From positions 496,001 through 560,000 of the forward strand of contig NZ_CANMTX010000001.1 of assembly GCF_947500985.1 (NCBI RefSeq): a stretch of DNA of 64,000 bases. Direction: 5' to 3'. Numbering within the stretch: position 1 is the first letter of the stretch; every line of letters starts with the position of its first letter. A program made the position numbers and the translations under genes. Shown in pieces: positions 1-64,000 of the stretch. The DNA comes from an uncultured Maribacter sp. GTDB taxonomy: Bacteria; Bacteroidota; Bacteroidia; Flavobacteriales; Flavobacteriaceae. The notes under the pieces are model-generated. The model saw only the letters and a list, made by a program, of their open reading frames with translations, did no database searches and was not told the DNA's origin.

Positions 1-768
1 CATAAAAACTATAAAGTTTCAAAATCTTGGTTTATTGAAAAGACCCTTAAAGAATATAGGTCTCTTTGTAACCACAAACAACAAGATCATATCGTTCTTT
101 GGTTCGAGTATGATCTTTTTTGTCAAGTGAATATGCTTGCCGTTATTAGCTGGCTATTAACACACAGAAAATATGCTCAAATATCTTTAGTGTGCAGCGG
201 CAAAGAAGATGGTACAGATAAAATGTACAGCCTTAATGAGCTTACCGATGACCAATTATTAGGTCTATATAAGAATAAAAAGGTATTAACACAAGATGAT
301 ACCGAGTATGCTGATTATGTTTGGCAATTGTACTGCAGCAATAATCCTATTCGTTTAGAAAACCTTACTGATTTTAACGATTACCAATTCGATTATCTTG
401 GTGATGCGGTAAAATCGCATCTAAAACGTTTTCCTAGTATTAACAACGGCTTAAATGAAATGGAAAATACCATTTTACAGCTTGCTATAGACAGGAAACC
501 AAAATCTAAAACTGAATACATAGATGTTTTACTTAAAAATCAAGGTAACTTAGGTTTTTCTAATACACAGTATGACCGTGCTTTAACGAGGCTAAAACCA
601 TTAATAACTAGTTTAAACCCTGTGCGTATTTCTAAGAAAGGCAAAGAGATTTTAGATGGTCAAACCAGCTATTATTCTTGCATACAAGACAATGATGTGT
701 ATTTAGGAGGCGCTTTGAAGTACAATTTCCTTTATAATACTAGTACAAACCGAATTTTAAAATTATAG
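1..768 (+). CDS. DUF1835 domain-containing protein, C-terminal part (5' end outside window)
   Basis: The reading frame is open from base 1 with no stop, so this is the C-terminal part of a gene that begins before the window; the GTG at 127 is internal. The visible start includes a conserved-looking segment, LWFEYDLFCQVN, typical of DUF1835 proteins, in which a Trp/acidic core is followed by a long helical region. No catalytic role is established for the family. The stop lies 1 bp before the nucleoside phosphorylase gene, so the two are probably co-transcribed. Identity is fairly secure at family level; function is unknown. Confidence 0.8.
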   Translation, partial: HKNYKVSKSWFIEKTLKEYRSLCNHKQQDHIVLWFEYDLFCQVNMLAVISWLLTHRKYAQISLVCSGKEDGTDKMYSLNELTDDQLLGLYKNKKVLTQDDTEYADYVWQLYCSNNPIRLENLTDFNDYQFDYLGDAVKSHLKRFPSINNGLNEMENTILQLAIDRKPKSKTEYIDVLLKNQGNLGFSNTQYDRALTRLKPLITSLNPVRISKKGKEILDGQTSYYSCIQDNDVYLGGALKYNFLYNTSTNRILKL

Positions 769-769
769 C

Positions 770-1636
770 ATGCAACTAAAGCCTGCTGAGCTTATCATCA
801 ATGATGATGGCAGTATCTACCATCTTAATTTATTACCAGAAGATATTGCAACCACCATTATAACCGTTGGCGACCCAGATAGGGTGCATCAAGTATCTAG
901 ACATTTTGATACTATTGAGGTTAAAAAGGGCAAGCGTGAATTTCATACACATACTGGTCATTTAAATGGTAAACGTATTTCAGTGATTTCTACAGGAATC
1001 GGAACAGACAACATCGATATCGTTTTAAACGAGTTAGATGCCTTGGTAAATATCGATTTCAACACAAGAACGCTTAAAGAACATCATATTTCCTTAAATA
1101 TCATTAGAATTGGAACTACAGGTGCTATACAGCCAGATATTCCGATTGATTCTTTCTTGATTAGTAAATATTCTATCGGTTTTGATGGACTTTTACATTT
1201 CTACGAGCATGATGAAATTAACTATACTAAGATAGAAGATGAATTTATCGCCCATACTTCTTGGGACACCAATAAAGCAAGACCATATGTACTCTCCTAT
1301 TCTAAAAAGCTAGGAGAATTGTTTAGCGATAATCGTATACGATTAGGTTTTACCGCAACAAATACGGGCTTTTACGGACCACAACAGCGTCAGTTGAGAT
1401 TAAAGCCCAGTCAAATGGAATTGATGGAGAAATTATCCACCTTTAGCTACAATGATCTAAAATTGACAAATCTAGAAATGGAAACTTCGGGTATTTATGC
1501 ACTGGCCCAACTTCTTGGTCATGAAGCCGTATCTCTAAATTGTATTTTAGCCAATAGATCGACTGGGGAATTTTCCATTACACCCACCGAATCTGTAGAT
1601 AAGCTCATTGAATTTTGCTTGAAACGATTGGCTTAA
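770..1636 (+). CDS. Nucleoside phosphorylase (PNP/UDP family, uridine phosphorylase-like)
   Basis: A 288-residue cytosolic enzyme of the PNP_UDP phosphorylase family, which cleaves nucleosides with phosphate to give free base and ribose-1-phosphate. Visible family motifs are GDPDR near residue 34 (phosphate/ribose site), STGIGTDN near 75, RIGTTGAIQ near 113 and EMETSGIYAL near 236, which carries the Glu-Met-Glu that contacts the ribose. Length is close to uridine phosphorylase plus a short insertion. It starts 1 bp after the DUF1835 gene, so translation may be coupled. Base specificity (uridine versus purine) cannot be read from the motifs alone. Confidence 0.88.
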   Translation: MQLKPAELIINDDGSIYHLNLLPEDIATTIITVGDPDRVHQVSRHFDTIEVKKGKREFHTHTGHLNGKRISVISTGIGTDNIDIVLNELDALVNIDFNTRTLKEHHISLNIIRIGTTGAIQPDIPIDSFLISKYSIGFDGLLHFYEHDEINYTKIEDEFIAHTSWDTNKARPYVLSYSKKLGELFSDNRIRLGFTATNTGFYGPQQRQLRLKPSQMELMEKLSTFSYNDLKLTNLEMETSGIYALAQLLGHEAVSLNCILANRSTGEFSITPTESVDKLIEFCLKRLA

Positions 1637-1690
1637 CATACATTTACAGTATTTTACTATTGTACTTCTTATTTTTACGCAAATCTTATC

Positions 1691-3727
1691 ATGAAAAAAG
1701 ACAACCTGAAGCATAGAGATATTAATTGGCTCTATTTCAATGAACGCGTTTTGCTTGAAGCTAAAAGTACCGACACGCCATTATTAGAGCGATTAAAGTT
1801 CTTGGCCATTTTTTCCTCTAACTTAGATGAGTACTTTAAAGTACGTGTTTCTCAACTTCGCCAAATCAAGCATCTAGACAAAAAATTTCGAAAGAAGCTA
1901 ATGTTTAAAGCTAATAGCACGTTACAACACATATTAAAAACGATCAATGAGCAACAAGTTGAGTTCGGTAAAGTAATTAAAGCGACCCTTTCTGAACTTG
2001 AGGAACATAATATTTATGTTCGCAACACATCTAATTTTACAAACGAACAAAAACAATTCTTAGAATCGCTTTTCGATAAAAGTATTAAAGAATTTTGTTC
2101 GGTACATAAAGAAAACTTAGAATTAACCGATGGGGCACTTTATCTAGCGGTTACACATTCTGACCATAAATACAGTATTGTCGAGATACCTACAGAAAAC
2201 CAAGATCGCTTTATAGTTTTACCAGGCGATGGTCATCAATTTTGCTATTTAGATGATGCTATTAGGTTGAACATTCAAAAATTATTGCCCAACAAAGAAA
2301 TTGATGCCTGCTACTCTATCAAACTTTCTAGGGATGCCGAATTGTATTTAGAAGACGACTACTCTGATATTGAATTAGTAGAAAAAATATATAATTCTCT
2401 AAATAAACGCTTATCAGGACAAGCCACAAGACTTCTTTACGATGAAACTATGCCTAGCTGGCTAATAGATGCTTTAAAATCGGATTTCAAATTGGGTTCG
2501 GTAGATTTGTCTCCCGGTGGGGCGTATCACAATTTATCCGACTTCTTTTCTTTTCCACTTCCAAAAGGCACGGAACATTTACAATACCACGAAAAACCGG
2601 CATTACCACATCCAGAATTATCTTATACCAAAAATATCTTTGAAAGTATTTCAAAAAAAGACCAACTGGTACATTTTCCGTATCAAGACTTTAAAGTAGT
2701 CGAAGAATTTTTGACTACAGCAGCTACAGACCCTCAGGTAAGTGCTATAAAAATGACTATTTATCGCATTGCAAAGTCGTCTTCGCTTGCAGACGCTATT
2801 TTAACAGCATTAGATAACAACAAAAAAGTTACTCTATTTGTTGAAGCCCAAGCTCGATTCGATGAAGCCAATAATATTAAATGGGGGCGTATTTTTGAAG
2901 AGAAAGGAGCCAAAGTGATTTTCAGCATACCACAAGTAAAGGTGCATTCTAAAATAGCAATGGTCTACCGTAACGAAGATGATAAAGTAAAACGTTATGC
3001 CTACATAGGTACTGGTAATTTCAATGCCAAAACCTCTAAAATATATTGTGACCACGGACTCTTTACTGCTGATAAAAAAATTACGAAAGACTTAGGTCAA
3101 GTGTTTCAAGTTTTAGAAAGAAAAATTATAGTTCCAAAGTTGAAACGCTTATTGGTTTCACCATTTACTACTAGAATTACCTTTCTAAATCTTATTCAGA
3201 ACGAAATCAATGCTGCTCGCGAGGGTAAAAAAGCTGCTATTACCGCTAAAATGAACAGTCTTGAAGACTCTGATATGATTAGGGCCTTATACAGAGCAGT
3301 TAACGCCGGTGTGGATGTTCTCCTTATTATCAGAGGCTTTTGCTGTTACTTAACTGCTAACGATGACCCTAGTGAAGGAATGAGAGATAATATTTACATC
3401 ACAAGTATAGTAGACCGCTATTTAGAACATGGTAGAATTTACCATTTTGAAAATGATGGAGACGAACTTATGTATATTGGTTCTGCAGATTGGATGACGC
3501 GAAACTTAGATAGAAGAATAGAAGTGCTGACCCCTATTCTAGACCCAGATATTTTTGATGAGTTGAAGCATATTCTAACATTACAGCTAAATGACAACCA
3601 AAAAGCACGTGTTCTAGATTTAGAAAACTCTAATAAAAAGGTTGCTCAAGCACTTGGTCAAGAAAATATACGTTCTCAATATGCCATTTACGATTACCTT
3701 AAAAATAAATTAGATGAAAACCGTTAA
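1691..3727 (+). CDS. ppk1: Polyphosphate kinase 1
   Basis: A 678-residue PPK1, which reversibly polymerises the gamma-phosphate of ATP into polyphosphate. Domain order is the usual one: N-terminal helical domain beginning near NWLYFNERVLLEA, head domain, then two phospholipase-D-like C-terminal domains. The autophosphorylated histidine is His419 in KVHSKIAMV (equivalent to E. coli His435), and a second conserved His lies in RIYHFEND. YIGTGNFN and ADWMTRNLDRRIE are further PPK signatures. The full expected length is present. Its last 14 bases overlap the start of the next gene, so the two are translationally linked. Confidence 0.96.
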   Translation: MKKDNLKHRDINWLYFNERVLLEAKSTDTPLLERLKFLAIFSSNLDEYFKVRVSQLRQIKHLDKKFRKKLMFKANSTLQHILKTINEQQVEFGKVIKATLSELEEHNIYVRNTSNFTNEQKQFLESLFDKSIKEFCSVHKENLELTDGALYLAVTHSDHKYSIVEIPTENQDRFIVLPGDGHQFCYLDDAIRLNIQKLLPNKEIDACYSIKLSRDAELYLEDDYSDIELVEKIYNSLNKRLSGQATRLLYDETMPSWLIDALKSDFKLGSVDLSPGGAYHNLSDFFSFPLPKGTEHLQYHEKPALPHPELSYTKNIFESISKKDQLVHFPYQDFKVVEEFLTTAATDPQVSAIKMTIYRIAKSSSLADAILTALDNNKKVTLFVEAQARFDEANNIKWGRIFEEKGAKVIFSIPQVKVHSKIAMVYRNEDDKVKRYAYIGTGNFNAKTSKIYCDHGLFTADKKITKDLGQVFQVLERKIIVPKLKRLLVSPFTTRITFLNLIQNEINAAREGKKAAITAKMNSLEDSDMIRALYRAVNAGVDVLLIIRGFCCYLTANDDPSEGMRDNIYITSIVDRYLEHGRIYHFENDGDELMYIGSADWMTRNLDRRIEVLTPILDPDIFDELKHILTLQLNDNQKARVLDLENSNKKVAQALGQENIRSQYAIYDYLKNKLDENR

Positions 3728-4559
3728 GATTATTGGTGTACCCGAACATTTTAACCTTCCTTGGCATTTAGCTATAGAAGAAGGTGCATTTAAAGAAAGA
3801 GGCATAAACTTAGAATGGACAGAAGTGCCAGAAGGTACAGGTAGGATGAGCGAAATGCTTAAAAATAAGGATACTGACTTAGCCATCATCTTAACTGAGG
3901 GAATCGTAAAAAGCATAACCGAAGGTAATGAGGTGAAAATTATTCAAGAATACATTGCCTCGCCCCTACTATGGGGAATTCATGTGGACGCCAATAGTTC
4001 ATATAGCGCTCTAAATGATTTAAAGGACACTACAGCTGCTATTAGCCGTTACGGTAGCGGTAGCCACCTAATGTCTTACGTTCAAGCTACAAATATGGGC
4101 TGGGACACTGAAAATTTAAAATTCAATTTAATTAATAATCTTGATGGAGCTGTTGAAGGTTTGTCTTCTGGAACTGCAGATTACTTTATGTGGGAGCGTT
4201 TTACTACAAAACCACTAGTTGATAGTGGTGTATTTAAGCACTTAGGAAACTGCCCTACACCTTGGCCATGTTTTGTATTGGTAGGGACAAATTCATTTTT
4301 GAAAGAAAACGAGGGAATTTTAAAGCATATTCTTGAAATTATCAACATGTATACAGTTGAATTCAAACAAATTCCCTGTATTGATTCTACGTTAGCAAAC
4401 AGATACCATCAAAAGTTAGAAGATATACAAGAATGGCTAGAAATAACCAAATGGAGTCAAAAACAACTACCGGAACCTACTTTGATCAAAGTACAAAATA
4501 CGCTGAAGGAACTTAATCTAATTGAAAAAGTAATTCCCGTATCCGAAATTCTAAAATAA
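3714..4559 (+). CDS. Solute-binding-protein-like protein without signal peptide (NMT1/THI5/SsuA fold)
   Basis: A 281-residue protein resembling periplasmic substrate-binding proteins of the NMT1/THI5/SsuA superfamily: it opens with a beta strand followed by HLAIEEGAFKERGINLEW, then TDLAIILTEG and a hinge-like ISRYGSGSHLM segment. It has no signal peptide or lipobox and no permease or ATPase gene nearby, so it is probably cytosolic and not part of a transporter. The ATG overlaps the end of ppk1 by 14 bases. Orphan, leaderless proteins of this fold are known (a CA3427-like family in fungi and bacteria), but the ligand is unknown. A link with polyphosphate metabolism is only suggested by the overlap. 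Confidence 0.75.
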   Translation: MKTVKIIGVPEHFNLPWHLAIEEGAFKERGINLEWTEVPEGTGRMSEMLKNKDTDLAIILTEGIVKSITEGNEVKIIQEYIASPLLWGIHVDANSSYSALNDLKDTTAAISRYGSGSHLMSYVQATNMGWDTENLKFNLINNLDGAVEGLSSGTADYFMWERFTTKPLVDSGVFKHLGNCPTPWPCFVLVGTNSFLKENEGILKHILEIINMYTVEFKQIPCIDSTLANRYHQKLEDIQEWLEITKWSQKQLPEPTLIKVQNTLKELNLIEKVIPVSEILK

Positions 4560-4560
4560 T

Positions 4561-4989
4561 TTAGATTGCAGCTAGGCTGTAATGCTTTTGAATCAATGCT
4601 TTAAAAGTTTCGTCAGATAAAGGTTTCTGAGCAAAATCAGCAATATATTGGTTAGCAATTGCGCGTTCTTTATCTTCTTTGTTATCACTAATTGTAACTA
4701 GTACAATAGTAATCTGTTCCTTTAGTTTTTTAGGCACCAACTCTTCATAAGCATCCATAAACTGCCACCCATCCATAACAGGCATTCTTAAGTCTAACAT
4801 GACCATACAGGGCAATTCTAATTTCTCTTGACCTTTACCAAGAATAAAATCAATAGCTTCTTGACCATTAAGAGCAGAATTGATATTCACATCCATATCT
4901 AATTTATTAATAAAGATGGAATGTAAGAAGTTACTTGCATCATCATCATCTACCAGTAAAATAGTATTTAATCTTTCTAAGTTATTCAT
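4561..4989 (-). CDS. Single-domain response regulator (CheY-like)
   Basis: A 142-residue stand-alone receiver domain with no output domain. The phosphorylation pocket is complete: an acidic run DDDD at 14-17, phospho-acceptor Asp66 in MLDLRMP, and the conserved Lys122 in AQKPL. It is convergent with the solute-binding-like gene, with a 1-base gap between stops, and monocistronic as far as can be seen. Such proteins relay phosphate from histidine kinases or work in phosphorelays; the partner kinase is not in this window neighbourhood. Confidence 0.9.
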   Translation of the reverse strand: MNNLERLNTILLVDDDDASNFLHSIFINKLDMDVNINSALNGQEAIDFILGKGQEKLELPCMVMLDLRMPVMDGWQFMDAYEELVPKKLKEQITIVLVTISDNKEDKERAIANQYIADFAQKPLSDETFKALIQKHYSLAAI

Positions 4990-5070
4990 TTGAGCTGTTA
5001 TTTAAGTTGTTAGCCACTATTGTACCCCAAAGTACAATCTAAAATTTAAACCATTTAATAAGTATCTAAC

Positions 5071-5745
5071 TTACCACACTATATTTTTATTGCCTAAATC
5101 ACCTAGTATTTTATTGCAAGACGAAAAATGCTTGTTCCCAAACCAATATCCTCTATTGGCACTTAATGGCGATGGATGACCTGATGTTAATAAGTAATGC
5201 CGCTCTGCATCAATAAGTTTTACCTTTTTCTTAGCATAACCACCCCAAAGCATAAAAACAATATGCTCGCTATTTTCTGATAGTTTTGAAATTACGGCAT
5301 CCGTAAATACTTCCCAACCATGTTTTTGATGACTTCCAGCTTCATGGGCTCTTACCGTAAGCGTAGCATTTAATAATAGAACGCCCTGTTTAGCCCAACG
5401 TTCAAGATTTCCACTTTCTGGGTAAGGAATACCTAAATCACTTTCAATTTCTTTAAAAATATTGATTAACGAAGGTGGATGTTTGATACCATCTTTGACC
5501 GAAAAGCATAAACCGTTTGCTTGATTAGGACCATGATATGGGTCTTGACCAATGATAACCACTTTTGCGTCTTCAAAGTCACAGTGATTAAAAGCAGAAA
5601 ATATATCAGCATACTCCGGATAACACGTATGCTCCTCATATTGACGTTTAACAAATTGCATTAAATCTTTAAAATAAGGCTTGTCAAATTCTGACTGCAA
5701 CTGATTTTTCCAACTCTTAACCAAATCAATATCCATGATGCTCAT
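5071..5745 (-). CDS. ung: Uracil-DNA glycosylase, family 1
   Basis: A 224-residue family 1 UDG that removes uracil from DNA to start base-excision repair. The water-activating loop GQDPYHGP is at 66-73 with catalytic Asp68, the uracil-binding Asn lies in LLLNATLTV near 126, and the DNA-intercalation loop with its essential histidine is HPSPLSA at 190-196. Length matches the E. coli enzyme. It is a single gene on the minus strand, divergent from mutS2 with about 190 bases between them. It is distinct from the putative repair pair at 29.5-31.7 kb. Confidence 0.97.
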   Translation of the reverse strand: MSIMDIDLVKSWKNQLQSEFDKPYFKDLMQFVKRQYEEHTCYPEYADIFSAFNHCDFEDAKVVIIGQDPYHGPNQANGLCFSVKDGIKHPPSLINIFKEIESDLGIPYPESGNLERWAKQGVLLLNATLTVRAHEAGSHQKHGWEVFTDAVISKLSENSEHIVFMLWGGYAKKKVKLIDAERHYLLTSGHPSPLSANRGYWFGNKHFSSCNKILGDLGNKNIVW

Positions 5746-5906
5746 TCTTTTTATATATCAAAGTTACTGTTAACCCTGCTGTAAGACAATACCCAAATTC
5801 CTAGAACTATGGTTAATTTCACCCAACATAAATTAGTAATTAGTATTTACACTGCATTTTATAAGTCCGACACTTTACTCATTTATAAAATTTCATTGTC
5901 AATGCG

Positions 5907-5914
5907 TACCTTTG
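5907..5914 (+). promoter_or_regulatory. Candidate -7 box of the mutS2 promoter
   Basis: TACCTTTG matches the Bacteroidota -7 consensus TAnnTTTG and sits 19 bases before the GTG start of mutS2. No convincing TTG -33 box lies at the usual distance, so this is a partial match. Confidence 0.4.
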
Positions 5915-5933
5915 CAGCTCATTAAAACATAAC

Positions 5934-8117
5934 GTGGCTAACATACATTCCAAAACATTACAAGACTTAGAATTTCCTTCTGTATTAAAACAAGTTTCTG
6001 CGCGTTGCCATACCGAATTAGGTAAAGAAGCGGCATTAGAAATTGCACCATTTATCACTGACGAGGTTATTAAAGTAGAACTTGGCAAAACAGCCGAATA
6101 TCTATCTTCACTTATTAGTGAAAACCGAATTCCTAATCATGGTTTCGACGCTATTAATGCCGACCTAAAGCTTCTGAAGATTGAAAATACAACCTTAGAA
6201 CTACAAGGGTTCAAAAGAATAGCGAGCATTTGTACCACTGTTGCACAACACCAAAAATTCTTTAAAAAATTCAAAGAGTATTATCCCCTTTTCCATGATT
6301 TTGCTTTGAAATTGGAGCAGAACGCTGAAATTCCGATTTTAATCAACAATGTCATCGATCGTTTTGGTGAAGTAAAAGACAACGCATCTGATGAGTTGTT
6401 TACGATCAGAAGGCAAATAAACGCAGTTCGGGGAAAAATCAGTCAAAGCTTTGGTTCTGCCTTGAATACCTACCAATCATCTGATTATTTAGATGAAATC
6501 AGGGAATCTGTAGTAGAGAATAGACGTGTTTTAGCAGTTAAAGCCATGTATCGCAAGAAAGTTAAGGGTGCCGTTATGGGTACATCAAAAACTGGAAGCA
6601 TTGTTTACATAGAGCCTGAAGCGGCTTTGAAATACAGTAGAGAACTCAATAACTTAGAGTTTGAAGAAAAGGAAGAAGTGCAACGTATTCTTAAGCAACT
6701 AACAAATCAGATAAGACCATTTAGAGCGCTTTTAAGCGATTATCAAGATTTTTTAATGCAAGTGGACGTTATTGCTGCAAAAGCCAAGTACGCAGAAGAT
6801 ATTGACGCTCTATTGCCTAAAATTAACTCAGACAATAGATTGTATTTACGAGATGCATACCATCCGCTATTATTTTTGAATAATAAGCACAAAAATGAAA
6901 AGACATATCCGCAAACAATTGAATTGCATCAAGAAAACAGAATTATAGTTATTTCTGGACCCAATGCAGGCGGTAAAAGTATTACGTTGAAAACCATTGG
7001 TTTACTTCAAGTAATGCTTCAAAGTGGAATGTTGATTCCGGTACATGAAAGAAGTGAAGTTTGCTTCTTTAAAAAGATTTTAACAGATATCGGAGATAAC
7101 CAAAGTATTGAAAATCATTTAAGTACGTACAGTTACCGCTTGAAGAACATGAACCAGTTTCTAAAGCGTTGTGATCATAACACCCTTTTTCTAATCGATG
7201 AATTTGGTACTGGTAGTGATCCTGAATTAGGTGGTGCATTGGCAGAAGCCTTTTTAGAAATATTTTACGAAAGAGGCTCATATGGCGTTATTACAACACA
7301 CTATGCTAATCTAAAAGCATTGGCCAATGAATTACCCCATGTTACCAACGCTAATATGCTATTTGATGGTAAAACATTAGAACCTACATTTCAACTGATT
7401 TTAGGGCAAGCCGGTAGTTCATTTACATTTGAGGTAGCGCAGAAGAACGGAATCCCTTACTCGCTTATTAATAAAGCGAAGAAGAAAATAGAACGTGGCA
7501 AGGTTCGTTTCGATGCCACTATTGCCAAACTACAAAAAGAGCGTAGTAAAATGGCTGAAACTGGTTCAAGGTTAAAAGAAGAGGAAACAAAAGCAAGAGA
7601 AGAAAACGAAAGATTAGAAAAGCTGAACGCTAAAATCAAATCTAAACTCGAAAACTATCAAGAGCTTTACGACCATGACCAACGTATGATACAATTGGGC
7701 AACAAAGTAAATGTTGCTGCCGACAAATATTTTCAAGACAATAAGAAACGTCCTTTAGTATCTGAGCTATTGAGAATCGTTGAAACCGAGAATAGCAAAA
7801 GAAAGAAGAAGACTGCTAATCAAGCCAAAGCCGAACGTGTTAAAAAAGCAAAAGTCGCCGAAGAAGTTCAAAAAGAAGTAAAGGTTATTCGTGAGAAAAA
7901 GAAGGTTGAAAAGAAGGTTGAAAAGAAGAAAGCCATCTTTAAGGAAAAAAACAAACCTAGACCGGTTTTTAATATAGGTGACCGTGTTCGCATGTTAGAT
8001 GGTAAGGCCGTGGGCAGTATAGATTCTCTTGAAAAAGGTAAGGCTATTGTTAATTACGGCATATTTACTACCAACGTAAGTGTAGACCAGCTAGAAATGG
8101 TTGAAAGGAAGAAATAA
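5934..8117 (+). CDS. mutS2: MutS2-family ATPase lacking the Smr domain
   Basis: A 727-residue MutS2 protein, the MutS paralogue linked to suppression of recombination and ribosome rescue rather than mismatch repair. The core and lever domains come first, then the ATPase with Walker A GPNAGGKS near 342-349 and Walker B LFLIDEFGTGSDPE near 420. A Lys/Glu-rich coiled coil with KKVEKKVEKKK follows. The protein ends in a KOW-like barrel (IGDRVRMLDGKAVGSI) and then stops: the C-terminal Smr nuclease domain of Bacillus MutS2 (about 785 residues) is missing. The GTG start follows a good -7 box. Confidence 0.9.
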   Translation: MANIHSKTLQDLEFPSVLKQVSARCHTELGKEAALEIAPFITDEVIKVELGKTAEYLSSLISENRIPNHGFDAINADLKLLKIENTTLELQGFKRIASICTTVAQHQKFFKKFKEYYPLFHDFALKLEQNAEIPILINNVIDRFGEVKDNASDELFTIRRQINAVRGKISQSFGSALNTYQSSDYLDEIRESVVENRRVLAVKAMYRKKVKGAVMGTSKTGSIVYIEPEAALKYSRELNNLEFEEKEEVQRILKQLTNQIRPFRALLSDYQDFLMQVDVIAAKAKYAEDIDALLPKINSDNRLYLRDAYHPLLFLNNKHKNEKTYPQTIELHQENRIIVISGPNAGGKSITLKTIGLLQVMLQSGMLIPVHERSEVCFFKKILTDIGDNQSIENHLSTYSYRLKNMNQFLKRCDHNTLFLIDEFGTGSDPELGGALAEAFLEIFYERGSYGVITTHYANLKALANELPHVTNANMLFDGKTLEPTFQLILGQAGSSFTFEVAQKNGIPYSLINKAKKKIERGKVRFDATIAKLQKERSKMAETGSRLKEEETKAREENERLEKLNAKIKSKLENYQELYDHDQRMIQLGNKVNVAADKYFQDNKKRPLVSELLRIVETENSKRKKKTANQAKAERVKKAKVAEEVQKEVKVIREKKKVEKKVEKKKAIFKEKNKPRPVFNIGDRVRMLDGKAVGSIDSLEKGKAIVNYGIFTTNVSVDQLEMVERKK

Positions 8118-8141
8118 CACTATATTACAGGTAGTTATATG

Positions 8142-8157
8142 AAATCGTATACGATTT
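8142..8157. repeat. 16-bp perfect palindrome AAATCGTATACGATTT
   Basis: A perfect 16-bp palindrome in the 158-base gap between mutS2 and the DCC-family gene. Its 12-bp core ATCGTATACGAT recurs at 1332-1343 and 8582-8593 inside coding sequence. It may bind a dimeric protein; there is no T-run, so it does not look like a terminator. Confidence 0.5.
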
Positions 8158-8275
8158 ACAAGTGACTTTTGAAACTAAACATAGTATTCATTACATCATA
8201 TTTTGGAATAATTACTGAGGTTTTATTATATAAATGTTGTGAGATGTTGATCAAGAATTGTTTTAATTTTACAAT

Positions 8276-8680
8276 GTGAATTCAAATAAAAAAATCATTC
8301 TTTTTGATGGTGTTTGCAACTTATGCAACAGCAGCGTTCAGTTTGCTATAAAGCGAGATGAGCATGACATTTTTAGATATGCTGCCATACAAAGTGAAAC
8401 AGGGAAAAGGTTATTAACCGAACGCAATATCGATACTAATGAAATCGATTCCATAATTCTAATAGAACCAAATATTGCCTATTACACCAAATCAACAGCT
8501 GCCCTCGAAATTGGCAAGGATTTAAAAGGACTTAATACCGTATCTTCTATTTTACTATGGCTACCAGAATCCTTTAGAAATATCGTATACGATTTTGTTG
8601 CCGCCAATAGATACAAATGGTACGGTAAAAAAGAGGCTTGTATGATACCTACCGAAGAATTAAAGAGCAAATTCATTTAA
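8276..8680 (+). CDS. DCC-family thiol-disulfide oxidoreductase (DUF393, YuxK-like)
   Basis: A 134-residue protein of the DCC/DUF393 family, named for the Asp-x-x-Cys-x-x-Cys motif, here DGVCNLC at residues 11-17 with Cys14 and Cys17. The family is predicted to be thioredoxin-like and redox active, although substrates are not known. It starts with GTG because the preceding ATG runs directly into a stop. The gene is cytosolic and appears monocistronic. A second ATCGTATACGAT palindrome lies inside it at 8582-8593. Confidence 0.85.
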   Translation: MNSNKKIILFDGVCNLCNSSVQFAIKRDEHDIFRYAAIQSETGKRLLTERNIDTNEIDSIILIEPNIAYYTKSTAALEIGKDLKGLNTVSSILLWLPESFRNIVYDFVAANRYKWYGKKEACMIPTEELKSKFI

Positions 8681-8812
8681 ATACTTCATTAATAACCCCT
8701 TAAAACTATTTTTAATCCTAACAACAAAACTTTTAACCCTATTACCCCGTAACCCAACACTTTTAATTTCATTCATTTATCTTATCAATGTTTGAAATAA
8801 AGATTGAGTTAT

Positions 8813-9925
8813 ATGAATGAAATACATAGGAAACGTTATAAGAAAAAAAGATATTTGATACCGGTAGTATTAATTATACTTCTCATTATAATTCGTTTAT
8901 CCCTCCCCTATTTTGTAAAAAATTACATAAATAAAGTCCTTGCCGACATACCCGGTTACTACGGTCAAGTAGAAGATATTGATTTATCTATTATTCGTGG
9001 AGCTTATACTATAAACGGCATGTACTTAAATACAGTCGATGGTAATACTGAACTTCCTTTTTTAGACTTCAAAAAAACCGACATTTCAGTAGAATGGAAT
9101 GCACTTTTTCATGGAAAAATAGTTAGTGAAATTGAAATGACAGATCCTACCATATTATATGTAGTTGAAGATCAACAGGACACCACAGGAGTTGCCGATA
9201 CTGAGGACTGGTCTAAAGCGCTAACCAATTTAGTCCCTATTGACATTAACCAATTTACGATTAAGAATGGAAAATTTGCATTTTTACAATTACAAGCTGA
9301 TCCAAATATTGATTTACACTTATCTAACGTAGAGTTATCAGCATCTAATCTTAGAAACGTTGTGGAGAAGACAAGAACGTTACCTTCTAATATACATGCT
9401 ACAGCCACATCAATTGGAAATGGAGACGTCATATTGGACGGGGATATGAACTTGGTTAAGGAGATTCCCGATATGGATGCTTCTTTTAGTCTTGAAAACG
9501 CAAATGCAAAGGCTCTTAATGATTTTACCAACTATTACGCAGGTATTGATTTTGATGAAGGCTCTTTCGATTTATTCGGAGAATTAGCAATTGCAGATGG
9601 TTACATGAAAGGCTCTTTTAAACCTATTTTAAACAATGCAAAACTTATAGGCAAAGACGACGGATTTCTACAAACCCTCTGGGAAGGATTTGTAGGCTTT
9701 TTTAAGTTTGTTCTAAAAAATCATAAGAAAGATACCCTTGCTACTAAAATACCAGTAGAAGGAGACTTAAACAATGTGAAAACAAAGGTTTGGCCAACAG
9801 TCACTAGAATATTCAGAAATGCATGGATTCAGGCTTATAAGGATGTTGTAGATGATGATCTTAATTATCAAGATGCCACTGAAGGTGCCGATAAGTTGAA
9901 TAACAAAAAAACTAAAAAGAAATAG
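8813..9925 (+). CDS. DUF748-like membrane-anchored protein (AsmA-related)
   Basis: About 370 residues with a basic N-terminus (KRYKKKRY), one transmembrane helix (YLIPVVLIILLIIIRLSLPY) and a long beta-rich exported part, ending in a Lys-rich tail. The pattern of FLDFKKTDISVEWNALFHGKIV followed by IEMTDP resembles DUF748/AsmA-type repeats, proteins thought to act in the cell envelope, some in lipid transfer between membranes. ATG 8813 is preferred over the in-frame TTG at 8804. It converges with the symporter gene 2 bases away. Family assignment is moderate; function is not known. Confidence 0.7.
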   Translation: MNEIHRKRYKKKRYLIPVVLIILLIIIRLSLPYFVKNYINKVLADIPGYYGQVEDIDLSIIRGAYTINGMYLNTVDGNTELPFLDFKKTDISVEWNALFHGKIVSEIEMTDPTILYVVEDQQDTTGVADTEDWSKALTNLVPIDINQFTIKNGKFAFLQLQADPNIDLHLSNVELSASNLRNVVEKTRTLPSNIHATATSIGNGDVILDGDMNLVKEIPDMDASFSLENANAKALNDFTNYYAGIDFDEGSFDLFGELAIADGYMKGSFKPILNNAKLIGKDDGFLQTLWEGFVGFFKFVLKNHKKDTLATKIPVEGDLNNVKTKVWPTVTRIFRNAWIQAYKDVVDDDLNYQDATEGADKLNNKKTKKK

Positions 9926-9927
9926 GT

Positions 9928-11229
9928 TTACTTTTTATAGTTATCATCCCAATTCTTAACTTTTGGTTCATTTAGCTTACCTACAGATTTCGCTACCATC
10001 ATGGAGACAGTTGCATCTCCTGATACGTTTATAACCGTTCTGCACATATCTAATGGTCTATCTACAGCAAATATTAATGCTAAACCAGCTTCAGGTATAC
10101 CTGCTTGAGCGAGTACTATAACTAGCATTACCATACCAGCTCCTGGTACGGCAGCACTGCCAATTGAAGCCAAGGTAGCGGTAACGATAATTCCCAATTG
10201 CGCCGACAAACTTAAATCCATACCAAATGCTTGCGCAATAAATACTGCAGCAATGGCTTGATATAAGCTAGTACCATCCATATTTATAGTTGCACCAATT
10301 GGTAATACAAAACTTGTAACTTCTTCATCTACGCCCAAATGCTCCTCTACCCTCTCCATGGTTACTGGTAAGGTAGCTGCGCTTGAACTTGTTGAAAATG
10401 CTAAGAGTTGAGCCGGTGACATACCTTTCATAAATGTACTTGGTGACGTTTTTGTAAAAACCCAAACCAAAAGTAGATATACACCTAACATTAACGATAG
10501 CCCCAAAACAACACAGAAAGCATACCATGCCAACGCTTTAAATAAATCTAGACTAGGTGATTCCACCACTAAAGCCGCCAATAATGCAAAAACACCAAAT
10601 GGTGCCGCTAACATGATAAGGTCTATCATTTTCAGAATTACCTCATTGAAGCCATCAAAAAACTTTTTAACCGGTGTTGCCTGTTCTTCTGGAATCAATA
10701 TTAAACCTATACCAAAGAAAATGGCAAAAAATATAACCTGTAACATGTTACCATTGTCAGATGCTGCAGCAAAAATATTACTTGGCACCAAGTCTTCTAA
10801 AGCCTGTAATGGTCCGGCTTCTTTTTGTTTATCTGCTTTACTTTTGATTGCATCTGCATCACCTTTGTAATTTTCAACTAGTTCGGTACGTGTTGCCTCA
10901 CTTATAGAAGAACCTGGTTTTACAATGTTTACAACACCTAAACCAATAGTAACAGCGATAACTGTGGTAGCGATATAGATACCAATAGTACGACCACCCA
11001 TTTGAGAAAGCTTAGAGATATCCTTAAGATCAGATACTCCTTTTATCAATGAACCTAAAATAAGAGGAACGGCAATTAGCTTTAATGAGTTGATGAAAAT
11101 ATTACCAAAAGGTTTGATCCAATCTGAAATCAATTTTGGTCCCCAATCTAATTGAACCATGGCTAAAGCAAATAAAACTCCTGCTAACATTCCTATTAGA
11201 ATTTGCCAATGCAACTCAAGCTTCCTCAT
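9928..11229 (-). CDS. Dicarboxylate/amino acid:cation symporter (DAACS family)
   Basis: A 433-residue inner-membrane secondary transporter of the GltP/DctA (SLC1) family, which imports glutamate, aspartate or C4-dicarboxylates with H+ or Na+. The polytopic protein shows the family landmarks near the C-terminus: a serine-rich re-entrant loop AFSTSSSAATLPVTM, then PIGATINMDGTS, then DRPLDMCRTVINVSGD, which carry the substrate- and cation-binding residues. The Arg in DMCRT points to an acidic substrate. It is a single gene, transcribed towards the DUF748-like gene. Confidence 0.93.
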   Translation of the reverse strand: MRKLELHWQILIGMLAGVLFALAMVQLDWGPKLISDWIKPFGNIFINSLKLIAVPLILGSLIKGVSDLKDISKLSQMGGRTIGIYIATTVIAVTIGLGVVNIVKPGSSISEATRTELVENYKGDADAIKSKADKQKEAGPLQALEDLVPSNIFAAASDNGNMLQVIFFAIFFGIGLILIPEEQATPVKKFFDGFNEVILKMIDLIMLAAPFGVFALLAALVVESPSLDLFKALAWYAFCVVLGLSLMLGVYLLLVWVFTKTSPSTFMKGMSPAQLLAFSTSSSAATLPVTMERVEEHLGVDEEVTSFVLPIGATINMDGTSLYQAIAAVFIAQAFGMDLSLSAQLGIIVTATLASIGSAAVPGAGMVMLVIVLAQAGIPEAGLALIFAVDRPLDMCRTVINVSGDATVSMMVAKSVGKLNEPKVKNWDDNYKK

Positions 11230-11290
11230 ATATAAATTAGTTTAGGGAAGTAAGATAGTATTTTGCAAGGAAAAGTGCTAAAAACGGAAC

Positions 11291-12355
11291 CTATAATTTA
11301 ATGGTCCTGTTCAATAAAGTGTAATCTGCCAAAACCAATGCGGTCATAGCCTCAACTATTGGTACTGCTCTAGGTACTACACAAGGGTCATGTCTACCCT
11401 TACCCTGAGTTTTAATAGTATTACCCTCTTTATCAATTGTTTCGTAGCCTTGAATTACGGTTGCGACAGGCTTAAAAGCTACATTGAAATAGATATCCAT
11501 TCCGTTACTTATTCCTCCCTGAATACCACCGCTATAGTTGGTTTTTGTAGAACCATCATTATTAAATTGGTCGTTGTGTTCACTGCCTTTCATCTTAACA
11601 CCTTCAAAACCGCTACCATACTCAAAGCCTTTTACAGCATTTATAGATAACATTGCCTTACCTAATTCGGCATGAAGTTTATCGAAAACTGGTTCTCCTA
11701 AACCAATCGGTACATTTTTGGCTACACATGTAATAATACCGCCAATGGTATCGCCGTCTTTTTTAATAGACTTGATATATTCTTCCATCTTTGCTGCCAT
11801 TTCTGGATCTGGACAACGCACGTCATTAGTTTCCGTTAACAATAAATCTAATTCAGTATAATGCTTACCTAAATTCATATCTCCTACTTGAGATACAAAA
11901 GCTTGAATTTCAACACCTTTCAAAAACTGCTTCGCAATAGCACCTGCCACTACTCTACTTGCCGTTTCACGCGCAGAACTTCTACCGCCACCACGGTAAT
12001 CTCTAAAACCATATTTCTTATCATACACGTAATCTGCATGCGATGGTCTGTACGAATCTTTTATATGTCCGTAATCTTTAGATTTTTGATTTGTATTATG
12101 AATCGCAAAACCTATTGGTGTCCCCGTAGTTTTACCTTCAAATATTCCTGAATAAAACTCTACTTCATCTGGCTCTTTTCTCTGAGTAACAATTGCGGAT
12201 TGCCCTGGTTTACGACGATTAAGATCATTCTGTATGGCATCAAAATCTAATTCTATTTCTGATGGACAGCCATCTATAACCCCTCCAATTGCTTTTCCGT
12301 GAGATTCTCCAAAAGTGCTTACCCTAAATATGTTTCCGAAGGTATTTCCAGCCAT
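11291..12355 (-). CDS. aroC: Chorismate synthase
   Basis: The last shikimate-pathway enzyme, converting EPSP to chorismate with reduced FMN. The start is set at the ATG giving [20 protein letters not shown]; this is the conserved N-terminus, and the open frame upstream of it is not family-like. The product is 354 residues, normal for the family. Signatures include [16 protein letters not shown] with the conserved Arg/Ser loop, [10 protein letters not shown] near 290 and [17 protein letters not shown] near the C-terminus. It appears to be a single gene, separated from the symporter by about 60 bases and divergent from the LpxH-like gene. Confidence 0.96.
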
Positions 12356-12536
12356 AATATATGCGTTCTTAATAATGTAATACTGATTGTAATACTTACA
12401 AATCAACCGACTTCAAAGGTAAATGTTAAATGCTGGAAAGAAAAATTTTAAAAGCGCATAATATTAGCTTAACCTTATGGATTTGTGATAATGATTATTT
12501 AACCTTATGATTAAAAATTGTTGACCTAGCAAGTAG

Positions 12537-12566
12537 TTGTTACCTATACCATTGGGTTTAATTTTG
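12537..12566 (+). promoter_or_regulatory. Promoter of the LpxH-like gene
   Basis: TTG at 12537-12539 and TAATTTTG at 12559-12566, separated by 19 bases, match the Bacteroidota promoter consensus (TTG, about 19 nt, TAnnTTTG). The TTG start codon is 18 bases downstream. Confidence 0.65.
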
Positions 12567-12583
12567 CCTTAAAAATCATTCTC

Positions 12584-13453
12584 TTGAAAAAGCGACGTCT
12601 TGAAATTGTTGTGCTTTCTGATATTCACTTAGGTTCTTATGCATGCCATGCAGAAGAATTACTAACATACCTATCTAGTATTGACCCAAAAATCTTAATT
12701 CTGAATGGCGATATTTTAGACGCAAAGAAAATGCGTAACAATTACTTTCCTCCCTCCCATCTAAAAGTAGTTAAGAAAATATTTTCGCTAGCTTCAAAAG
12801 GCACCGATGTACATTATATCACCGGTAACCGTGACGAACCTTTTCGTAAAATTGATGAGATTTACATGGGAGCAATACAAGTTTCTAATAGATTAACATT
12901 GAAACTGAACGGGAAAAACACACTCTTTTTCCATGGAGATATTTTTGATTTTTCATTTCGGCACTCGCAATGGTTATTGAATTTTGGGGGCACAGGTTTT
13001 GACCTGCTTTTAAAACTTGCCAAGCTCAAAACAAAAACGTTTCATGTTTTCGGGAAAAAGAACAAACCTTTTTCAAATCAGGAATTGGAATATGGAGAAC
13101 GTGACCCTAAACAAATTGCACTTTTCGAGAAAAACGTAGCCAAAATGGCTATTAAACAAGATTATGACCATGTAGTTTGCGGACATAGTCACGCACCGAA
13201 CAAGCAACTTTTTGAAACTAGAAAGGGAGAATGTCTTTACTTAAACTCTGGAGATTGGGTAAAACACATGACTGCCCTTGAATATTCTTTTAAACGTTGG
13301 AAACTCTACCGCTACGAAAATGATAAGCTTGCTACTTTCTATATGGATGAAGAACTTAAGTCTATGAACATAAACGAGCTTATCGAAACAATTACACAAC
13401 GCAAGACAAGAGAACTAAACGACCAAAAAGAAAAAGACGAACTTAAAGGTTAG
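12584..13453 (+). CDS. UDP-2,3-diacylglucosamine diphosphatase-like metallophosphoesterase
   Basis: A 289-residue calcineurin-like phosphoesterase with every metal-binding block of the LpxH type: SDIHLGS at 12-18, NGDILD near 41, GNRDEP near 82, HGDIFDFSF near 112 and GHSHAPN near 204. LpxH hydrolyses UDP-2,3-diacylglucosamine to lipid X in lipid A synthesis, and many Bacteroidota proteins annotated this way are close to this length. Experimental specificity is not shown by motifs alone. It begins with TTG and its stop abuts the stop of the convergent dehydrogenase gene with no gap. Confidence 0.75.
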   Translation: MKKRRLEIVVLSDIHLGSYACHAEELLTYLSSIDPKILILNGDILDAKKMRNNYFPPSHLKVVKKIFSLASKGTDVHYITGNRDEPFRKIDEIYMGAIQVSNRLTLKLNGKNTLFFHGDIFDFSFRHSQWLLNFGGTGFDLLLKLAKLKTKTFHVFGKKNKPFSNQELEYGERDPKQIALFEKNVAKMAIKQDYDHVVCGHSHAPNKQLFETRKGECLYLNSGDWVKHMTALEYSFKRWKLYRYENDKLATFYMDEELKSMNINELIETITQRKTRELNDQKEKDELKG

Positions 13454-16372
13454 CTACTTTAATAAAGCTTCTTTCAATATACTCACCGGATGCTGTGCTA
13501 TTCTCTTCGTACCATCAAATATTTGATGCCTACAACTTGTACCGTTGGCAGCGATAATTGTTTCTGGAGTTGATTTATTGACCGCTGGGAATAATTTTAA
13601 TCCGCCAATTTTCATACTGGTTTCATAATGCTCTTCTTCATACCCAAAAGAACCAGCCATACCACAACAACCAGATGCTATAATGGTAACCTTATAATTC
13701 CTTGGCAAATTCAATACATCAAAAGTTACTTTCTGATTACTCAACGCTTTTTGATGACAATGATTATGAATTTTTATATCTCTAGCTTCTTCTGTAAATT
13801 CAGAAGAATTTAAATTACCTTCTGCTATTTCTTTTGCTAGAAACTCTTCTATCAAAAATGAATTATCAGCTATTTTCTGAGCCGTGTCTTTATCTGATGT
13901 CATACGTTTGTATTCATCTCTAAAAGATAAGATTGCCGAAGGCTCTAAACCTAAAACTGGCAAACCAGCTTCTGCAAACTTTTTTAATTCTTGCGTATTC
14001 TTAATCGCTAGCTTTTGAGCTTGTTTTAAAAATCCTTTAGAAAGAAATGTTCTCCCACTTTCAGCATAATACAATTCAACATCGTAGCCAAGTTTCGTTA
14101 ATAGCTCAATAGCATCTTTACCAACCTCAATATCTAAGTATTTAGTGAATTCATCAATAAACAAAACTACTTTTCTATTAGACTTAATGTTTTGATTACC
14201 ATATTTTTGAAGATGTTTATCGAAATTAAAGCTATATACCTTAGGTAAAGTACGTTCTTTAGCTACTCCGCTCGTTTTTTTCAACAAACCGCCTAGAAAT
14301 TTGGAGTCATAAATTGCATTTGTCAAACCAGAAACCTTACTTCCCAACCCGTTTAGCTTGGTGTTATATGCAAATAATTTTCCTCGTAAAGAATAGCCAT
14401 TTGCTTCTTGATATTGATATAAAAACTCTGCTTTCAAAGTTGCTACATCTACATTACTAGGACACTCACTTGCACAGGCTTTACAACTTAAACAAAGGTC
14501 AAAAGCCTCTTTAATCTCTGGACTATCGAAACTATTCTTTGCCACACTATCAGGATTCGTCAAAAACTCTCTTAAAGTATTCGCTCTACCTCTAGTCGTA
14601 TCTTTTTCATTTTTGGTTGCATGATAACTAGGGCACATACCACCATTCATATGATGGGTCTTTCTACAGTCGCCACTACCATTACACTTTTCTGCCGCCT
14701 TAAGTATACCTTCACTATCAGAAAAATCCATTAATGTCTTAATCTCAGGTTCTTTGCGGTCTACCTCATATCGAAATGACTTATCCATTGGGTAGGCATC
14801 TACAATTTTACCAGGGTTGAATATGCCCTTAGGATCAAAATAAGATTTAATTCTTCTTAAAAGTTCATAGTTCTTATCGCCTATCATTATAGGTATAAAC
14901 TCGGCACGTACAATACCATCGCCATGCTCTCCACTAAAAGAACCTTTATACTTTTTAGTTAGTTTAGCAACATCGGTAGTAATATCTCTAAACAACCCAA
15001 CATCGGTTGATTTCTTTAGGTTTAAAATAGGACGCAAATGCAATTCGCCTGCACCTGCATGTGCATAATACACCGCACTTTGATCATAACCCTTCATAAT
15101 CACAGAAAATTCTGCTATAAAATCTTTAAGATCCGTTAAAGCTACTGCAGTGTCTTCTATGCAGGCTACAGCTTTCATATCACCTACTATATTACCCAGC
15201 AAACCTAAGCCTGCCTTACGCAACTCTATCGCTCTTGGTATTTGATCTCCAAATAGTACAGGGTTGGCATAACTGAGTCCTGATTGTGCTATTGTCTTTT
15301 GTAACGCTTCAACAGCCTCTTTCAATTCAGCTTCTGTATGTGCTGATACTTGTAGCATTAATAATGCTGCCGGATCACCTTCTACAAAAAACCGATTCTC
15401 TAATTGCGCGCGGTTATTCTTTGTGCAATCTAAAATGACTTTATCCATCATTTCGCACAATTGCAAAGGGTGTTTCATAACAGGAACTACATCCATTAAA
15501 CAATCTTCTAAAGACGTATAATGCGTAACGACCATTGCCGATAATGCTGGTGGCAAATCATTTAATTGAACCGTAATTTCTGTTGTAAAAGCTAAAGTAC
15601 CTTCGCTACCACACAGCAATTCTGCCATATTAAAGTAAGGTAAATCACCACCTAATACATCTGACTTCAATAACTCGTCTACGGCATAACCTGTATTTCT
15701 TCTATGTATTTCTGGCTTCGGAAAATATTCAATTATTTCAGAGGCTATATCTTTATTATCGAGTTCTTTAAATATACTATTATAAAGTGATGCTTCAAGT
15801 GTATGCTCTTGTTGCTTTTTCCTAAACTCTGACGCTGTAATTCTTCCAAATTCAGCTTCACTCCCGTCTGACAGAATGGTTTTCATTGAGATAACCTTAT
15901 CTCTTGTTACCCCATATTGTATTGATGTGGTACCCGATGAATTGTTACCGACCATGCCACCAATCATACATCTATTTGATGTTGATGTATTAGGACCAAA
16001 AAACAATCCGAAGGGTTTTAAATATTGATTCAACTCATCTCTAATAACACCTGGCTGAACGGTTACCTGCTTCTTTTCTTGATCTAGGCTTATGATTTCT
16101 GTAAAGTGTTTTGATACATCAACTACTAAACCGTCTCCTACACATTGCCCTGCTAACGATGTACCTGCAGTTCTAGGTATAAGACCAATATTTTCATCAT
16201 TGGCAAACCTTATAATTTTTTTAATATCATCAACACTTTTTGGGAAAGCAGCCCCTAAAGGTATTTTTCTATATACAGATGCATCTGTAGCGTAAATAGT
16301 CTTGGTAAGATTATCAAATCGTACATCTCCCTCTATATCTTGTCGTAACTTTGACAGCGAATTATTATCCAA
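13454..16372 (-). CDS. FAD-linked oxidase fused to Fe-S (CCG) domains; D-2-hydroxyacid dehydrogenase-like
   Basis: A 972-residue fusion. The N-terminal half is an FAD-binding PCMH domain (IPRTAGTSLAGQCVG near 60-75, NNSSGTTSIQYG) with an FAD-oxidase C-terminal domain (FSGEHGDGIVRAEF, including the catalytic His region). The C-terminal half has a GlpC-like ferredoxin domain (CLSCKACASECPSNVD) and a CCG-type domain (CCGMAGSFGYE). This layout matches YdiJ-like enzymes and D-lactate/D-2-hydroxyglutarate dehydrogenases that pass electrons to the respiratory chain. Substrate is not decidable from sequence. No separate Fe-S or transporter subunit is next to it, in keeping with a self-contained fusion. 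Confidence 0.85.
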   Translation of the reverse strand: MDNNSLSKLRQDIEGDVRFDNLTKTIYATDASVYRKIPLGAAFPKSVDDIKKIIRFANDENIGLIPRTAGTSLAGQCVGDGLVVDVSKHFTEIISLDQEKKQVTVQPGVIRDELNQYLKPFGLFFGPNTSTSNRCMIGGMVGNNSSGTTSIQYGVTRDKVISMKTILSDGSEAEFGRITASEFRKKQQEHTLEASLYNSIFKELDNKDIASEIIEYFPKPEIHRRNTGYAVDELLKSDVLGGDLPYFNMAELLCGSEGTLAFTTEITVQLNDLPPALSAMVVTHYTSLEDCLMDVVPVMKHPLQLCEMMDKVILDCTKNNRAQLENRFFVEGDPAALLMLQVSAHTEAELKEAVEALQKTIAQSGLSYANPVLFGDQIPRAIELRKAGLGLLGNIVGDMKAVACIEDTAVALTDLKDFIAEFSVIMKGYDQSAVYYAHAGAGELHLRPILNLKKSTDVGLFRDITTDVAKLTKKYKGSFSGEHGDGIVRAEFIPIMIGDKNYELLRRIKSYFDPKGIFNPGKIVDAYPMDKSFRYEVDRKEPEIKTLMDFSDSEGILKAAEKCNGSGDCRKTHHMNGGMCPSYHATKNEKDTTRGRANTLREFLTNPDSVAKNSFDSPEIKEAFDLCLSCKACASECPSNVDVATLKAEFLYQYQEANGYSLRGKLFAYNTKLNGLGSKVSGLTNAIYDSKFLGGLLKKTSGVAKERTLPKVYSFNFDKHLQKYGNQNIKSNRKVVLFIDEFTKYLDIEVGKDAIELLTKLGYDVELYYAESGRTFLSKGFLKQAQKLAIKNTQELKKFAEAGLPVLGLEPSAILSFRDEYKRMTSDKDTAQKIADNSFLIEEFLAKEIAEGNLNSSEFTEEARDIKIHNHCHQKALSNQKVTFDVLNLPRNYKVTIIASGCCGMAGSFGYEEEHYETSMKIGGLKLFPAVNKSTPETIIAANGTSCRHQIFDGTKRIAQHPVSILKEALLK

Positions 16373-16462
16373 CTTAACACAATTTTGATTGCTAAATTAA
16401 GTTTTATTGTGTGAGCCACATTACAAATCGGCTCATTTTTCATCACAAAAAAGAATAACTAT

Positions 16463-16942
16463 ATGAAGATTTTAAAAGGTATTACCGTATTGATATTTAT
16501 GGCAACCTGTTCGCTTTCTGCACAAGAAATATCGAATCATGCATTAGGATTACGATTAGGAGACAGTGACGGATTTGGAGCTGAAGTCAGTTATCAAAAA
16601 TCTCTTACAAGAGACACAAGGGTTGAATTTGATCTTGGATGGAGAGATAGTAGAAATTTTAATGCATTTAAAATTGCCGGACTTTACCAATGGGTACGCC
16701 CAATTGAAGGTGATTTTCAATGGTACTACGGCGTTGGTGGCGGATTAGGAAATGTTGATTTCCCCGGTGATGATGGCGGTCTATTCGTTTTTGCAGCTGG
16801 TGACATTGGTATAGAGTATAATTTTGACATTCCACTAATACTATCGTTAGATTTTAGACCAGAGTTAGGAGTTGTCGGTTATGACGGATTCTCTGATAAT
16901 TTTGATTTTGATATCGGACTCGGTATTCGTTACCAGTTTTAA
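16463..16942 (+). CDS. Small outer-membrane beta-barrel protein
   Basis: 159 residues with a signal peptide (MKILKGITVLIFMATCSLSA, cleaved before QEIS) and then alternating amphipathic strands rich in Gly and aromatic residues, ending in a C-terminal aromatic (RYQF). This is the pattern of an 8-stranded porin-like or OmpA-like barrel. No catalytic residues are seen. It stands alone, ahead of a strong terminator. Function unknown. Confidence 0.75.
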   Translation: MKILKGITVLIFMATCSLSAQEISNHALGLRLGDSDGFGAEVSYQKSLTRDTRVEFDLGWRDSRNFNAFKIAGLYQWVRPIEGDFQWYYGVGGGLGNVDFPGDDGGLFVFAAGDIGIEYNFDIPLILSLDFRPELGVVGYDGFSDNFDFDIGLGIRYQF

Positions 16943-16963
16943 CCTTTATTGAAATAATATGAT

Positions 16964-16999
16964 AAAGACCTCTGACCATTGCGTTAGAGGTCTTTTTTT
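16964..16999 (+). terminator. Rho-independent terminator after the beta-barrel gene
   Basis: Stem AAAGACCTCT (16964-16973) pairs perfectly with AGAGGTCTTT (16986-16995), loop of 12 bases, followed by a T-run. It lies about 20 bases after the stop of the beta-barrel gene. Confidence 0.85.
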
Positions 17000-17015
17000 A
17001 TATCCTATATATAAG

Positions 17016-17023
17016 TACATTTG
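17016..17023 (+). promoter_or_regulatory. Candidate -7 box of the TlpA lipoprotein gene
   Basis: TACATTTG fits TAnnTTTG and lies 22 bases before the ATG at 17046, between the upstream terminator and the gene. No good TTG -33 box is seen because the preceding sequence is the terminator T-run. Confidence 0.4.
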
Positions 17024-17045
17024 CAACTTAACCTAAGTGAAATTT

Positions 17046-18164
17046 ATGAAACATAGTATTTTAATACTGCTTGCAGGAGTCTTATTGTTTAGCTGTAACT
17101 CAAAGCCAGAAAGCTTTACCCTTAACGGAAAGCTTAGAGGCGAAATGACTGATGGCACTCGTGTTTTCTTGAAGAAAATAGGAGAAAACAATCAACCGAT
17201 GGAAGTTGATACCGCTACCACAACAAATGGTGAGTTTACTTTCACCGGAAAATCTGATATTCCTGAACTTCACTACATCTTTGTTGAACAACTACCTGGT
17301 TATACCGCTGTAATTCTTGAAAACGGAGAAATACAATTTAGTGCACAAAGAGACAGCATGGGCTTCGCCGATATAAGCGGAACTTTTCAAAATGACACCT
17401 TCGCCGACTATATGGAGCAATCGAGAGAAATTTCTATGCAAGCGCAATCTATTCAACAAGATATGAAAGCTGCATCTGGTGAAGCGGCATTGGCTTTACA
17501 AGATGAAATGAAAGAACTTCAAGAAGAGTATAAAACATTTGAGCTTGATTATGTAAAAAGTCATCCTAAAGCATTAATATCTGCTTTGGTATTAGATAGA
17601 GCTGTTGCCACAAAAGCAGTTGAATTAGAAGAAGCAGAAGAAATTTACAAAACTCTTTCAGAAGAAATTAAAAGTTCTAAACCAGGAAAGCAAATTTCAG
17701 AAGGCATTGAAAAACTAAAGGCTTCTGAAGCAGCAGGTAAAAACTCTAGTATTGGCGCAAAGGCTCCTGAATTCTCAGGTCCAAGTCCTGATGGAACTGA
17801 ACTTGCCTTGAAAGATGTTATGGGAAAAGTAACCTTAATCGATTTTTGGGCCGGATGGTGTAGACCTTGTAGAGCTGAAAACCCTAACATCGTTGCTGTT
17901 TATAATAAGTATCACGACAAAGGATTAAACGTTCTAGGTGTTTCTTTAGATAGAACTGATGAAGCCTGGAAAAAAGCAATCGTGGAAGACGGATTAGTTT
18001 GGAACCATATTTCAAACATCGCATATTTCGATGATAAAATCGCTAAGCTATATAATGTTGATGCAATACCTGCAGCATTCTTATTAGATGAAAACGGAAT
18101 AATAGTTGCAAAAAATTTAAGAGGTCCTGCACTTGAGGCTAAGGTTGCAGAGTTACTGAACTAG
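17046..18164 (+). CDS. TlpA-family thiol-disulfide reductase lipoprotein with DUF4369 domain
   Basis: A lipoprotein (lipobox LLFSC, Cys near residue 17) with an N-terminal DUF4369 domain (FTLNGKLRGEMTDGTRVFLKK), a Glu/Gln-rich helical linker around 120-220, and a C-terminal AhpC/TSA-like thioredoxin domain. The redox motif is WCRPC with Cys272 and Cys275, and the cis-Pro is in DAIPAAF. Such proteins reduce disulfides in the periplasm, for example in cytochrome c maturation. ATG 17046 is preferred; an in-frame GTG lies at 17037. It is a single gene between two terminators. Confidence 0.88.
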   Translation: MKHSILILLAGVLLFSCNSKPESFTLNGKLRGEMTDGTRVFLKKIGENNQPMEVDTATTTNGEFTFTGKSDIPELHYIFVEQLPGYTAVILENGEIQFSAQRDSMGFADISGTFQNDTFADYMEQSREISMQAQSIQQDMKAASGEAALALQDEMKELQEEYKTFELDYVKSHPKALISALVLDRAVATKAVELEEAEEIYKTLSEEIKSSKPGKQISEGIEKLKASEAAGKNSSIGAKAPEFSGPSPDGTELALKDVMGKVTLIDFWAGWCRPCRAENPNIVAVYNKYHDKGLNVLGVSLDRTDEAWKKAIVEDGLVWNHISNIAYFDDKIAKLYNVDAIPAAFLLDENGIIVAKNLRGPALEAKVAELLN

Positions 18165-18180
18165 GTTTTAAATAAGACAT

Positions 18181-18219
18181 AAAAAAAAGCCCGAACATTT
18201 AATGTTCTGGCTTTTTTTT
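18181..18219. terminator. Bidirectional terminator
   Basis: AAGCCCGAACATT pairs with AATGTTCTGGCTT (one mismatch) and is flanked by an A-run on the left and a T-run on the right, so it can serve both the TlpA gene (plus strand) and the convergent LVIVD gene (minus strand). Confidence 0.8.
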
Positions 18220-18240
18220 ATGTCTTTATCGATTGATCAA

Positions 18241-19899
18241 TTAGAAAACATCTCTAACATCTCTAAAAGTACCCTCAACTGTAGTATTCGCTCCTCTAGT
18301 AACACTACCAAAGATATTAACTACAGAATCATCACCTATAAATTCTATAGTCGCACCTTCATTAAGGCTTAAATTACCATATATGGTTAAATTACCTTCT
18401 ACTCTTAAAGTTGCTCCTGCGTTTACAGTTATATTTCTTTGGCTATTATTTCTACCAACCACTATCGTTCCATTCATCTCAAACAATCCATTTGAATTGA
18501 TATTGACGCCTTCTTTTACGGTCCAAGAGCCACATAGCAACAAATTGCCACCAATGTTCATACTATTGAATCTTTTTGAGCCTCTATATGCAAAATCGTC
18601 TCCGCTATTTACATTTAAATTTGCACTGCCAGAATAACTTTCTAATTCTGAACAACGATCTGTTAAGCTATCGCTAGGTCTATTAAGTTTAATAATCTGA
18701 AATCCTGATTTACCTGATGCAGCAAAAATATAATCACCTTTTGTGGCTACATAATTTATTGAACCAGTTAGCTCAATTACACCAACACCAACAGTACTAT
18801 TATCACTAGTTTCCGAAAGACTTAATCCGCCAGCACCGTTAGCCATCAAAAGAACATTTTCGTTCACTGCAACACCATTAGTCACAATTTCACCTGGCTC
18901 AGCGTTTTCCGGACTAGTTAAAATCGGCAAGTATTCTACAAAGCTTCCTGACGTTGCATTATATACTCCGGCACCTTTTGTTCCTTCCGAAACAACTATG
19001 TTTTCATTTAAATAATCTAAGGTACGTTTGGCATCTATACCAAAATCAGATTCTATAGCTATACTACGAATCGTATTCAAATTCTGATCTAAGAAGCTAA
19101 CACCTTGCGCTGCATCTAAAACAGCGATTTCATTACCACTATACGCTACGGCACGTAAATCTGAAAAAGGAGCTTCATTTAAAACTGTTAAATCATTTTT
19201 ATCATATACAACGACTAAGCCGTCTTGCCCACTGGTTACTACAACGTTGTTATCTATAATTCTAACATCTGTAGCATTGAAGCCCTCTTGAAAACCGTAA
19301 GCAATATTAGCAGTATTCATTCGACCCCCACTCACAGCTATCTTAGCTATTAATGAATTTGCTGTTGCAGTAACTGATTGCTCAGAATCTACGCCACCTG
19401 CAACATATATATAACCATTATCATACGCAATAGAATTCAAATCTGCGTTGGTATAATAGACTCTTGATGTTATTGTCGGGTTTGTAGGATCACTAATATC
19501 GATGACATCTATGGCACCAACATAATTTTGACCTACAGTATTGTAAGACACATAACCATAATCACCATCTAAGATAACATGAGTAGCGGCTAAATTTTCT
19601 CCATTTGTAAATGTTGGAGGTGCAATTTGAGCAACTAACGAAAGTGGATAATCACCAGCTTCTTCATCTTTACCAGTTAAACTCGATCTTTTTGCACTCT
19701 CAATAGGATCTTCATAAATATCCAAAACACCAGCACGCTCAAAACTTACGCTATTGTCAAGCTTAGATTGGTCGGTTTCACTAACTAAATTGTCTTCAGG
19801 ATTTTCAAAAATTGTGGTTTCATCACTACAACTTGCTACTAAAAATGAAGCAGAAATAGCCATTAGCCATACATTTCTTACAGATAGGGTTGATTTCAT
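18241..19899 (-). CDS. LVIVD-repeat surface lipoprotein with C-terminal beta-helix
   Basis: About 552 residues starting at the ATG giving MKSTLSVRNVW; the open frame extends 7 codons further. A signal peptide ends in the lipobox LVASC. The middle has LVIVD-type beta-propeller repeats (VIDVIDISDPTNPTITSRV, followed by similar blades to about residue 410). The last 120 residues are Asn/Gly-rich short strands (GNLTIYGNLSLNEGATIEF) that look like a right-handed beta-helix. It is probably an outer-membrane or surface protein of adhesive or binding type; no enzyme motif is seen. The fusion of propeller and beta-helix is unusual. Confidence 0.75.
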   Translation of the reverse strand: MKSTLSVRNVWLMAISASFLVASCSDETTIFENPEDNLVSETDQSKLDNSVSFERAGVLDIYEDPIESAKRSSLTGKDEEAGDYPLSLVAQIAPPTFTNGENLAATHVILDGDYGYVSYNTVGQNYVGAIDVIDISDPTNPTITSRVYYTNADLNSIAYDNGYIYVAGGVDSEQSVTATANSLIAKIAVSGGRMNTANIAYGFQEGFNATDVRIIDNNVVVTSGQDGLVVVYDKNDLTVLNEAPFSDLRAVAYSGNEIAVLDAAQGVSFLDQNLNTIRSIAIESDFGIDAKRTLDYLNENIVVSEGTKGAGVYNATSGSFVEYLPILTSPENAEPGEIVTNGVAVNENVLLMANGAGGLSLSETSDNSTVGVGVIELTGSINYVATKGDYIFAASGKSGFQIIKLNRPSDSLTDRCSELESYSGSANLNVNSGDDFAYRGSKRFNSMNIGGNLLLCGSWTVKEGVNINSNGLFEMNGTIVVGRNNSQRNITVNAGATLRVEGNLTIYGNLSLNEGATIEFIGDDSVVNIFGSVTRGANTTVEGTFRDVRDVF

Positions 19900-20027
19900 T
19901 TTAATTCGGGGTTTTGGCACTAACGTCCCAAACTGCCCTCTTGTTGTCTATACACAGAGAAATACGATGAAATACACTTATTTAAGGTGAATCATACACT
20001 TTATTAATAAAATAATCGGAAAGTAAT

Positions 20028-20678
20028 CTAAATCTTACCCATTTTCTCAAGTACCAATAAAAGTAGTATTGGCAATGCTAGTAAACCTACCATTAGGGTT
20101 TCTGTTTGTAACAAGCTGGGCATGAACAATAAGGTACAAGCATACCCTCCTATAGCACCTCCAAAATGAGCAGTATGCCCAATATTGCCTAATCGCTTTT
20201 TCATACCATAAATAGAATATAGCAAATAACCTATACCAACAACATATGCAGGAACCGGAATTGGAATAAACATAATACCCAATTGCATATTTGGCTGCAA
20301 AAGAATTGCAGAATATAATATACCAGTTACGGCACCACTTGCACCAACAGCAGAATAATAGGGTTCATCTTTATGAAAACTTAAAGCCAACAAACTCCCA
20401 CCAATAAGACTTACAGCATAAATGATTAAGAACTGTGTTGTACCAAACCAATTGATAACTACCCCTGCAAAGAAATAAAGGGTAAGCATATTAAACAATA
20501 AATGTGAAATATCTACATGCAGAAACCCCGATGTTGCCATACGTTCTTTCTGACCTGCTTTAATTGCACCAATACTAAATTTATAGCGTTCAAAAAAAGT
20601 AGTATCACTGAATCCCTTCATTGAAACTAATACATTTGCCGCTATTATTGCTATGGTCGCTATATCAATGTTGTACAT
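20028..20678 (-). CDS. Rhomboid-family intramembrane serine protease
   Basis: A 216-residue polytopic protein with the rhomboid catalytic dyad: Ser114 in GASGAVTG and His171 in HTAHFGGAIGG, plus the conserved HLLFNM of helix 2. It cleaves transmembrane substrates inside the lipid bilayer. The start is placed at the ATG giving MYNIDIATIA; eight more codons are open upstream, but that ATG fits the first membrane segment better. It is divergent from the acyltransferase gene. Substrates are unknown. Confidence 0.9.
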   Translation of the reverse strand: MYNIDIATIAIIAANVLVSMKGFSDTTFFERYKFSIGAIKAGQKERMATSGFLHVDISHLLFNMLTLYFFAGVVINWFGTTQFLIIYAVSLIGGSLLALSFHKDEPYYSAVGASGAVTGILYSAILLQPNMQLGIMFIPIPVPAYVVGIGYLLYSIYGMKKRLGNIGHTAHFGGAIGGYACTLLFMPSLLQTETLMVGLLALPILLLLVLEKMGKI

Positions 20679-20709
20679 TATCTGGCCTTTATTTGGCGTC
20701 AAATATAAC

Positions 20710-20717
20710 TATATTTG
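20710..20717 (+). promoter_or_regulatory. Candidate -7 box of the acyltransferase gene
   Basis: TATATTTG matches TAnnTTTG, 19 bases before the ATG at 20737. The -33 box is weak at the expected spacing. Confidence 0.45.
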
Positions 20718-20736
20718 CCCATAATTTTTTTTGAAA

Positions 20737-21633
20737 ATGCAACTACTGGCCTTTGTTTTGATCTATCCATTTTTATGGGTTGTTTCTATTTTGCCACATC
20801 GCTTATTTTATGGCTTATCCGATATTGCCTGTTTTTTCATATACCGCGTATTCGGATATAGAAGAAAAGTGGTGCAAGAGAACTTGAATTTGGTCTTTCC
20901 AGATAAGTCTGCTGATGAAATTCATCGTATTGAAAAGAAATTCTACAAACACCTTTGTGATATGTTTTTAGAAATGGTCAAAACCATGAACCTTAGTAAA
21001 GAGGCTGTCGCTAAAAAATACCATCTCGTAAACCCTGAAGTTCTACTGGAAATCGAAAAAGAACGAAGTATTATTATTTTGTGCGCACATTATGCCAATT
21101 GGGAATGGAACGTAAGCATTAACAATTATGTAAACTCTAAAGGATATGCCGTTTACCAAAAAATAAACAACTCTTATTTTGATAATTTCATCAAAAAAAC
21201 TAGAGCTAGATGGAATACTACTTTAATAACCCAAGCACAGACTGCAAAAACAGTCATTCATAATTTTAGAAATAATGTCCGTGCTACCTACGGTATGGTA
21301 AGCGACCAGTCTCCACAAGCGCATAGAGCACATTATTGGACAGATTTCATGGGCATTACTGTTCCAATATTTAATGGTGGCGAAGCCCTAGCACGAAAAA
21401 CAGGATTAGCAACGGTATTCTTAAAAGTAAGTAAAGTAAAACGTGGACACTACAAAGCAGAGTTTACCCCTATTGCTATAAATAGTAAAGAAACCAAAGA
21501 ACATGAAATCACGGACAAATTCTTAAGACTCACCGAAGAGCAAATTCGAGAAAAACCAGAATACTACCTTTGGACCCACAAACGTTGGAAACATAGAGGT
21601 AAAAAACCTGCAGCTTTTGCCGATGTCAGTTAA
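20737..21633 (+). CDS. Lysophospholipid/lipid A-type acyltransferase (LpxL/HtrB family)
   Basis: About 298 residues with an N-terminal membrane anchor (LLAFVLIYPFLWVVSILP) and the HX4E acyltransferase motif His118-YANW-Glu123 within CAHYANWEW. A later SDQSPQAHRAHYW block and FNGGEALARKTG correspond to the acyl-donor region. LpxL-type enzymes add secondary acyl chains to Kdo-lipid A at the inner membrane; Bacteroidota members may also act on ornithine or other lipids. ATG 20737 is preferred to TTG 20731. It ends at a strong terminator. Confidence 0.87.
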   Translation: MQLLAFVLIYPFLWVVSILPHRLFYGLSDIACFFIYRVFGYRRKVVQENLNLVFPDKSADEIHRIEKKFYKHLCDMFLEMVKTMNLSKEAVAKKYHLVNPEVLLEIEKERSIIILCAHYANWEWNVSINNYVNSKGYAVYQKINNSYFDNFIKKTRARWNTTLITQAQTAKTVIHNFRNNVRATYGMVSDQSPQAHRAHYWTDFMGITVPIFNGGEALARKTGLATVFLKVSKVKRGHYKAEFTPIAINSKETKEHEITDKFLRLTEEQIREKPEYYLWTHKRWKHRGKKPAAFADVS

Positions 21634-21646
21634 GACTATAGAAAAT

Positions 21647-21683
21647 AAAAAACCGGAAGCAGTTAAACTGCTTCCGGTTTTTT
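21647..21683. terminator. Bidirectional terminator
   Basis: AAACCGGAAGCAGT pairs perfectly with ACTGCTTCCGGTTT, with an A-run before and a T-run after. It lies between the acyltransferase stop and the convergent glmM stop. Confidence 0.88.
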
Positions 21684-21705
21684 GTTTTATCAACTGGTTC
21701 TAAAA

Positions 21706-23094
21706 TTATAAACCAGCTATAGCCTTTATCTCTCCAATTATTCTATCTGCAAGACCATCTGCTTCGGTCTGACTTTTAGCTTCCGTATAAATTCTAATAA
21801 TAGGCTCTGTATTAGATTTTCTAAGATGCACCCAGTTTTCAGCAAAGTCAACCTTTACACCATCAATCGTAGAAATTTCCTCTGCGGCATATTTTTCTGC
21901 CATGGACTTTAATATACCATCAACATCTAACCCAGGTGTTAACTGAATTTTCTTTTTGCTCATAAAGTAACTTGGGTAGCTAGCTCTTAATTCTGCTACT
22001 GTACCTCCTTTTTCAGCCATCAGCATTAAAAATAAAGCCGTACCTACTAATGAATCTCTACCATAGTGACTTTCAGGATAAATAATACCTCCGTTACCTT
22101 CACCACCAATTATAGCGTTATTAGCCTTCATTTTCGTAACTACGTTTACTTCACCTACTGCAGCAGCTTCATATGTACCACCATGTTTTTGGGTAATATC
22201 ACGTAATGCACGAGAAGATGATAGGTTAGAAACCGTATTACCTTTTGTTTTACCTAAAACATAATCAGCACAAGCGACCAATGTATATTCTTCACCGAAC
22301 ATTTCGCCATCGTTACTAATGAATGCCAAACGATCTACATCTGGATCTACTACTATACCGAAATCAGCTTTTTCTTTAATAACTAAATCGCAAATATCTT
22401 TTAAGTGCTCTTTTAATGGCTCTGGATTATGTGGAAAATGACCTGTTGGCTTGCAATACAATTCCACCACTTCCACTCCAAATTCCTTTAAAAGTTTTGG
22501 TATTGCAATACCTCCTGTAGAATTCACTCCATCAACAACTACTTTGAATTTAGCTTTTTTAACCACCTCGGCATCTACCAAAGAAAGGTTTAAAACTTCA
22601 TCTATATGTATATCTATATAACTGTCGTTCTTATTTATTACTCCTAAATCATCAACATCAGAAAAATCAAAATCTTCTTTTTCTGCTATTTCAAGAATTT
22701 TAGCACCTTGAGCAGCATCTAAGAATTCTCCTTTTTCGTTTAACAACTTTAAGGCATTCCACTGTTTTGGATTATGACTTGCTGTTAATATAATTCCCCC
22801 ATCGGCGTTCTCCATTGGTACAGCAATCTCTACAGTTGGTGTTGTAGATAAATCTAAATCAACTACATCGATACCTAAACCTACCAAAGTTGAAACTACA
22901 AGATTCTGCATCATCTCGCCAGACAAACGAGCATCGCGACCAATAACAACTTTTAATTTATCCTTTTTAGAATAGTCTTTCAACCAGATTCCGTAAGAAG
23001 CAGCAAATTTCACAGCATCAATAGGTGTCAGATTGTCTCCTGGCTTACCTCCTATTGTTCCTCGTATTCCTGAAATAGATTTTATTAGTGTCAT
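21706..23094 (-). CDS. glmM: Phosphoglucosamine mutase
   Basis: A 462-residue alpha-D-phosphohexomutase. The catalytic phosphoserine is Ser106 in TASHNP, the metal loop is DPDVDR near 250, the sugar-binding loop is GEGNGGII near 320, and the phosphate-binding loop RKSNTEP is near 425. GlmM makes glucosamine-1-phosphate for UDP-GlcNAc, feeding peptidoglycan and lipid A. Bacteroidota proteins of this type are usually assigned to GlmM; phosphomannomutase activity is the alternative. It is divergent from acpH. Confidence 0.85.
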   Translation of the reverse strand: MTLIKSISGIRGTIGGKPGDNLTPIDAVKFAASYGIWLKDYSKKDKLKVVIGRDARLSGEMMQNLVVSTLVGLGIDVVDLDLSTTPTVEIAVPMENADGGIILTASHNPKQWNALKLLNEKGEFLDAAQGAKILEIAEKEDFDFSDVDDLGVINKNDSYIDIHIDEVLNLSLVDAEVVKKAKFKVVVDGVNSTGGIAIPKLLKEFGVEVVELYCKPTGHFPHNPEPLKEHLKDICDLVIKEKADFGIVVDPDVDRLAFISNDGEMFGEEYTLVACADYVLGKTKGNTVSNLSSSRALRDITQKHGGTYEAAAVGEVNVVTKMKANNAIIGGEGNGGIIYPESHYGRDSLVGTALFLMLMAEKGGTVAELRASYPSYFMSKKKIQLTPGLDVDGILKSMAEKYAAEEISTIDGVKVDFAENWVHLRKSNTEPIIRIYTEAKSQTEADGLADRIIGEIKAIAGL

Positions 23095-23115
23095 ATAATC
23101 TTAATAAGTTTTTTG

Positions 23116-23123
23116 CAAATATA
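23116..23123 (-). promoter_or_regulatory. Candidate -7 box of glmM
   Basis: On the minus strand this reads TATATTTG, matching TAnnTTTG, about 20 bases before the glmM ATG. No clear -33 box at the expected spacing. Confidence 0.45.
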
Positions 23124-23189
23124 AACGTATCATACTTATCACTATTGCCCTTCTTTGTAAATTCGAACTACTTAGCATAATTTAGGCGA

Positions 23190-23783
23190 ATGAATTTTTT
23201 AGCTCATATTTACCTGTCTTTTAACGACAAAGAAATTACCATAGGCAATTTTATAGCCGATAGCATACGTGCCAATAAATTTGACCACCTTCCAATAAAG
23301 GTTCAGAAAGGCATAAAACTTCATCGTCATATAGACACGTATACAGATAGCCATGCTATACCAAAAATTAGCAGCAAAAGACTTCATGCAAACTACAGTC
23401 ACTATAGCCGAGTTATCGTCGATATCTACTACGATCACTTCTTAGCTAAAAATTGGTCTAGATATTCTGATGTTCCGTTAGATGTTTTTGTGGATAACTT
23501 CTATGATCTTTTAGAAGATAATTACGAGATTCTACCTATCGGAGTCAAAAAAATGATGCCTTATATGATTGCCGATAATTGGATATTCAACTATTCTAAA
23601 ATGGACGGAATCGCTCGTGTACTAAATGGTATGAATCGTAGAACCAACAATAAATCTAAAATGAATTTTGCCATTCTAGACCTCGAAGAACACTATGATG
23701 ACTTTGAGGCTGAATTTACCGAGTTCTTCGAAGAACTTATTACTTTTTCAAAACAAAAATTCACTTCACTGACAAATAAATGA
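23190..23783 (+). CDS. acpH: Acyl carrier protein phosphodiesterase (DUF479)
   Basis: A 197-residue protein with the AcpH signature N-terminus MNFLAHIYLS followed by IGNFIADSIR and KLHRHIDTYTDSH, the HD-like metal site. AcpH removes the phosphopantetheine arm from holo-ACP. The length equals that of E. coli AcpH (193). It is transcribed away from glmM and towards ggt, from which it is separated by 65 AT-rich bases. Confidence 0.88.
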   Translation: MNFLAHIYLSFNDKEITIGNFIADSIRANKFDHLPIKVQKGIKLHRHIDTYTDSHAIPKISSKRLHANYSHYSRVIVDIYYDHFLAKNWSRYSDVPLDVFVDNFYDLLEDNYEILPIGVKKMMPYMIADNWIFNYSKMDGIARVLNGMNRRTNNKSKMNFAILDLEEHYDDFEAEFTEFFEELITFSKQKFTSLTNK

Positions 23784-23848
23784 TAATTATTAAAATCTAT
23801 TAACCAATACATTAAACTCAATTATTTAAATAATAAATTTAACTAACT

Positions 23849-25540
23849 ATGAACCAAATAAAAATAATAGTAATGCTAGCTGCATTCATGACTTTAGGCA
23901 GTTGCAAAGAGAATCCTGCAGTCCCAACTGGCACAGTTACCGAAGAAGCAATGGTAGTATCAGCTCGTGAAGAAGCTTCTAAAATAGGCAGTGATATTAT
24001 GCAACAAGGTGGTAACGCTTTTGATGCTATGGTTGCAACCGAAATGGCTTTAGTTGTCGCTTATCCTTTTGCAGGTAATTTAGGAGGTGGCGGCTTTATG
24101 GTATACAGAAAAGCAAATGGCGAAGCAGGATCTTTAGACTACCGCGAAAAAGCACCATTATCTGCGCACAAAGATATGTACCTAGATTCATTGGGTAATG
24201 TAATACCAGGTAAAAGCACATTAGGGGCTACGGCAGTTGGTGTTCCAGGTACCGTTGCCGGTATAATTGAGGTGCACAAAAAATTTGGTTCTCTACCACT
24301 TGAAGAAATTATGGCTCCCGTTATTGCTTTAGCAGAGCGTGGCGTAGTGGTAACCGCCAATCAAGAAAAAAGACTAACAAGCCAACGCGATAAATTTATT
24401 GAGGTAAACAGCGACAGTACCAAGTTTGCGACCGAATATAAATTGAACGATACCATTAAATATCCTGCTTTGGCAAATACTTTTAGAAGTATTGCAAAGC
24501 ATGGTAGAGACGGATTCTATAAAGGTGAAGTAGCACAAAAACTTGCTGCATTTATTCAAGAAAAAGGAGGGTACGTAACAGAAGAAGATTTAGAAAAATA
24601 CCAAGCAGTATGGAGAGACCCTATTACTTTTAACTACAAAGACTTGCATATAATTTCTATGAGTCCGCCTAGTAGTGGTGGCGTAACCATCAATCAGATA
24701 TTTAAAATGATAGAGCAATATGATGTTGCCAAACTCGGTCACAATTCTCCTAAAATGGTACAATTGTTTACTGAAGCATCAAGAAGAGCCTATGCCGACA
24801 GAAACTACTTTTTAGGTGATCCTGATTTTGTTGAAATACCATATAACAAATTATTAAGTGATGAATACCTTGCCGAAAGAATGGCAAGCTTTTCTTTTGA
24901 CAAGGCCACTAAGTCTTCTGAAGTGGAACATGGCAATATTGAGATTGTAGAAAGTATGGAAACTACCCACTACTCTATTGTTGATCAAGAAGGTAATGCT
25001 GTTTCTGTAACAACTACATTAAACGGCGCGTATGGCTCTAAGTTGTATTCAGATGAGCTTGGCTTCTTCTTAAACAACGAAATGGATGATTTTAGCGCTA
25101 AAGCCGGTGTACCGAATATGTTCGGTCTAGTTGGCGCAGAAGCTAACAGTATTGCTGCTGAAAAAAGAATGCTAAGTAGCATGACCCCAACCATCGTTGA
25201 ACGTGATGGCAAGTTATGGATGGTTGTTGGCACACCGGGTGGGTCCACAATTATTACTGCTGTAGCACAAACTATTTTAAATGGATATGAGTTTAAAATG
25301 AGCATGCAAGATGCCGTTAACGCTCCTCGGTTTCATCATCAATGGTTACCAGATATGGTCATCTTTGAACCAGACGGATTTTCTACAGAATTAAAAGAAG
25401 AAATGAAATCTAAAGGATATATCATTAATGAAGAAAGAACCCCGATTATAGGTAAAGTTGATGCTATTCGCGTTTTAGCAAATGGCAAACTTGAAGGGGG
25501 TGCCGATAAACGTGGAGACGATGCCGCAATAGGATTTTAG
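23849..25540 (+). CDS. ggt: Gamma-glutamyltransferase, lipoprotein form
   Basis: A 563-residue Ntn-hydrolase precursor, self-cleaved into two subunits, which hydrolyses or transfers the gamma-glutamyl group of glutathione. The autoprocessing nucleophile is Thr373 in TTHYSIVD. Other marks are GGNAFDA and GNLGGGGFMVYR near the N-terminus, LSSMTPT, and the oxyanion/substrate loop GTPGGSTI. A lipobox (LGSC) makes it an SPII lipoprotein, so it acts in the periplasm or at the outer membrane. The gene is followed by two small uncharacterised genes on the same strand. Confidence 0.95.
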   Translation: MNQIKIIVMLAAFMTLGSCKENPAVPTGTVTEEAMVVSAREEASKIGSDIMQQGGNAFDAMVATEMALVVAYPFAGNLGGGGFMVYRKANGEAGSLDYREKAPLSAHKDMYLDSLGNVIPGKSTLGATAVGVPGTVAGIIEVHKKFGSLPLEEIMAPVIALAERGVVVTANQEKRLTSQRDKFIEVNSDSTKFATEYKLNDTIKYPALANTFRSIAKHGRDGFYKGEVAQKLAAFIQEKGGYVTEEDLEKYQAVWRDPITFNYKDLHIISMSPPSSGGVTINQIFKMIEQYDVAKLGHNSPKMVQLFTEASRRAYADRNYFLGDPDFVEIPYNKLLSDEYLAERMASFSFDKATKSSEVEHGNIEIVESMETTHYSIVDQEGNAVSVTTTLNGAYGSKLYSDELGFFLNNEMDDFSAKAGVPNMFGLVGAEANSIAAEKRMLSSMTPTIVERDGKLWMVVGTPGGSTIITAVAQTILNGYEFKMSMQDAVNAPRFHHQWLPDMVIFEPDGFSTELKEEMKSKGYIINEERTPIIGKVDAIRVLANGKLEGGADKRGDDAAIGF

Positions 25541-25613
25541 TCTTAAATAAATTTAATTTTAATCGATTAAAGTTTAGTTACAATTAATTATTAATGAATT
25601 ATTTGAATACATT

Positions 25614-26315
25614 ATGCTAAAGAAATTAATTAAGTTTATTGGTATAGTTATTTTACTGGCGATAATAGGCTATGGTGTCTTATATTACCTCTATAATGAA
25701 CCTGTACCTACTGGTGAATCTGGACCCGAAGCTGATGCTTTGGCGTACAGAATGTTTGATGCACTTAATTACAAAAATTACAATAGAACTAAAGTATTAG
25801 AATGGTCTTTTCGAGGTGACCACACCTATAAATGGGATAGAGAAAAGCAAATTGTAATAGTAAGTTATGATGACATCGTTGTAAACTTAGACTTAATCAC
25901 TCCGCATTCAAGTACTGCTACGATTAATAATGAGCTTGCGTCTTATGAAAAAACACAAGACCTTATTGAAGATGCCCAAAGCTATTTCAATAATGATTCT
26001 TTTTGGCTAGTAGCACCCTTTAAAGCTTTTGACCGCGGCACCGAGCGCTATTTAGTAGATATGGAAGATGGTTCTGAAGCGCTTCTTGTAACTTACACCC
26101 AAGGTGGCGATACACCTGGCGATTCATATCTATGGATAATAGAACCTAGCGGAAGACCTAAGAGTTTTAAACTTTGGACAAAAATTATTCCAATTGGTGG
26201 TGTGGAAGCTACATGGGAAGAATGGATTGAAACAGATAGCGGCGTTTTCCTTCCTACCCAACATAAACTAGGTCCATTTTCCATATCAATGGGAGAAGTT
26301 AAAGCTACCTATTAA
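25614..26315 (+). CDS. Uncharacterised membrane-anchored protein
   Basis: 233 residues: one N-terminal transmembrane helix (FIGIVILLAIIGYGVLYYLY) and a soluble exported domain of mixed strands rich in Trp (TYKWDREKQ, SFWLVAPFKAF, YLWIIEP). The alternating strand pattern loosely recalls LolA-like or outer-membrane lipoprotein-sorting folds, but no diagnostic motif is present. It lies 73 bases after ggt and 50 before the next gene, probably in one transcription unit. Function unknown. Confidence 0.6.
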   Translation: MLKKLIKFIGIVILLAIIGYGVLYYLYNEPVPTGESGPEADALAYRMFDALNYKNYNRTKVLEWSFRGDHTYKWDREKQIVIVSYDDIVVNLDLITPHSSTATINNELASYEKTQDLIEDAQSYFNNDSFWLVAPFKAFDRGTERYLVDMEDGSEALLVTYTQGGDTPGDSYLWIIEPSGRPKSFKLWTKIIPIGGVEATWEEWIETDSGVFLPTQHKLGPFSISMGEVKATY

Positions 26316-26364
26316 CATATAATTACTCCATTAAAGTTTAACCATTTTACCTAAAAACCATTTT

Positions 26365-26961
26365 ATGCAAGATTATAAATTTCCATTAGATTTTACTTTC
26401 CATATCGGCACACTGTCAAACGATTTTTCAGCTGTAGATGCCAATGGTAAAATGGTAGCTTATGTAAAACAAAAGCTATTCAAGTTTAAAGAAAACGTTG
26501 GTGTTTATCAAAATGACAGTAAATCTAATTTACTATATAATATTAAAGCAGATAGGTGGATCGACTTTTCTGCATGCTATTCTTTCTCAGATACGGCAGG
26601 TAAGGAGTTTGGAAAAATCGGCCGCAAGGGATGGGCTTCTTTATGGAAAGCACATTACGAAGTTTTTGACGAAAACAAACAATTGAAGTATACTATTAGA
26701 GAAGAGAATGCATGGGTAAAGGTGATGGATGGCTTAGTAGGGCAAATACCTATTATTAACCTATTTACAGGACTATTTCTAAACCCAGCTTATTTGGTAA
26801 TCAATGGTAACAATGAAACCGTAGTTCGATTGTCTAAAGAGAAATCATTAGTTGGTCGTCGCTTTAAGGTTAGTGAAGTAAAAAAACTGAACGGTAATGA
26901 TGATGATATTATCATATTAAGCTTAATGATGATGGTATTACTAGAACGCCGTAAAGGCTAA
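26365..26961 (+). CDS. LURP-one-related-like (tubby-like barrel) protein
   Basis: 198 residues, no signal peptide. Short beta-hairpins such as AVDANGKMVAYVKQKLFKFKENVGVY and KAHYEVFDENKQLKYTIREE resemble the LURP-one-related/tubby-like barrel fold, which in phospholipid scramblase relatives binds lipids. An amphipathic helix (VDGLVGQIPIINLFTGLFLN-like) interrupts the strands and the C-terminus is a short hydrophobic stretch (IIILSLMMMVLL). Its stop overlaps the stop of the convergent channel gene by 3 bases. The fold assignment is a judgement from pattern, not a match to a catalytic motif. Confidence 0.55.
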   Translation: MQDYKFPLDFTFHIGTLSNDFSAVDANGKMVAYVKQKLFKFKENVGVYQNDSKSNLLYNIKADRWIDFSACYSFSDTAGKEFGKIGRKGWASLWKAHYEVFDENKQLKYTIREENAWVKVMDGLVGQIPIINLFTGLFLNPAYLVINGNNETVVRLSKEKSLVGRRFKVSEVKKLNGNDDDIIILSLMMMVLLERRKG

Positions 26962-28028
26962 AATTCAGCCAAGCCATATTCATTTAAAACAATATCCCAT
27001 TCTTCGGTTTCTATTATTTCAAGAATTCTCTGAGTAATACGTTGCTCTAATTCTACATGTGTTTTTGGGAGTGCGAAGGCATAGAACTGTATATCGAATT
27101 TAATCGGTAGTAACTCTAATTCATGTAATGTAGAATCTCTTTGAATGGCATATTTTAAAATAGGCTCATCATATATGAATGCATTTATATTACCTTGGTT
27201 CAATTTTTTTAAACCAGTTGGTACATTTGGATACGTATGAATATCTTTAAAAAAATGTTCTGACAAGAAGTTTTCAGTACCAGAGTTAGTTATAGTGCCC
27301 ACTGCCCTTCCCTTAAATTCATTAAAACCATCAGGATTTGTAGTAAGTTGATTTACGGTTAAACTCGATGCTATACTCGCTGTTAATCCTGAAATAAATA
27401 GAAGACCACCAAACATAAGAACCAAGGCGGTTATCTTACCAAATTTGGTAACAGGTGCCTTATCGCCATAACCGACAGTAGTCAAAGTTACAGCAGACCA
27501 CCACATGCCATCCCATAGTCCGCTTCTTCCAGGTCTAAATACATCTGGATTCTTTTTACGCTCAAACAGCCACCCTAGCACCCCAAATAAAAAGATAATA
27601 AATAGCAAAATCAGTAAGCCGCTTAGAAAGCCGACATTTAAAAAACCACTTAAATATGATTTCAATCTATCAAAAGAAGAAACTTCAGCAATAGCTATAG
27701 TAGCATTAGAAGCATAAAAAGAATGTGTAAACTCCATCTCTTTACTACGCTGACTGGTAATGGTTAACGGATTAATACTTAAATCAATTCCGCCAGTGCG
27801 AAGAGAATCTAACATTGACGAAAATTCCATAGGTATCATTTCATATTCAATATTCAAATCACTAGCCACCCTTTTCCACAACCAGACATTAAGTCCCGCC
27901 ACATCCTCTCCGTTTTCAACTATAAAAGGTGCTGCAGCAGTGTAACCAATACGTAATTTTTCATCATCAACTTGACTACTTGCAGAGATTGAAATAAATA
28001 ACATGATGACTAATAGAAGAATCCTCAT
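26958..28028 (-). CDS. GluR0-like ligand-gated potassium channel
   Basis: A 356-residue prokaryotic ionotropic glutamate-receptor-like channel. Order: signal peptide 1-19, first lobe of an SBP_bac_3 amino-acid-binding domain (PLTITSQRSKEMEFTHSF with ligand carboxylate-binding Arg94), membrane helix about 131-155, a pore loop with the K+ selectivity filter TVGYGD (184-189), second helix about 196-226, then the second binding lobe (VGTITNSGTENFL and FIYDEP with Asp287). The binding domain is thus split by an inverted K+ pore, as in GluR0. A tetramer gated by an amino acid outside the inner membrane is expected. Confidence 0.88.
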   Translation of the reverse strand: MRILLLVIMLFISISASSQVDDEKLRIGYTAAAPFIVENGEDVAGLNVWLWKRVASDLNIEYEMIPMEFSSMLDSLRTGGIDLSINPLTITSQRSKEMEFTHSFYASNATIAIAEVSSFDRLKSYLSGFLNVGFLSGLLILLFIIFLFGVLGWLFERKKNPDVFRPGRSGLWDGMWWSAVTLTTVGYGDKAPVTKFGKITALVLMFGGLLFISGLTASIASSLTVNQLTTNPDGFNEFKGRAVGTITNSGTENFLSEHFFKDIHTYPNVPTGLKKLNQGNINAFIYDEPILKYAIQRDSTLHELELLPIKFDIQFYAFALPKTHVELEQRITQRILEIIETEEWDIVLNEYGLAEF

Positions 28029-28138
28029 AAAATGTTCGGCTTTACATTCTTTTAAATATAATCATTTTAGAAAGTATCGAGAGATTAAACTAACTGTAGA
28101 AAATGAAGTAATTTTAAATTCTTAAAACAACTTAGCTT

Positions 28139-28564
28139 ATGGATATTAAACTAATCACTTTTAAAGAAGTTACGGCAGACCTACAATCTCAACTTACTGA
28201 ACTCTATAAACAATTGAATGCTGAGTTAACGCAATTAGATTTGGCAACAGCTCTTTCTGATTACAATACTACAAATGTTGTAATTTGTTTGGACGATGAT
28301 AAATTAGTTGGTATTGCTATGATGGCAAAATACAAAGTGGTATCTGGACACAAAGGAATGATTGAAGATGTAGTCGTTTCTTCTAAATACCGAGGTCAAG
28401 GTATTGGGAGAAAGCTAATGGAAAAACTTTTAGAACAGGCAGAAATATCAAAACTTGACGACGTTCTTTTATTCAGTGGTCACCACAGAACTGCGGCAAT
28501 TTCTCTCTATAAAAGCTTAGGTTTTAAATTAAAAGAGAGCGGAATGTATATTAAAAAATATTAA
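28139..28564 (+). CDS. GNAT-family N-acetyltransferase
   Basis: 141 residues with the GNAT fold: IEDVVVSSKYRGQGIGRKLMEKLL carries the acetyl-CoA motif A (R-x-x-G-x-G) and HHRTAAISLYKSLGFK is motif B. The enzyme transfers an acetyl group from acetyl-CoA to an amine; the acceptor is not predictable. Its stop is 10 bases from the convergent repressor gene. Confidence 0.88.
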   Translation: MDIKLITFKEVTADLQSQLTELYKQLNAELTQLDLATALSDYNTTNVVICLDDDKLVGIAMMAKYKVVSGHKGMIEDVVVSSKYRGQGIGRKLMEKLLEQAEISKLDDVLLFSGHHRTAAISLYKSLGFKLKESGMYIKKY

Positions 28565-28574
28565 AGCTTTACTT

Positions 28575-29342
28575 TTAATTAACCTTCTTAACGTGTTGTA
28601 ATTGATCTTTTAACTCCTTCATTGATTCTTGCAACTGACGTAAAAGACTATTATCTGTAGTAGCATCTACATTAAAAGTGATTTTACTACTCACCTCCCA
28701 TATTTCTTGAATCTGAAATGGTTTAATATCATAAGGCGGGTAGGTTTCATTTAAAGAGATTAGGGTAATATTATTTGAGTTTGGTCGTTTTTCTACTTTC
28801 TTAACCATAATGGAATCTTGAAGTACAACAACATACATTTTATTTGCACTCACGTAATCTATATGTTCAATTGCCCTAGCCAAAACCCATTCTCCCGGAT
28901 GCAAATTAGGTAACATACTATCACCTTCTACTTGAAACCCTCTATAGGTTGCATTTCTAAATTCAGGAATAGGTAAATCGAATGCAGGTAATTGTTGATA
29001 CCAACTAGTATCTGATATATTCTGAGGATAACCGGCTGCTGCTTTTGCATTCACCAAAACCATATTTTCGCGATTTGCAGAATCAACCGTTACCACTTTA
29101 GGTATAACACTAGTTCTTGAAGTCTCTAAATACTGTTCTTCACTTTCACCAAACAACCAAAGCGGATTAATTTTAAATTGCTTCAACAACTCTAAAACAA
29201 CTTTACCAGAAAGTTTAGTTCTACCTCGCTCTATATCTGCTGTTGTATTAGAAACACCAATTAGTGCAGCAAAATCTGCTTGAGTATAGCCTAGCTCTCT
29301 TCTTAAATCAGTAAATCGCTTTAATGTCAGTTCGTTTTCCAT
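28575..29342 (-). CDS. HTH/S24 autocleaving repressor (LexA/CI-like)
   Basis: 255 residues. Residues 8-60 form an XRE-type helix-turn-helix (RRELGYTQADFAALIGVSNTTADIERGR-like). Residues about 95-230 are an S24/LexA peptidase domain with all self-cleavage elements: a scissile Ala103-Gly104 in AAAGYP, nucleophile Ser142 in EGDSMLPNLHPGEWV and general-base Lys181 in SIMVKKVEK. The protein should dimerise on DNA and be inactivated by RecA-stimulated cleavage, as LexA and CI are. The sequence between it and the divergent repair operon has four tandem palindromes, its likely operators. A prophage repressor is the alternative, but no phage genes are present. Confidence 0.88.
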   Translation of the reverse strand: MENELTLKRFTDLRRELGYTQADFAALIGVSNTTADIERGRTKLSGKVVLELLKQFKINPLWLFGESEEQYLETSRTSVIPKVVTVDSANRENMVLVNAKAAAGYPQNISDTSWYQQLPAFDLPIPEFRNATYRGFQVEGDSMLPNLHPGEWVLARAIEHIDYVSANKMYVVVLQDSIMVKKVEKRPNSNNITLISLNETYPPYDIKPFQIQEIWEVSSKITFNVDATTDNSLLRQLQESMKELKDQLQHVKKVN

Positions 29343-29400
29343 ATTCTTTTCCGCCTCAATAAAGATTTTATACCTCTTTATATTTCAAATATAGTGATTA

Positions 29401-29474
29401 TGGATTATATCCAAAATATTAATTGGATTATTTCCATAATTAGGAATATTTCCATAATTTTGGATTAATTACCA
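29401..29474. promoter_or_regulatory. Tandem operator-like palindromes upstream of the radical SAM repair gene
   Basis: Four related imperfect palindromes in 74 bases: TGGATTATATCCA at 29401-29413, TGGATTATTTCCA at 29424-29436, AGGAATATTTCCA at 29442-29454 and TGGATTAATTACCA at 29461-29474. The pattern is TGGAW-N3-WTCCA, with starts 23, 18 and 19 bases apart. The array ends 7 bases before the radical SAM ATG and begins 59 bases from the repressor start. This is an arrangement expected for cooperative binding of a dimeric repressor controlling both genes. Confidence 0.7.
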
Positions 29475-29480
29475 GTTACT

Positions 29481-30740
29481 ATGGATTTTAATAGAATAAA
29501 AGAAAAATTAAATATTCTCGCCGATGCCGCTAAATATGATGTATCCTGCTCAAGTAGTGGCAGCAACCGCAAAAACAAGGATAATGGCTTAGGTGATACT
29601 GGTAATGGCATCTGCCATACCTATACAGAAGATGGTCGTTGTGTTTCGCTTTTAAAGATTTTGCTGACTAATCATTGCATTTTTGATTGCGCCTATTGTG
29701 TTACCCGTAAAAGCAATGATATTCAACGAGCTGCATTTAAAATTCAGGAAGTAGTAGATCTTACCATTAATTTTTATAGAAGAAATTATATAGAAGGGCT
29801 ATTCTTAAGTTCTGGCATCTTTAAAAGCGCAGACCATACTATGGAAAGACTTATTGCCGTAGCGAAAAAATTACGCGAAGAAGAAAACTTCAACGGGTAT
29901 ATTCACCTCAAATCAATACCTGGTGCAAGTGATGAATTAATGTATGAGGCCGGTTTATATGCTGATCGTTTATCGGTTAACATTGAAATCCCCACTATCT
30001 CCGGCCTTAAACTTTTAGCTCCAGATAAAAAACATGAAGATTTCATTAAACCAATGCTGAAGGTGAAGAATGAAATTATACGTTATAAGGAAGAAAGTAA
30101 AATCATTAAAAGCACTGCAAAATATGCTCCTGCAGGGCAAAGCACGCAAATGATTGTAGGTGCTACAGGTGAAAGTGATAAAGATATTATGTATTCTGCC
30201 ACTCACTTTTATAAAAACTATCAGATGAAGCGGGTTTACTATTCTGGTTATGTTCCTATCTCTACAGACAGCAGATTACCTTCTTTGGGTTCTGAAGTAC
30301 CCATGCTTCGTGAAAACCGATTATATCAAACAGATTGGTTACTTCGATTTTACGGCTTTAGTGTCAATGAAATTTTAGATACAGATAATCCAAATTTAGA
30401 TATGGATATCGATCCCAAATTGATGTGGGCACTTAGAAATCTAAATCATTTTCCTGTAGATATTAATAAGGCAGAACCACGAATGTTAGCAAGAATTCCG
30501 GGGATAGGAATGGGCTCTGTTCATAAAATTATAAGCGGAAGAAAATACCGCCGATTAAGCTGGGAGCATCTAAAAAAAATGGGAATTGCACTCAATCGAG
30601 CAAAGTATTTTATCATCTGTAACTCTTCTGATTGGGAACGAAGAGATTTAGACGCAGCTACCATAAAAGGAATGATTCTTCAATCTCAAAATAGCAAATT
30701 CAAAAATCAGTACAACAATCAATTATCCTTATTTAACTAA
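29481..30740 (+). CDS. Putative DNA modification/repair radical SAM protein (TIGR03916-like)
   Basis: 419 residues. The radical SAM CX3CX2C cluster is Cys66, Cys70, Cys73 (HCIFDCAYCVTRKSN), which holds a 4Fe-4S cluster that reduces S-adenosylmethionine. A C-terminal helix-hairpin-helix near 328-365 (MLARIPGIGMGSVHKII) suggests DNA binding. The family is related to spore photoproduct lyase and is known to occur beside TIGR03915 proteins and uracil-DNA glycosylase-like proteins, which suggests repair or modification of DNA bases; the reaction is not established. It is the first gene of a short operon facing an autocleaving repressor. Confidence 0.88.
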   Translation: MDFNRIKEKLNILADAAKYDVSCSSSGSNRKNKDNGLGDTGNGICHTYTEDGRCVSLLKILLTNHCIFDCAYCVTRKSNDIQRAAFKIQEVVDLTINFYRRNYIEGLFLSSGIFKSADHTMERLIAVAKKLREEENFNGYIHLKSIPGASDELMYEAGLYADRLSVNIEIPTISGLKLLAPDKKHEDFIKPMLKVKNEIIRYKEESKIIKSTAKYAPAGQSTQMIVGATGESDKDIMYSATHFYKNYQMKRVYYSGYVPISTDSRLPSLGSEVPMLRENRLYQTDWLLRFYGFSVNEILDTDNPNLDMDIDPKLMWALRNLNHFPVDINKAEPRMLARIPGIGMGSVHKIISGRKYRRLSWEHLKKMGIALNRAKYFIICNSSDWERRDLDAATIKGMILQSQNSKFKNQYNNQLSLFN

Positions 30741-30762
30741 ACTAATAATTTAATTAAACTAA

Positions 30763-30939
30763 ATGACTATGGAAAATATTAATAACACATTGAACTCGAC
30801 AAATATTTCAATTTCAAATACTGTTATTGACCGTAGTCAGAGTCAAATATTAGCAATAGGATACCAAATGGTATTATTAAAAACTAAGATTAAAAAAAGA
30901 CTAAAAATTGTATCACGAATCTTTTTCTTCAACTTCTAA
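30763..30939 (+). CDS. Possible 58-residue protein in the repair operon
   Basis: An open frame of 58 codons (ATG 30763, or ATG 30769) begins 22 bases after the radical SAM stop and ends 11 bases before the TIGR03915 start, filling the gap. The product begins MTMENINNTLNST, is Ser/Asn-rich, and ends in a basic then Phe-rich tail (KIKKRLKIVSRIFFFNF). No known domain is recognised. Position and tight fit favour a real small gene, but it could be untranslated leader sequence. Confidence 0.4.
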   Translation: MTMENINNTLNSTNISISNTVIDRSQSQILAIGYQMVLLKTKIKKRLKIVSRIFFFNF

Positions 30940-30950
30940 AACTGGTTATT

Positions 30951-31727
30951 ATGAATGCTTCAAAAACTTTAGTTTACGATGGTAGTTTTAATGGTTTTTT
31001 AACTGCTGTATTTATAGGCTTTGAACATAAGCTTACACATGCCGATATTCAAAAACAAGGGCAATTACAGAGCGGTCTTTTTGCTGAAACAGAAACTATT
31101 TTTACAAATATTGAAAAAGCACAACGGGTTTGGAACGGAGTACGGAACAAAAGTAATACTGCTATTAAAAATATTTATTTTGCCTTCTTGAGCGAACAGA
31201 ATAATATGGAAGCTTTAATCTACCGTTATATTCAAAAGTTAATGGGAAGTAAACACAAGGGAGCAACTGATTTTAGTGATGATGGAGTTTTAAAGATAAA
31301 TCAACTTGCACATAAGGTCGGAAGAGAAAAGCATCGCATGGAAGCTTTTGCACGGTTTCAATTAACAAAAGACGATGTTTATTTTGCGAACATAGAACCA
31401 GATTTTGATGTACTTCCTTTAATCTCTAAGCATTTTAGAAATCGTTACGCCGACCAACAATGGATAATTTATGATGTTAAACGTAAATACGGATTGTTCT
31501 ATGATTTGAATACTGTTGAAATTATATCACTTGACTTAACAGATATTCACTCAAATAGTATTGAAAAGAGTTCTGCATTTACTGAAGCGGAATATGAATA
31601 TCAAGATCTTTGGAACAACTACTTTAAAAGCACAACTATAAAATCTCGTATTAATAACAAACTACATGTTCAACATGTACCAAAGCGTTATTGGAAATAT
31701 CTGTCGGAGAAAAAGGAAGCTGTTTAA
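30951..31727 (+). CDS. TIGR03915-family putative DNA repair protein (DUF4130)
   Basis: 258 residues with the family opening LVYDGSFNGFLTAVFIGFEHK, the RVWNGVRNK block near 61, LAHKVGREKHRMEAFARFQ near 122 and the WIIYDVKRKYGLFYD segment near 181. TIGR03915 proteins occur beside TIGR03916 radical SAM proteins and are sometimes fused to a UDG-like (UdgX-type) domain; no such domain is present here. The role is probably DNA repair, with mechanism unknown. It is the second large gene of the operon after the autocleaving repressor. Confidence 0.87.
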   Translation: MNASKTLVYDGSFNGFLTAVFIGFEHKLTHADIQKQGQLQSGLFAETETIFTNIEKAQRVWNGVRNKSNTAIKNIYFAFLSEQNNMEALIYRYIQKLMGSKHKGATDFSDDGVLKINQLAHKVGREKHRMEAFARFQLTKDDVYFANIEPDFDVLPLISKHFRNRYADQQWIIYDVKRKYGLFYDLNTVEIISLDLTDIHSNSIEKSSAFTEAEYEYQDLWNNYFKSTTIKSRINNKLHVQHVPKRYWKYLSEKKEAV

Positions 31728-31969
31728 TTTAGTTTTACTGTAGCTGACTTAAATCATAAATTTAAAAAACCTCGCATTGTACATTTAACATTATTTTTAA
31801 ATGAGATTTAGACCATATCTATTTTTAGGTGAATAATAATGTAATGAAAAGATTTGCTTCAGTTGCAAAGCTATAAGCTCGATGTATCATTTTGTATTTA
31901 CTAGTTCATTTCCTTTTTTAATGGGTACTACTGAATTTCTTTATTTTTTATTTTAAAATAAATTCAATT
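31728..31969. other. Intergenic stretch with no recognised feature
   Basis: About 240 AT-rich bases after the TIGR03915 gene and before the OsmC fragment. Only very short frames are present and no hairpin terminator was identified. Confidence 0.5.
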
Positions 31970-32224
31970 ATGAATTATAAGATAAATGCTATCTCAGATT
32001 TCAATAATGATGGCGAAATACATATAAAGGAATCTAATATTGTCTTTGGCACTACAAGTAAAACTTCAGAGTCACTACCAAATCCTGCTGAGTTATTTTT
32101 AGGCTCTTTTGCTTCGTGTATGCTAAAAAATGTAGAACGCTTTTCTTTGTTGATGAAATTTAAATATAACCATACTGTAGGCTTCCCTAAAAATGTAGGC
32201 TTCCCCTTATTAGGACACCTCTAA
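31970..32224 (+). pseudogene. Truncated OsmC-family protein
   Basis: 84 codons. Residues 1 to about 68 match the N-terminal half of an OsmC/Ohr-type protein (INAISDFNNDGEIHIKE; NPAELFLGSFASCMLKNVERF), which includes the first redox cysteine region (ASCM). The family is normally about 135-140 residues and needs a second cysteine in the missing half. From residue 69 the sequence becomes an in-frame 18-bp tandem duplication (VGFPKN/VGFPLL) and stops. It therefore looks like a fragment left by deletion, and peroxidase activity is not expected. Confidence 0.75.
32176..32205 (+). repeat. Direct repeat TGTAGGCTTCCC at the OsmC break
   Basis: Two copies of TGTAGGCTTCCC at 32176-32187 and 32194-32205, 18 bases start to start. 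They mark a tandem duplication exactly where OsmC homology ends, so they are probably a rearrangement scar. Confidence 0.65.
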
Positions 32225-32248
32225 ATGCGATAAATAATTACTGGTATT

Positions 32249-32647
32249 TTGGGCGCAACAATGACTTTCTATGTTAGCCACTATCACAATCAAGGACCAG
32301 TAAGAGCATCTGCATTACTTTCTCTTTTTATAGGTTTGTTCTTTTATTTTTTTCCAGTTATATTAAATACTTATCTAACAAAAAATATTCCTGTAGTATT
32401 TATAGGAACTTCTTTTATAGGTATGATTTCAACAACGACCAAAAGAAACTATATCCATTTGACAATTGCAGGTTTTCTATTTAGTATTATCTATATTAAT
32501 AAGAATAATTTATTTCAAGGTTTTGGAGGTGCACTTGGTGCTCTTGCATTTATTGCATTGTTAACCACTTTTGCTTTTTCATTCGCTTTCTCAAAAAGCA
32601 TACATAAGCTAAAAGCAGTTCTTAGACTACGAAGGCGTAAATCATAG
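32249..32647 (+). CDS. Uncharacterised membrane protein, N-terminus probably disrupted
   Basis: About 132 residues from TTG 32249 (or ATG 32261). Four hydrophobic segments are seen (ALLSLFIGLFFYFFPVIL; IPVVFIGTSFIGMI; LTIAGFLFSIIYI; ALAFIALLTTFAFSFAF) and a Lys/Arg-rich tail. An ATG at 32225 in the same frame is followed by CGA and then TAA, after which the frame continues IITGILGATM, which looks like the true start of a first membrane helix. The gene may therefore be inactivated by a nonsense codon at codon 3. No family is recognised. Confidence 0.5.
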   Translation: MGATMTFYVSHYHNQGPVRASALLSLFIGLFFYFFPVILNTYLTKNIPVVFIGTSFIGMISTTTKRNYIHLTIAGFLFSIIYINKNNLFQGFGGALGALAFIALLTTFAFSFAFSKSIHKLKAVLRLRRRKS

Positions 32648-32658
32648 TAAATATGGTA

Positions 32659-33663
32659 CTAACGTACTAATCTCCCTGTTATATTCCCTGCAATAATATT
32701 ATTGACTTCTGTGACCGTAGCAAAATTCACATCACCCTCATAAGTATGTTTTAGGGCACATGCCGCACTTGCAAATTCCATTGCTTTGTAATCATCGTAT
32801 TGCTGTAAACCATAAATTAATCCGGCAGCAAACGCATCACCCGTACCTATACGGTCAACAACATGGGTAATATCAATATCTTCTGTTTCTCTAAACTCTA
32901 CACCGTTCCACATTCTTGCTCTAATTTTATGCCATGAAGAGTTTAGAGAAGTTCTTATTTTATCAAAGACTTTTTCTATAGACGGAAACTCTGCTATTAA
33001 CTGCTTACTAGCTTCAATAAAATCTTCATTACTATAGCCAAAATCAGTACCTAATACCTCATTGATCTCATTAACCCCGCCAATAAAAATTGTTGAATAA
33101 TGTAAGAGTTCAATTAGTGCTTCTTTTGGGTCTTGACCATATTTCCACAATCCGCTTCGGTAAGTAGGATCTGCTGAAACGGCGAGTCCTTTTTGCCTTG
33201 CTAATTTTAATCCTTCTTTAAGAACATCATACGCTCCTTGAGACAATGCTGGTGTTATCCCTGTCCAATGCACCCACTCTCCATCTTCTAATGCATTTTC
33301 CCAATTTACCTTTGAAGGTTCAATTTCAGAGAATGCCGAATGAGATCGGTTATAGGAGATCATACTTGGTCTAATAACTGCGCCTACTTCAAGAAAGTAA
33401 ACTCCCAAAGGTCTTTTAGATTTTACGATAGAAGATGTGTCTACACCAAACTTTTGAATATAAGTCATTGCGGTATCTCCTATAAAATCATCAGAAATTG
33501 CACTTATGTGTTTAACATTACCTCCAAAATTAGAGATAGAAATGCCCACATTTAATTCTGTACCTCCAAAATAAAATTCAACAATATTAGATTGTACAAA
33601 CTTCTTGTTTCCACGTGGAGAAATGCGCATTAAAACTTCACCGAAGGTTATAATCTTACCCAT
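32659..33663 (-). CDS. kdgK: PfkB-family sugar kinase, 2-dehydro-3-deoxygluconokinase-like
   Basis: 334 residues of the ribokinase/PfkB family. GGTELNVGISISNFGG near 33-48 is the sugar-binding N-terminal motif and DRIGTGDAFAAG near 269-280 has the catalytic Asp and anion hole. The overall sequence resembles KDG kinases, which phosphorylate 2-keto-3-deoxygluconate on its way to pyruvate and glyceraldehyde-3-phosphate, a common step in uronate and alginate breakdown. No aldolase or uronate genes are adjacent, so substrate is inferred from family resemblance. Confidence 0.8.
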   Translation of the reverse strand: MGKIITFGEVLMRISPRGNKKFVQSNIVEFYFGGTELNVGISISNFGGNVKHISAISDDFIGDTAMTYIQKFGVDTSSIVKSKRPLGVYFLEVGAVIRPSMISYNRSHSAFSEIEPSKVNWENALEDGEWVHWTGITPALSQGAYDVLKEGLKLARQKGLAVSADPTYRSGLWKYGQDPKEALIELLHYSTIFIGGVNEINEVLGTDFGYSNEDFIEASKQLIAEFPSIEKVFDKIRTSLNSSWHKIRARMWNGVEFRETEDIDITHVVDRIGTGDAFAAGLIYGLQQYDDYKAMEFASAACALKHTYEGDVNFATVTEVNNIIAGNITGRLVR

Positions 33664-33983
33664 ATTGTAATTTTTATCCTAAAATAGTTAATGATTAATT
33701 AAAAACAATAGTTGTTAAAAAATATATCAAAAGAAGAATAAATTGAATTATTATCATGCAGAAATAATTATATCCCAAAATTTATGAAAACATTAAATCA
33801 CCTCACTTACAATAAAATATGATACAGCACTTGTATTTTGATTTTATCAGTAAGCGATTGATAAATTACAGGATAAGTGAAATATTAGTTAATATATTTA
33901 AGCTGTAGTTATAAGTTGTACAAGGCACGATATCTTCGTAGCACCCATATTCATCATCAAATCATCTTCAAATCATCAACAAA
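33664..33983. other. 320-base divergent intergenic region
   Basis: AT-rich region between the divergent sugar kinase and hydrolase genes. It holds an inverted repeat TTTATCA (33843-33849)/TGATAAA (33859-33865) and short ATCATC-type repeats just before the hydrolase start. No promoter matching both consensus boxes and no credible ORF were found. Confidence 0.45.
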
Positions 33984-35024
33984 ATGCAATTAAAAAATAT
34001 CATTTTCATTTTCATATTACTTATAACTAATACATCTTTTGCTCAAAACAAAATTGCTGAAGAAAAGTTTATTACCATTGGCGGTATTGAACAATGGGTT
34101 ACAATTAAAGGTGATGACTCTGATAACCCTATTATACTTATAATACATGGCGGACCAGGTAGCACCATGAGCCATTATAAAGAAGATGTTTACGCTGATT
34201 GGCTGAAAGAATTTACCATTGTGCATTGGGATCAACGAGGTGCTGGTAAAACATTTGGAAAAAATTGCCACAAAGATATTAATGATGTATTTTATTTAAA
34301 TAACCCGTTGACAGTTAATGAAATGGTCAATGACGGCATCTCGGTAACCCAATATCTTTTAAAACAATTTAACAAGAAAAAAGTAATACTAATAGGAACC
34401 TCATGGGGATCCATACTGGCTACTGAAATGGCTCAGAAAAATCCAGATTTATATCACGCATATATAGGTCATGCTCAATTTGTAAACTTTCTTGACAATA
34501 TTAAAAATGCATATTTAGAAGTTAAAAAATTAGCAGACCGGAATAATGATAATGTAGTTATAGATAAGTTGAATAATTTAGGGGCACCACCATATATACA
34601 AGCAAAAACTTACGGACAGCTATTACGAATCATTAAACAATACGAAAGAGAAAATACAACTCCTGCCCCTTCTTCTTGGAGGGAAGTTGCAGCATCATAT
34701 GAGAATAACGAAGATAGTAGAGATAGATACAATGGAGATGACTACTCTTTTCTAAACCTTGTTGGTGACGAGAACATTGGTATAAAATCAATGGTAAGTA
34801 ATATCAACTTAGAGCATACCGCAGTTGTCTTTCGATTACCCGTTTTCATGATTCAAGGAAAGCATGATATATTATGCTCTACAGAACTTAACAAACCTTA
34901 TTTTGAAAAAATTAGGGCTCCTAGAAAAGAATATTTTACTGTTTCTAATGCAGCCCATGGTTTTAACGAAGCTATAATTGATAAACAATATGAAATTGTT
35001 AAAGCTCTAAGAGTTCAAAATTAA
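33984..35024 (+). CDS. Exported alpha/beta hydrolase, proline iminopeptidase-like
   Basis: 346 residues with a signal peptide (IIFIFILLITNTSFA, cleaved before Q). It has the HGGPGS oxyanion motif near 55-60, HWDQRGAGKT near 81-90, the nucleophile elbow GTSWGS with Ser140, and a C-terminal AAHGF with the catalytic His. HGGPG plus DQRGAG are typical of proline iminopeptidase and tricorn-factor families (peptidase S33), so peptide hydrolysis in the periplasm is likely. It has a partner gene on neither side in the same strand. Confidence 0.85.
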   Translation: MQLKNIIFIFILLITNTSFAQNKIAEEKFITIGGIEQWVTIKGDDSDNPIILIIHGGPGSTMSHYKEDVYADWLKEFTIVHWDQRGAGKTFGKNCHKDINDVFYLNNPLTVNEMVNDGISVTQYLLKQFNKKKVILIGTSWGSILATEMAQKNPDLYHAYIGHAQFVNFLDNIKNAYLEVKKLADRNNDNVVIDKLNNLGAPPYIQAKTYGQLLRIIKQYERENTTPAPSSWREVAASYENNEDSRDRYNGDDYSFLNLVGDENIGIKSMVSNINLEHTAVVFRLPVFMIQGKHDILCSTELNKPYFEKIRAPRKEYFTVSNAAHGFNEAIIDKQYEIVKALRVQN

Positions 35025-35038
35025 AATCAAAAAAGAAA

Positions 35039-35569
35039 CTACTTCCCTCCTTTTTCTCCAATAAATTGATCTCCTTTGTTTTTAAAAAGCACATTAAACG
35101 TTGTTAAACTACCATAAATACGCGTAATATATTGTTGTAAATCAACCTTCTCTTGATCATCTAAATTCTTACTCGAATTTATTTTTTGCTCCATTACACG
35201 TATACGGTCTCTCACCATTACAATTTTATGAAAGAAGGTATTAATTGGTATTTCTTTATTACTCATACCCGCTTCACCGGGTTCTATAATTAAATTTCCA
35301 CCTTTCCACTTATCTGCAATGGCAACACGTTGTGTAGCATCGCTCCACTTTTGAAGAATTGCAACTAAAGAACTTTCTACATCGAAAAAACTTACGGTAT
35401 CTACTTCATTTTCAATTGCCTCTATCACCTCATATTCAGAATCTATATCAATGGTTTCTAAACCATTATCCATAAATGTCACCCAATACATGGTACTAGA
35501 AACATTTGTAATTACACCTTTACCTAACTCTTTATGCAGAATTCTAGACCCTATTCCTAATAATTTCAT
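35039..35569 (-). CDS. Uncharacterised protein with N-terminal KOW/CarD-like barrel
   Basis: About 176 residues from the ATG giving MKLLGIGSRILH; an in-frame TTG lies 9 bases upstream. The first 50 residues (GSRILHKELGKGVITNV, YWVTFMDNGLETIDI) look like a small SH3-like/CarD-like barrel with a turn GKG. The rest is helical, rich in charged residues. There is no signal peptide, so it is cytosolic. No functional family is recognised. Confidence 0.6.
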   Translation of the reverse strand: MKLLGIGSRILHKELGKGVITNVSSTMYWVTFMDNGLETIDIDSEYEVIEAIENEVDTVSFFDVESSLVAILQKWSDATQRVAIADKWKGGNLIIEPGEAGMSNKEIPINTFFHKIVMVRDRIRVMEQKINSSKNLDDQEKVDLQQYITRIYGSLTTFNVLFKNKGDQFIGEKGGK

Positions 35570-35724
35570 TGTACTCAACTTTTGTTTAGTGCTAATTTAA
35601 TAGCAGTTTTTTTCATCCGCAACAAGAATTACATTTTTTGCGTCTAACTTATTTTTAATTTGGTTTTTGCCATCTTATCTAGTTCATGTACATTTAAAGT
35701 CAACATTTATATGAAACCATCAAC

Positions 35725-36768
35725 ATGAAAAATTTAATGGCAGTTGTATTATTAAGCTTAGTACTGGCGTCTTGCGGAGAAAAAAAGAAAGAAGTAGCTG
35801 AAAACGTTCAACCTACAGCCAAACTGAAAGCCTTGATTATTGACGGTCAGAACAATCATTATATTTGGCCAAAGACTACCATGATGATGAAAGGTTATTT
35901 AGAGCAGACAAACCTATTTACGGTAGATATTCATAGAATGGACTCTGTGTGGTTGGGCATCAAATACAACAAGGATAGACCAGAAGCATACCATTCATTT
36001 ATAGAAACTTATCCATTAACAGATAAGACCTATCTTATATCTGAGAGCCCGGTTCAAACATCAGACTTCACATTTAATTTCAATGATTACGATGTCATTA
36101 TTTCTAACCTTGGCGCTGATTCTCCTTTATGGCCTGAGAAAACCAGAAATGATTTTGAAACTTATATGAACAATGGTGGTGGTTTAGTAGTGGTGCATGC
36201 TGCGGACAATGCCTGGGGTGAATGGGAAGAATTTAATAAAATGATTGGATTAGGTGCCTGGGGAGGTCGAGATGAAAAATCTGGACCTTACGTATATTAT
36301 AATGATGCTGGTGAACTAATAAAAGATTCTTCTGAAGGGGTTTGTGGTTCTCACGGACCTGAATATAAGTTTCAATTAACTACCAGAGCTCCAGAACACC
36401 CAATCATGAAAGGTATTCCAGAAAAATGGTTGCACACACCCGATGAGTTGTATGAACGTATGAGAGGTCCGTTTGAAAATGCTACAATATTAGCTACAGC
36501 TTATGCCGATGTAGAAAAAAATGCTCCACCATGGGATCCTAATGTAACTGGATTAGGACAAAATGTTCCTCAGCTAATGGCTATAAATTATGGTAAGGGG
36601 CGTGTTTTTCATTCAACGCTAGGGCATTTTGACTATTCTCTGGAATGCGTAGGTTTTATTACAACTTTACAACGTGGAACTGAATGGGCAGCAACAGGAA
36701 AAGTAACGCAAGAAGTTCCTACTGATTTTCCTTCAGCAGATTCATCAAACTCAAGACCATGGAAATAG
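35725..36768 (+). CDS. ThuA-domain lipoprotein
   Basis: 347 residues with a lipobox (LVLASC) and a ThuA-like glutamine-amidotransferase-fold domain: LIIDGQNNH near 38-46, DVIISNLGAD, GGGLVVVHAADNAW near 151-164, and a C-terminal GKGRVFHSTLGHFDYS. ThuA domains occur in sugar-related proteins of Bacteroidota and Planctomycetota, yet no catalytic activity is established. It is probably periplasmic or outer-membrane attached. The gene converges with the NTF2-like gene, 11 bases apart. Confidence 0.82.
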   Translation: MKNLMAVVLLSLVLASCGEKKKEVAENVQPTAKLKALIIDGQNNHYIWPKTTMMMKGYLEQTNLFTVDIHRMDSVWLGIKYNKDRPEAYHSFIETYPLTDKTYLISESPVQTSDFTFNFNDYDVIISNLGADSPLWPEKTRNDFETYMNNGGGLVVVHAADNAWGEWEEFNKMIGLGAWGGRDEKSGPYVYYNDAGELIKDSSEGVCGSHGPEYKFQLTTRAPEHPIMKGIPEKWLHTPDELYERMRGPFENATILATAYADVEKNAPPWDPNVTGLGQNVPQLMAINYGKGRVFHSTLGHFDYSLECVGFITTLQRGTEWAATGKVTQEVPTDFPSADSSNSRPWK

Positions 36769-36779
36769 CATATATACAT

Positions 36780-37247
36780 TTACTCTGAAACCGGATTGCA
36801 ATCTTCTTTTCTTCTAGAATCAACTAAGTAAATGATCTTCCAAGCATCTTTTTCTTTGTATAACTGAAAAGAATTAACGCCGCAATGACTGAATTCTCCA
36901 TTGTACCAAAATTCATATGGCGCCCAAACGTGCGCCATACCGCCGTCTATTTGAATTTTATAATCCAGAATCTTTTCATGAAAAGGTATAGAATCTGGTG
37001 TGGTAATCATAAAATTTATTAAATCATTAAAATTCGTATTTTGAACAACCATATTGCCTTCCGCATTTAAATTTACTGTCTGCATTTTGATATCAGTATC
37101 CACAACACGTTTTATGGCACTTTCATTTTTTCCATTAAAAGCGTAAAAAAAAGTCTCTACAGCGTACTTAACCTTTACTTCTTCTTCTATTTGTGCATTG
37201 ACCATATTATAAGCAAATAATGTAAATAGGACACAGATGTATTTCAT
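36780..37247 (-). CDS. Exported NTF2-like (SnoaL/DUF4440-type) protein
   Basis: 155 residues with a signal peptide (MKYICVLFTLFAYNMVNA, cleaved before Q) and a single cone-shaped NTF2-like domain: VKYAVETFFYAFNGKNESAIKRVVD and MAHVWAPYEFWYNGEFSHCG, then WKIIYLVDSRR. The fold binds small ligands or acts as an enzyme; no catalytic dyad stands out. It is divergent from panB, and the gap holds a palindrome matching the repressor operators. Confidence 0.75.
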   Translation of the reverse strand: MKYICVLFTLFAYNMVNAQIEEEVKVKYAVETFFYAFNGKNESAIKRVVDTDIKMQTVNLNAEGNMVVQNTNFNDLINFMITTPDSIPFHEKILDYKIQIDGGMAHVWAPYEFWYNGEFSHCGVNSFQLYKEKDAWKIIYLVDSRRKEDCNPVSE

Positions 37248-37309
37248 ATATCAGCTTCTTAAAACTACTAAATATAAAAATAGATAAATTTTAGTTGTAC
37301 ACTTTTAAA

Positions 37310-37322
37310 TGGATTATATCCT
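37310..37322. promoter_or_regulatory. Palindrome TGGATTATATCCT between the NTF2-like gene and panB
   Basis: Twelve of 13 bases are identical to the first operator-like palindrome at 29401-29413, and the inner 11 bases form a perfect GGAT-TAT-ATCC palindrome. It sits 63 bases from the NTF2-like start and 58 from panB. It may be another binding site for the same repressor or chance. Confidence 0.35.
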
Positions 37323-37379
37323 GAATGCTTAATCTCAGTAAAACTCCTTACTTTTATAGCTCTTAATCAATATTAAAAT

Positions 37380-38198
37380 ATGTCTGTAGCTAAAAAAGAA
37401 TATAAAAGGGTCACTGTAAAATCACTAGTGGATATGAAGAAGAATGGAGAGAAAATCTCTATGCTTACTGCATATGACTATTCAATGGCCAAGATTGTTG
37501 ATGCCGCTAAGGTTGACGTTATTTTGGTAGGTGATTCCGCAAGTAATGTTATGGCAGGCCATGAGACCACATTACCTATAACTTTAGATCAAATGATTTA
37601 TCATGCATCTTCGGTTATTAGGGCTATAGACAGAGCACTGGTTGTTGTTGATTTACCTTTTGGAAGCTACCAAAGTGACCCAAAAGAAGCTCTACGCTCT
37701 GCTATTAGAATTATGAAAGAAAGTGGTGCACATGCTGTAAAATTAGAAGGTGGCGCAGAAATTAAAGAATCGGTTAAAAGAATTCTTGCTGCCGGTATTC
37801 CTGTTATGGGTCATTTAGGTCTAACACCACAGTCTATATATAAATTTGGAACATATACAGTTCGTGCAAAAGAAGAGGAAGAAGCAGAACAACTAATGGA
37901 AGACGCCAAATTACTAGAGAAACTAGGATGTTTTGGTTTGGTTCTAGAAAAAATACCAGCTGAGCTTACCAAAAAAGTTTCTGAAAGTCTAACCATACCG
38001 ACTATAGGTATTGGTGGTGGAAAACATGCTGACGGTCAAGTACTTGTGGTTCACGATCTATTAGGAATGACGCATGAATTTAACCCTCGTTTTTTACGTA
38101 GATATATGAACCTATATGAAGAAATGGGCAAAGCTATTTCTAACTATGTAAGCGATGTAAAAAGTCAAGATTTCCCAAATGATGATGAACAATATTAA
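37380..38198 (+). CDS. panB: 3-methyl-2-oxobutanoate hydroxymethyltransferase
   Basis: A 272-residue TIM-barrel enzyme that adds a hydroxymethyl group from methylene-tetrahydrofolate to alpha-ketoisovalerate, the first committed step to pantothenate. Visible motifs are [12 protein letters not shown] near 28-39, [18 protein letters not shown] near 51-68 (Mg2+ and substrate contacts), GHLGLTPQS near 143 and [15 protein letters not shown] near 208. Full length for the family. It leads a four-gene run with lspA, rluA-like and DUF4252 genes, separated by only 14, 24 and 30 bases. Confidence 0.96.
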
Positions 38199-38212
38199 TT
38201 AATAAATTCTTT

Positions 38213-38710
38213 TTGAAGCGTTCTAAATACTTTACTAGATTCTTAATTCTAATCATTGTTTTAATGACGGTTGGTTGTGATCAGGTATCGAAAGAGTTGA
38301 CTCGCCAAAAAGTGGAACCTGAAGCTTATATTCCCGTAATTAAGAATCATTTAATTCTTACTAATGTTGAAAATACTGGCGCCATGCTCGGTTTTGGACA
38401 AGACTTCCCTCCTATTTTAAAAAGATTTCTTTTACAGGCTTTACCAATGTTATTGTTATTGATAATGCTCTACAGAATAATAAGTAAGCCCAACTTAAAC
38501 CTATTACTTGTATCTGCATTTGCATTAGTTATAGGTGGTGGGCTAGGAAATTTAATAGATAGAATAGCATATGGCTCAGTAACAGATTTCTTTCAAATTA
38601 GATTAGGATTTTTTCGAACAGGAATTTTTAATATTGCAGATATTGCGGTTACTATAGGGGTATTGATGTTTGTTTTTTTAATTATAAGAGGTAAGAAACT
38701 AGCAATCTAA
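38213..38710 (+). CDS. lspA: Lipoprotein signal peptidase (signal peptidase II)
   Basis: A 165-residue membrane aspartyl protease that cleaves signal peptides of prolipoproteins. Four hydrophobic segments are present. Catalytic Asp116 lies in GNLIDR and Asp143 in FNIADIAV; DQVSK is at 23-27. The usual N-x-G-A-A-F segment reads ENTGAMLGFG, a slightly divergent form. It begins with TTG. The window holds many lipobox proteins that would be substrates. A second copy elsewhere in the genome is possible but cannot be judged here. Confidence 0.93.
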   Translation: MKRSKYFTRFLILIIVLMTVGCDQVSKELTRQKVEPEAYIPVIKNHLILTNVENTGAMLGFGQDFPPILKRFLLQALPMLLLLIMLYRIISKPNLNLLLVSAFALVIGGGLGNLIDRIAYGSVTDFFQIRLGFFRTGIFNIADIAVTIGVLMFVFLIIRGKKLAI

Positions 38711-38734
38711 ATAATTAAATAATAAGACCAAATT

Positions 38735-39433
38735 TTGTCGAAAAAAGAACATTCTACAGTAAACAACCTTCAAGTATTATTTGAAGACAATCACTTAATC
38801 GTTATTAATAAGCGCCCTGGTGATATTGTACAAGGTGATAAAACCGGTGATCAGCCATTGAGTGATACTGTAAAGGCTTTTTTAAAGAAAAAGTACGACA
38901 AACCGGGTAATGTTTACTTAGGTGTTGTGCACCGTTTAGATCGCCCAACATCAGGTATAGTGGTATTTGCAAAAACCTCTAAAGCTTTACCTAGGCTGAA
39001 CAAAATGTTTGCAGAAAAAGATGCCAAAAAAACCTATTGGGCAATTGTAAAAAACAGTCCTGAAGAGCCTGAGAAAAGGTTAGTTCATTGGTTGAAGCGC
39101 AACACCAAACAAAATAAGTCGTACGCCAATATCAAAGAAGTTCCTGACAGTAAAAAAGCAATTTTAACGTATAGAATCTTAAAAAAATTAGATTGCTATT
39201 TTCTTTTAGAAGTGGATTTAGAAACAGGTCGCCATCATCAAATTCGCTCGCAACTAACTGCAATAGGAAGTCCTATTAAAGGGGATTTAAAATACGGGTT
39301 TGACAGAAGTAATGCTGACGGAAGTATACATTTACATGCACGAAAACTAAGTTTAATGCATCCGGTAAAAAAAGAACCTTTAGAAATTATTGCTCCACCG
39401 CCAAATGACCCTATTTGGAATGCGTGTCTTTAA
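38735..39433 (+). CDS. RluA-family RNA pseudouridine synthase
   Basis: A 232-residue stand-alone catalytic domain with the active-site motif HRLDRPTSGIV, in which Asp69 is the nucleophile, and ETGRHHQIRSQL near 166. RluA-type enzymes convert uridine to pseudouridine in rRNA or tRNA; the small size without an S4 domain resembles RluA or TruC rather than RluD. The target site is not predictable. It starts with TTG within the panB run. Confidence 0.9.
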   Translation: MSKKEHSTVNNLQVLFEDNHLIVINKRPGDIVQGDKTGDQPLSDTVKAFLKKKYDKPGNVYLGVVHRLDRPTSGIVVFAKTSKALPRLNKMFAEKDAKKTYWAIVKNSPEEPEKRLVHWLKRNTKQNKSYANIKEVPDSKKAILTYRILKKLDCYFLLEVDLETGRHHQIRSQLTAIGSPIKGDLKYGFDRSNADGSIHLHARKLSLMHPVKKEPLEIIAPPPNDPIWNACL

Positions 39434-39463
39434 TTTCACTACTTTTAAAGAAACACTATAACC

Positions 39464-39994
39464 ATGTTAAAGAAAATTTACGCACTAAGCGTATTACTAC
39501 TAATTACTTCGTGCGGCAGCTACAACTCTATTGACACCTTTTACAATGCTCATAAAAATGACAACCAAGTAAAGGCAGTTCGTGTTCCGCAATTTATGCT
39601 ATCAATGATCAGTGAAATTTCGCCTGAGATGAAGGCTATGGTCGGTAATGCCAAAGATTTAAGGTATATGCAGTTTCCGAGTGCTACAGCGAGTAAAACT
39701 CAGTTTTTGAATCAACAAATGAACGGTATTACCGGAAACTCATTTATTGAAGTTTTTCGAAAGAACGATGATTTAAAACGTAATGTAGTTTCTGTAAGAG
39801 AGAAGAAAAATCTAGTCAAAGAAATTCTGATTTACAATAACAACAGTCAAACAGGTTCTTTTTTATATTTCAATGGTGATTTTGACCCTGTAAAAGTAAG
39901 AGAGATGGCTAAAAACGAACAGTTTACTAAATTCGGAGATAATATAATCAGTCAGTTTGGAGCTAGTACACCAGGAATCAATTCTCAAAATTAA
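39464..39994 (+). CDS. DUF4252 lipoprotein
   Basis: 176 residues, lipobox LLITSC, then a DUF4252-type domain with VRVPQFMLSMISEISPEM and LVKEILIYNNNSQTGSFLYFNGDFDPVKV. The family is common in Bacteroidota and often occurs in envelope-stress gene sets; function is not known. It is the last gene of the panB-lspA run, so lipoprotein processing and a lipoprotein are in one transcript. Confidence 0.8.
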   Translation: MLKKIYALSVLLLITSCGSYNSIDTFYNAHKNDNQVKAVRVPQFMLSMISEISPEMKAMVGNAKDLRYMQFPSATASKTQFLNQQMNGITGNSFIEVFRKNDDLKRNVVSVREKKNLVKEILIYNNNSQTGSFLYFNGDFDPVKVREMAKNEQFTKFGDNIISQFGASTPGINSQN

Positions 39995-40003
39995 AACGAA
40001 TCT

Positions 40004-40864
40004 TTAAGTTGGTTTTTTAGAACGGATGCTTTCTATTACCACGGAACTTAAAATTAGTATTCCGCCTAAAATTGTAGTTCCCTTCGGTATTTCTGACAAA
40101 AATATAGCACCGATTATAATACCATAAATAGGCTGTACACTGCTTAAAATACTTACTGTCGTTATATTAAAATGCTTGAAAGTCATTAAAAACATAGTAT
40201 GACCAATAGCTGTAGTTAAAACAGCAAGTGCCACAAGAACTTTCCATTGACTTATGATTGTTTCTGATGAAACAGTAAATAAAAACGGAAACAAAATAAC
40301 ACCAACAATTGCCGTTTGGTAAGTCATTAACATAGACCCATTATATTTCGCCACTTTCTTTTTCAAAAGTATATTTCTAAGTGCATATGCCAGAGCTGAA
40401 AATACACCAAAACCAATGGCTACAGTATATGAATTCTCAAAATCTAACGTAGGACTCAAAAAATACATACCCGTAAGCACCAAAAATGCAAGCAGTAAAT
40501 GCATCAATTCAAACTTCGTTTTCAAAAGAATAGGTTCTAAAAATGCCGTAATCACTGGATAGGTAAATATAGAAAGCATACCAATTGCTACATTAGATAG
40601 CTTTAAAGCATAGAAATAGGCGACCCAATGTACACCCATTAACACCCCACTAAGCAAGATTACTGGAATATCTTTTTTATCAATTTTTAAACTGAAACCC
40701 TTCCATTTACAATATAGAAACAGCGCTACAAAAGCTAATAGCGCCCTTGCACCAATAGCAACCGGCACTGGTAACTGAACATAACGCCCTAATGCCCCAG
40801 AAGTGGCTATAAATAGCATTGCAAGGTTAATTTCTAATAAATGCTGAATGTGATTACTTTTCAT
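40004..40864 (-). CDS. EamA/DMT-family transporter
   Basis: 286 residues with about ten hydrophobic helices arranged as two EamA repeats; the start of each repeat is recognisable (GALGRYVQLPVPVAIGARALLAF; YALRNILLKKKVAKYNGS). This superfamily exports amino acids, nucleotide sugars or small metabolites. The substrate cannot be told. It is probably co-transcribed with the 40.9-42.4 kb gene, 15 bases upstream. Confidence 0.85.
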   Translation of the reverse strand: MKSNHIQHLLEINLAMLFIATSGALGRYVQLPVPVAIGARALLAFVALFLYCKWKGFSLKIDKKDIPVILLSGVLMGVHWVAYFYALKLSNVAIGMLSIFTYPVITAFLEPILLKTKFELMHLLLAFLVLTGMYFLSPTLDFENSYTVAIGFGVFSALAYALRNILLKKKVAKYNGSMLMTYQTAIVGVILFPFLFTVSSETIISQWKVLVALAVLTTAIGHTMFLMTFKHFNITTVSILSSVQPIYGIIIGAIFLSEIPKGTTILGGILILSSVVIESIRSKKPT

Positions 40865-40879
40865 CTACATAAATTACGC

Positions 40880-42424
40880 TTAACGTATTTTAGCTAGTGC
40901 TTTTTCTCTCATGATTTGAGAAACTGGTTTATTCTGTAAATGACTCTCTAACCATGATAATATATCTAAATATAAAAAAGCCCTCTTTTCATACGGATGA
41001 TCTTCGTACTTTTTAAGTTCGTTATATAACTTCTGAAATTCTGCTTTTAACTGATTTGGATATATACCACCTAGACTTCTAAGAAACTTGATCATCTCTT
41101 TTTGTACTGCATGCATATCGTCCATTTTTAGAAGAAACTTATACGTACTTTTTAATTGAACTTCTAAATGATAATCCATACCTGCCTCATAATGAGCAAC
41201 TAAACTCAAAACACGTGCAAAACACATTAAGTCTTCACGCATCTTTAAATTCTTATTATCGATTATCTTTTTTAGATATTGAATACAAGTTTTGTTATCT
41301 CCAATACCGAAATACAGACAGGCGATTTTATAATAAAGTACCATAACATGGTGTACATCGATTCTATCTCTATGTTTATTTATTCCATATTCAATAATCT
41401 TAACCAAGTACAAGCCTTTTTCGAACGTACCTTCAAGAAAATGCAAGTTCAATTTATTGGCATTTAAATACATAAATACCAAGGAGTTGATGTTATCGTT
41501 ATCCGGAAAATCTTTTTCTTTAATAGTCGTTTCTAAACGCTCTAAAACTTCTCTAAACTGAGAACTGTATTGTACATAAAAAAGAGATTCTAGCAAATAG
41601 TGATTTCCTTTTAAAAAGAATACAGGATTTAAATAGATCATTTCTTTATGGTCATAGAAAAGATCTACCCATTTACTGGCATATTTAAAACATGATAGGA
41701 AATCTTGGGTAAGAAAACTATACCACAAATAGGCTTTATATAACCATAATTTTTCTCGAAAACCTAAGTCTTCAATATTATATAAAGGTAGATGATTATT
41801 GAAATAAGTTTTCACTTTTTGATAATCTTCATCACTTCTTACATACCCTACTTTTAACATCATTCCGTAAAGCTGTAAAGAAAGATTTGACAGCTTACTT
41901 GTCATTACATTATGTCCAGATAATTCTTTTGCCTGTATAGCAAGTTCATCGGCACGATCGGGTATACTTCTTGTAATATACTGGGTTTCAATTATCTTCT
42001 CAAGCTCAACAATTTCATAAGCTATATTCTTTTCTTCATTCTCTATAGCAATGCCCTTTACCTTATCTAAAATTTTTAGACTTTGTTTGTAAAGTCCTTT
42101 CTGATATAATATCGTTGCAAAATCTAACTGTTCACGTATCTGAACCCTTATATTCTGGTTCACAGGATTTAGTCTTAAACTCACTAAAATCTGTTTATAC
42201 AAATGTGCTTTAAGATTAGAAAGTTGGGCTTTCTTAACAATACCACTTTCCAAAATGGTTTTTTCATCGTATTGCTTAATTTTATCCAACAGATTGAAGA
42301 GCGCCAAAAATTTGGCATCTGTATTTACACCCAATCTACCCACATAAAGCTTAAACTGACGCTTTTCAGATTTAGAAAGTGACTTAACCAAAACGAACAA
42401 AGCATCTTTATGCGCATTTGTCAT
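40880..42424 (-). CDS. Uncharacterised helical (TPR-like) protein
   Basis: 514 residues, no signal peptide or membrane segment, almost wholly helical. The opening (LFVLVKSLSKSEKRQFKLYV) and repeated amphipathic helix pairs such as DFATILYQKGLYKQSLKILDKVKGIA look like degenerate TPR units. This is a Bacteroidota-type conserved gene by appearance; no enzymatic motif is present. It is divergent from leuA and upstream of the DMT transporter. Confidence 0.6.
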   Translation of the reverse strand: MTNAHKDALFVLVKSLSKSEKRQFKLYVGRLGVNTDAKFLALFNLLDKIKQYDEKTILESGIVKKAQLSNLKAHLYKQILVSLRLNPVNQNIRVQIREQLDFATILYQKGLYKQSLKILDKVKGIAIENEEKNIAYEIVELEKIIETQYITRSIPDRADELAIQAKELSGHNVMTSKLSNLSLQLYGMMLKVGYVRSDEDYQKVKTYFNNHLPLYNIEDLGFREKLWLYKAYLWYSFLTQDFLSCFKYASKWVDLFYDHKEMIYLNPVFFLKGNHYLLESLFYVQYSSQFREVLERLETTIKEKDFPDNDNINSLVFMYLNANKLNLHFLEGTFEKGLYLVKIIEYGINKHRDRIDVHHVMVLYYKIACLYFGIGDNKTCIQYLKKIIDNKNLKMREDLMCFARVLSLVAHYEAGMDYHLEVQLKSTYKFLLKMDDMHAVQKEMIKFLRSLGGIYPNQLKAEFQKLYNELKKYEDHPYEKRAFLYLDILSWLESHLQNKPVSQIMREKALAKIR

Positions 42425-42569
42425 CGTAATAATAAGAGTTTAAATAATTGTTAATCAATACTTTACATACCCAAAAAACTAGCTTAACGTTGTAAACAAG
42501 TTAACAACATTAAAGTAACTTGTATTTTAGGTTATATATTCGTTTGACGAGTAAAACTACGTAAATATA

Positions 42570-43742
42570 ATGAGTAAAGAGATAGTACAAATATTTGACA
42601 CTACTTTAAGAGATGGAGAGCAAGTACCGGGCTGTAAATTAGACCGGGAACAAAAATTGGTAATCGCTGAACGCCTAGATTTACTAGGGGTTAATGTGAT
42701 CGAAGCCGGTTTTCCTGTTTCTAGCCCGGGAGATTTTCAATCTGTCGAAGCCATAGCCAAACTCGTTAAAAATGCTACAGTCTGTGGATTGACACGTGCT
42801 GTCAAAAACGATATTGAAGTTGCTGCCCAAGCTCTTAAATATGCTAAAATGCCAAGAATTCATACTGGTATTGGTACATCTGACTCTCATATTAAATTTA
42901 AATTCAATTCTAACAGAGATGCTATTATAGAGCGTGCAATCGATGCTGTTAAATACGCAAAGACTTTCGTAGAAGATGTTGAATTTTACGCCGAAGATGC
43001 CGGTCGTACAGATAATGAATATTTAGCTCGTGTTTGTGAAGCGGTTATAAAAGCAGGTGCTACCGTCTTAAACATACCAGATACCACTGGATATTGCTTG
43101 CCAGACGAATATGGTGCCAAAATAAAGTATTTACGTGAAAATGTAAAAGGTATAGAAAAAGCAATTTTATCTTGTCACTGCCATAATGATTTAGGTTTGG
43201 CTACTGCAAATTCTATTTCTGGTGTCATTAATGGTGCAAGACAAATTGAATGTACTATTAACGGTATTGGTGAACGCGCAGGCAACACGTCATTAGAAGA
43301 AGTTGTCATGATTTTACGCCAACACCCAGATTTAAATTATGATACCACCATAAACAGCAAATTACTTTATGATACCAGTTTAATGGTATCTAGTAAAATG
43401 GGTATGATGGTACAACCAAATAAAGCAATTGTTGGTGCCAACGCATTTGCCCATAGTTCTGGTATACATCAAGATGGTGTTATAAAAAATAGAGAAACTT
43501 ATGAAATCATTGACCCTGCAGATGTTGGAGTAACTGAGTCTTCTATTGTTTTAACCGCTAGAAGTGGTAGAGCTGCACTAGCCTACAGAGCTAAAATTGT
43601 AGGTTACGAGTTATCCAAAGTTCAACTTGACGATGTTTATCAAGAGTTTTTAAAGTATGCCGACACTAGAAAAGAAGTAAAAGATGATGATATTCATCAA
43701 ATTATTGAGACTTCAAATATAGATTTACAAAGTATTAGCTAA
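42570..43742 (+). CDS. leuA: 2-isopropylmalate synthase, short form
   Basis: 390 residues of the HMGL-like TIM barrel. [13 protein letters not shown] at 9-20 and [15 protein letters not shown] near 205 provide the metal-binding Asp and His residues; GIGERAGN is near 228. It condenses 2-ketoisovalerate with acetyl-CoA. The C-terminal LeuA dimer domain responsible for leucine feedback in the 510-residue form is missing, as in many Bacteroidota. Its place directly before leuB argues against homocitrate or citramalate synthase, though those share the barrel. Confidence 0.85.
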
Positions 43743-43744
43743 TT

Positions 43745-44863
43745 ATGCATTTAAACATTGCTGTTTTAGAAGGAGACGGAATTGGACCTGAGGTCGTAGC
43801 GCAATCCATTAAGTGCTTACGTTCTGTTGAAGAAACTTTTGGTCATAGTTTTACATTTCAAAAAGGACTCATTGGTGCTTCTGCGATTAAGCAAACTGGT
43901 AGTCCGTTACCAAAAGAAACTCTTAAACTTTGTAAAAGTACCGATGCTACATTATTTGGCGCTTTGGGTCTACCCGAATTTGATAACAACCCAAAAGCAA
44001 AAGTTTGGCCAGAACAAGGGCTATTGAAATTACGCAAGAAATTAGGTCTGTTTGCAAATATTAGACCCGTAAAGGTATTTCCTTCTTTAGTTAAGCAATC
44101 CCCTTTATCAAAAGCTCAAGTAAAAGATACAGACTTAGTAATTTTTAGAGAATTATCTGGAGGAATTTATTATGGTGAAAAAACTTTTGACGAAGAAAAG
44201 AATATTGCAACAGATATATGTTCTTATAGTGAATTTGAAATTAGTAGAATTACTCATTTAGCGTTCAAATCTGCTCGTTCCAGAAAAAAGAAAGTAACCT
44301 TGGTAGACAAAGCTAATGTACTTGAAACTTCGCGATTATGGAGACGTGTGGTAACGCAAATATCCGAGAGCTACCCAGATGTAGAGCTTAATTATCAATT
44401 GATAGACAATGCTGCCGTACAGATGGTTTTAAATCCGGCTCAATTTGATGTCATTTTAACCGACAATATGTTTGGAGATATTCTTTCTGATCAAGGTAGC
44501 GTAATTGCAGGTTCAATAGGACTTTTACCATCAGCTTCCGTCGGACTTGAGCATGCTATGTTCGAACCAATTCACGGTTCTTACCCTGATGCAGCAGGTA
44601 AAAACATTGCAAACCCAGTAGCTTCTATCTTAAGTATGGCTATGCTATTGCAACATTTTAAAATGAATGAAGAGTCTGATGCCGTTGTAGCTGCAGTTTT
44701 AAAATCATTTTCTAAGAAAATAGTAACTCCAGATATTTTAGGAAGCTCTAAATATGGCACTAACTATGTTGGCGATTTTTTAGCCGACAATATTATGGAA
44801 TTAGATGGTAATTTTAGTATTAACGATGAAAACATCGGCTTAGGAAAATCTACTATTATCTAA
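43745..44863 (+). CDS. leuB: 3-isopropylmalate dehydrogenase
   Basis: A 372-residue NAD-dependent decarboxylating dehydrogenase. Key motifs are LEGDGIGPEV near the N-terminus, GIYYGEK with the catalytic Tyr, the DNMFGDILSDQ metal site, and HGSYPDAAGKNIANP near the NAD pocket. It oxidises 3-isopropylmalate in leucine synthesis. It starts 2 bases after leuA, so translation is coupled. leuC and leuD are not in the window. Its stop abuts the stop of the convergent thioredoxin-like gene. Confidence 0.95.
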   Translation: MHLNIAVLEGDGIGPEVVAQSIKCLRSVEETFGHSFTFQKGLIGASAIKQTGSPLPKETLKLCKSTDATLFGALGLPEFDNNPKAKVWPEQGLLKLRKKLGLFANIRPVKVFPSLVKQSPLSKAQVKDTDLVIFRELSGGIYYGEKTFDEEKNIATDICSYSEFEISRITHLAFKSARSRKKKVTLVDKANVLETSRLWRRVVTQISESYPDVELNYQLIDNAAVQMVLNPAQFDVILTDNMFGDILSDQGSVIAGSIGLLPSASVGLEHAMFEPIHGSYPDAAGKNIANPVASILSMAMLLQHFKMNEESDAVVAAVLKSFSKKIVTPDILGSSKYGTNYVGDFLADNIMELDGNFSINDENIGLGKSTII

Positions 44864-46087
44864 TTATTCGCTGACCAACTCAGTCATCAATTCATTAAAA
44901 TTCTTTTTGAATTCAACAAATTTCTCGCCTGTGGCGGGACCATTAAAACCTGTGTGAATTTTTCGAACATTCCCCTTTTTATCCATAAATATGGTAGTTG
45001 GGTATGAAAGCACATGGTTAAGCATCGGTAATTTTTCTTGTGCTTTTTGTTTATCATAAGTACCATACTGCGCTAATAAAATAGGATAGTTCACCTCTAT
45101 TCTATCTTTCAGTCGTTCGATGCCTTTTATTGCTATTTCTTTAGTTTTAGCTGATTCAAAAGCCAAACCAATAACTTCAATATCATTATTATCTTCTAGA
45201 TAATCTACTAAAAATTTGGTTTCATCTAAGCAATTTGGACACCATGTACCCATTAGCTGAACAACAACCACTTTACCCTGATATTTTTCATCGCTTAAAG
45301 AAATCAAATTGCCTTTTACATCTGGGAAAGTAAATGCTAACTTTTCATAACCTTCATTTAAAAAAGTTAATGAATCTGGGTCTGGCAGTTCAAAACCATC
45401 ATTTCTAGCTGCTACAAAAGGTTCTTTAAAATGATTTCCAGAGTAAAAAACACCATTCATGCTAGAATCGGTAACTTTTGCATTAAATAGAAAAGCGTGA
45501 GCACCGTCAAAAGCAGATAATTTTAAAGAATCACCATCAAGTATGCCATCTAAAAATCTATAATCTCCTGTTGTAGTTCTAAAAGTACCTGTAACCCTAT
45601 TATCTTCTTGCAAGAAAATACCCTTACCAATATATTCTTCATCTAAATCTGGACTAAAATAGGTTTCCCAAATACCAGTTACATTGCCATCAGTACGCTT
45701 ATTTTTAGTTTCAAACCTATCTTCAGTACCATATACAGCATTGAACGGCACTATTCTATCTAAACTTTCTTTAATAAACTGACCTTTTATTGAATTTTCG
45801 GTAAAAGTACCCGCTAAAAAACCTTCAAAAACAGGTGTCTGCATAATTATAGAATCACCTTTAATTTCAATTTCATCTACATCTATAACCTCTTCCGCAT
45901 TAAAAATTTGCATTGTGTAACTTCCATCGTCTTTTTTATTGACTTTTAAATTAAAAGGTAATACTTGATTATCCATAACATCTAGCTCTACAAGCCAAAC
46001 ACCATCAGACAAACTTACATTTTGTGTATTCTGCTTACACCCAACAAATAACATTAAAACGGATAGCACTGCAATACTATATCTCAT
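44864..46087 (-). CDS. TlpA-like thiol-disulfide lipoprotein
   Basis: 407 residues with lipobox LFVGC. Residues about 25-235 are beta-rich (two similar strands-and-turns units, WLVELDVMDNQ and GIWETYFSPDL) and resemble a lipocalin-like or DUF-type barrel; residues 250-400 are an AhpC/TSA-type thioredoxin domain with TWCPNC (Cys283, Cys286) and cis-Pro in LSYPTT. It is an extracytoplasmic disulfide reductase; the barrel could recognise a substrate. It is divergent from pheT. Confidence 0.85.
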   Translation of the reverse strand: MRYSIAVLSVLMLFVGCKQNTQNVSLSDGVWLVELDVMDNQVLPFNLKVNKKDDGSYTMQIFNAEEVIDVDEIEIKGDSIIMQTPVFEGFLAGTFTENSIKGQFIKESLDRIVPFNAVYGTEDRFETKNKRTDGNVTGIWETYFSPDLDEEYIGKGIFLQEDNRVTGTFRTTTGDYRFLDGILDGDSLKLSAFDGAHAFLFNAKVTDSSMNGVFYSGNHFKEPFVAARNDGFELPDPDSLTFLNEGYEKLAFTFPDVKGNLISLSDEKYQGKVVVVQLMGTWCPNCLDETKFLVDYLEDNNDIEVIGLAFESAKTKEIAIKGIERLKDRIEVNYPILLAQYGTYDKQKAQEKLPMLNHVLSYPTTIFMDKKGNVRKIHTGFNGPATGEKFVEFKKNFNELMTELVSE

Positions 46088-46164
46088 ACCTATTTTTTAA
46101 TTTGACTTCTAATAAACAATTAAAATAGCAGAATTAAAAATTAAAATAAAGACTTCATAGCTTA

Positions 46165-46195
46165 TTGAATGTATTAGGGCATTGTTTTATCTTTG
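46165..46195 (+). promoter_or_regulatory. pheT promoter
   Basis: TTG at 46165-46167 and TATCTTTG at 46188-46195, separated by 20 bases, match the Bacteroidota consensus. The ATG is 19 bases downstream. Confidence 0.65.
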
Positions 46196-46214
46196 CAACC
46201 TATAAATATTTTGA

Positions 46215-48644
46215 ATGAAAATATCATATAACTGGCTTAAACAGTTCATACAAATAGATTGGGAATCAAAAAAAACCGGAGAACTTTTAACCGATTTAGG
46301 TTTAGAGGTTGAAGGTGTTGAGAAATTTGAATCTGTTAAAGGCGGATTAAAAGGTATCGTTGTAGGTCACGTTTTAAGTTGTGAAAAACATACAAATGCT
46401 GATAAGCTAAATGTCACTATGGTTGATATTGGCTTAGAGGCACCCGTGCAAATTGTTTGTGGAGCTAAGAATGTTGCTGCCGGACAAAAAGTACCAGTAG
46501 CTACAATTGGTACAACTCTTTATACCGCTGAACGTGAAGCCTGGACTATTAAGAAAGGGAAAATCAGGGGAGAAGAAAGCTTTGGTATGATTTGCGCCGA
46601 AGACGAATTAGGTCTTGGTAGTAGTCACGATGGTATAATGGTACTTGATAAAAATCTAAAAGTCGGAACTCCTTGTTCAGAAGTTTTTGATATTGAAGAG
46701 GATGAAGTTTTTGAAATTGGCTTAACGCCAAATCGTGCTGACGCTATGAGCCATTTTGGTGTAGCAAGAGATTTAAAGGCAGGACTTAAACAAAAGGAGA
46801 TCACAAAAGAACTGATTACCCCTTCTACAAGTCATTTTAATATTAATGACAGATCTCTTAAAATTGATGTTGATGTATTAAAAACTGAACTAGCTCCGCG
46901 TTACTGTGGTATTACATTAAGCAATTTAATTGTTCAACCCTCACCTACTTGGCTTCAAAATAGACTTAAGTCTATAGGTATAACGCCAAAGAACAATGTT
47001 GTAGATGCTACTAATTATGTGCTACACGAACTTGGGCAGCCGCTACACGCTTTCGATGCCAATAAAATAAAAGGTAATAAAATTTTGGTTCAGACTTTAC
47101 CGAAAGGGACCAAATTTACTACGTTAGATGGTATTGAAAGAACCTTGCATGAAGATGACTTAATGATTTGCGATACCGAAAAACCTTTGTGTTTAGCTGG
47201 TATATTTGGCGGGTTGGGATCTGGTGTAACAGAAGAAACTACATCTATATTTTTAGAAAGCGCATACTTTAACCCGGTTTCTATTAGAAAATCTGCCAAA
47301 AGGCATGGCTTAAATACAGATGCTTCATTTAGATTTGAACGCGGTATTGATATTGAAAACGTAGAGTATAGTTTAAAACGTGCTGCCTTGTTAATTAAAG
47401 AAATAGCAGGTGGTGAAATAACATCTGACGTCTATGATCTATACCCTAAAAAGCATCCTAATTTTGAAGTTTTTCTTGCATTTGAAAAAATCAACAAGCT
47501 TATAGGTCAAGAAATTCAACAAGACACCATTAAATCTATATTGGCATCTCTTGATATTAAAGTTAAAAATGTTACTGAAGCCGGTATGGGTCTTGAAGTA
47601 CCATCGTACCGAGTTGATGTGCAGCGTCAGGTGGATGTTATAGAAGAAATATTAAGGGTTTATGGCTATAACAATGTTGCTTTTAGTCAAAAATTGAATG
47701 CTTCTATAGCCACTACAGAAGCAACTGCAGACCACACAATTCAAAACACCATTGGAAATGCATTGGCAGCAAAAGGTTACTATGAAATTTTAACCAATAG
47801 TTTAACGAATCCTGACTATACATCATTATTAAAAGATGAGGATGAAGAACGTAAGTCTATTGAAATTATTAACCCATTAAGTGGTGATCTTTCTGTTTTA
47901 CGTAGAACTTCTTTGTTCTCTGCTTTAGAAACTGCTAGTTACAATATTAACAGAAGAAGGGGTAATCTAAAATTGTTCGAATTTGGTAAAACATATTACA
48001 CCAAAGGTGATAAACGAATAGAACCAAAATATCTGAGTATTTTATTAACAGGAGACTCTGTTCAAGATAGCTGGACAACAAAAGCTGTGCCTACGAACTT
48101 TTTTGAATTAAAGTCTATTGTTAAATCGGTATTATTAAGACTTGGTTTAGCTGATTTAAAAAGCGAACCTACCACTTCTACAATTTTCTCAGAAGGCTTA
48201 ACATTTACAAACAAGAAAAAAGAATTGGTTTCTTTCGGGCTGATTAAAAAGTCTATTCTAAAACATTTTGATATAAAACAAGATATATTATACGCTGATT
48301 TTGATTGGGGAGCTGTTTTAAAACAAATTACAACAACACCTGTTACCTTTAAAGAAATACCTAAACACCCAGAAGTAAAAAGAGATTTTGCGTTACTTTT
48401 AGATAATAAAGCTACGTATCGTGAACTTCATGACCTTGCTTTTGGTGCAGAGCGTAAATATTTAAAAGACATGACTCTTTTTGATGTGTATGAAGGTGAA
48501 AAATTACCAGAAGGCAAGAAATCATATGCAGTGAGCTTCACTTTGCAAGATGATAAAAGCACATTGACAGAAAAGCAAATAGAAAAGATTATGTCTAAAT
48601 TACAAAGTACTTACGAACGTAATTTAGGAGCAATATTGCGTTAA
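46215..48644 (+). CDS. pheT: Phenylalanine-tRNA ligase beta subunit
   Basis: 809 residues, full length for PheT. In order: N-terminal B1 part, OB-fold tRNA-binding domain near 42-150 (GIVVGHVLSCEKHTNADKL-like), B3/B4 editing domain near 210-390 (DATNYVLHELGQPLHAFD), B5 near 405-475 and the FDX-ACB anticodon-binding domain in the last 95 residues (KEIPKHPEVKRDFALLLD). It works with PheS, which is not in this window. A good promoter precedes it, and its stop abuts the convergent fasciclin gene. Confidence 0.96.
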   Translation: MKISYNWLKQFIQIDWESKKTGELLTDLGLEVEGVEKFESVKGGLKGIVVGHVLSCEKHTNADKLNVTMVDIGLEAPVQIVCGAKNVAAGQKVPVATIGTTLYTAEREAWTIKKGKIRGEESFGMICAEDELGLGSSHDGIMVLDKNLKVGTPCSEVFDIEEDEVFEIGLTPNRADAMSHFGVARDLKAGLKQKEITKELITPSTSHFNINDRSLKIDVDVLKTELAPRYCGITLSNLIVQPSPTWLQNRLKSIGITPKNNVVDATNYVLHELGQPLHAFDANKIKGNKILVQTLPKGTKFTTLDGIERTLHEDDLMICDTEKPLCLAGIFGGLGSGVTEETTSIFLESAYFNPVSIRKSAKRHGLNTDASFRFERGIDIENVEYSLKRAALLIKEIAGGEITSDVYDLYPKKHPNFEVFLAFEKINKLIGQEIQQDTIKSILASLDIKVKNVTEAGMGLEVPSYRVDVQRQVDVIEEILRVYGYNNVAFSQKLNASIATTEATADHTIQNTIGNALAAKGYYEILTNSLTNPDYTSLLKDEDEERKSIEIINPLSGDLSVLRRTSLFSALETASYNINRRRGNLKLFEFGKTYYTKGDKRIEPKYLSILLTGDSVQDSWTTKAVPTNFFELKSIVKSVLLRLGLADLKSEPTTSTIFSEGLTFTNKKKELVSFGLIKKSILKHFDIKQDILYADFDWGAVLKQITTTPVTFKEIPKHPEVKRDFALLLDNKATYRELHDLAFGAERKYLKDMTLFDVYEGEKLPEGKKSYAVSFTLQDDKSTLTEKQIEKIMSKLQSTYERNLGAILR

Positions 48645-49217
48645 TTAAAACATTTTTTCTGGAACAAAAACGGTATCAACTTCATGAATGATGCCGTTAG
48701 ATTGATTAGAGTCTGCAGTTGTGATTATAGCACTATTACCAGATTTATCCGTAAGAACAATGTCTATACCTTTCATAGTCGCTGTTATTTTATCTCCTTG
48801 TATGGTAGTAAATTTTGCGATACCATTACCTCTGCACATCGCTTTTAAAATACTAGAAGCCGATAATTTATCTGCAATTATATGATAAGAAAGCATCGCT
48901 TTTAATGCCTTTTTATTTTCTGGATCAAATAACTTATCGATTGTCGCTTTTGATAGCTTTTCAAATGCAAGGTTAGATGGTGCAAAAACAGTAAATTCTC
49001 CGGTATAATCTAAAACCTTATCTAAATTTGTGGCTCTGAGGGCATTTAACAATGAAGAATGATTTTCGAAGGTTGCCGTACGTTCTATTATGGATTTTTC
49101 CGATTGAATAGTTGATATTAGATTTTCAAATTTAAAATCAATCGCATTGTCCTGTGCATAGGTCTGAACCCCTAAAAATAGGGTGCACAAGGACATGAGG
49201 GATATCCATTTTTTCAT
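48645..49217 (-). CDS. Exported fasciclin-domain protein
   Basis: 190 residues: signal peptide (LMSLCTLFLGVQTYA, cleaved before Q) followed by one fasciclin (FAS1) domain with TVFAPSNLAFEKL (H1 motif region) and NGIIHEVDTVFVP (H2 region). FAS1 domains mediate adhesion at the cell surface and to polysaccharides. It is single-domain and has no C-terminal sorting signal. Divergent from the gene at 49425. Confidence 0.88.
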   Translation of the reverse strand: MKKWISLMSLCTLFLGVQTYAQDNAIDFKFENLISTIQSEKSIIERTATFENHSSLLNALRATNLDKVLDYTGEFTVFAPSNLAFEKLSKATIDKLFDPENKKALKAMLSYHIIADKLSASSILKAMCRGNGIAKFTTIQGDKITATMKGIDIVLTDKSGNSAIITTADSNQSNGIIHEVDTVFVPEKMF

Positions 49218-49371
49218 AATAGGTGGTTATTAAGGGGCAAATGTTCTTAAAATCGATAAACAGCTCGATTTCGTCGTCAATATACAATTAGATGTCTTTG
49301 ACACCTAGTGTGAATTAGGTAATAGAACGATTTTAACATTTTATTAACTTTTAATTAAGTTAAACAAGATT

Positions 49372-49400
49372 TTGATAAAATAACTAATTAACTAACTTTG
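49372..49400 (+). promoter_or_regulatory. Promoter of the 49.4-kb membrane protein gene
   Basis: TTG at 49372-49374 and TAACTTTG at 49393-49400, separated by 18 bases. Since the -7 box overlaps an in-frame TTG at 49398, the gene must start downstream, at ATG 49425. Confidence 0.65.
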
Positions 49401-49424
49401 AGTGTATTGCTAAAAAAAAAGAAT

Positions 49425-50147
49425 ATGCTGTTATCTAAAACAAATATTGAACAAAAACTCTCTAAAACTAGAAATAAGCAGAATTCAACGGAAGATGCGA
49501 GAATGAAAGAGGTTTATAGTATTCTTTCAAATGTAGATGATGAATTTAATAGAATTGAGCAAAACGTTACGACAAGTAAGGGTATACCTAACAATAATTT
49601 TAACGCAGATAAATTAGAAAGTTCTAAAATTTATCACATAGATGAAATCAAGCAAATTTGTATAGATTATCGTTTACGCTTTTTAGATACCAAATATTTT
49701 AAAGGAACAATACCGGCAGAAGCGTTGTCAAAAATTAAAAGTTTAGAAAAAGAACATAACTTAGAAATACAAGGATTTAAGATAATAGCACCTTCTAAAC
49801 TTTTTAAACTAGAAGATAAAGACGACCCTTTGCTATTTGCTCCTATCGGAAATGGTTATCATTATTTAATACATCAATGGGGAAATGACCTTCACCCATT
49901 ACGAAAGCTTTTAATGTGGCCTTTTAAAAGCATTGTAAACCTTGCTATTTTAGTTTTATTGATGAGTTTCATTACAACGATGTTGATACCAGACGGACTA
50001 TTCTCAAAAACTAATTCAAATGCGCAATTTTGGATTTTGAACTTTTTTATGTTCAAGTGTATTGCTTCTGTTGTAATTTTCTACGGATTTGCAATGGGCA
50101 AAAACTTTAACCCTGCTATTTGGAACAGCAAATATTTCAATAGTTAG
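49425..50147 (+). CDS. Uncharacterised protein with two C-terminal membrane helices
   Basis: About 240 residues. The first 70 are charged and probably disordered or coiled; the middle has a compact region (IKQICIDYRLRFLDTKYFKG; LEIQGFKIIAPSKLF); the C-terminus has two membrane helices (SIVNLAILVLLMSFITTMLI and ILNFFMFKCIASVVIFYGFA). No domain is recognised. ATG 49425 is chosen because the promoter overlaps the upstream TTG at 49398. It converges with the next lipoprotein gene. Confidence 0.6.
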   Translation: MLLSKTNIEQKLSKTRNKQNSTEDARMKEVYSILSNVDDEFNRIEQNVTTSKGIPNNNFNADKLESSKIYHIDEIKQICIDYRLRFLDTKYFKGTIPAEALSKIKSLEKEHNLEIQGFKIIAPSKLFKLEDKDDPLLFAPIGNGYHYLIHQWGNDLHPLRKLLMWPFKSIVNLAILVLLMSFITTMLIPDGLFSKTNSNAQFWILNFFMFKCIASVVIFYGFAMGKNFNPAIWNSKYFNS

Positions 50148-50156
50148 TTATTAGTG

Positions 50157-51281
50157 CTACTTTACAAATATGGTTTTTGGAACGCCCTCTAAATCAATAT
50201 TATCAATAAGCTTGAAATCGGGTGAAGGAGTTATTCTCAGAATTCCACCTTTATCTACTTGTCCTTTTTTCTGATAGCCTATTAAAACGTAATTGTTCTT
50301 TTCATCGTATGCTATTGATGTGGTTTGGTCTATACTGTACCTCATATTCAGTTCAGTTTCAGTTAAGAAATTTTCAAATAGATATACTACAGTGCTATTC
50401 TTTTCAAAGTCATATATCGCTGGTACTTCTTCAATTTCTGCACTTGGTATATTCTTTTGAAAATAAAATTTACCTGCGCTATCTAAGAAAAAATCTTTCG
50501 TTGTTACAAATCCAGGCTCAGTATTCTCACCATATGTGGTGTACGATTTTTCTAATGTAAGGGGATTTAAAATAGTATGTAACTCTGGATAGCTAATAAT
50601 CACCATACCATTGTTATTGGTAAATAGACGCTGTGCGTCTAAACCTAAATCTAATTCTATCAAAACTTCATTATCATCCAAATCAATTACCGATAAATGA
50701 AATTCATCACTTACAAACTCATTTAACGTTAACACAAACAAACGATTTGATGACATAACAATATCCACCGGCTTCTTTTCCAAAGAAATTTCTACAGCAT
50801 TAACTGCTGCATCAGTAGTTGAATTTATGCGAACCACAAATTGCTTGTCTTTACCCAATAGCTCTCTTTCATAAGCAACAGCAGCAAGTTCATTTGAATA
50901 TGCCATTGCAAGTACATTTATAGAACATGCATCTATATCACTAAATAATGATACTGACTCTGAAGAAGAATCTTCTGCATTAAACCTTTGAAAGGTTGCC
51001 TGACAATTAGTAGTGGAATAATACCCTATATCGGTTGTAGTACGATATTTTATAGCATTTGATGGAATGTTACTAAATGAGTTTACAGTACTTTTAACAG
51101 CAAATTCATCATTAGCAGATCCCACAACAATACCATTTAACTGATTGTTATTTTGTAAAAAAACGGTGTAGTCAACTTGTACATTAGTAGCGATTTCTTC
51201 ATCAACTTGATCTGAAGATTTTTCGCATGCGAAGAAACTAAAGGCTAGCATAAAGCAAGCCACATATTTGTAGGTTTTCAT
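50157..51281 (-). CDS. Uncharacterised lipoprotein, probable beta-propeller
   Basis: 374 residues with lipobox SFFAC. The body is made of repeating four-strand-like units (NRLFVLTLNEFVSDEFHLSVIDLDD; NGMVIISYPELHTILNPLTL) typical of a YncE/six-to-seven-bladed propeller. No catalytic motif. It is probably on the outer membrane or periplasmic face. Upstream of it, and in the same direction, lies the ABC-F gene at 51.3 kb, but the 33-base gap leaves co-transcription uncertain. Confidence 0.62.
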   Translation of the reverse strand: MKTYKYVACFMLAFSFFACEKSSDQVDEEIATNVQVDYTVFLQNNNQLNGIVVGSANDEFAVKSTVNSFSNIPSNAIKYRTTTDIGYYSTTNCQATFQRFNAEDSSSESVSLFSDIDACSINVLAMAYSNELAAVAYERELLGKDKQFVVRINSTTDAAVNAVEISLEKKPVDIVMSSNRLFVLTLNEFVSDEFHLSVIDLDDNEVLIELDLGLDAQRLFTNNNGMVIISYPELHTILNPLTLEKSYTTYGENTEPGFVTTKDFFLDSAGKFYFQKNIPSAEIEEVPAIYDFEKNSTVVYLFENFLTETELNMRYSIDQTTSIAYDEKNNYVLIGYQKKGQVDKGGILRITPSPDFKLIDNIDLEGVPKTIFVK

Positions 51282-51313
51282 AAAACATCGATTTGGGTTA
51301 ATCTATTCTATGC

Positions 51314-52948
<1,635 letters not shown>

Positions 52949-53083
52949 TTAAAAATCCGTGCAAAAATACTGAATTTCTAGGCTTACACTACCTAGTTTA
53001 GCATCAAATTCAACAAAAGATTCTTAAGTTAGCGGTTCACAACATTTAACTAGCTATTAACATCATCTGGTGATTAGGTTTGT

Positions 53084-53091
53084 TATTTTTG
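53084..53091 (+). promoter_or_regulatory. Candidate -7 box of the 53-kb lipoprotein gene
   Basis: TATTTTTG fits TAnnTTTG and lies 24 bases before ATG 53116. Its position overlaps the TTG at 53080 and so supports the later start. Confidence 0.4.
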
Positions 53092-53115
53092 AAAATCACC
53101 AGTCCCATATACTAT

Positions 53116-54498
53116 ATGATAAGAATTTTACTCTCTGCATGCGTAGCCTTATTAATGGGTTGTTCCTCCACAAAAAAAGATTCTGAAACAGTATTGTTTG
53201 CTGGTGAAATAGTGAATCCTACAAGTGATCAAGTTGTTTTGCTAAAAGGCAGTATAAAAATCGATTCTGCAAAAATTGATAGCAAAAACCGATTTGAGTT
53301 TAAGCTTTCTTCGATTGAAAACGGTTTGTACCACTTTAACTTAGCTCCAGAACATCAATATGTATATTTAGAAAAGGGTGATAGCCTTATGGTTAGGCTT
53401 AATACTATCTATTTTGATGAGTCTTTGGTTTTCTCTGGTACTAATGAAGAGACTAATAATTTTCTATTAGAATTATTCCTGGCAACTGAAGAAGAAGATT
53501 CTGCCATGTATTCTGAGTATTATGAATTAGACCCAATAGACTTCGCTGATAAAATAGAATCTCTAAGGCAAGACAAAATTGCTATTCTAAACGAGTTAAT
53601 TTTAGAAAATTTAATTTCTGAAGAAGCAATTAGATTATTAACCGGTAGTATAGATTATACCTATAATAGATATAAAGAAATTTACCCCTTTCAACATAAA
53701 AGAAAAACTGCTGAGGAAAATTTTCATGATTTACCTAAAGATTTTTACGCGTATAGAAATCAAATAAATTATGGTGATCATACATTGACTTACCTTAGAC
53801 CTTATTACGATTTTATGAAAGCTCATTTTGGTAACTTATCTTACATGAGCTGTAAAAATGAGTGCAAGAACGCCCACAAAGACGAAAGCAAACAATTGCA
53901 TTATAAAAAGCATAAATTACATCTAATTGACAGTCTTGTAATTGAAAAAGAATTGAGAGATAATCTTTTTAGAAATGTAGCATTTGACTATTTACTAAAG
54001 AAAAAGGATGCTCCTGAAAACACAGAAATATTCTTAAAGGAATTTAAGAAAGTTTCTAAAAACAATATGCATATAGAAGAAATTGAAAACCTTTATCAAG
54101 GTATTGCAAATCTTCAGCCTGCAAAAGTTATTCCCGATTTAAAGGTGATGACCTTCAACAATGATAGCAAGACATTAACTGAAATTGCAGCTAACAAGAA
54201 AGTTTTGTTTTATTTCTGGTCTGGCACTAATAAAAAACAATATTTAGAGATATTTAAACGAGTATCTACCCTAAAAGAAAAGAAACCTGATCATGAACTT
54301 ATCGGTATTAATATTAAAACTGATTTCGACCAGTGGAAAACTATTATAGCCACACTCGGTGTAGATCCTTCATCACAATATCATAGCAACGATTTTAAAG
54401 AGCTTACTGAAAAATTAGTACTATACCCTATGAACAAAGCTATTATAACTGAAAATGCGGTAATAGTAGATGGCTTTTCTAATATCTATAAGAATTAG
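53116..54498 (+). CDS. DUF4369/thioredoxin-like lipoprotein lacking the redox CxxC
   Basis: About 460 residues from ATG 53116 with lipobox LLMGC. It has an N-terminal beta domain (EIVNPTSDQVVLLKGSIKIDSAKID) of DUF4369 type, a long helical central part with charged and Cys/His-rich patches (SCKNECKNAH), and a C-terminal thioredoxin-like fold (VLFYFWSGTNKKQYLEIF). The position of the redox CxxC holds SGTNKK, so it cannot act as a disulfide reductase in the ordinary way. The role may be structural or binding. Confidence 0.65.
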   Translation: MIRILLSACVALLMGCSSTKKDSETVLFAGEIVNPTSDQVVLLKGSIKIDSAKIDSKNRFEFKLSSIENGLYHFNLAPEHQYVYLEKGDSLMVRLNTIYFDESLVFSGTNEETNNFLLELFLATEEEDSAMYSEYYELDPIDFADKIESLRQDKIAILNELILENLISEEAIRLLTGSIDYTYNRYKEIYPFQHKRKTAEENFHDLPKDFYAYRNQINYGDHTLTYLRPYYDFMKAHFGNLSYMSCKNECKNAHKDESKQLHYKKHKLHLIDSLVIEKELRDNLFRNVAFDYLLKKKDAPENTEIFLKEFKKVSKNNMHIEEIENLYQGIANLQPAKVIPDLKVMTFNNDSKTLTEIAANKKVLFYFWSGTNKKQYLEIFKRVSTLKEKKPDHELIGINIKTDFDQWKTIIATLGVDPSSQYHSNDFKELTEKLVLYPMNKAIITENAVIVDGFSNIYKN

Positions 54499-54531
54499 TA
54501 ACTATTTTTTTGTAAAAATTATTATAGATTA

Positions 54532-55338
54532 TTAAGAACTATGCCCTTCTAGCAACTTCTCAAACCAAAGACCCGGCAATAAATTTTTGAGTGTTAAAGA
54601 GAATTTTTGAATAAATGAACCTACTTGGTAATGAGGTTTAGGGTTTTTTGTTTCTATAATTTTAGCAATCTTCTTAGCTACATCAGCCGGATTACCACCA
54701 CTATCTACATCTGCATCTATAGCCTCTAAAGTACTCTTATAAGCATTTCTGTAAGCTGAATTTTCATATACAGGGGTATGATATCTACCAGAGGCAATAT
54801 TAGTAGCAAAATCTCCCGGCGCCAATGTTGTAAGCTTAATACCAAAAGATTTAGTTTCCATTCTATAACTCTCGGTAACAATTTCTAATGCTCCTTTTGA
54901 TGCTGAATAGATTCCTCTATATGGTAATCCCATATAACCTGCAATAGAGGTTATATTAATAATAAGACCTTCTTTTTGCTCACGCATAACGGGCAATACA
55001 TTGTTCATCACATTTAATGGTCCGTTGAAATTGGTTGCAAAGGCTTTTAATACTTCTTCATGAGGGGTTTCTTCCATTGGTCCAGTTATACCTACACCTG
55101 CATTATTTATCAGTACATCAATTCTATTTTCAAGCTCTAATAATGATGCAATACAACTTTTTATAGTCTCTACATTTCTAACATCCATCTCTAAAAGTGG
55201 AAAATCTGAAAATGATGGATATTTACTTTTGCTACGTGTGGTACCGTAAACTTTATATCCTTTTTCTTTTAAATGTATACCTATTGCTTTGCCAATACCT
55301 GAAGACCCACCTGTAATTAGTACTACTTTTGTTTTCAT
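54532..55338 (-). CDS. SDR-family oxidoreductase
   Basis: 268 residues of the classical short-chain dehydrogenase family. The dinucleotide-binding motif is TGGSSGIG (9-16), NNAG is at 78-81, and the catalytic triad is Ser131, Tyr144, Lys148 in YSASK. The substrate is not predictable. It lies downstream of the SRP RNA on the same strand. Confidence 0.9.
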   Translation of the reverse strand: MKTKVVLITGGSSGIGKAIGIHLKEKGYKVYGTTRSKSKYPSFSDFPLLEMDVRNVETIKSCIASLLELENRIDVLINNAGVGITGPMEETPHEEVLKAFATNFNGPLNVMNNVLPVMREQKEGLIINITSIAGYMGLPYRGIYSASKGALEIVTESYRMETKSFGIKLTTLAPGDFATNIASGRYHTPVYENSAYRNAYKSTLEAIDADVDSGGNPADVAKKIAKIIETKNPKPHYQVGSFIQKFSLTLKNLLPGLWFEKLLEGHSS

Positions 55339-55429
55339 TTTATAGAAAATAAGCGATGCTAAACGTTATATAGAATTGGTTGTGAATATGTTACCTTAAT
55401 TTGTAAAATTTCATTTTAAGGCACAAAAA

Positions 55430-55527
55430 AAGGCAAGCTACCTACATCGCACCGCTACGACCATATACCCTTGCTGTGTTCCCACCCTGGGGGATTCTAC
55501 AGGAGCTGGTCGTGTAGGACTTGCCAG
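55430..55527 (-). ncRNA. ffs: Signal recognition particle RNA (small bacterial type, 4.5S)
   Basis: On the minus strand the RNA begins with GGCAAGTCC and ends with GCTTGCC, and these ends pair. The centre reads CCCAGGGUG-GGAA-CACAGCAAGGG: a GUG/CAC stem capped by the GGAA tetraloop (55479-55482), then the conserved AGCA of the symmetric internal loop that binds Ffh. Seven T residues on the minus strand follow (55425-55431) and end transcription. A near-perfect promoter lies upstream. Exact ends are approximate. Confidence 0.92.
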
Positions 55528-55530
55528 GTG

Positions 55531-55560
55531 CAAATATACAATCTTTTAAAACTTTGACAA
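55531..55560 (-). promoter_or_regulatory. SRP RNA promoter
   Basis: Minus-strand TTG at 55558-55560 and TATATTTG at 55531-55538, with 19 bases between them, match both Bacteroidota promoter boxes. The RNA would begin a few bases below the -7 box. Confidence 0.75.
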
Positions 55561-55659
55561 TCCTTTAGTTTCTAATTTTTATGAATTAAATTGCCTATTA
55601 ATAACAAGAAACCCTTCTTGTATACACTTACTACATAAACTTAAACACCCGTTTTCTCA

Positions 55660-56715
55660 ATGAAAATTATAAATTTCTTTTGTATCGTTCTTATTACCAG
55701 TTTGTTCACCGCTTGCGGCAGCGGCAACCAAAAAGCATCTTCCCTATTCGAAATTAGCTTAGAGAAAAATGCAAGCCAAGTTAATTTGAACCAAGAAATT
55801 GGTATAAGTATTAAAAATAAAAAGGATAAACAGATAGAAAGCGTTGAATATAGTATTGATGGCACCAAAATTCCGGTCAATAATGATAAAATAAAAATAG
55901 ATTTACCCACATTAGGAAACAAGATTCTAACAGCGAAAATTACTTTTGATGGTGAAACCGTCGATATTAATAAAAATTTAAAAGTACTTTCTAAAAAAGC
56001 TCCAGAAATTTACACCTACACCATCATTAAGGAATACCCACATGACACTAAAGCTTATACACAAGGCTTAGAATTTCATAATGATACCCTATATGAGTCT
56101 ACAGGAAAAAAGGGGGTATCTTTCTTAAGAAAATTAGATTTTAAAACTGGAAAAGTTTTTGAACAAATAGATTTAGATGAAACTTATTTTGGAGAAGGTA
56201 TCACCATATTAAACAATAAAATTTATCAGCTTACATGGCAAAGTGGTCTAGGTTTTATATATGATTTGAACTCTTTTAAAAAATTGGACAATTTTCAATA
56301 CGGAAAAAGTCGTGAAGGCTGGGGATTAACAAACGACGGCTCTAAAATTTTCAAAAGCGATGGAACAGAAAAAATATGGTTTATAAATCCAGATACTATG
56401 ACCGAAGAAGGCTATATAGAAACGGTAACCAATTCTTCAATATTTAATTCAGCCAACGAATTAGAATATGTTGATGGAAAAATTTACGCCAACGTTTATC
56501 AAAAACCAAGTGTCATGATTATTGATAGTAAAACAGGCGCTATAGAAGGTGTTATCAATTTTAGCGGCTTAAGTGATATCATTACTAAAACTGAAAATTG
56601 GGATAAAACAAATTATGTGCTTAATGGAATTGCCTATCACCCTGAACGCAAAACATTTTTTGTTACCGGTAAGTTCTGGGACAAAATGTTTGAAGTGCAA
56701 ATAGAGAAAAAATAG
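55660..56715 (+). CDS. Glutaminyl-peptide cyclotransferase, lipoprotein
   Basis: 351 residues with lipobox LFTAC. An N-terminal beta domain of about 100 residues precedes a propeller that matches the plant/bacterial type of glutaminyl cyclase: YPHDTKAYTQGLEF near 127, YESTGKKGVS, FGEGITILNNKIYQLTW near 180, and LNGIAYHPERKTFFVTGKFWDKMFEV at the C-terminus. It converts N-terminal Gln to pyroglutamate in exported proteins. It heads a short run with the thioesterase and beta-helix genes, 4 and 26 bases apart. Confidence 0.87.
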   Translation: MKIINFFCIVLITSLFTACGSGNQKASSLFEISLEKNASQVNLNQEIGISIKNKKDKQIESVEYSIDGTKIPVNNDKIKIDLPTLGNKILTAKITFDGETVDINKNLKVLSKKAPEIYTYTIIKEYPHDTKAYTQGLEFHNDTLYESTGKKGVSFLRKLDFKTGKVFEQIDLDETYFGEGITILNNKIYQLTWQSGLGFIYDLNSFKKLDNFQYGKSREGWGLTNDGSKIFKSDGTEKIWFINPDTMTEEGYIETVTNSSIFNSANELEYVDGKIYANVYQKPSVMIIDSKTGAIEGVINFSGLSDIITKTENWDKTNYVLNGIAYHPERKTFFVTGKFWDKMFEVQIEKK

Positions 56716-56719
56716 AAAT

Positions 56720-57106
56720 ATGGCATTTCAAAAAAAAATTGTTGTTTCGCATGACGATTTAGACGATTTAAACCATGTAAACAATGTGCGCTATGTTCAG
56801 TGGATACAAGACATTTCTAAAGAACACTGGCAAACAGTAGCAACTGCAAAAATGCAGGAAGATGTCATTTGGGTAGTATTAACTCATCATATTGAATATA
56901 AGCGGGCAGCAGTATTAGATGACCCTATTGTTATATCAACACACATAGAATCTAGTTCTGGAGCTAAATGTGTTAGAATTGTAGAGATGAAACACGGTAC
57001 AACCAACAAATTACTGGTTAGATCAAGCACAGAATGGTGTCTTCTTGATAGTAAATCTTATAGACCTATACGAATTCCTGAAGAGATCAAAGAAATTTTC
57101 CTTTAA
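56720..57106 (+). CDS. Acyl-CoA thioesterase (hotdog fold)
   Basis: 128 residues of the 4HBT/YbgC-like hotdog family: DDLNHVNNVRYVQWIQD near 17-33 has the typical D-x-x-x-H-V-N active-site region, followed by HHIEYKRAA. It hydrolyses acyl-CoA thioesters; chain length is not predictable. It starts 4 bases after the cyclase gene. Confidence 0.88.
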   Translation: MAFQKKIVVSHDDLDDLNHVNNVRYVQWIQDISKEHWQTVATAKMQEDVIWVVLTHHIEYKRAAVLDDPIVISTHIESSSGAKCVRIVEMKHGTTNKLLVRSSTEWCLLDSKSYRPIRIPEEIKEIFL

Positions 57107-57132
57107 CTTAGATGAAGTAAAACCATTGTAGC

Positions 57133-58677
57133 GTGCGCCTTAGAATCTTAACAATACTCACCATTTTATTTATTATTCTTTGGAGCGCCTCTTGTAGAAA
57201 AGATTTTGAATACGCCCCAAGTAACGGTCATCTTTCGTTTTCTAAAGACACCGTTTACCTAGATACGGTTTTCTCAAATATAGGAAGCAGCACCTATACA
57301 TTAAAAGTTTATAACGATACTAAAGATGATATTATCATCCCTACTATTACCCTTAAAAACGGTGTTGAAAGTTTTTACAGATTAAACGTAGATGGAGTTG
57401 CTGGCAAAGAATTCGAAAACATTCCGCTTTACGCTGAAGACAGTCTTTTTATTTTGGTAGAAACTACAATAGACATAAATGACAATACCCCAAATGAGCT
57501 CTTATACACCGATGCTATTCAATTTGATAAAGAACCTTTTCAACAATCTGTTGAATTAGTGACTTTGGCAAAAGATGCCATACTACTCTACCCTGACAAC
57601 AATACAAACAATAATACAGAGGCTATTGTACTTTATAATGACGAATCAGGAAACCCTATTGAAATAGATGGATTTATACTACCTGACGAACATTTATATT
57701 TTACAAAAGACAAATCTTATGTTATCTATGGTTATGCCATAGTCCCTGACGGAAATGAACTAATTATTGATGCAGGTACGCGTGTGCATTTCCATCAGAA
57801 TTCTGGAATTTTAGTACAAAATGGGGGGACGATTAGTATAAACGGAGAATTAAGCGAAAACGAAGAGCTACTAGAAGGAGAAGTTATTTTCGAAGGAGAT
57901 AGACTTGAGACCCAATTCAACAATATACCAGGGCAATGGGGAACTATTTGGATAAGTGCAGGGAGTAAGAATAACTCAATTAACCATTTAACTATTAAGA
58001 ACGCTAAATTAGGCTTATTCGTTGAAGGGCAAGAGAATGAACCAGAAGAAACCTTGACCATAACAAACAGCCAGATACTGAATAGCTCAAGATATAATCT
58101 CTGGACTAAAAATGCCCATGTAAATGCTGCCAATATCATATTAGGTAGTGCAGGCAGCTCCTCTCTTTATATAGAGAATGGTGGTAATTACTCATTTACA
58201 CATGCTACAATTGCTAATTATTGGAACAAAGGGTTTCGATTTAATGCTAGTTTAGCTATAAGCAATACTTCGACTACCAGTCCAAATAACGGATTTGATT
58301 TATTGGCTGCAGATTTTAAGAACTGCATAATCGACGGAAATAGCGCTAATGAAATTTCGCTTCAGAGCAATAATCAAAATTCTTTCAACTTTAGTTTTCA
58401 AAATTGTTATATCAAATTCAGCGAAAATCAATCTTCTACAGAGAATAATATACTTTATGATTTTGAAAGTGAAGTCCACTACCCCAATGTTATTTTTAAT
58501 GGAGAGTTAGATTATTTTCGTCCATTTGAAAATGATTTTAGAATTGGGTTAGATTCTGAAGTCATCAATAAAGGTGATTTAAATATTGCGAATTCTACGC
58601 CGTTAGATATCATTGAAACAGCACGAATACCTAATCCAGATTTGGGTGCTTATCAAGCCATCGAGGAAAATTTTTAA
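57133..58677 (+). CDS. Beta-helix lipoprotein
   Basis: 514 residues from GTG 57133 with lipobox WSASC. The first 160 residues are beta-sandwich-like (YLDTVFSNIGSSTYTLKVYN) and the rest forms parallel beta-helix coils with Asn/Gly turns (GTISINGELSENEELLEGEVIFEGDR; LTIKNAKLGLFVEGQ). It ends with a Bacteroidota-type tail (IPNPDLGAYQ) seen in right-handed beta-helix proteins. Surface polysaccharide or matrix binding is a guess. It is the third gene of the 55.7-58.7 kb run. Confidence 0.7.
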   Translation: MRLRILTILTILFIILWSASCRKDFEYAPSNGHLSFSKDTVYLDTVFSNIGSSTYTLKVYNDTKDDIIIPTITLKNGVESFYRLNVDGVAGKEFENIPLYAEDSLFILVETTIDINDNTPNELLYTDAIQFDKEPFQQSVELVTLAKDAILLYPDNNTNNNTEAIVLYNDESGNPIEIDGFILPDEHLYFTKDKSYVIYGYAIVPDGNELIIDAGTRVHFHQNSGILVQNGGTISINGELSENEELLEGEVIFEGDRLETQFNNIPGQWGTIWISAGSKNNSINHLTIKNAKLGLFVEGQENEPEETLTITNSQILNSSRYNLWTKNAHVNAANIILGSAGSSSLYIENGGNYSFTHATIANYWNKGFRFNASLAISNTSTTSPNNGFDLLAADFKNCIIDGNSANEISLQSNNQNSFNFSFQNCYIKFSENQSSTENNILYDFESEVHYPNVIFNGELDYFRPFENDFRIGLDSEVINKGDLNIANSTPLDIIETARIPNPDLGAYQAIEENF

Positions 58678-58686
58678 TCATAGTAC

Positions 58687-58710
58687 GAGAAAAATTGAAA
58701 GATTTTTCTC
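58687..58710 (+). terminator. Possible terminator hairpin
   Basis: GAGAAAAAT (58687-58695) pairs with ATTTTTCTC (58702-58710) just after the beta-helix gene. The T-run is inside the stem, so it is a weak candidate. Confidence 0.35.
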
Positions 58711-58742
58711 TCACAAGCCCCGTAACTACTGATTTTATAAAC

Positions 58743-58767
58743 ATGTCCTCTCTTTTTATAAGGACAT
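58743..58767. promoter_or_regulatory. Inverted repeat upstream of the LytTR regulator gene
   Basis: ATGTCCT (58743-58749) and AGGACAT (58761-58767) are perfect inverted repeats 11 bases apart, 55 bases before the regulator start. It may be a protein-binding site or an RNA hairpin. Confidence 0.4.
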
Positions 58768-58821
58768 TCTAGGTCTAGCTTTTCTTACCTATGTTTAATT
58801 TCGTAGTATACGCTATTTCAT

Positions 58822-59553
58822 TTGAATTATACATACACCATAATCGACTCTGATGCTGTTTCAAATTTGCAGTTGCATGCATTTTTGGATGAATATGGTG
58901 ACTTTGAATGTTTAAACACTACCAACAACCCTTCCGACGGATTAAATGATATATTAAAGTACTCTCCAGATATTGTTTTTATCAATCTTAACAATGATTA
59001 TTCATCTGTATTTTTAATGGTTACTGAAATTCATCAATACATGAATCAGTTACCTATATTAATTGGTATTGCATCTACTAAGAATTACGCGTACGATGCT
59101 ATAAAAAATGGCTTTTTTGATTACTGGCTACAACCCTTTAATGAATTTGATATTCGCAAGTCCTTATTGAAATTGCAAAAAAGAATGCCAAAAGATAAGG
59201 CGCCCGCCACAATATGTCTAAAATCATATAATGATTTTCAATATCTAAACACCAACGATATTCTTTACTTAAAGGCAGATAATAATACTACCGAATTTTT
59301 CATGAAAGACGGTACAATTATCAACGCCTATAAAACGTTAAAGACTTTTGAAAATACCTTGCCTGATAATTTTATGCGTGTTCACCAAAGTTATATTGTA
59401 AACACAAGCTATGTATCTCGTATCAACTTCGGAAAATCTATCTGTGCAATTAAAGCGGTAAACGAGAATATTCCTTTTTCAAAAACATACAGAGAGAATA
59501 TGAATAACCTTAAGAATATTCTTTCAAAAAATACCTTTTCTTCTCTAAATTAA
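58822..59553 (+). CDS. LytTR-family regulator with degenerate receiver domain
   Basis: 243 residues starting at TTG. Residues 4-120 have the receiver fold, but the phospho-acceptor position is Asn55 (DIVFINL) and the conserved Lys is Gln104 (YWLQPF); acidic residues remain at 9 and 11. Residues 135-235 are a LytTR DNA-binding domain (LKADNNTTEFFMKDG; FMRVHQSYIVN, with the usual R-x-H-x-S). Phosphorylation is therefore unlikely, and regulation may be by protein interaction. Its downstream neighbours are a small exported peptide, a histidine kinase and a response regulator. Confidence 0.87.
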   Translation: MNYTYTIIDSDAVSNLQLHAFLDEYGDFECLNTTNNPSDGLNDILKYSPDIVFINLNNDYSSVFLMVTEIHQYMNQLPILIGIASTKNYAYDAIKNGFFDYWLQPFNEFDIRKSLLKLQKRMPKDKAPATICLKSYNDFQYLNTNDILYLKADNNTTEFFMKDGTIINAYKTLKTFENTLPDNFMRVHQSYIVNTSYVSRINFGKSICAIKAVNENIPFSKTYRENMNNLKNILSKNTFSSLN

Positions 59554-59622
59554 AGAATTCTCTCACAATTGGTTCGTTTACTAACAGAATCAGGTCATCT
59601 ACTTAAGACTAAAAATTTTGCC

Positions 59623-59638
59623 TTCGTTGCTCAACGAA
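59623..59638. promoter_or_regulatory. Palindrome TTCGTTGCTCAACGAA upstream of the peptide gene
   Basis: A perfect 7-bp inverted repeat with a 2-base spacer, 53 bases before the peptide ATG. It lies between a possible TTG (59618-59620) and a -7-like TTACTTTG (59644-59651), a position where a regulator could act. Confidence 0.5.
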
Positions 59639-59691
59639 CGGTATTACTTTGGCTGTATCATAAACCAAAACCCCTAAAAAACAGAAACAGT

Positions 59692-59868
59692 ATGAAAAAA
59701 GTTACAAGTATTTTAGCAGTTGCAATAATGACTATAGGTATGGCAACATCAATTATTCAGAATACAGCAAATGAATTTGAATTCATGAACGATATTTCAA
59801 AAGCACTTGCTTGTAATGATTGCGCAACTTTCCCAGAAGACAGAAAACCACCAAAAGGGATTGCATAA
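59692..59868 (+). CDS. Small exported Cys-containing peptide precursor
   Basis: 58 residues from the ATG giving MKKVTSILAVAIMTIGM. Residues 1-20 form a signal-peptide-like hydrophobic segment; the mature part is short, acidic and ends CNDCATFPEDRKPPKGIA, with one Cys-x-x-Cys (CNDC at 41-44). The longer open frame begins upstream at TTG 59569, but that part is not protein-like. It is followed by a perfect terminator and placed between a LytTR regulator and a TPR-histidine kinase, which suggests a secreted signal. No homologue is recognised. Confidence 0.62.
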   Translation: MKKVTSILAVAIMTIGMATSIIQNTANEFEFMNDISKALACNDCATFPEDRKPPKGIA

Positions 59869-59888
59869 ATAAAATTTATAAATACAAG

Positions 59889-59922
59889 AAAGCCTTTAAC
59901 ATGATTGTTAAAGGCTTTTTTT
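59889..59922 (+). terminator. Strong terminator after the peptide gene
   Basis: A 13-bp perfect stem AAAGCCTTTAACA (59889-59901) with TGTTAAAGGCTTT (59906-59918), loop TGAT, and a T-run. It separates the peptide gene from the kinase, so the kinase needs its own promoter or read-through. Confidence 0.88.
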
Positions 59923-59959
59923 ATACCTTGGTTTTTTCTTCATCATAAAATCATTTTTT

Positions 59960-62035
59960 TTGAACAAGTCCTATTTTTATATATTCACAATCTTTCTACT
60001 TTGCCTAGCTTGTTCAAAAACAAAACCTGCGAAAGCACTTCAAGAAACATATAACACTAACGACAGTATCTCTGCTTGGATATCTGAAAGTAATAAACTT
60101 GAGACTTCTGAAGAACAAAAATTAGTGTTACAATTAAAAGCTTTTAACCAAGCGAAAAATACAGCTAACGACTCTTTAAAAGCATTATATTTCTCTAGAC
60201 TATCGTATATCCCAAATTTTATTACCGACAGTTTACTGTATCGTAAAATAAATAAAAACGCTATTTCCGTCAATACAAGAATTAATGATTCCGTAGGTGT
60301 GGCAAATGCATACTGGGATTTGGCTGCTTATTTTAATAATAGGGCTATAAAAGATAGTGCATTTTTTTACTTTGGAGAAGCACTAGATATTTTTGAAACT
60401 TCTGAAGACAATTTCAGTGCAGGACAATTGCATTTGAACATGGCTATCATTCAAATGAAAATCAAAGATTACATAGGTAGCGAAGCAAATACCGTAAAAG
60501 CTATTGAACATTTTAAATCGATTGAAGACAATAAAAAACTATCTAGTAGTTATAATCTTTTGGGTATTGTTTTGAACGATTTAGAAGAATATGACAAATC
60601 ACTTTCCTATTACAAAGAATCATTATTTTATTTAAAAAAGACTCCCAATTCCAATATTAACGTAGCCACTCTCATTAATAATATCGGAGTAACCTACAGG
60701 AACAACGAACAGTACCTAAAAGCGATTGAAAATTTTGAAGACGTTTTAAGAACCAATAACTTATTCGTAAAAAATCCCTCACTGTACGCCAAGGCGTTAA
60801 GCAATCTTGCCACTTCTAAATTATATAATAAAGATACCGTTGATGTTGAAAACCTTTTCATCAAAGCAATTGAAATTAAGCAGAAAGAAAATGACCTAGG
60901 TAGTTTATCATCAAGTTATTATAATTACGCAGAATACAAGGCATTCGCTAATGATACTATAAGTGCAGTAATCAAAGCCAAAGAATCTGAAAGGTTAGCC
61001 TATGCTGCAAATTCAAATGAGCAGCTTTTAAAAACATGGCAATATTTAGCAATCTTAGACAAACAATATGCTACAGGCTATTTTAAAAAGTTTACTACAC
61101 TTAATGATAGCCTACAAAAAGAAGACCGTAAGCAGCAAAATAAATTTGCTCGCATACGCTTTGAAACCGATGAATTTATAGCTGAAAATATAGAGCTCGA
61201 AAGCGAGAAAGAAGTACTCTCTAAACAAAAGCAAATTTGGATCGGTATTGCCACCGGGTTCTTTTTACTGGGTCTATCCATATATATCATTATTAATCAA
61301 AGAGCTAAAAATCAAAAACTTAGGTTTGATCAGCAACAACAGGCTAACAACCAAGAGATTTTCAACCTCATGTTAACCCAAAAACAAAAAGTCGATGAGG
61401 TAAAGCGATTAGAGCAAAAACGAATATCAGAAGAACTTCATGACGGTGTGCTCGGCAAAATGCTTGGTGCCCGAATGATATTAACCGGTTTAAATAAGCG
61501 AGCTACAGATGAGGCTATTCAAGAAAAATCTAAAGCACTAGGATCCTTACAAGAAATTGAAAATGAAATACGATCTATATCTCATGAGCTAAGCCATAGT
61601 GCCTATCAAAAAATAAATAATTTTACTGATTCTGTTGAAACCCTTCTTTCTAACAACAAAAATGCAAACATCAAAACAATCTTTCATTTTAACGAAGATG
61701 AAAACTGGGATAGCTTGGACGGTGATATTAAAATTAATGTATATAGAATAATTCAAGAAACGTTTCAAAACGCAATTAAACATTCCAAATGCTCATACTT
61801 CGAAGTTACCTTCTATAGAAACGACGATCAATTCAATGTTATCATGAGTGATAACGGTATTGGTTATAATATTAATAAAGGCAAAAAAGGAATAGGAATA
61901 AGAAACATTACTTCTAGAATAGAAAAACTAAATGGTATCTTTCATATAGATTCAACTGAAGGACAAGGCACTACCATTTCTTTAAATATTCCTGTTAAAG
62001 TTGATATTAAAAAAACAAGCAATAATAATACCTAA
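59960..62035 (+). CDS. TPR-containing sensor histidine kinase
   Basis: 691 residues starting at TTG, with an N-terminal lipoprotein-like signal (LLCLACS). Residues about 60-400 are tetratricopeptide repeats (ISYNLLGIVLNDLEEYDKSLSYYKESL-like, KALSNLATSKLYNKD), facing the periplasm. A membrane helix (IWIGIATGFFLLGLSIYIII, near 426-447) leads to a HisKA_3 domain with phospho-acceptor His494 in EELHDGVLGKMLG, then an HATPase domain (NAIKHS; DNGIGYN; GIGIRNITSRIEKLNG; GTTISLNIPV). The partner is the regulator 39 bases downstream. The ligand could be a peptide. Confidence 0.9.
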   Translation: MNKSYFYIFTIFLLCLACSKTKPAKALQETYNTNDSISAWISESNKLETSEEQKLVLQLKAFNQAKNTANDSLKALYFSRLSYIPNFITDSLLYRKINKNAISVNTRINDSVGVANAYWDLAAYFNNRAIKDSAFFYFGEALDIFETSEDNFSAGQLHLNMAIIQMKIKDYIGSEANTVKAIEHFKSIEDNKKLSSSYNLLGIVLNDLEEYDKSLSYYKESLFYLKKTPNSNINVATLINNIGVTYRNNEQYLKAIENFEDVLRTNNLFVKNPSLYAKALSNLATSKLYNKDTVDVENLFIKAIEIKQKENDLGSLSSSYYNYAEYKAFANDTISAVIKAKESERLAYAANSNEQLLKTWQYLAILDKQYATGYFKKFTTLNDSLQKEDRKQQNKFARIRFETDEFIAENIELESEKEVLSKQKQIWIGIATGFFLLGLSIYIIINQRAKNQKLRFDQQQQANNQEIFNLMLTQKQKVDEVKRLEQKRISEELHDGVLGKMLGARMILTGLNKRATDEAIQEKSKALGSLQEIENEIRSISHELSHSAYQKINNFTDSVETLLSNNKNANIKTIFHFNEDENWDSLDGDIKINVYRIIQETFQNAIKHSKCSYFEVTFYRNDDQFNVIMSDNGIGYNINKGKKGIGIRNITSRIEKLNGIFHIDSTEGQGTTISLNIPVKVDIKKTSNNNT

Positions 62036-62074
62036 TATAAATACGTTTAGTAAATTACAATAGAATCGTAAATT

Positions 62075-62743
62075 ATGAACACTGTACGAATTTTAACGGT
62101 AGATGACCACGAAATGACTGCTCTTGGATATAAATATATTCTTGAGGATTCTGAATTTACCGACTTTAATGTTAAGGTAGAAATTGCTACCAGTTTCGAA
62201 AAAGGAAAAACTAAAATTGAAACTTCAAAGCGCGCTGTACCTTACGACATTATTCTATTAGATATTCAATTATTCTCACCACAATCTAAAGACCCTAGAA
62301 CAGGTATTGATTTAGGCATTGTAGCGAGAAATGAAGTACCTAATTCAAAGGTGGTATTCATGTCTTCTTACAGTGACAATTATAGAATTAATAATATTTT
62401 TAAAACTGTAAATCCAGATGGGTATATGGTTAAATCTGAAATAGACGAAATGTCACTTAAAACAATGGTAGAAACCATTGTTAACGAATCTCCTTATTAT
62501 ACTGCTAGCGCCCTATCTGCAATACGTCGCAGAATGTCAACCAACATTGTTATTGATGAACAAGATCAAAAGATTCTTTACCATCTATCTCAAGGCATAC
62601 ACACTAGAGATATTGCACCATTAATTGGTTCTGCAAACACTACTGTAGAAGCTAGAAAACGACAACTAAAAGCCTTATTCGACGTTAAAAACGGTAATGA
62701 CCTTGCCTTGATAAATGAAGCAAAAACACGAGGCTTTTTATAA
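62075..62743 (+). CDS. Response regulator, NarL/LuxR-like
   Basis: 222 residues. The receiver has Asp10, Asp11 and phospho-acceptor Asp63 (ILLDIQL), followed by a conserved Lys near 119 (DGYMVKSE). The C-terminal 70 residues hold a helix-turn-helix (LSQGIHTRDIAPLIGSANTTVEARKRQLKALF) of LuxR-like type. It is the cognate partner of the upstream TPR kinase, 39 bases away. Target genes are unknown; the peptide gene is a candidate. Confidence 0.9.
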   Translation: MNTVRILTVDDHEMTALGYKYILEDSEFTDFNVKVEIATSFEKGKTKIETSKRAVPYDIILLDIQLFSPQSKDPRTGIDLGIVARNEVPNSKVVFMSSYSDNYRINNIFKTVNPDGYMVKSEIDEMSLKTMVETIVNESPYYTASALSAIRRRMSTNIVIDEQDQKILYHLSQGIHTRDIAPLIGSANTTVEARKRQLKALFDVKNGNDLALINEAKTRGFL

Positions 62744-62900
62744 ATAACACTTTAAATTACAATTTACTGATTATCAAATGTTTACAATTTTTAAGTTCAT
62801 TTTATCATAATATCCTCCGAAATTCTAAGGTTTTACTAAGCCAAATTGCAAAGTGAGAAAAGTATCTTTATGTTAAAGAATGCTATAAATTTCTACCTTT

Positions 62901-63539
62901 ATGCCGTTTAACTACGAAAATTTTATTAATAATTCAAAACTAGAATATACTAAAGAGATTTCTGGTATCGATGAATTTCTAAGCGCTATTGGTTTTCATT
63001 ATTTTTCTAATGTAAAGCTTAACAACCAGCATATTACCTTTAATTCTATCAGTTTAGTTTTAGAAGTTACCTGCAATTTAGATTTGCTTGAACTACTTGC
63101 CCATTTTAATACAGGTAGATGGGGAAGTAGCGAAAAAGAAGATTCACCCTTACATATAGCTTTAGAGACTCTTGATATTAAAAATCAATACAACATTGAT
63201 ATTGAAGAATTTACACTATTCTTAAACGACACTAGTATTGTTATAAAAAGAATTTATGATAGGAGTATATCAACACAGTTAAATGATATTTTAAAACAAA
63301 TAGCATTTAATTATGTGTTTTTAACGAGGGGACTTACTCAAAAACCTTACGAAATATTTGTTCCCATATTCGAAGATTATATCGAGAATATTGAAGCAGA
63401 TGATGAACAATTAAATATGGCTCCAAAATCTTATTCAGAATTTTGGGGAATTTACTTAGATAAAGATGATGAGGCTTCTATTTACGACGTAAATAAGAAT
63501 ACTTATGTTAGTGGTGATTTAGAGTTTTTATCTGAATAA
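62901..63539 (+). CDS. Uncharacterised protein
   Basis: 212 residues, no signal peptide or membrane segment, acidic, with alternating helices and strands (FLSAIGFHYFSNVKLNNQHITFNSISLVLEVTCNLDLLELL; FWGIYLDKDDEASIYDVNKN). No motif is recognised. It stands between the response regulator and the convergent glyA, with 157 bases before it. It is probably a real gene by its coding character, but function is unknown. Confidence 0.55.
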   Translation: MPFNYENFINNSKLEYTKEISGIDEFLSAIGFHYFSNVKLNNQHITFNSISLVLEVTCNLDLLELLAHFNTGRWGSSEKEDSPLHIALETLDIKNQYNIDIEEFTLFLNDTSIVIKRIYDRSISTQLNDILKQIAFNYVFLTRGLTQKPYEIFVPIFEDYIENIEADDEQLNMAPKSYSEFWGIYLDKDDEASIYDVNKNTYVSGDLEFLSE

Positions 63540-63567
63540 AAACTCTAAATCAATTACTAACTTCTAA

Positions 63568-64000
63568 TTATGCATTAAATATTGGTCTTGTATTCATCAT
63601 TGCATTAACCTTCCCTTTCACTTCCTTTATAATAGTTTCATTTTCAGGATTTGTAATTACCTGATCAATAAAATCTACTACTTTTTCCATATCGCTTTCA
63701 ACCAGACCTCTTGTAGTTATTGCTGCTGTTCCAAAACGAATACCAGAAGTTACAAATGGCGATTTATCATCAAATGGCACCATATTTTTATTAGCAGTAA
63801 TATCTGCTAAAACCAATGCCTTCTCAGCATCTTTACCTGAAATATCTTTATTTCTTAAATCTATCAGCATCATGTGATTATCTGTACCATCAGAAATGAT
63901 ATTATAACCTCGTTTCACAAAAGATTTAGCCATCGCATCGGCATTTGTTTTTACTTGAGCTATATACGTTGCGTATGACTCTGTTAACGCTTCACCAAAG
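63568..64000 (-). CDS. glyA: Serine hydroxymethyltransferase, C-terminal part (5' end outside window)
   Basis: The minus-strand frame stays open through the end of the window ([20 protein letters not shown] then [11 protein letters not shown]), so only the C-terminal 143 or so residues are seen. [24 protein letters not shown] and [18 protein letters not shown] match SHMT, the PLP enzyme that interconverts serine and glycine with tetrahydrofolate. The ATG within the visible part is not the true start. It converges with the uncharacterised gene. Confidence 0.93.

Follow-up and report, generated by a model that had tools for sequence, protein, structure and literature searches.

Genes and operators of the locus

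The analysed window, by which we mean the whole 64,000-nucleotide stretch of DNA from an uncultured Maribacter sp., contains a repressor gene that is divergent from a TIGR03916-TIGR03915 operon and separated from it by a spacer of 138 bp. The preliminary description had proposed such a three-gene module, and the ORFs lie exactly where it placed them. TIGR03915 genes in genomes that lack the radical SAM (rSAM) gene are called orphans below. The features are the following:

28575..29342, minus strand: repressor ORF (ends exact), a non-canonical LexA of the GGA-N5-TCC group by its sequence
29386..29393, minus strand: predicted -7 box of the lexA promoter, TATATTTG
29402..29412: operator 1, GGATTATATCC, GGA-N5-TCC pattern
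29412-29414, minus strand: TTG (-33 type) of the predicted lexA promoter, abutting operator 1
29425..29435: operator 2, GGATTATTTCC, GGA-N5-TCC pattern, 23 bp from operator 1
29443..29453: operator 3, GGAATATTTCC, GGA-N5-TCC pattern, 18 bp from operator 2
29455..29462, plus strand: predicted -7 box of the rSAM operon, TAATTTTG, one base past operator 3
29481..30740, plus strand: TIGR03916 rSAM protein ORF (family model, CX3CX2C, weak C-terminal helix-hairpin-helix)
30951..31727, plus strand: TIGR03915 ORF (family model), core plus tail
30951..31535, plus strand: TIGR03915 core, residues 1-195, mostly retained in orphans; predicted fold possibly DHH/RecJ/Cdc45-like
31548..31727, plus strand: TIGR03915 C-terminal tail, residues 200-258 plus stop, strongly conserved with rSAM and degenerate without it

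The repressor matches HTH_3 (PF01381, 34.9 bits, cut-off 23) and Peptidase_S24 (PF00717, 49.9 bits, cut-off 23.3), and it carries the A103-G104 scissile bond and the S142/K181 dyad at the positions from which an autocleaving-type repressor had been proposed. The winged HTH of canonical LexA (LexA_DNA_bind, PF01726) gave no match in the protein at E up to 0.001, HTH_3 being found instead. The combination of a CI-like HTH with S24, an Ala-Gly bond and a Ser/Lys dyad is the same as in the non-canonical, GGA-N5-TCC-type LexA of Bacteroidetes, there too in Flavobacteriaceae, as presented in the examined text of its description (Sanchez-Osuna 2021; PMC8565304). That LexA has GGA-N5-TCC operators upstream of itself (PMC8565304, text examined), as does the window repressor. 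Judged by architecture, cleavage residues and own-promoter sites, the repressor is a member of this group. In an alignment it shares the stretch TADIERGRTKLSGKVV with the repressor of L219, whose genus code is that of a genome taken to be Salegentibacter. A prophage CI-type protein parked next to host repair genes might display the same CI-like HTH and S24 architecture. This origin is hardly credible, however, since no phage-like ORF was seen by inspection among the listed ORFs of at least 80 aa between 23.8 and 36.8 kb (six of them scanned with family models), orthologs with at least 45% identity occur in 114 of 299 genomes of the family, and the operators are conserved at host repair genes.

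The rSAM protein scores 661 bits against TIGR03916 (cut-off 343.5) and has the described CX3CX2C motif at residue 66; the C-terminal helix-hairpin-helix attributed to it is a weak match below cut-off (PF12836, 21 bits vs 27). The assignment of the third gene to TIGR03915 holds at 275 bits (cut-off 112), with a DUF4130 match of 182 bits. As in the TIGR03916/TIGR03915 (rSAM_link_UDG/DUF4130) pair, both models are far over cut-off and the genes are adjacent on the same strand. No uracil-DNA-glycosylase domain was matched in the TIGR03915 protein at E up to 0.001, only DUF4130/TIGR03915.

The -7 boxes and the -33-type TTG were assigned by a -33/-7-type promoter consensus. Shuffling the spacer 20,000 times with its dinucleotides preserved never produced three GGA-N5-TCC sites (mean 0.045). 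Over the whole window the pattern shows no excess over chance (5 found, 5.5 expected), and the spacer sites are therefore notable because of their clustering. The spacer palindromes pointed out earlier, which start at 29402, 29425 and 29443, recur across relatives: with the duplicate loci L056, L064 and L072 left out, all 87 LexA loci examined have at least two such sites. At least three are present at 44 of 52 loci facing rSAM, at 22 of 26 with an orphan TIGR03915 opposite and at none of the nine facing neither, these nine being the loci looked at among the 33 genomes that carry this LexA without a partner of either kind (114 less 56 less 25). A -7 box within 30 bp past the last operator follows the same classes (46/52, 24/26 and 0/9), and a lexA-side -7 box near operator 1 was found in 45/52, 20/26 and 3/9, respectively.

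Operator-bearing genes and the predicted reach of the repressor

A genome-wide scan for close operator pairs returned five matches against one in the control: two overlapping ones in the LexA spacer and one each at dinB2-dnaE2, at a PA0069-family rSAM gene and inside an ORF (C9:4158, L183), the last being set aside for that position. Several predicted SOS genes of this genome thus bear operators, among them dinB2-dnaE2, the PA0069 rSAM gene and rSAM-TIGR03915. Two sites were present in all 20 dinB2 promoters retrieved from relatives of the genus, and an operator pair in seven of eight presumed umuDC promoters, "umuDC" being a label given without a family model to eight Y-family polymerase genes of 426-448 aa. 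Where the rSAM gene is detached from LexA in GGA-LexA genomes, 6 of 13 promoters have sites (10 sites vs 0.53 expected) and seven have none; none of 20 rSAM promoters from genomes without GGA-LexA has any. The pattern CTAA-N5-TTAG was absent from these two rSAM promoter sets and from the dinB2 set; one such site each was seen in L010 and L178.

Single sites showed no genome-wide excess over reversed-pattern controls, neither as GGAWWWWWTCC (54 vs 80) nor as TGGAW5TCCA (7 vs 18); this leaves clusters and sites placed at promoters as the informative ones, and single sites were excluded from the regulon. The genomic context of the 54 was examined for the 15 with loci plus a few others. A lone GGATTATATCC at window position 37311, 58 bp upstream of a panB-like ORF, was left aside, and the sites at C2:664392 and 664554, both within one long ORF, were dropped. 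Scanning for an operator plus a -7 box gave three forward and no reverse matches against one and three in the controls, which carries little weight alone; one match lies at C1:767601.

In a sample of 299 genomes of the family, 76 bear rSAM; related genomes among them are not independent, and the Fisher value computed on this sample takes no account of phylogeny. The gene order, whose conservation the preliminary description had asked to be checked, recurs in relatives, with the divergent repressor-rSAM arrangement in 43 of the 76. This adjacency and the three operators within one shared spacer are what a private circuit would predict, in which the repressor governs only itself and the TIGR03916-TIGR03915 operon. 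Such a dedicated role, claimed at first, is nevertheless very unlikely: the repressor is the sole PF00717 protein detected in the genome (E up to 0.001), operator pairs stand at dinB2-dnaE2 and the PA0069 rSAM gene, and TIGR03916 is missing from 58 of the 114 genomes that carry the repressor group. The repressor looks, from its sequence context, like a general SOS repressor and not a dedicated one. Conversely, the repressor group is absent from 20 of the 76 rSAM genomes; since each occurs without the other, LexA control is not essential to the pair.

TIGR03915 with and without its radical SAM partner

The orphan set comprises 26 proteins, a 70-aa fragment (G205) having been dropped. TIGR03915 reaches model position 242-243 in 76/76 rSAM genomes vs 2/26 orphans. 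Positions conserved in the paired rows (26 of 43 kept after removal of redundant ones) are retained in orphans at 14 of 16 in residues 1-100, at 12 of 32 in residues 101-199 and at none of 24 in residues 200-258. By this comparison, tail loss is selective where rSAM is missing. Within residues 101-199, 20 of the 32 conserved positions are also lost.

Orphans might be functionless remnants decaying after rSAM loss. Long branches in the TIGR03915 tree, the degenerate tail and the five of 26 orphans that fall below the family cut-off fit this view, and because orphans evolve fast, some may indeed be decaying. As an account of the whole set, decay is a serious but lesser possibility. No internal stop interrupts the matched stretch in any of the 26, and relatives at 46-85% identity exist for the short form, which is mostly 205 aa long. 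In six orphan pairs, with pS near saturation, core pN is 0.22-0.31 vs pS 0.68-0.88, tail pN being higher (0.35-0.52); in one of them, L189/L192, the core/tail boundary is displaced because the ORF is extended upstream. At least two operators are kept at all 26 orphan loci and the right -7 box at 24.

Alternatively, orphan TIGR03915 could partner another SOS-regulated rSAM enzyme, that of the PA0069 family, whose gene carries an operator pair in the Maribacter genome and occurs in 21 of the 25 genomes with an orphan. We regard this as unlikely, because the gene is similarly common in rSAM genomes (61/76), is absent from 4 of the 25 orphan genomes, and the rSAM-linked tail is degenerate in orphans. 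No clear difference between genome classes indicative of a partner swap appeared among 170 genomes (including 6 below the family cut-off).

Quick trees, with duplicates L056, L064 and L072 left out, bear on how orphans arose. For LexA, a single orphan clade was rejected with p 1e-51 when all 26 orphans were taken and with p 4e-5 when the test was restricted to the 22 main-clade members, the groups having been picked after the tree was viewed. rSAM presence needs at least nine changes on the LexA tree, four of them forced by starred branches; on the TIGR03915 tree, where long branches meet, only two are forced.

The TIGR03915 core may possibly have a DHH/RecJ/Cdc45-like fold, as suggested by modelling. 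Relative to DHH/DHHA1 phosphoesterases and Cdc45 (RecJ, PAP phosphatase), the TIGR03915 profile differs in that its comparison with RecJ stays below 1% probability (hhalign, 0.2 and 0.6%). No DHH family is among the 25 listed of 31 Pfam families for 51 members, and PDB sequence searches gave nothing useful. We tentatively suggest, at somewhat less than even odds, that TIGR03915 is a two-part protein. Its compact core, possibly of this fold, would act alone in the SOS response beside LexA, and its tail would hand over to, or be needed by, TIGR03916; rSAM would have been lost more than once, the core remaining divergent from LexA and downstream of the LexA operators.

A probable general SOS repressor over a putative repair pair

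We take COG1573-COG4277 to be the TIGR03915/TIGR03916 families. In the examined text of PMC8565304, the predicted regulon of the published repressor includes dinB with DNA polymerase III alpha, a splB-like (COG1533) rSAM gene, umuDC and a COG1573-COG4277 operon. The operon is printed there as COG1573 (UDG)-COG4277, whereas the TIGR03915 protein here is without a UDG domain. A relative of our repressor from Salegentibacter agarivorans binds GGA-N5-TCC, and the predicted SOS genes of that organism were induced by mitomycin C, all tested except recA; RecA-dependent cleavage is argued from conserved residues (PMC8565304, text examined). The text examined describes neither a spacer with three operators common to lexA and the rSAM operon, nor its -7 boxes, nor orphan TIGR03915, and the words "divergently" and "Maribacter" are absent from the main text (PMC8565304). 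A figure legend of another paper calls DUF4130 a "predicted mutagenesis-related enzyme" (PMC3765255). A search of open-access main texts yielded no paper on orphan TIGR03915, one paper that names DUF4130, TIGR03915 or TIGR03916 being among those covered, and no assignment of the repair chemistry of the rSAM/TIGR03915 pair was found in the literature searched. The damage control of the operon proposed earlier is likely, given binding and induction in S. agarivorans and the three spacer sites; the dedicated repressor is the part that did not stand.

We favour, with a probability of roughly 85%, a general SOS LexA that acts on its own and the TIGR03916-TIGR03915 promoters. LexA on the three operators would cover the lexA promoter together with the divergent operon promoter, and would also repress dinB2-dnaE2 and the PA0069-family rSAM gene. 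Once DNA is damaged, the repressor would be cleaved at A103-G104 in response to RecA-ssDNA filaments and both promoters would open, so that the TIGR03916-TIGR03915 pair would be made together with the translesion polymerase. The TIGR03915 core (residues 1-195) would play an independent, SOS-linked part, and the C-terminal tail, together with a portion of the REKHRMEAF helix, would serve the rSAM enzyme. The sequences show the genes with their operators and promoter layout, the further operator-bearing loci, the co-occurrence and the selective tail loss; cleavage by RecA, induction and the parts played by core and tail are inferred.

Altogether, the repressor is of a published kind, and the persistence of half of the pair alone beside LexA in relatives is a new clue to the function of the pair. 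An rSAM/TIGR03915 repair pair of unproven function is hereby assigned to what is likely the general SOS repressor in many marine flavobacteria, and the exact operator and promoter layout makes this SOS control directly testable. Orphan TIGR03915 provides a natural dissection of residues tied to rSAM from those retained without it, and with this a direct route to the repair chemistry.

Architecture of the divergent locus

The three open reading frames of the preliminary description were matched at exactly the positions that it had claimed:

28575-29342, reverse strand, S24-type repressor (LexA)
29481-30740, forward strand, TIGR03916 radical SAM gene (rSAM)
30951-31727, forward strand, partner gene TIGR03915/DUF4130

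The leftward repressor carries an HTH (HTH_3), Peptidase_S24, A103-G104, S142 and K181. On the rightward side, TIGR03916 (661 bits) comes first and TIGR03915/DUF4130 (275 bits) second; the family-model scan gave no UDG match in the latter protein, whose named homologues indicate Maribacter. A GNAT acetyltransferase gene (28139-28564) is convergent with LexA, and a gene resembling it adjoins LexA in the Flavobacteriaceae loci L073, L076, L077, L078 and L082. The ORF at 31970-32224, perhaps a truncated gene, combines what we read as an OsmC-like start with an early end containing a repeated VGFPKNVGFP stretch and has no family-model match.

The 138-bp spacer between the divergent start codons contains three GGA-N5-TCC sites (operators 1-3), a number reached by 0 of 20,000 shuffles. 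It also holds two presumed -7 boxes, which, like the TTG, we assign by the Bacteroidetes promoter consensus:

left -7 box, TATATTTG, directed toward the repressor, with a TTG 18 bp upstream
right -7 box, TAATTTTG, starts one base past operator 3, reads into the rSAM gene

No TTG was found at the expected distance from the right box on the rSAM side. The spacer palindromes are conserved across relatives: at least two sites are present in all 87 LexA loci compared, spaced 23 (or 22) + 18 in most close relatives. At least three sites occur in 44/52 rSAM-facing loci and in 22/26 loci facing an orphan TIGR03915 (one without TIGR03916), and the right -7 box in 46/52 and 24/26, respectively; third site and right box are seen in none of the nine LexA loci facing neither partner. 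From this distribution, operators 1-2 seem to belong to the repressor and operator 3 to the partner.

Reach of the LexA circuit

Non-canonical LexA proteins of Bacteroidetes have been described, with reports of specific GGA-N5-TCC binding by S. agarivorans LexA, induction of its predicted targets by mitomycin C, recA excepted, and a predicted regulon of dinB with DNA polymerase III alpha, a splB-like rSAM (COG1533), umuDC and COG1573-COG4277 (PMC8565304). The window locus belongs to this kind, its repressor being assigned to the GGA-N5-TCC group by operator, architecture and an HTH stretch common with L219, a locus presumed to be from Salegentibacter. We take COG1573-COG4277 to be the operon type of the window pair; the published base-excision label is not directly applicable, because the window TIGR03915 protein has no UDG domain.

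The preliminary description had interpreted the locus as a private SOS circuit; the divergent module with its operators is confirmed and that interpretation is supported in part, but its privacy is not supported. The repressor is the sole PF00717 protein found in the window genome, and when the whole genome was scanned for operators lying close together, five matching pairs emerged versus one in the control: two that overlap in the window spacer, one each at a PA0069-family rSAM gene and at the translesion polymerase genes dinB2-dnaE2, and one within an ORF. With operator pairs also at other repair genes, the circuit looks like a general SOS response. Two sites precede dinB2 in all 20 genus relatives fetched (40 sites vs 0.51 expected), and a pair is found in 7/8 presumed umuDC promoters; the second dinB of the window genome has no site, and single sites show no enrichment across that genome. 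By our reading, dinB2 promoters have TAATTTAG or TAAATTAG at about the -7-box place past the operator, and no such box is evident in presumed umuDC promoters. Pairs at dinB2 and presumed umuDC (genus relatives, L151-L178) are spaced 19 bp, versus 23 + 18 in the LexA spacer, and in G006, which belongs to the genus but gave no TIGR03916 match, two operators still precede dinB2 (L166). A lone GGATTATATCC lies at 37311-37321, 58 bp ahead of a panB-like ORF and with no -7 box directly past it.

Among 299 family genomes, the GGA-group repressor (called at ≥45% identity) occurs in 114, TIGR03916 in 76 and both in 56, counts that ignore phylogeny. The divergent order recurs in 43 of the 56, and in 22/22 genomes with both genes when repressors share at least 70% identity (phylogeny again ignored). 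No site was found in 7 of 13 promoters of detached rSAM genes in GGA-LexA genomes; in three of these seven LexA is 4-6 kb distant, and one lies close to a contig end. The other six retain sites (10 vs 0.53 expected), compared with 0/20 rSAM promoters in genomes lacking GGA-LexA, a contrast that supports regulation of rSAM by GGA-LexA over mere linkage. By our reading, a TAnnTTTG box lies 0-1 bp past an operator in five of the six.

Orphan TIGR03915 genes and proposed loss of the rSAM

TIGR03915 is present in all 76 rSAM genomes, within 1.5 kb of rSAM in 75, and each of these copies extends to model position 242 or 243. TIGR03915 also occurs in 25 genomes that gave no TIGR03916 match, and a second copy in G329 brings the orphans to 26, all divergent from LexA (matched stretches 142-453 bp apart); only two reach the model end. 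Positions with conservation of 90% or more across 26 non-redundant paired rows were followed into the orphans: 14/16 in residues 1-100, 12/32 in 101-199 and 0/24 in 200-258 are kept in at least 75% of orphans, and H128, M130, F133 and R135 of the REKHRMEAF helix are among those lost, as are D168/Q169. Six orphan pairs gave pN of 0.22-0.31 in the core (residues 1-195) versus 0.35-0.52 in the tail (200-258), with pS near saturation and the split moved by an upstream ORF extension in the pair L189/L192; in two comparisons of paired, rSAM-bearing copies pN was alike in both parts. A short orphan form shares 46-85% identity with relatives of about its own size, mostly 205 aa. rSAM presence takes at least nine changes on the LexA tree, four forced by starred branches, and at least two are forced on the TIGR03915 tree. 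Repeated loss of rSAM with retention of the TIGR03915 core is the simplest reading, and ongoing decay of the orphan genes its main rival.

A single orphan clade on the LexA tree was rejected by two-tree AU tests on quick trees, with p 1e-51 when all 26 are included and 4e-5 when the test is limited to the main-clade 22. G329 (L114, L189) holds a full-length paired TIGR03915 plus a tail-degenerate second copy facing LexA. In L079 (G100) the tail looks intact and no TIGR03916 turned up in that genome, which may have lost its rSAM recently. An apparent uvrA directly follows the LexA-facing orphan in L073, L076, L080 and L082 and lies near LexA in L203; the window has no uvrA motif. Searches of the main texts of openly accessible papers turned up neither the orphan pattern nor the tail/core split, nor the layout with three operators.

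LexA would repress by occlusion, its operators lying on and beside the -7 boxes, and would be released through RecA-stimulated cleavage at A103-G104, so that the pair would be co-induced with the DinB2-DnaE2 polymerase. Our best guess, to which we give a probability of roughly 0.6, is that the rSAM/TIGR03915 pair may have a lesion-processing role beside translesion synthesis.
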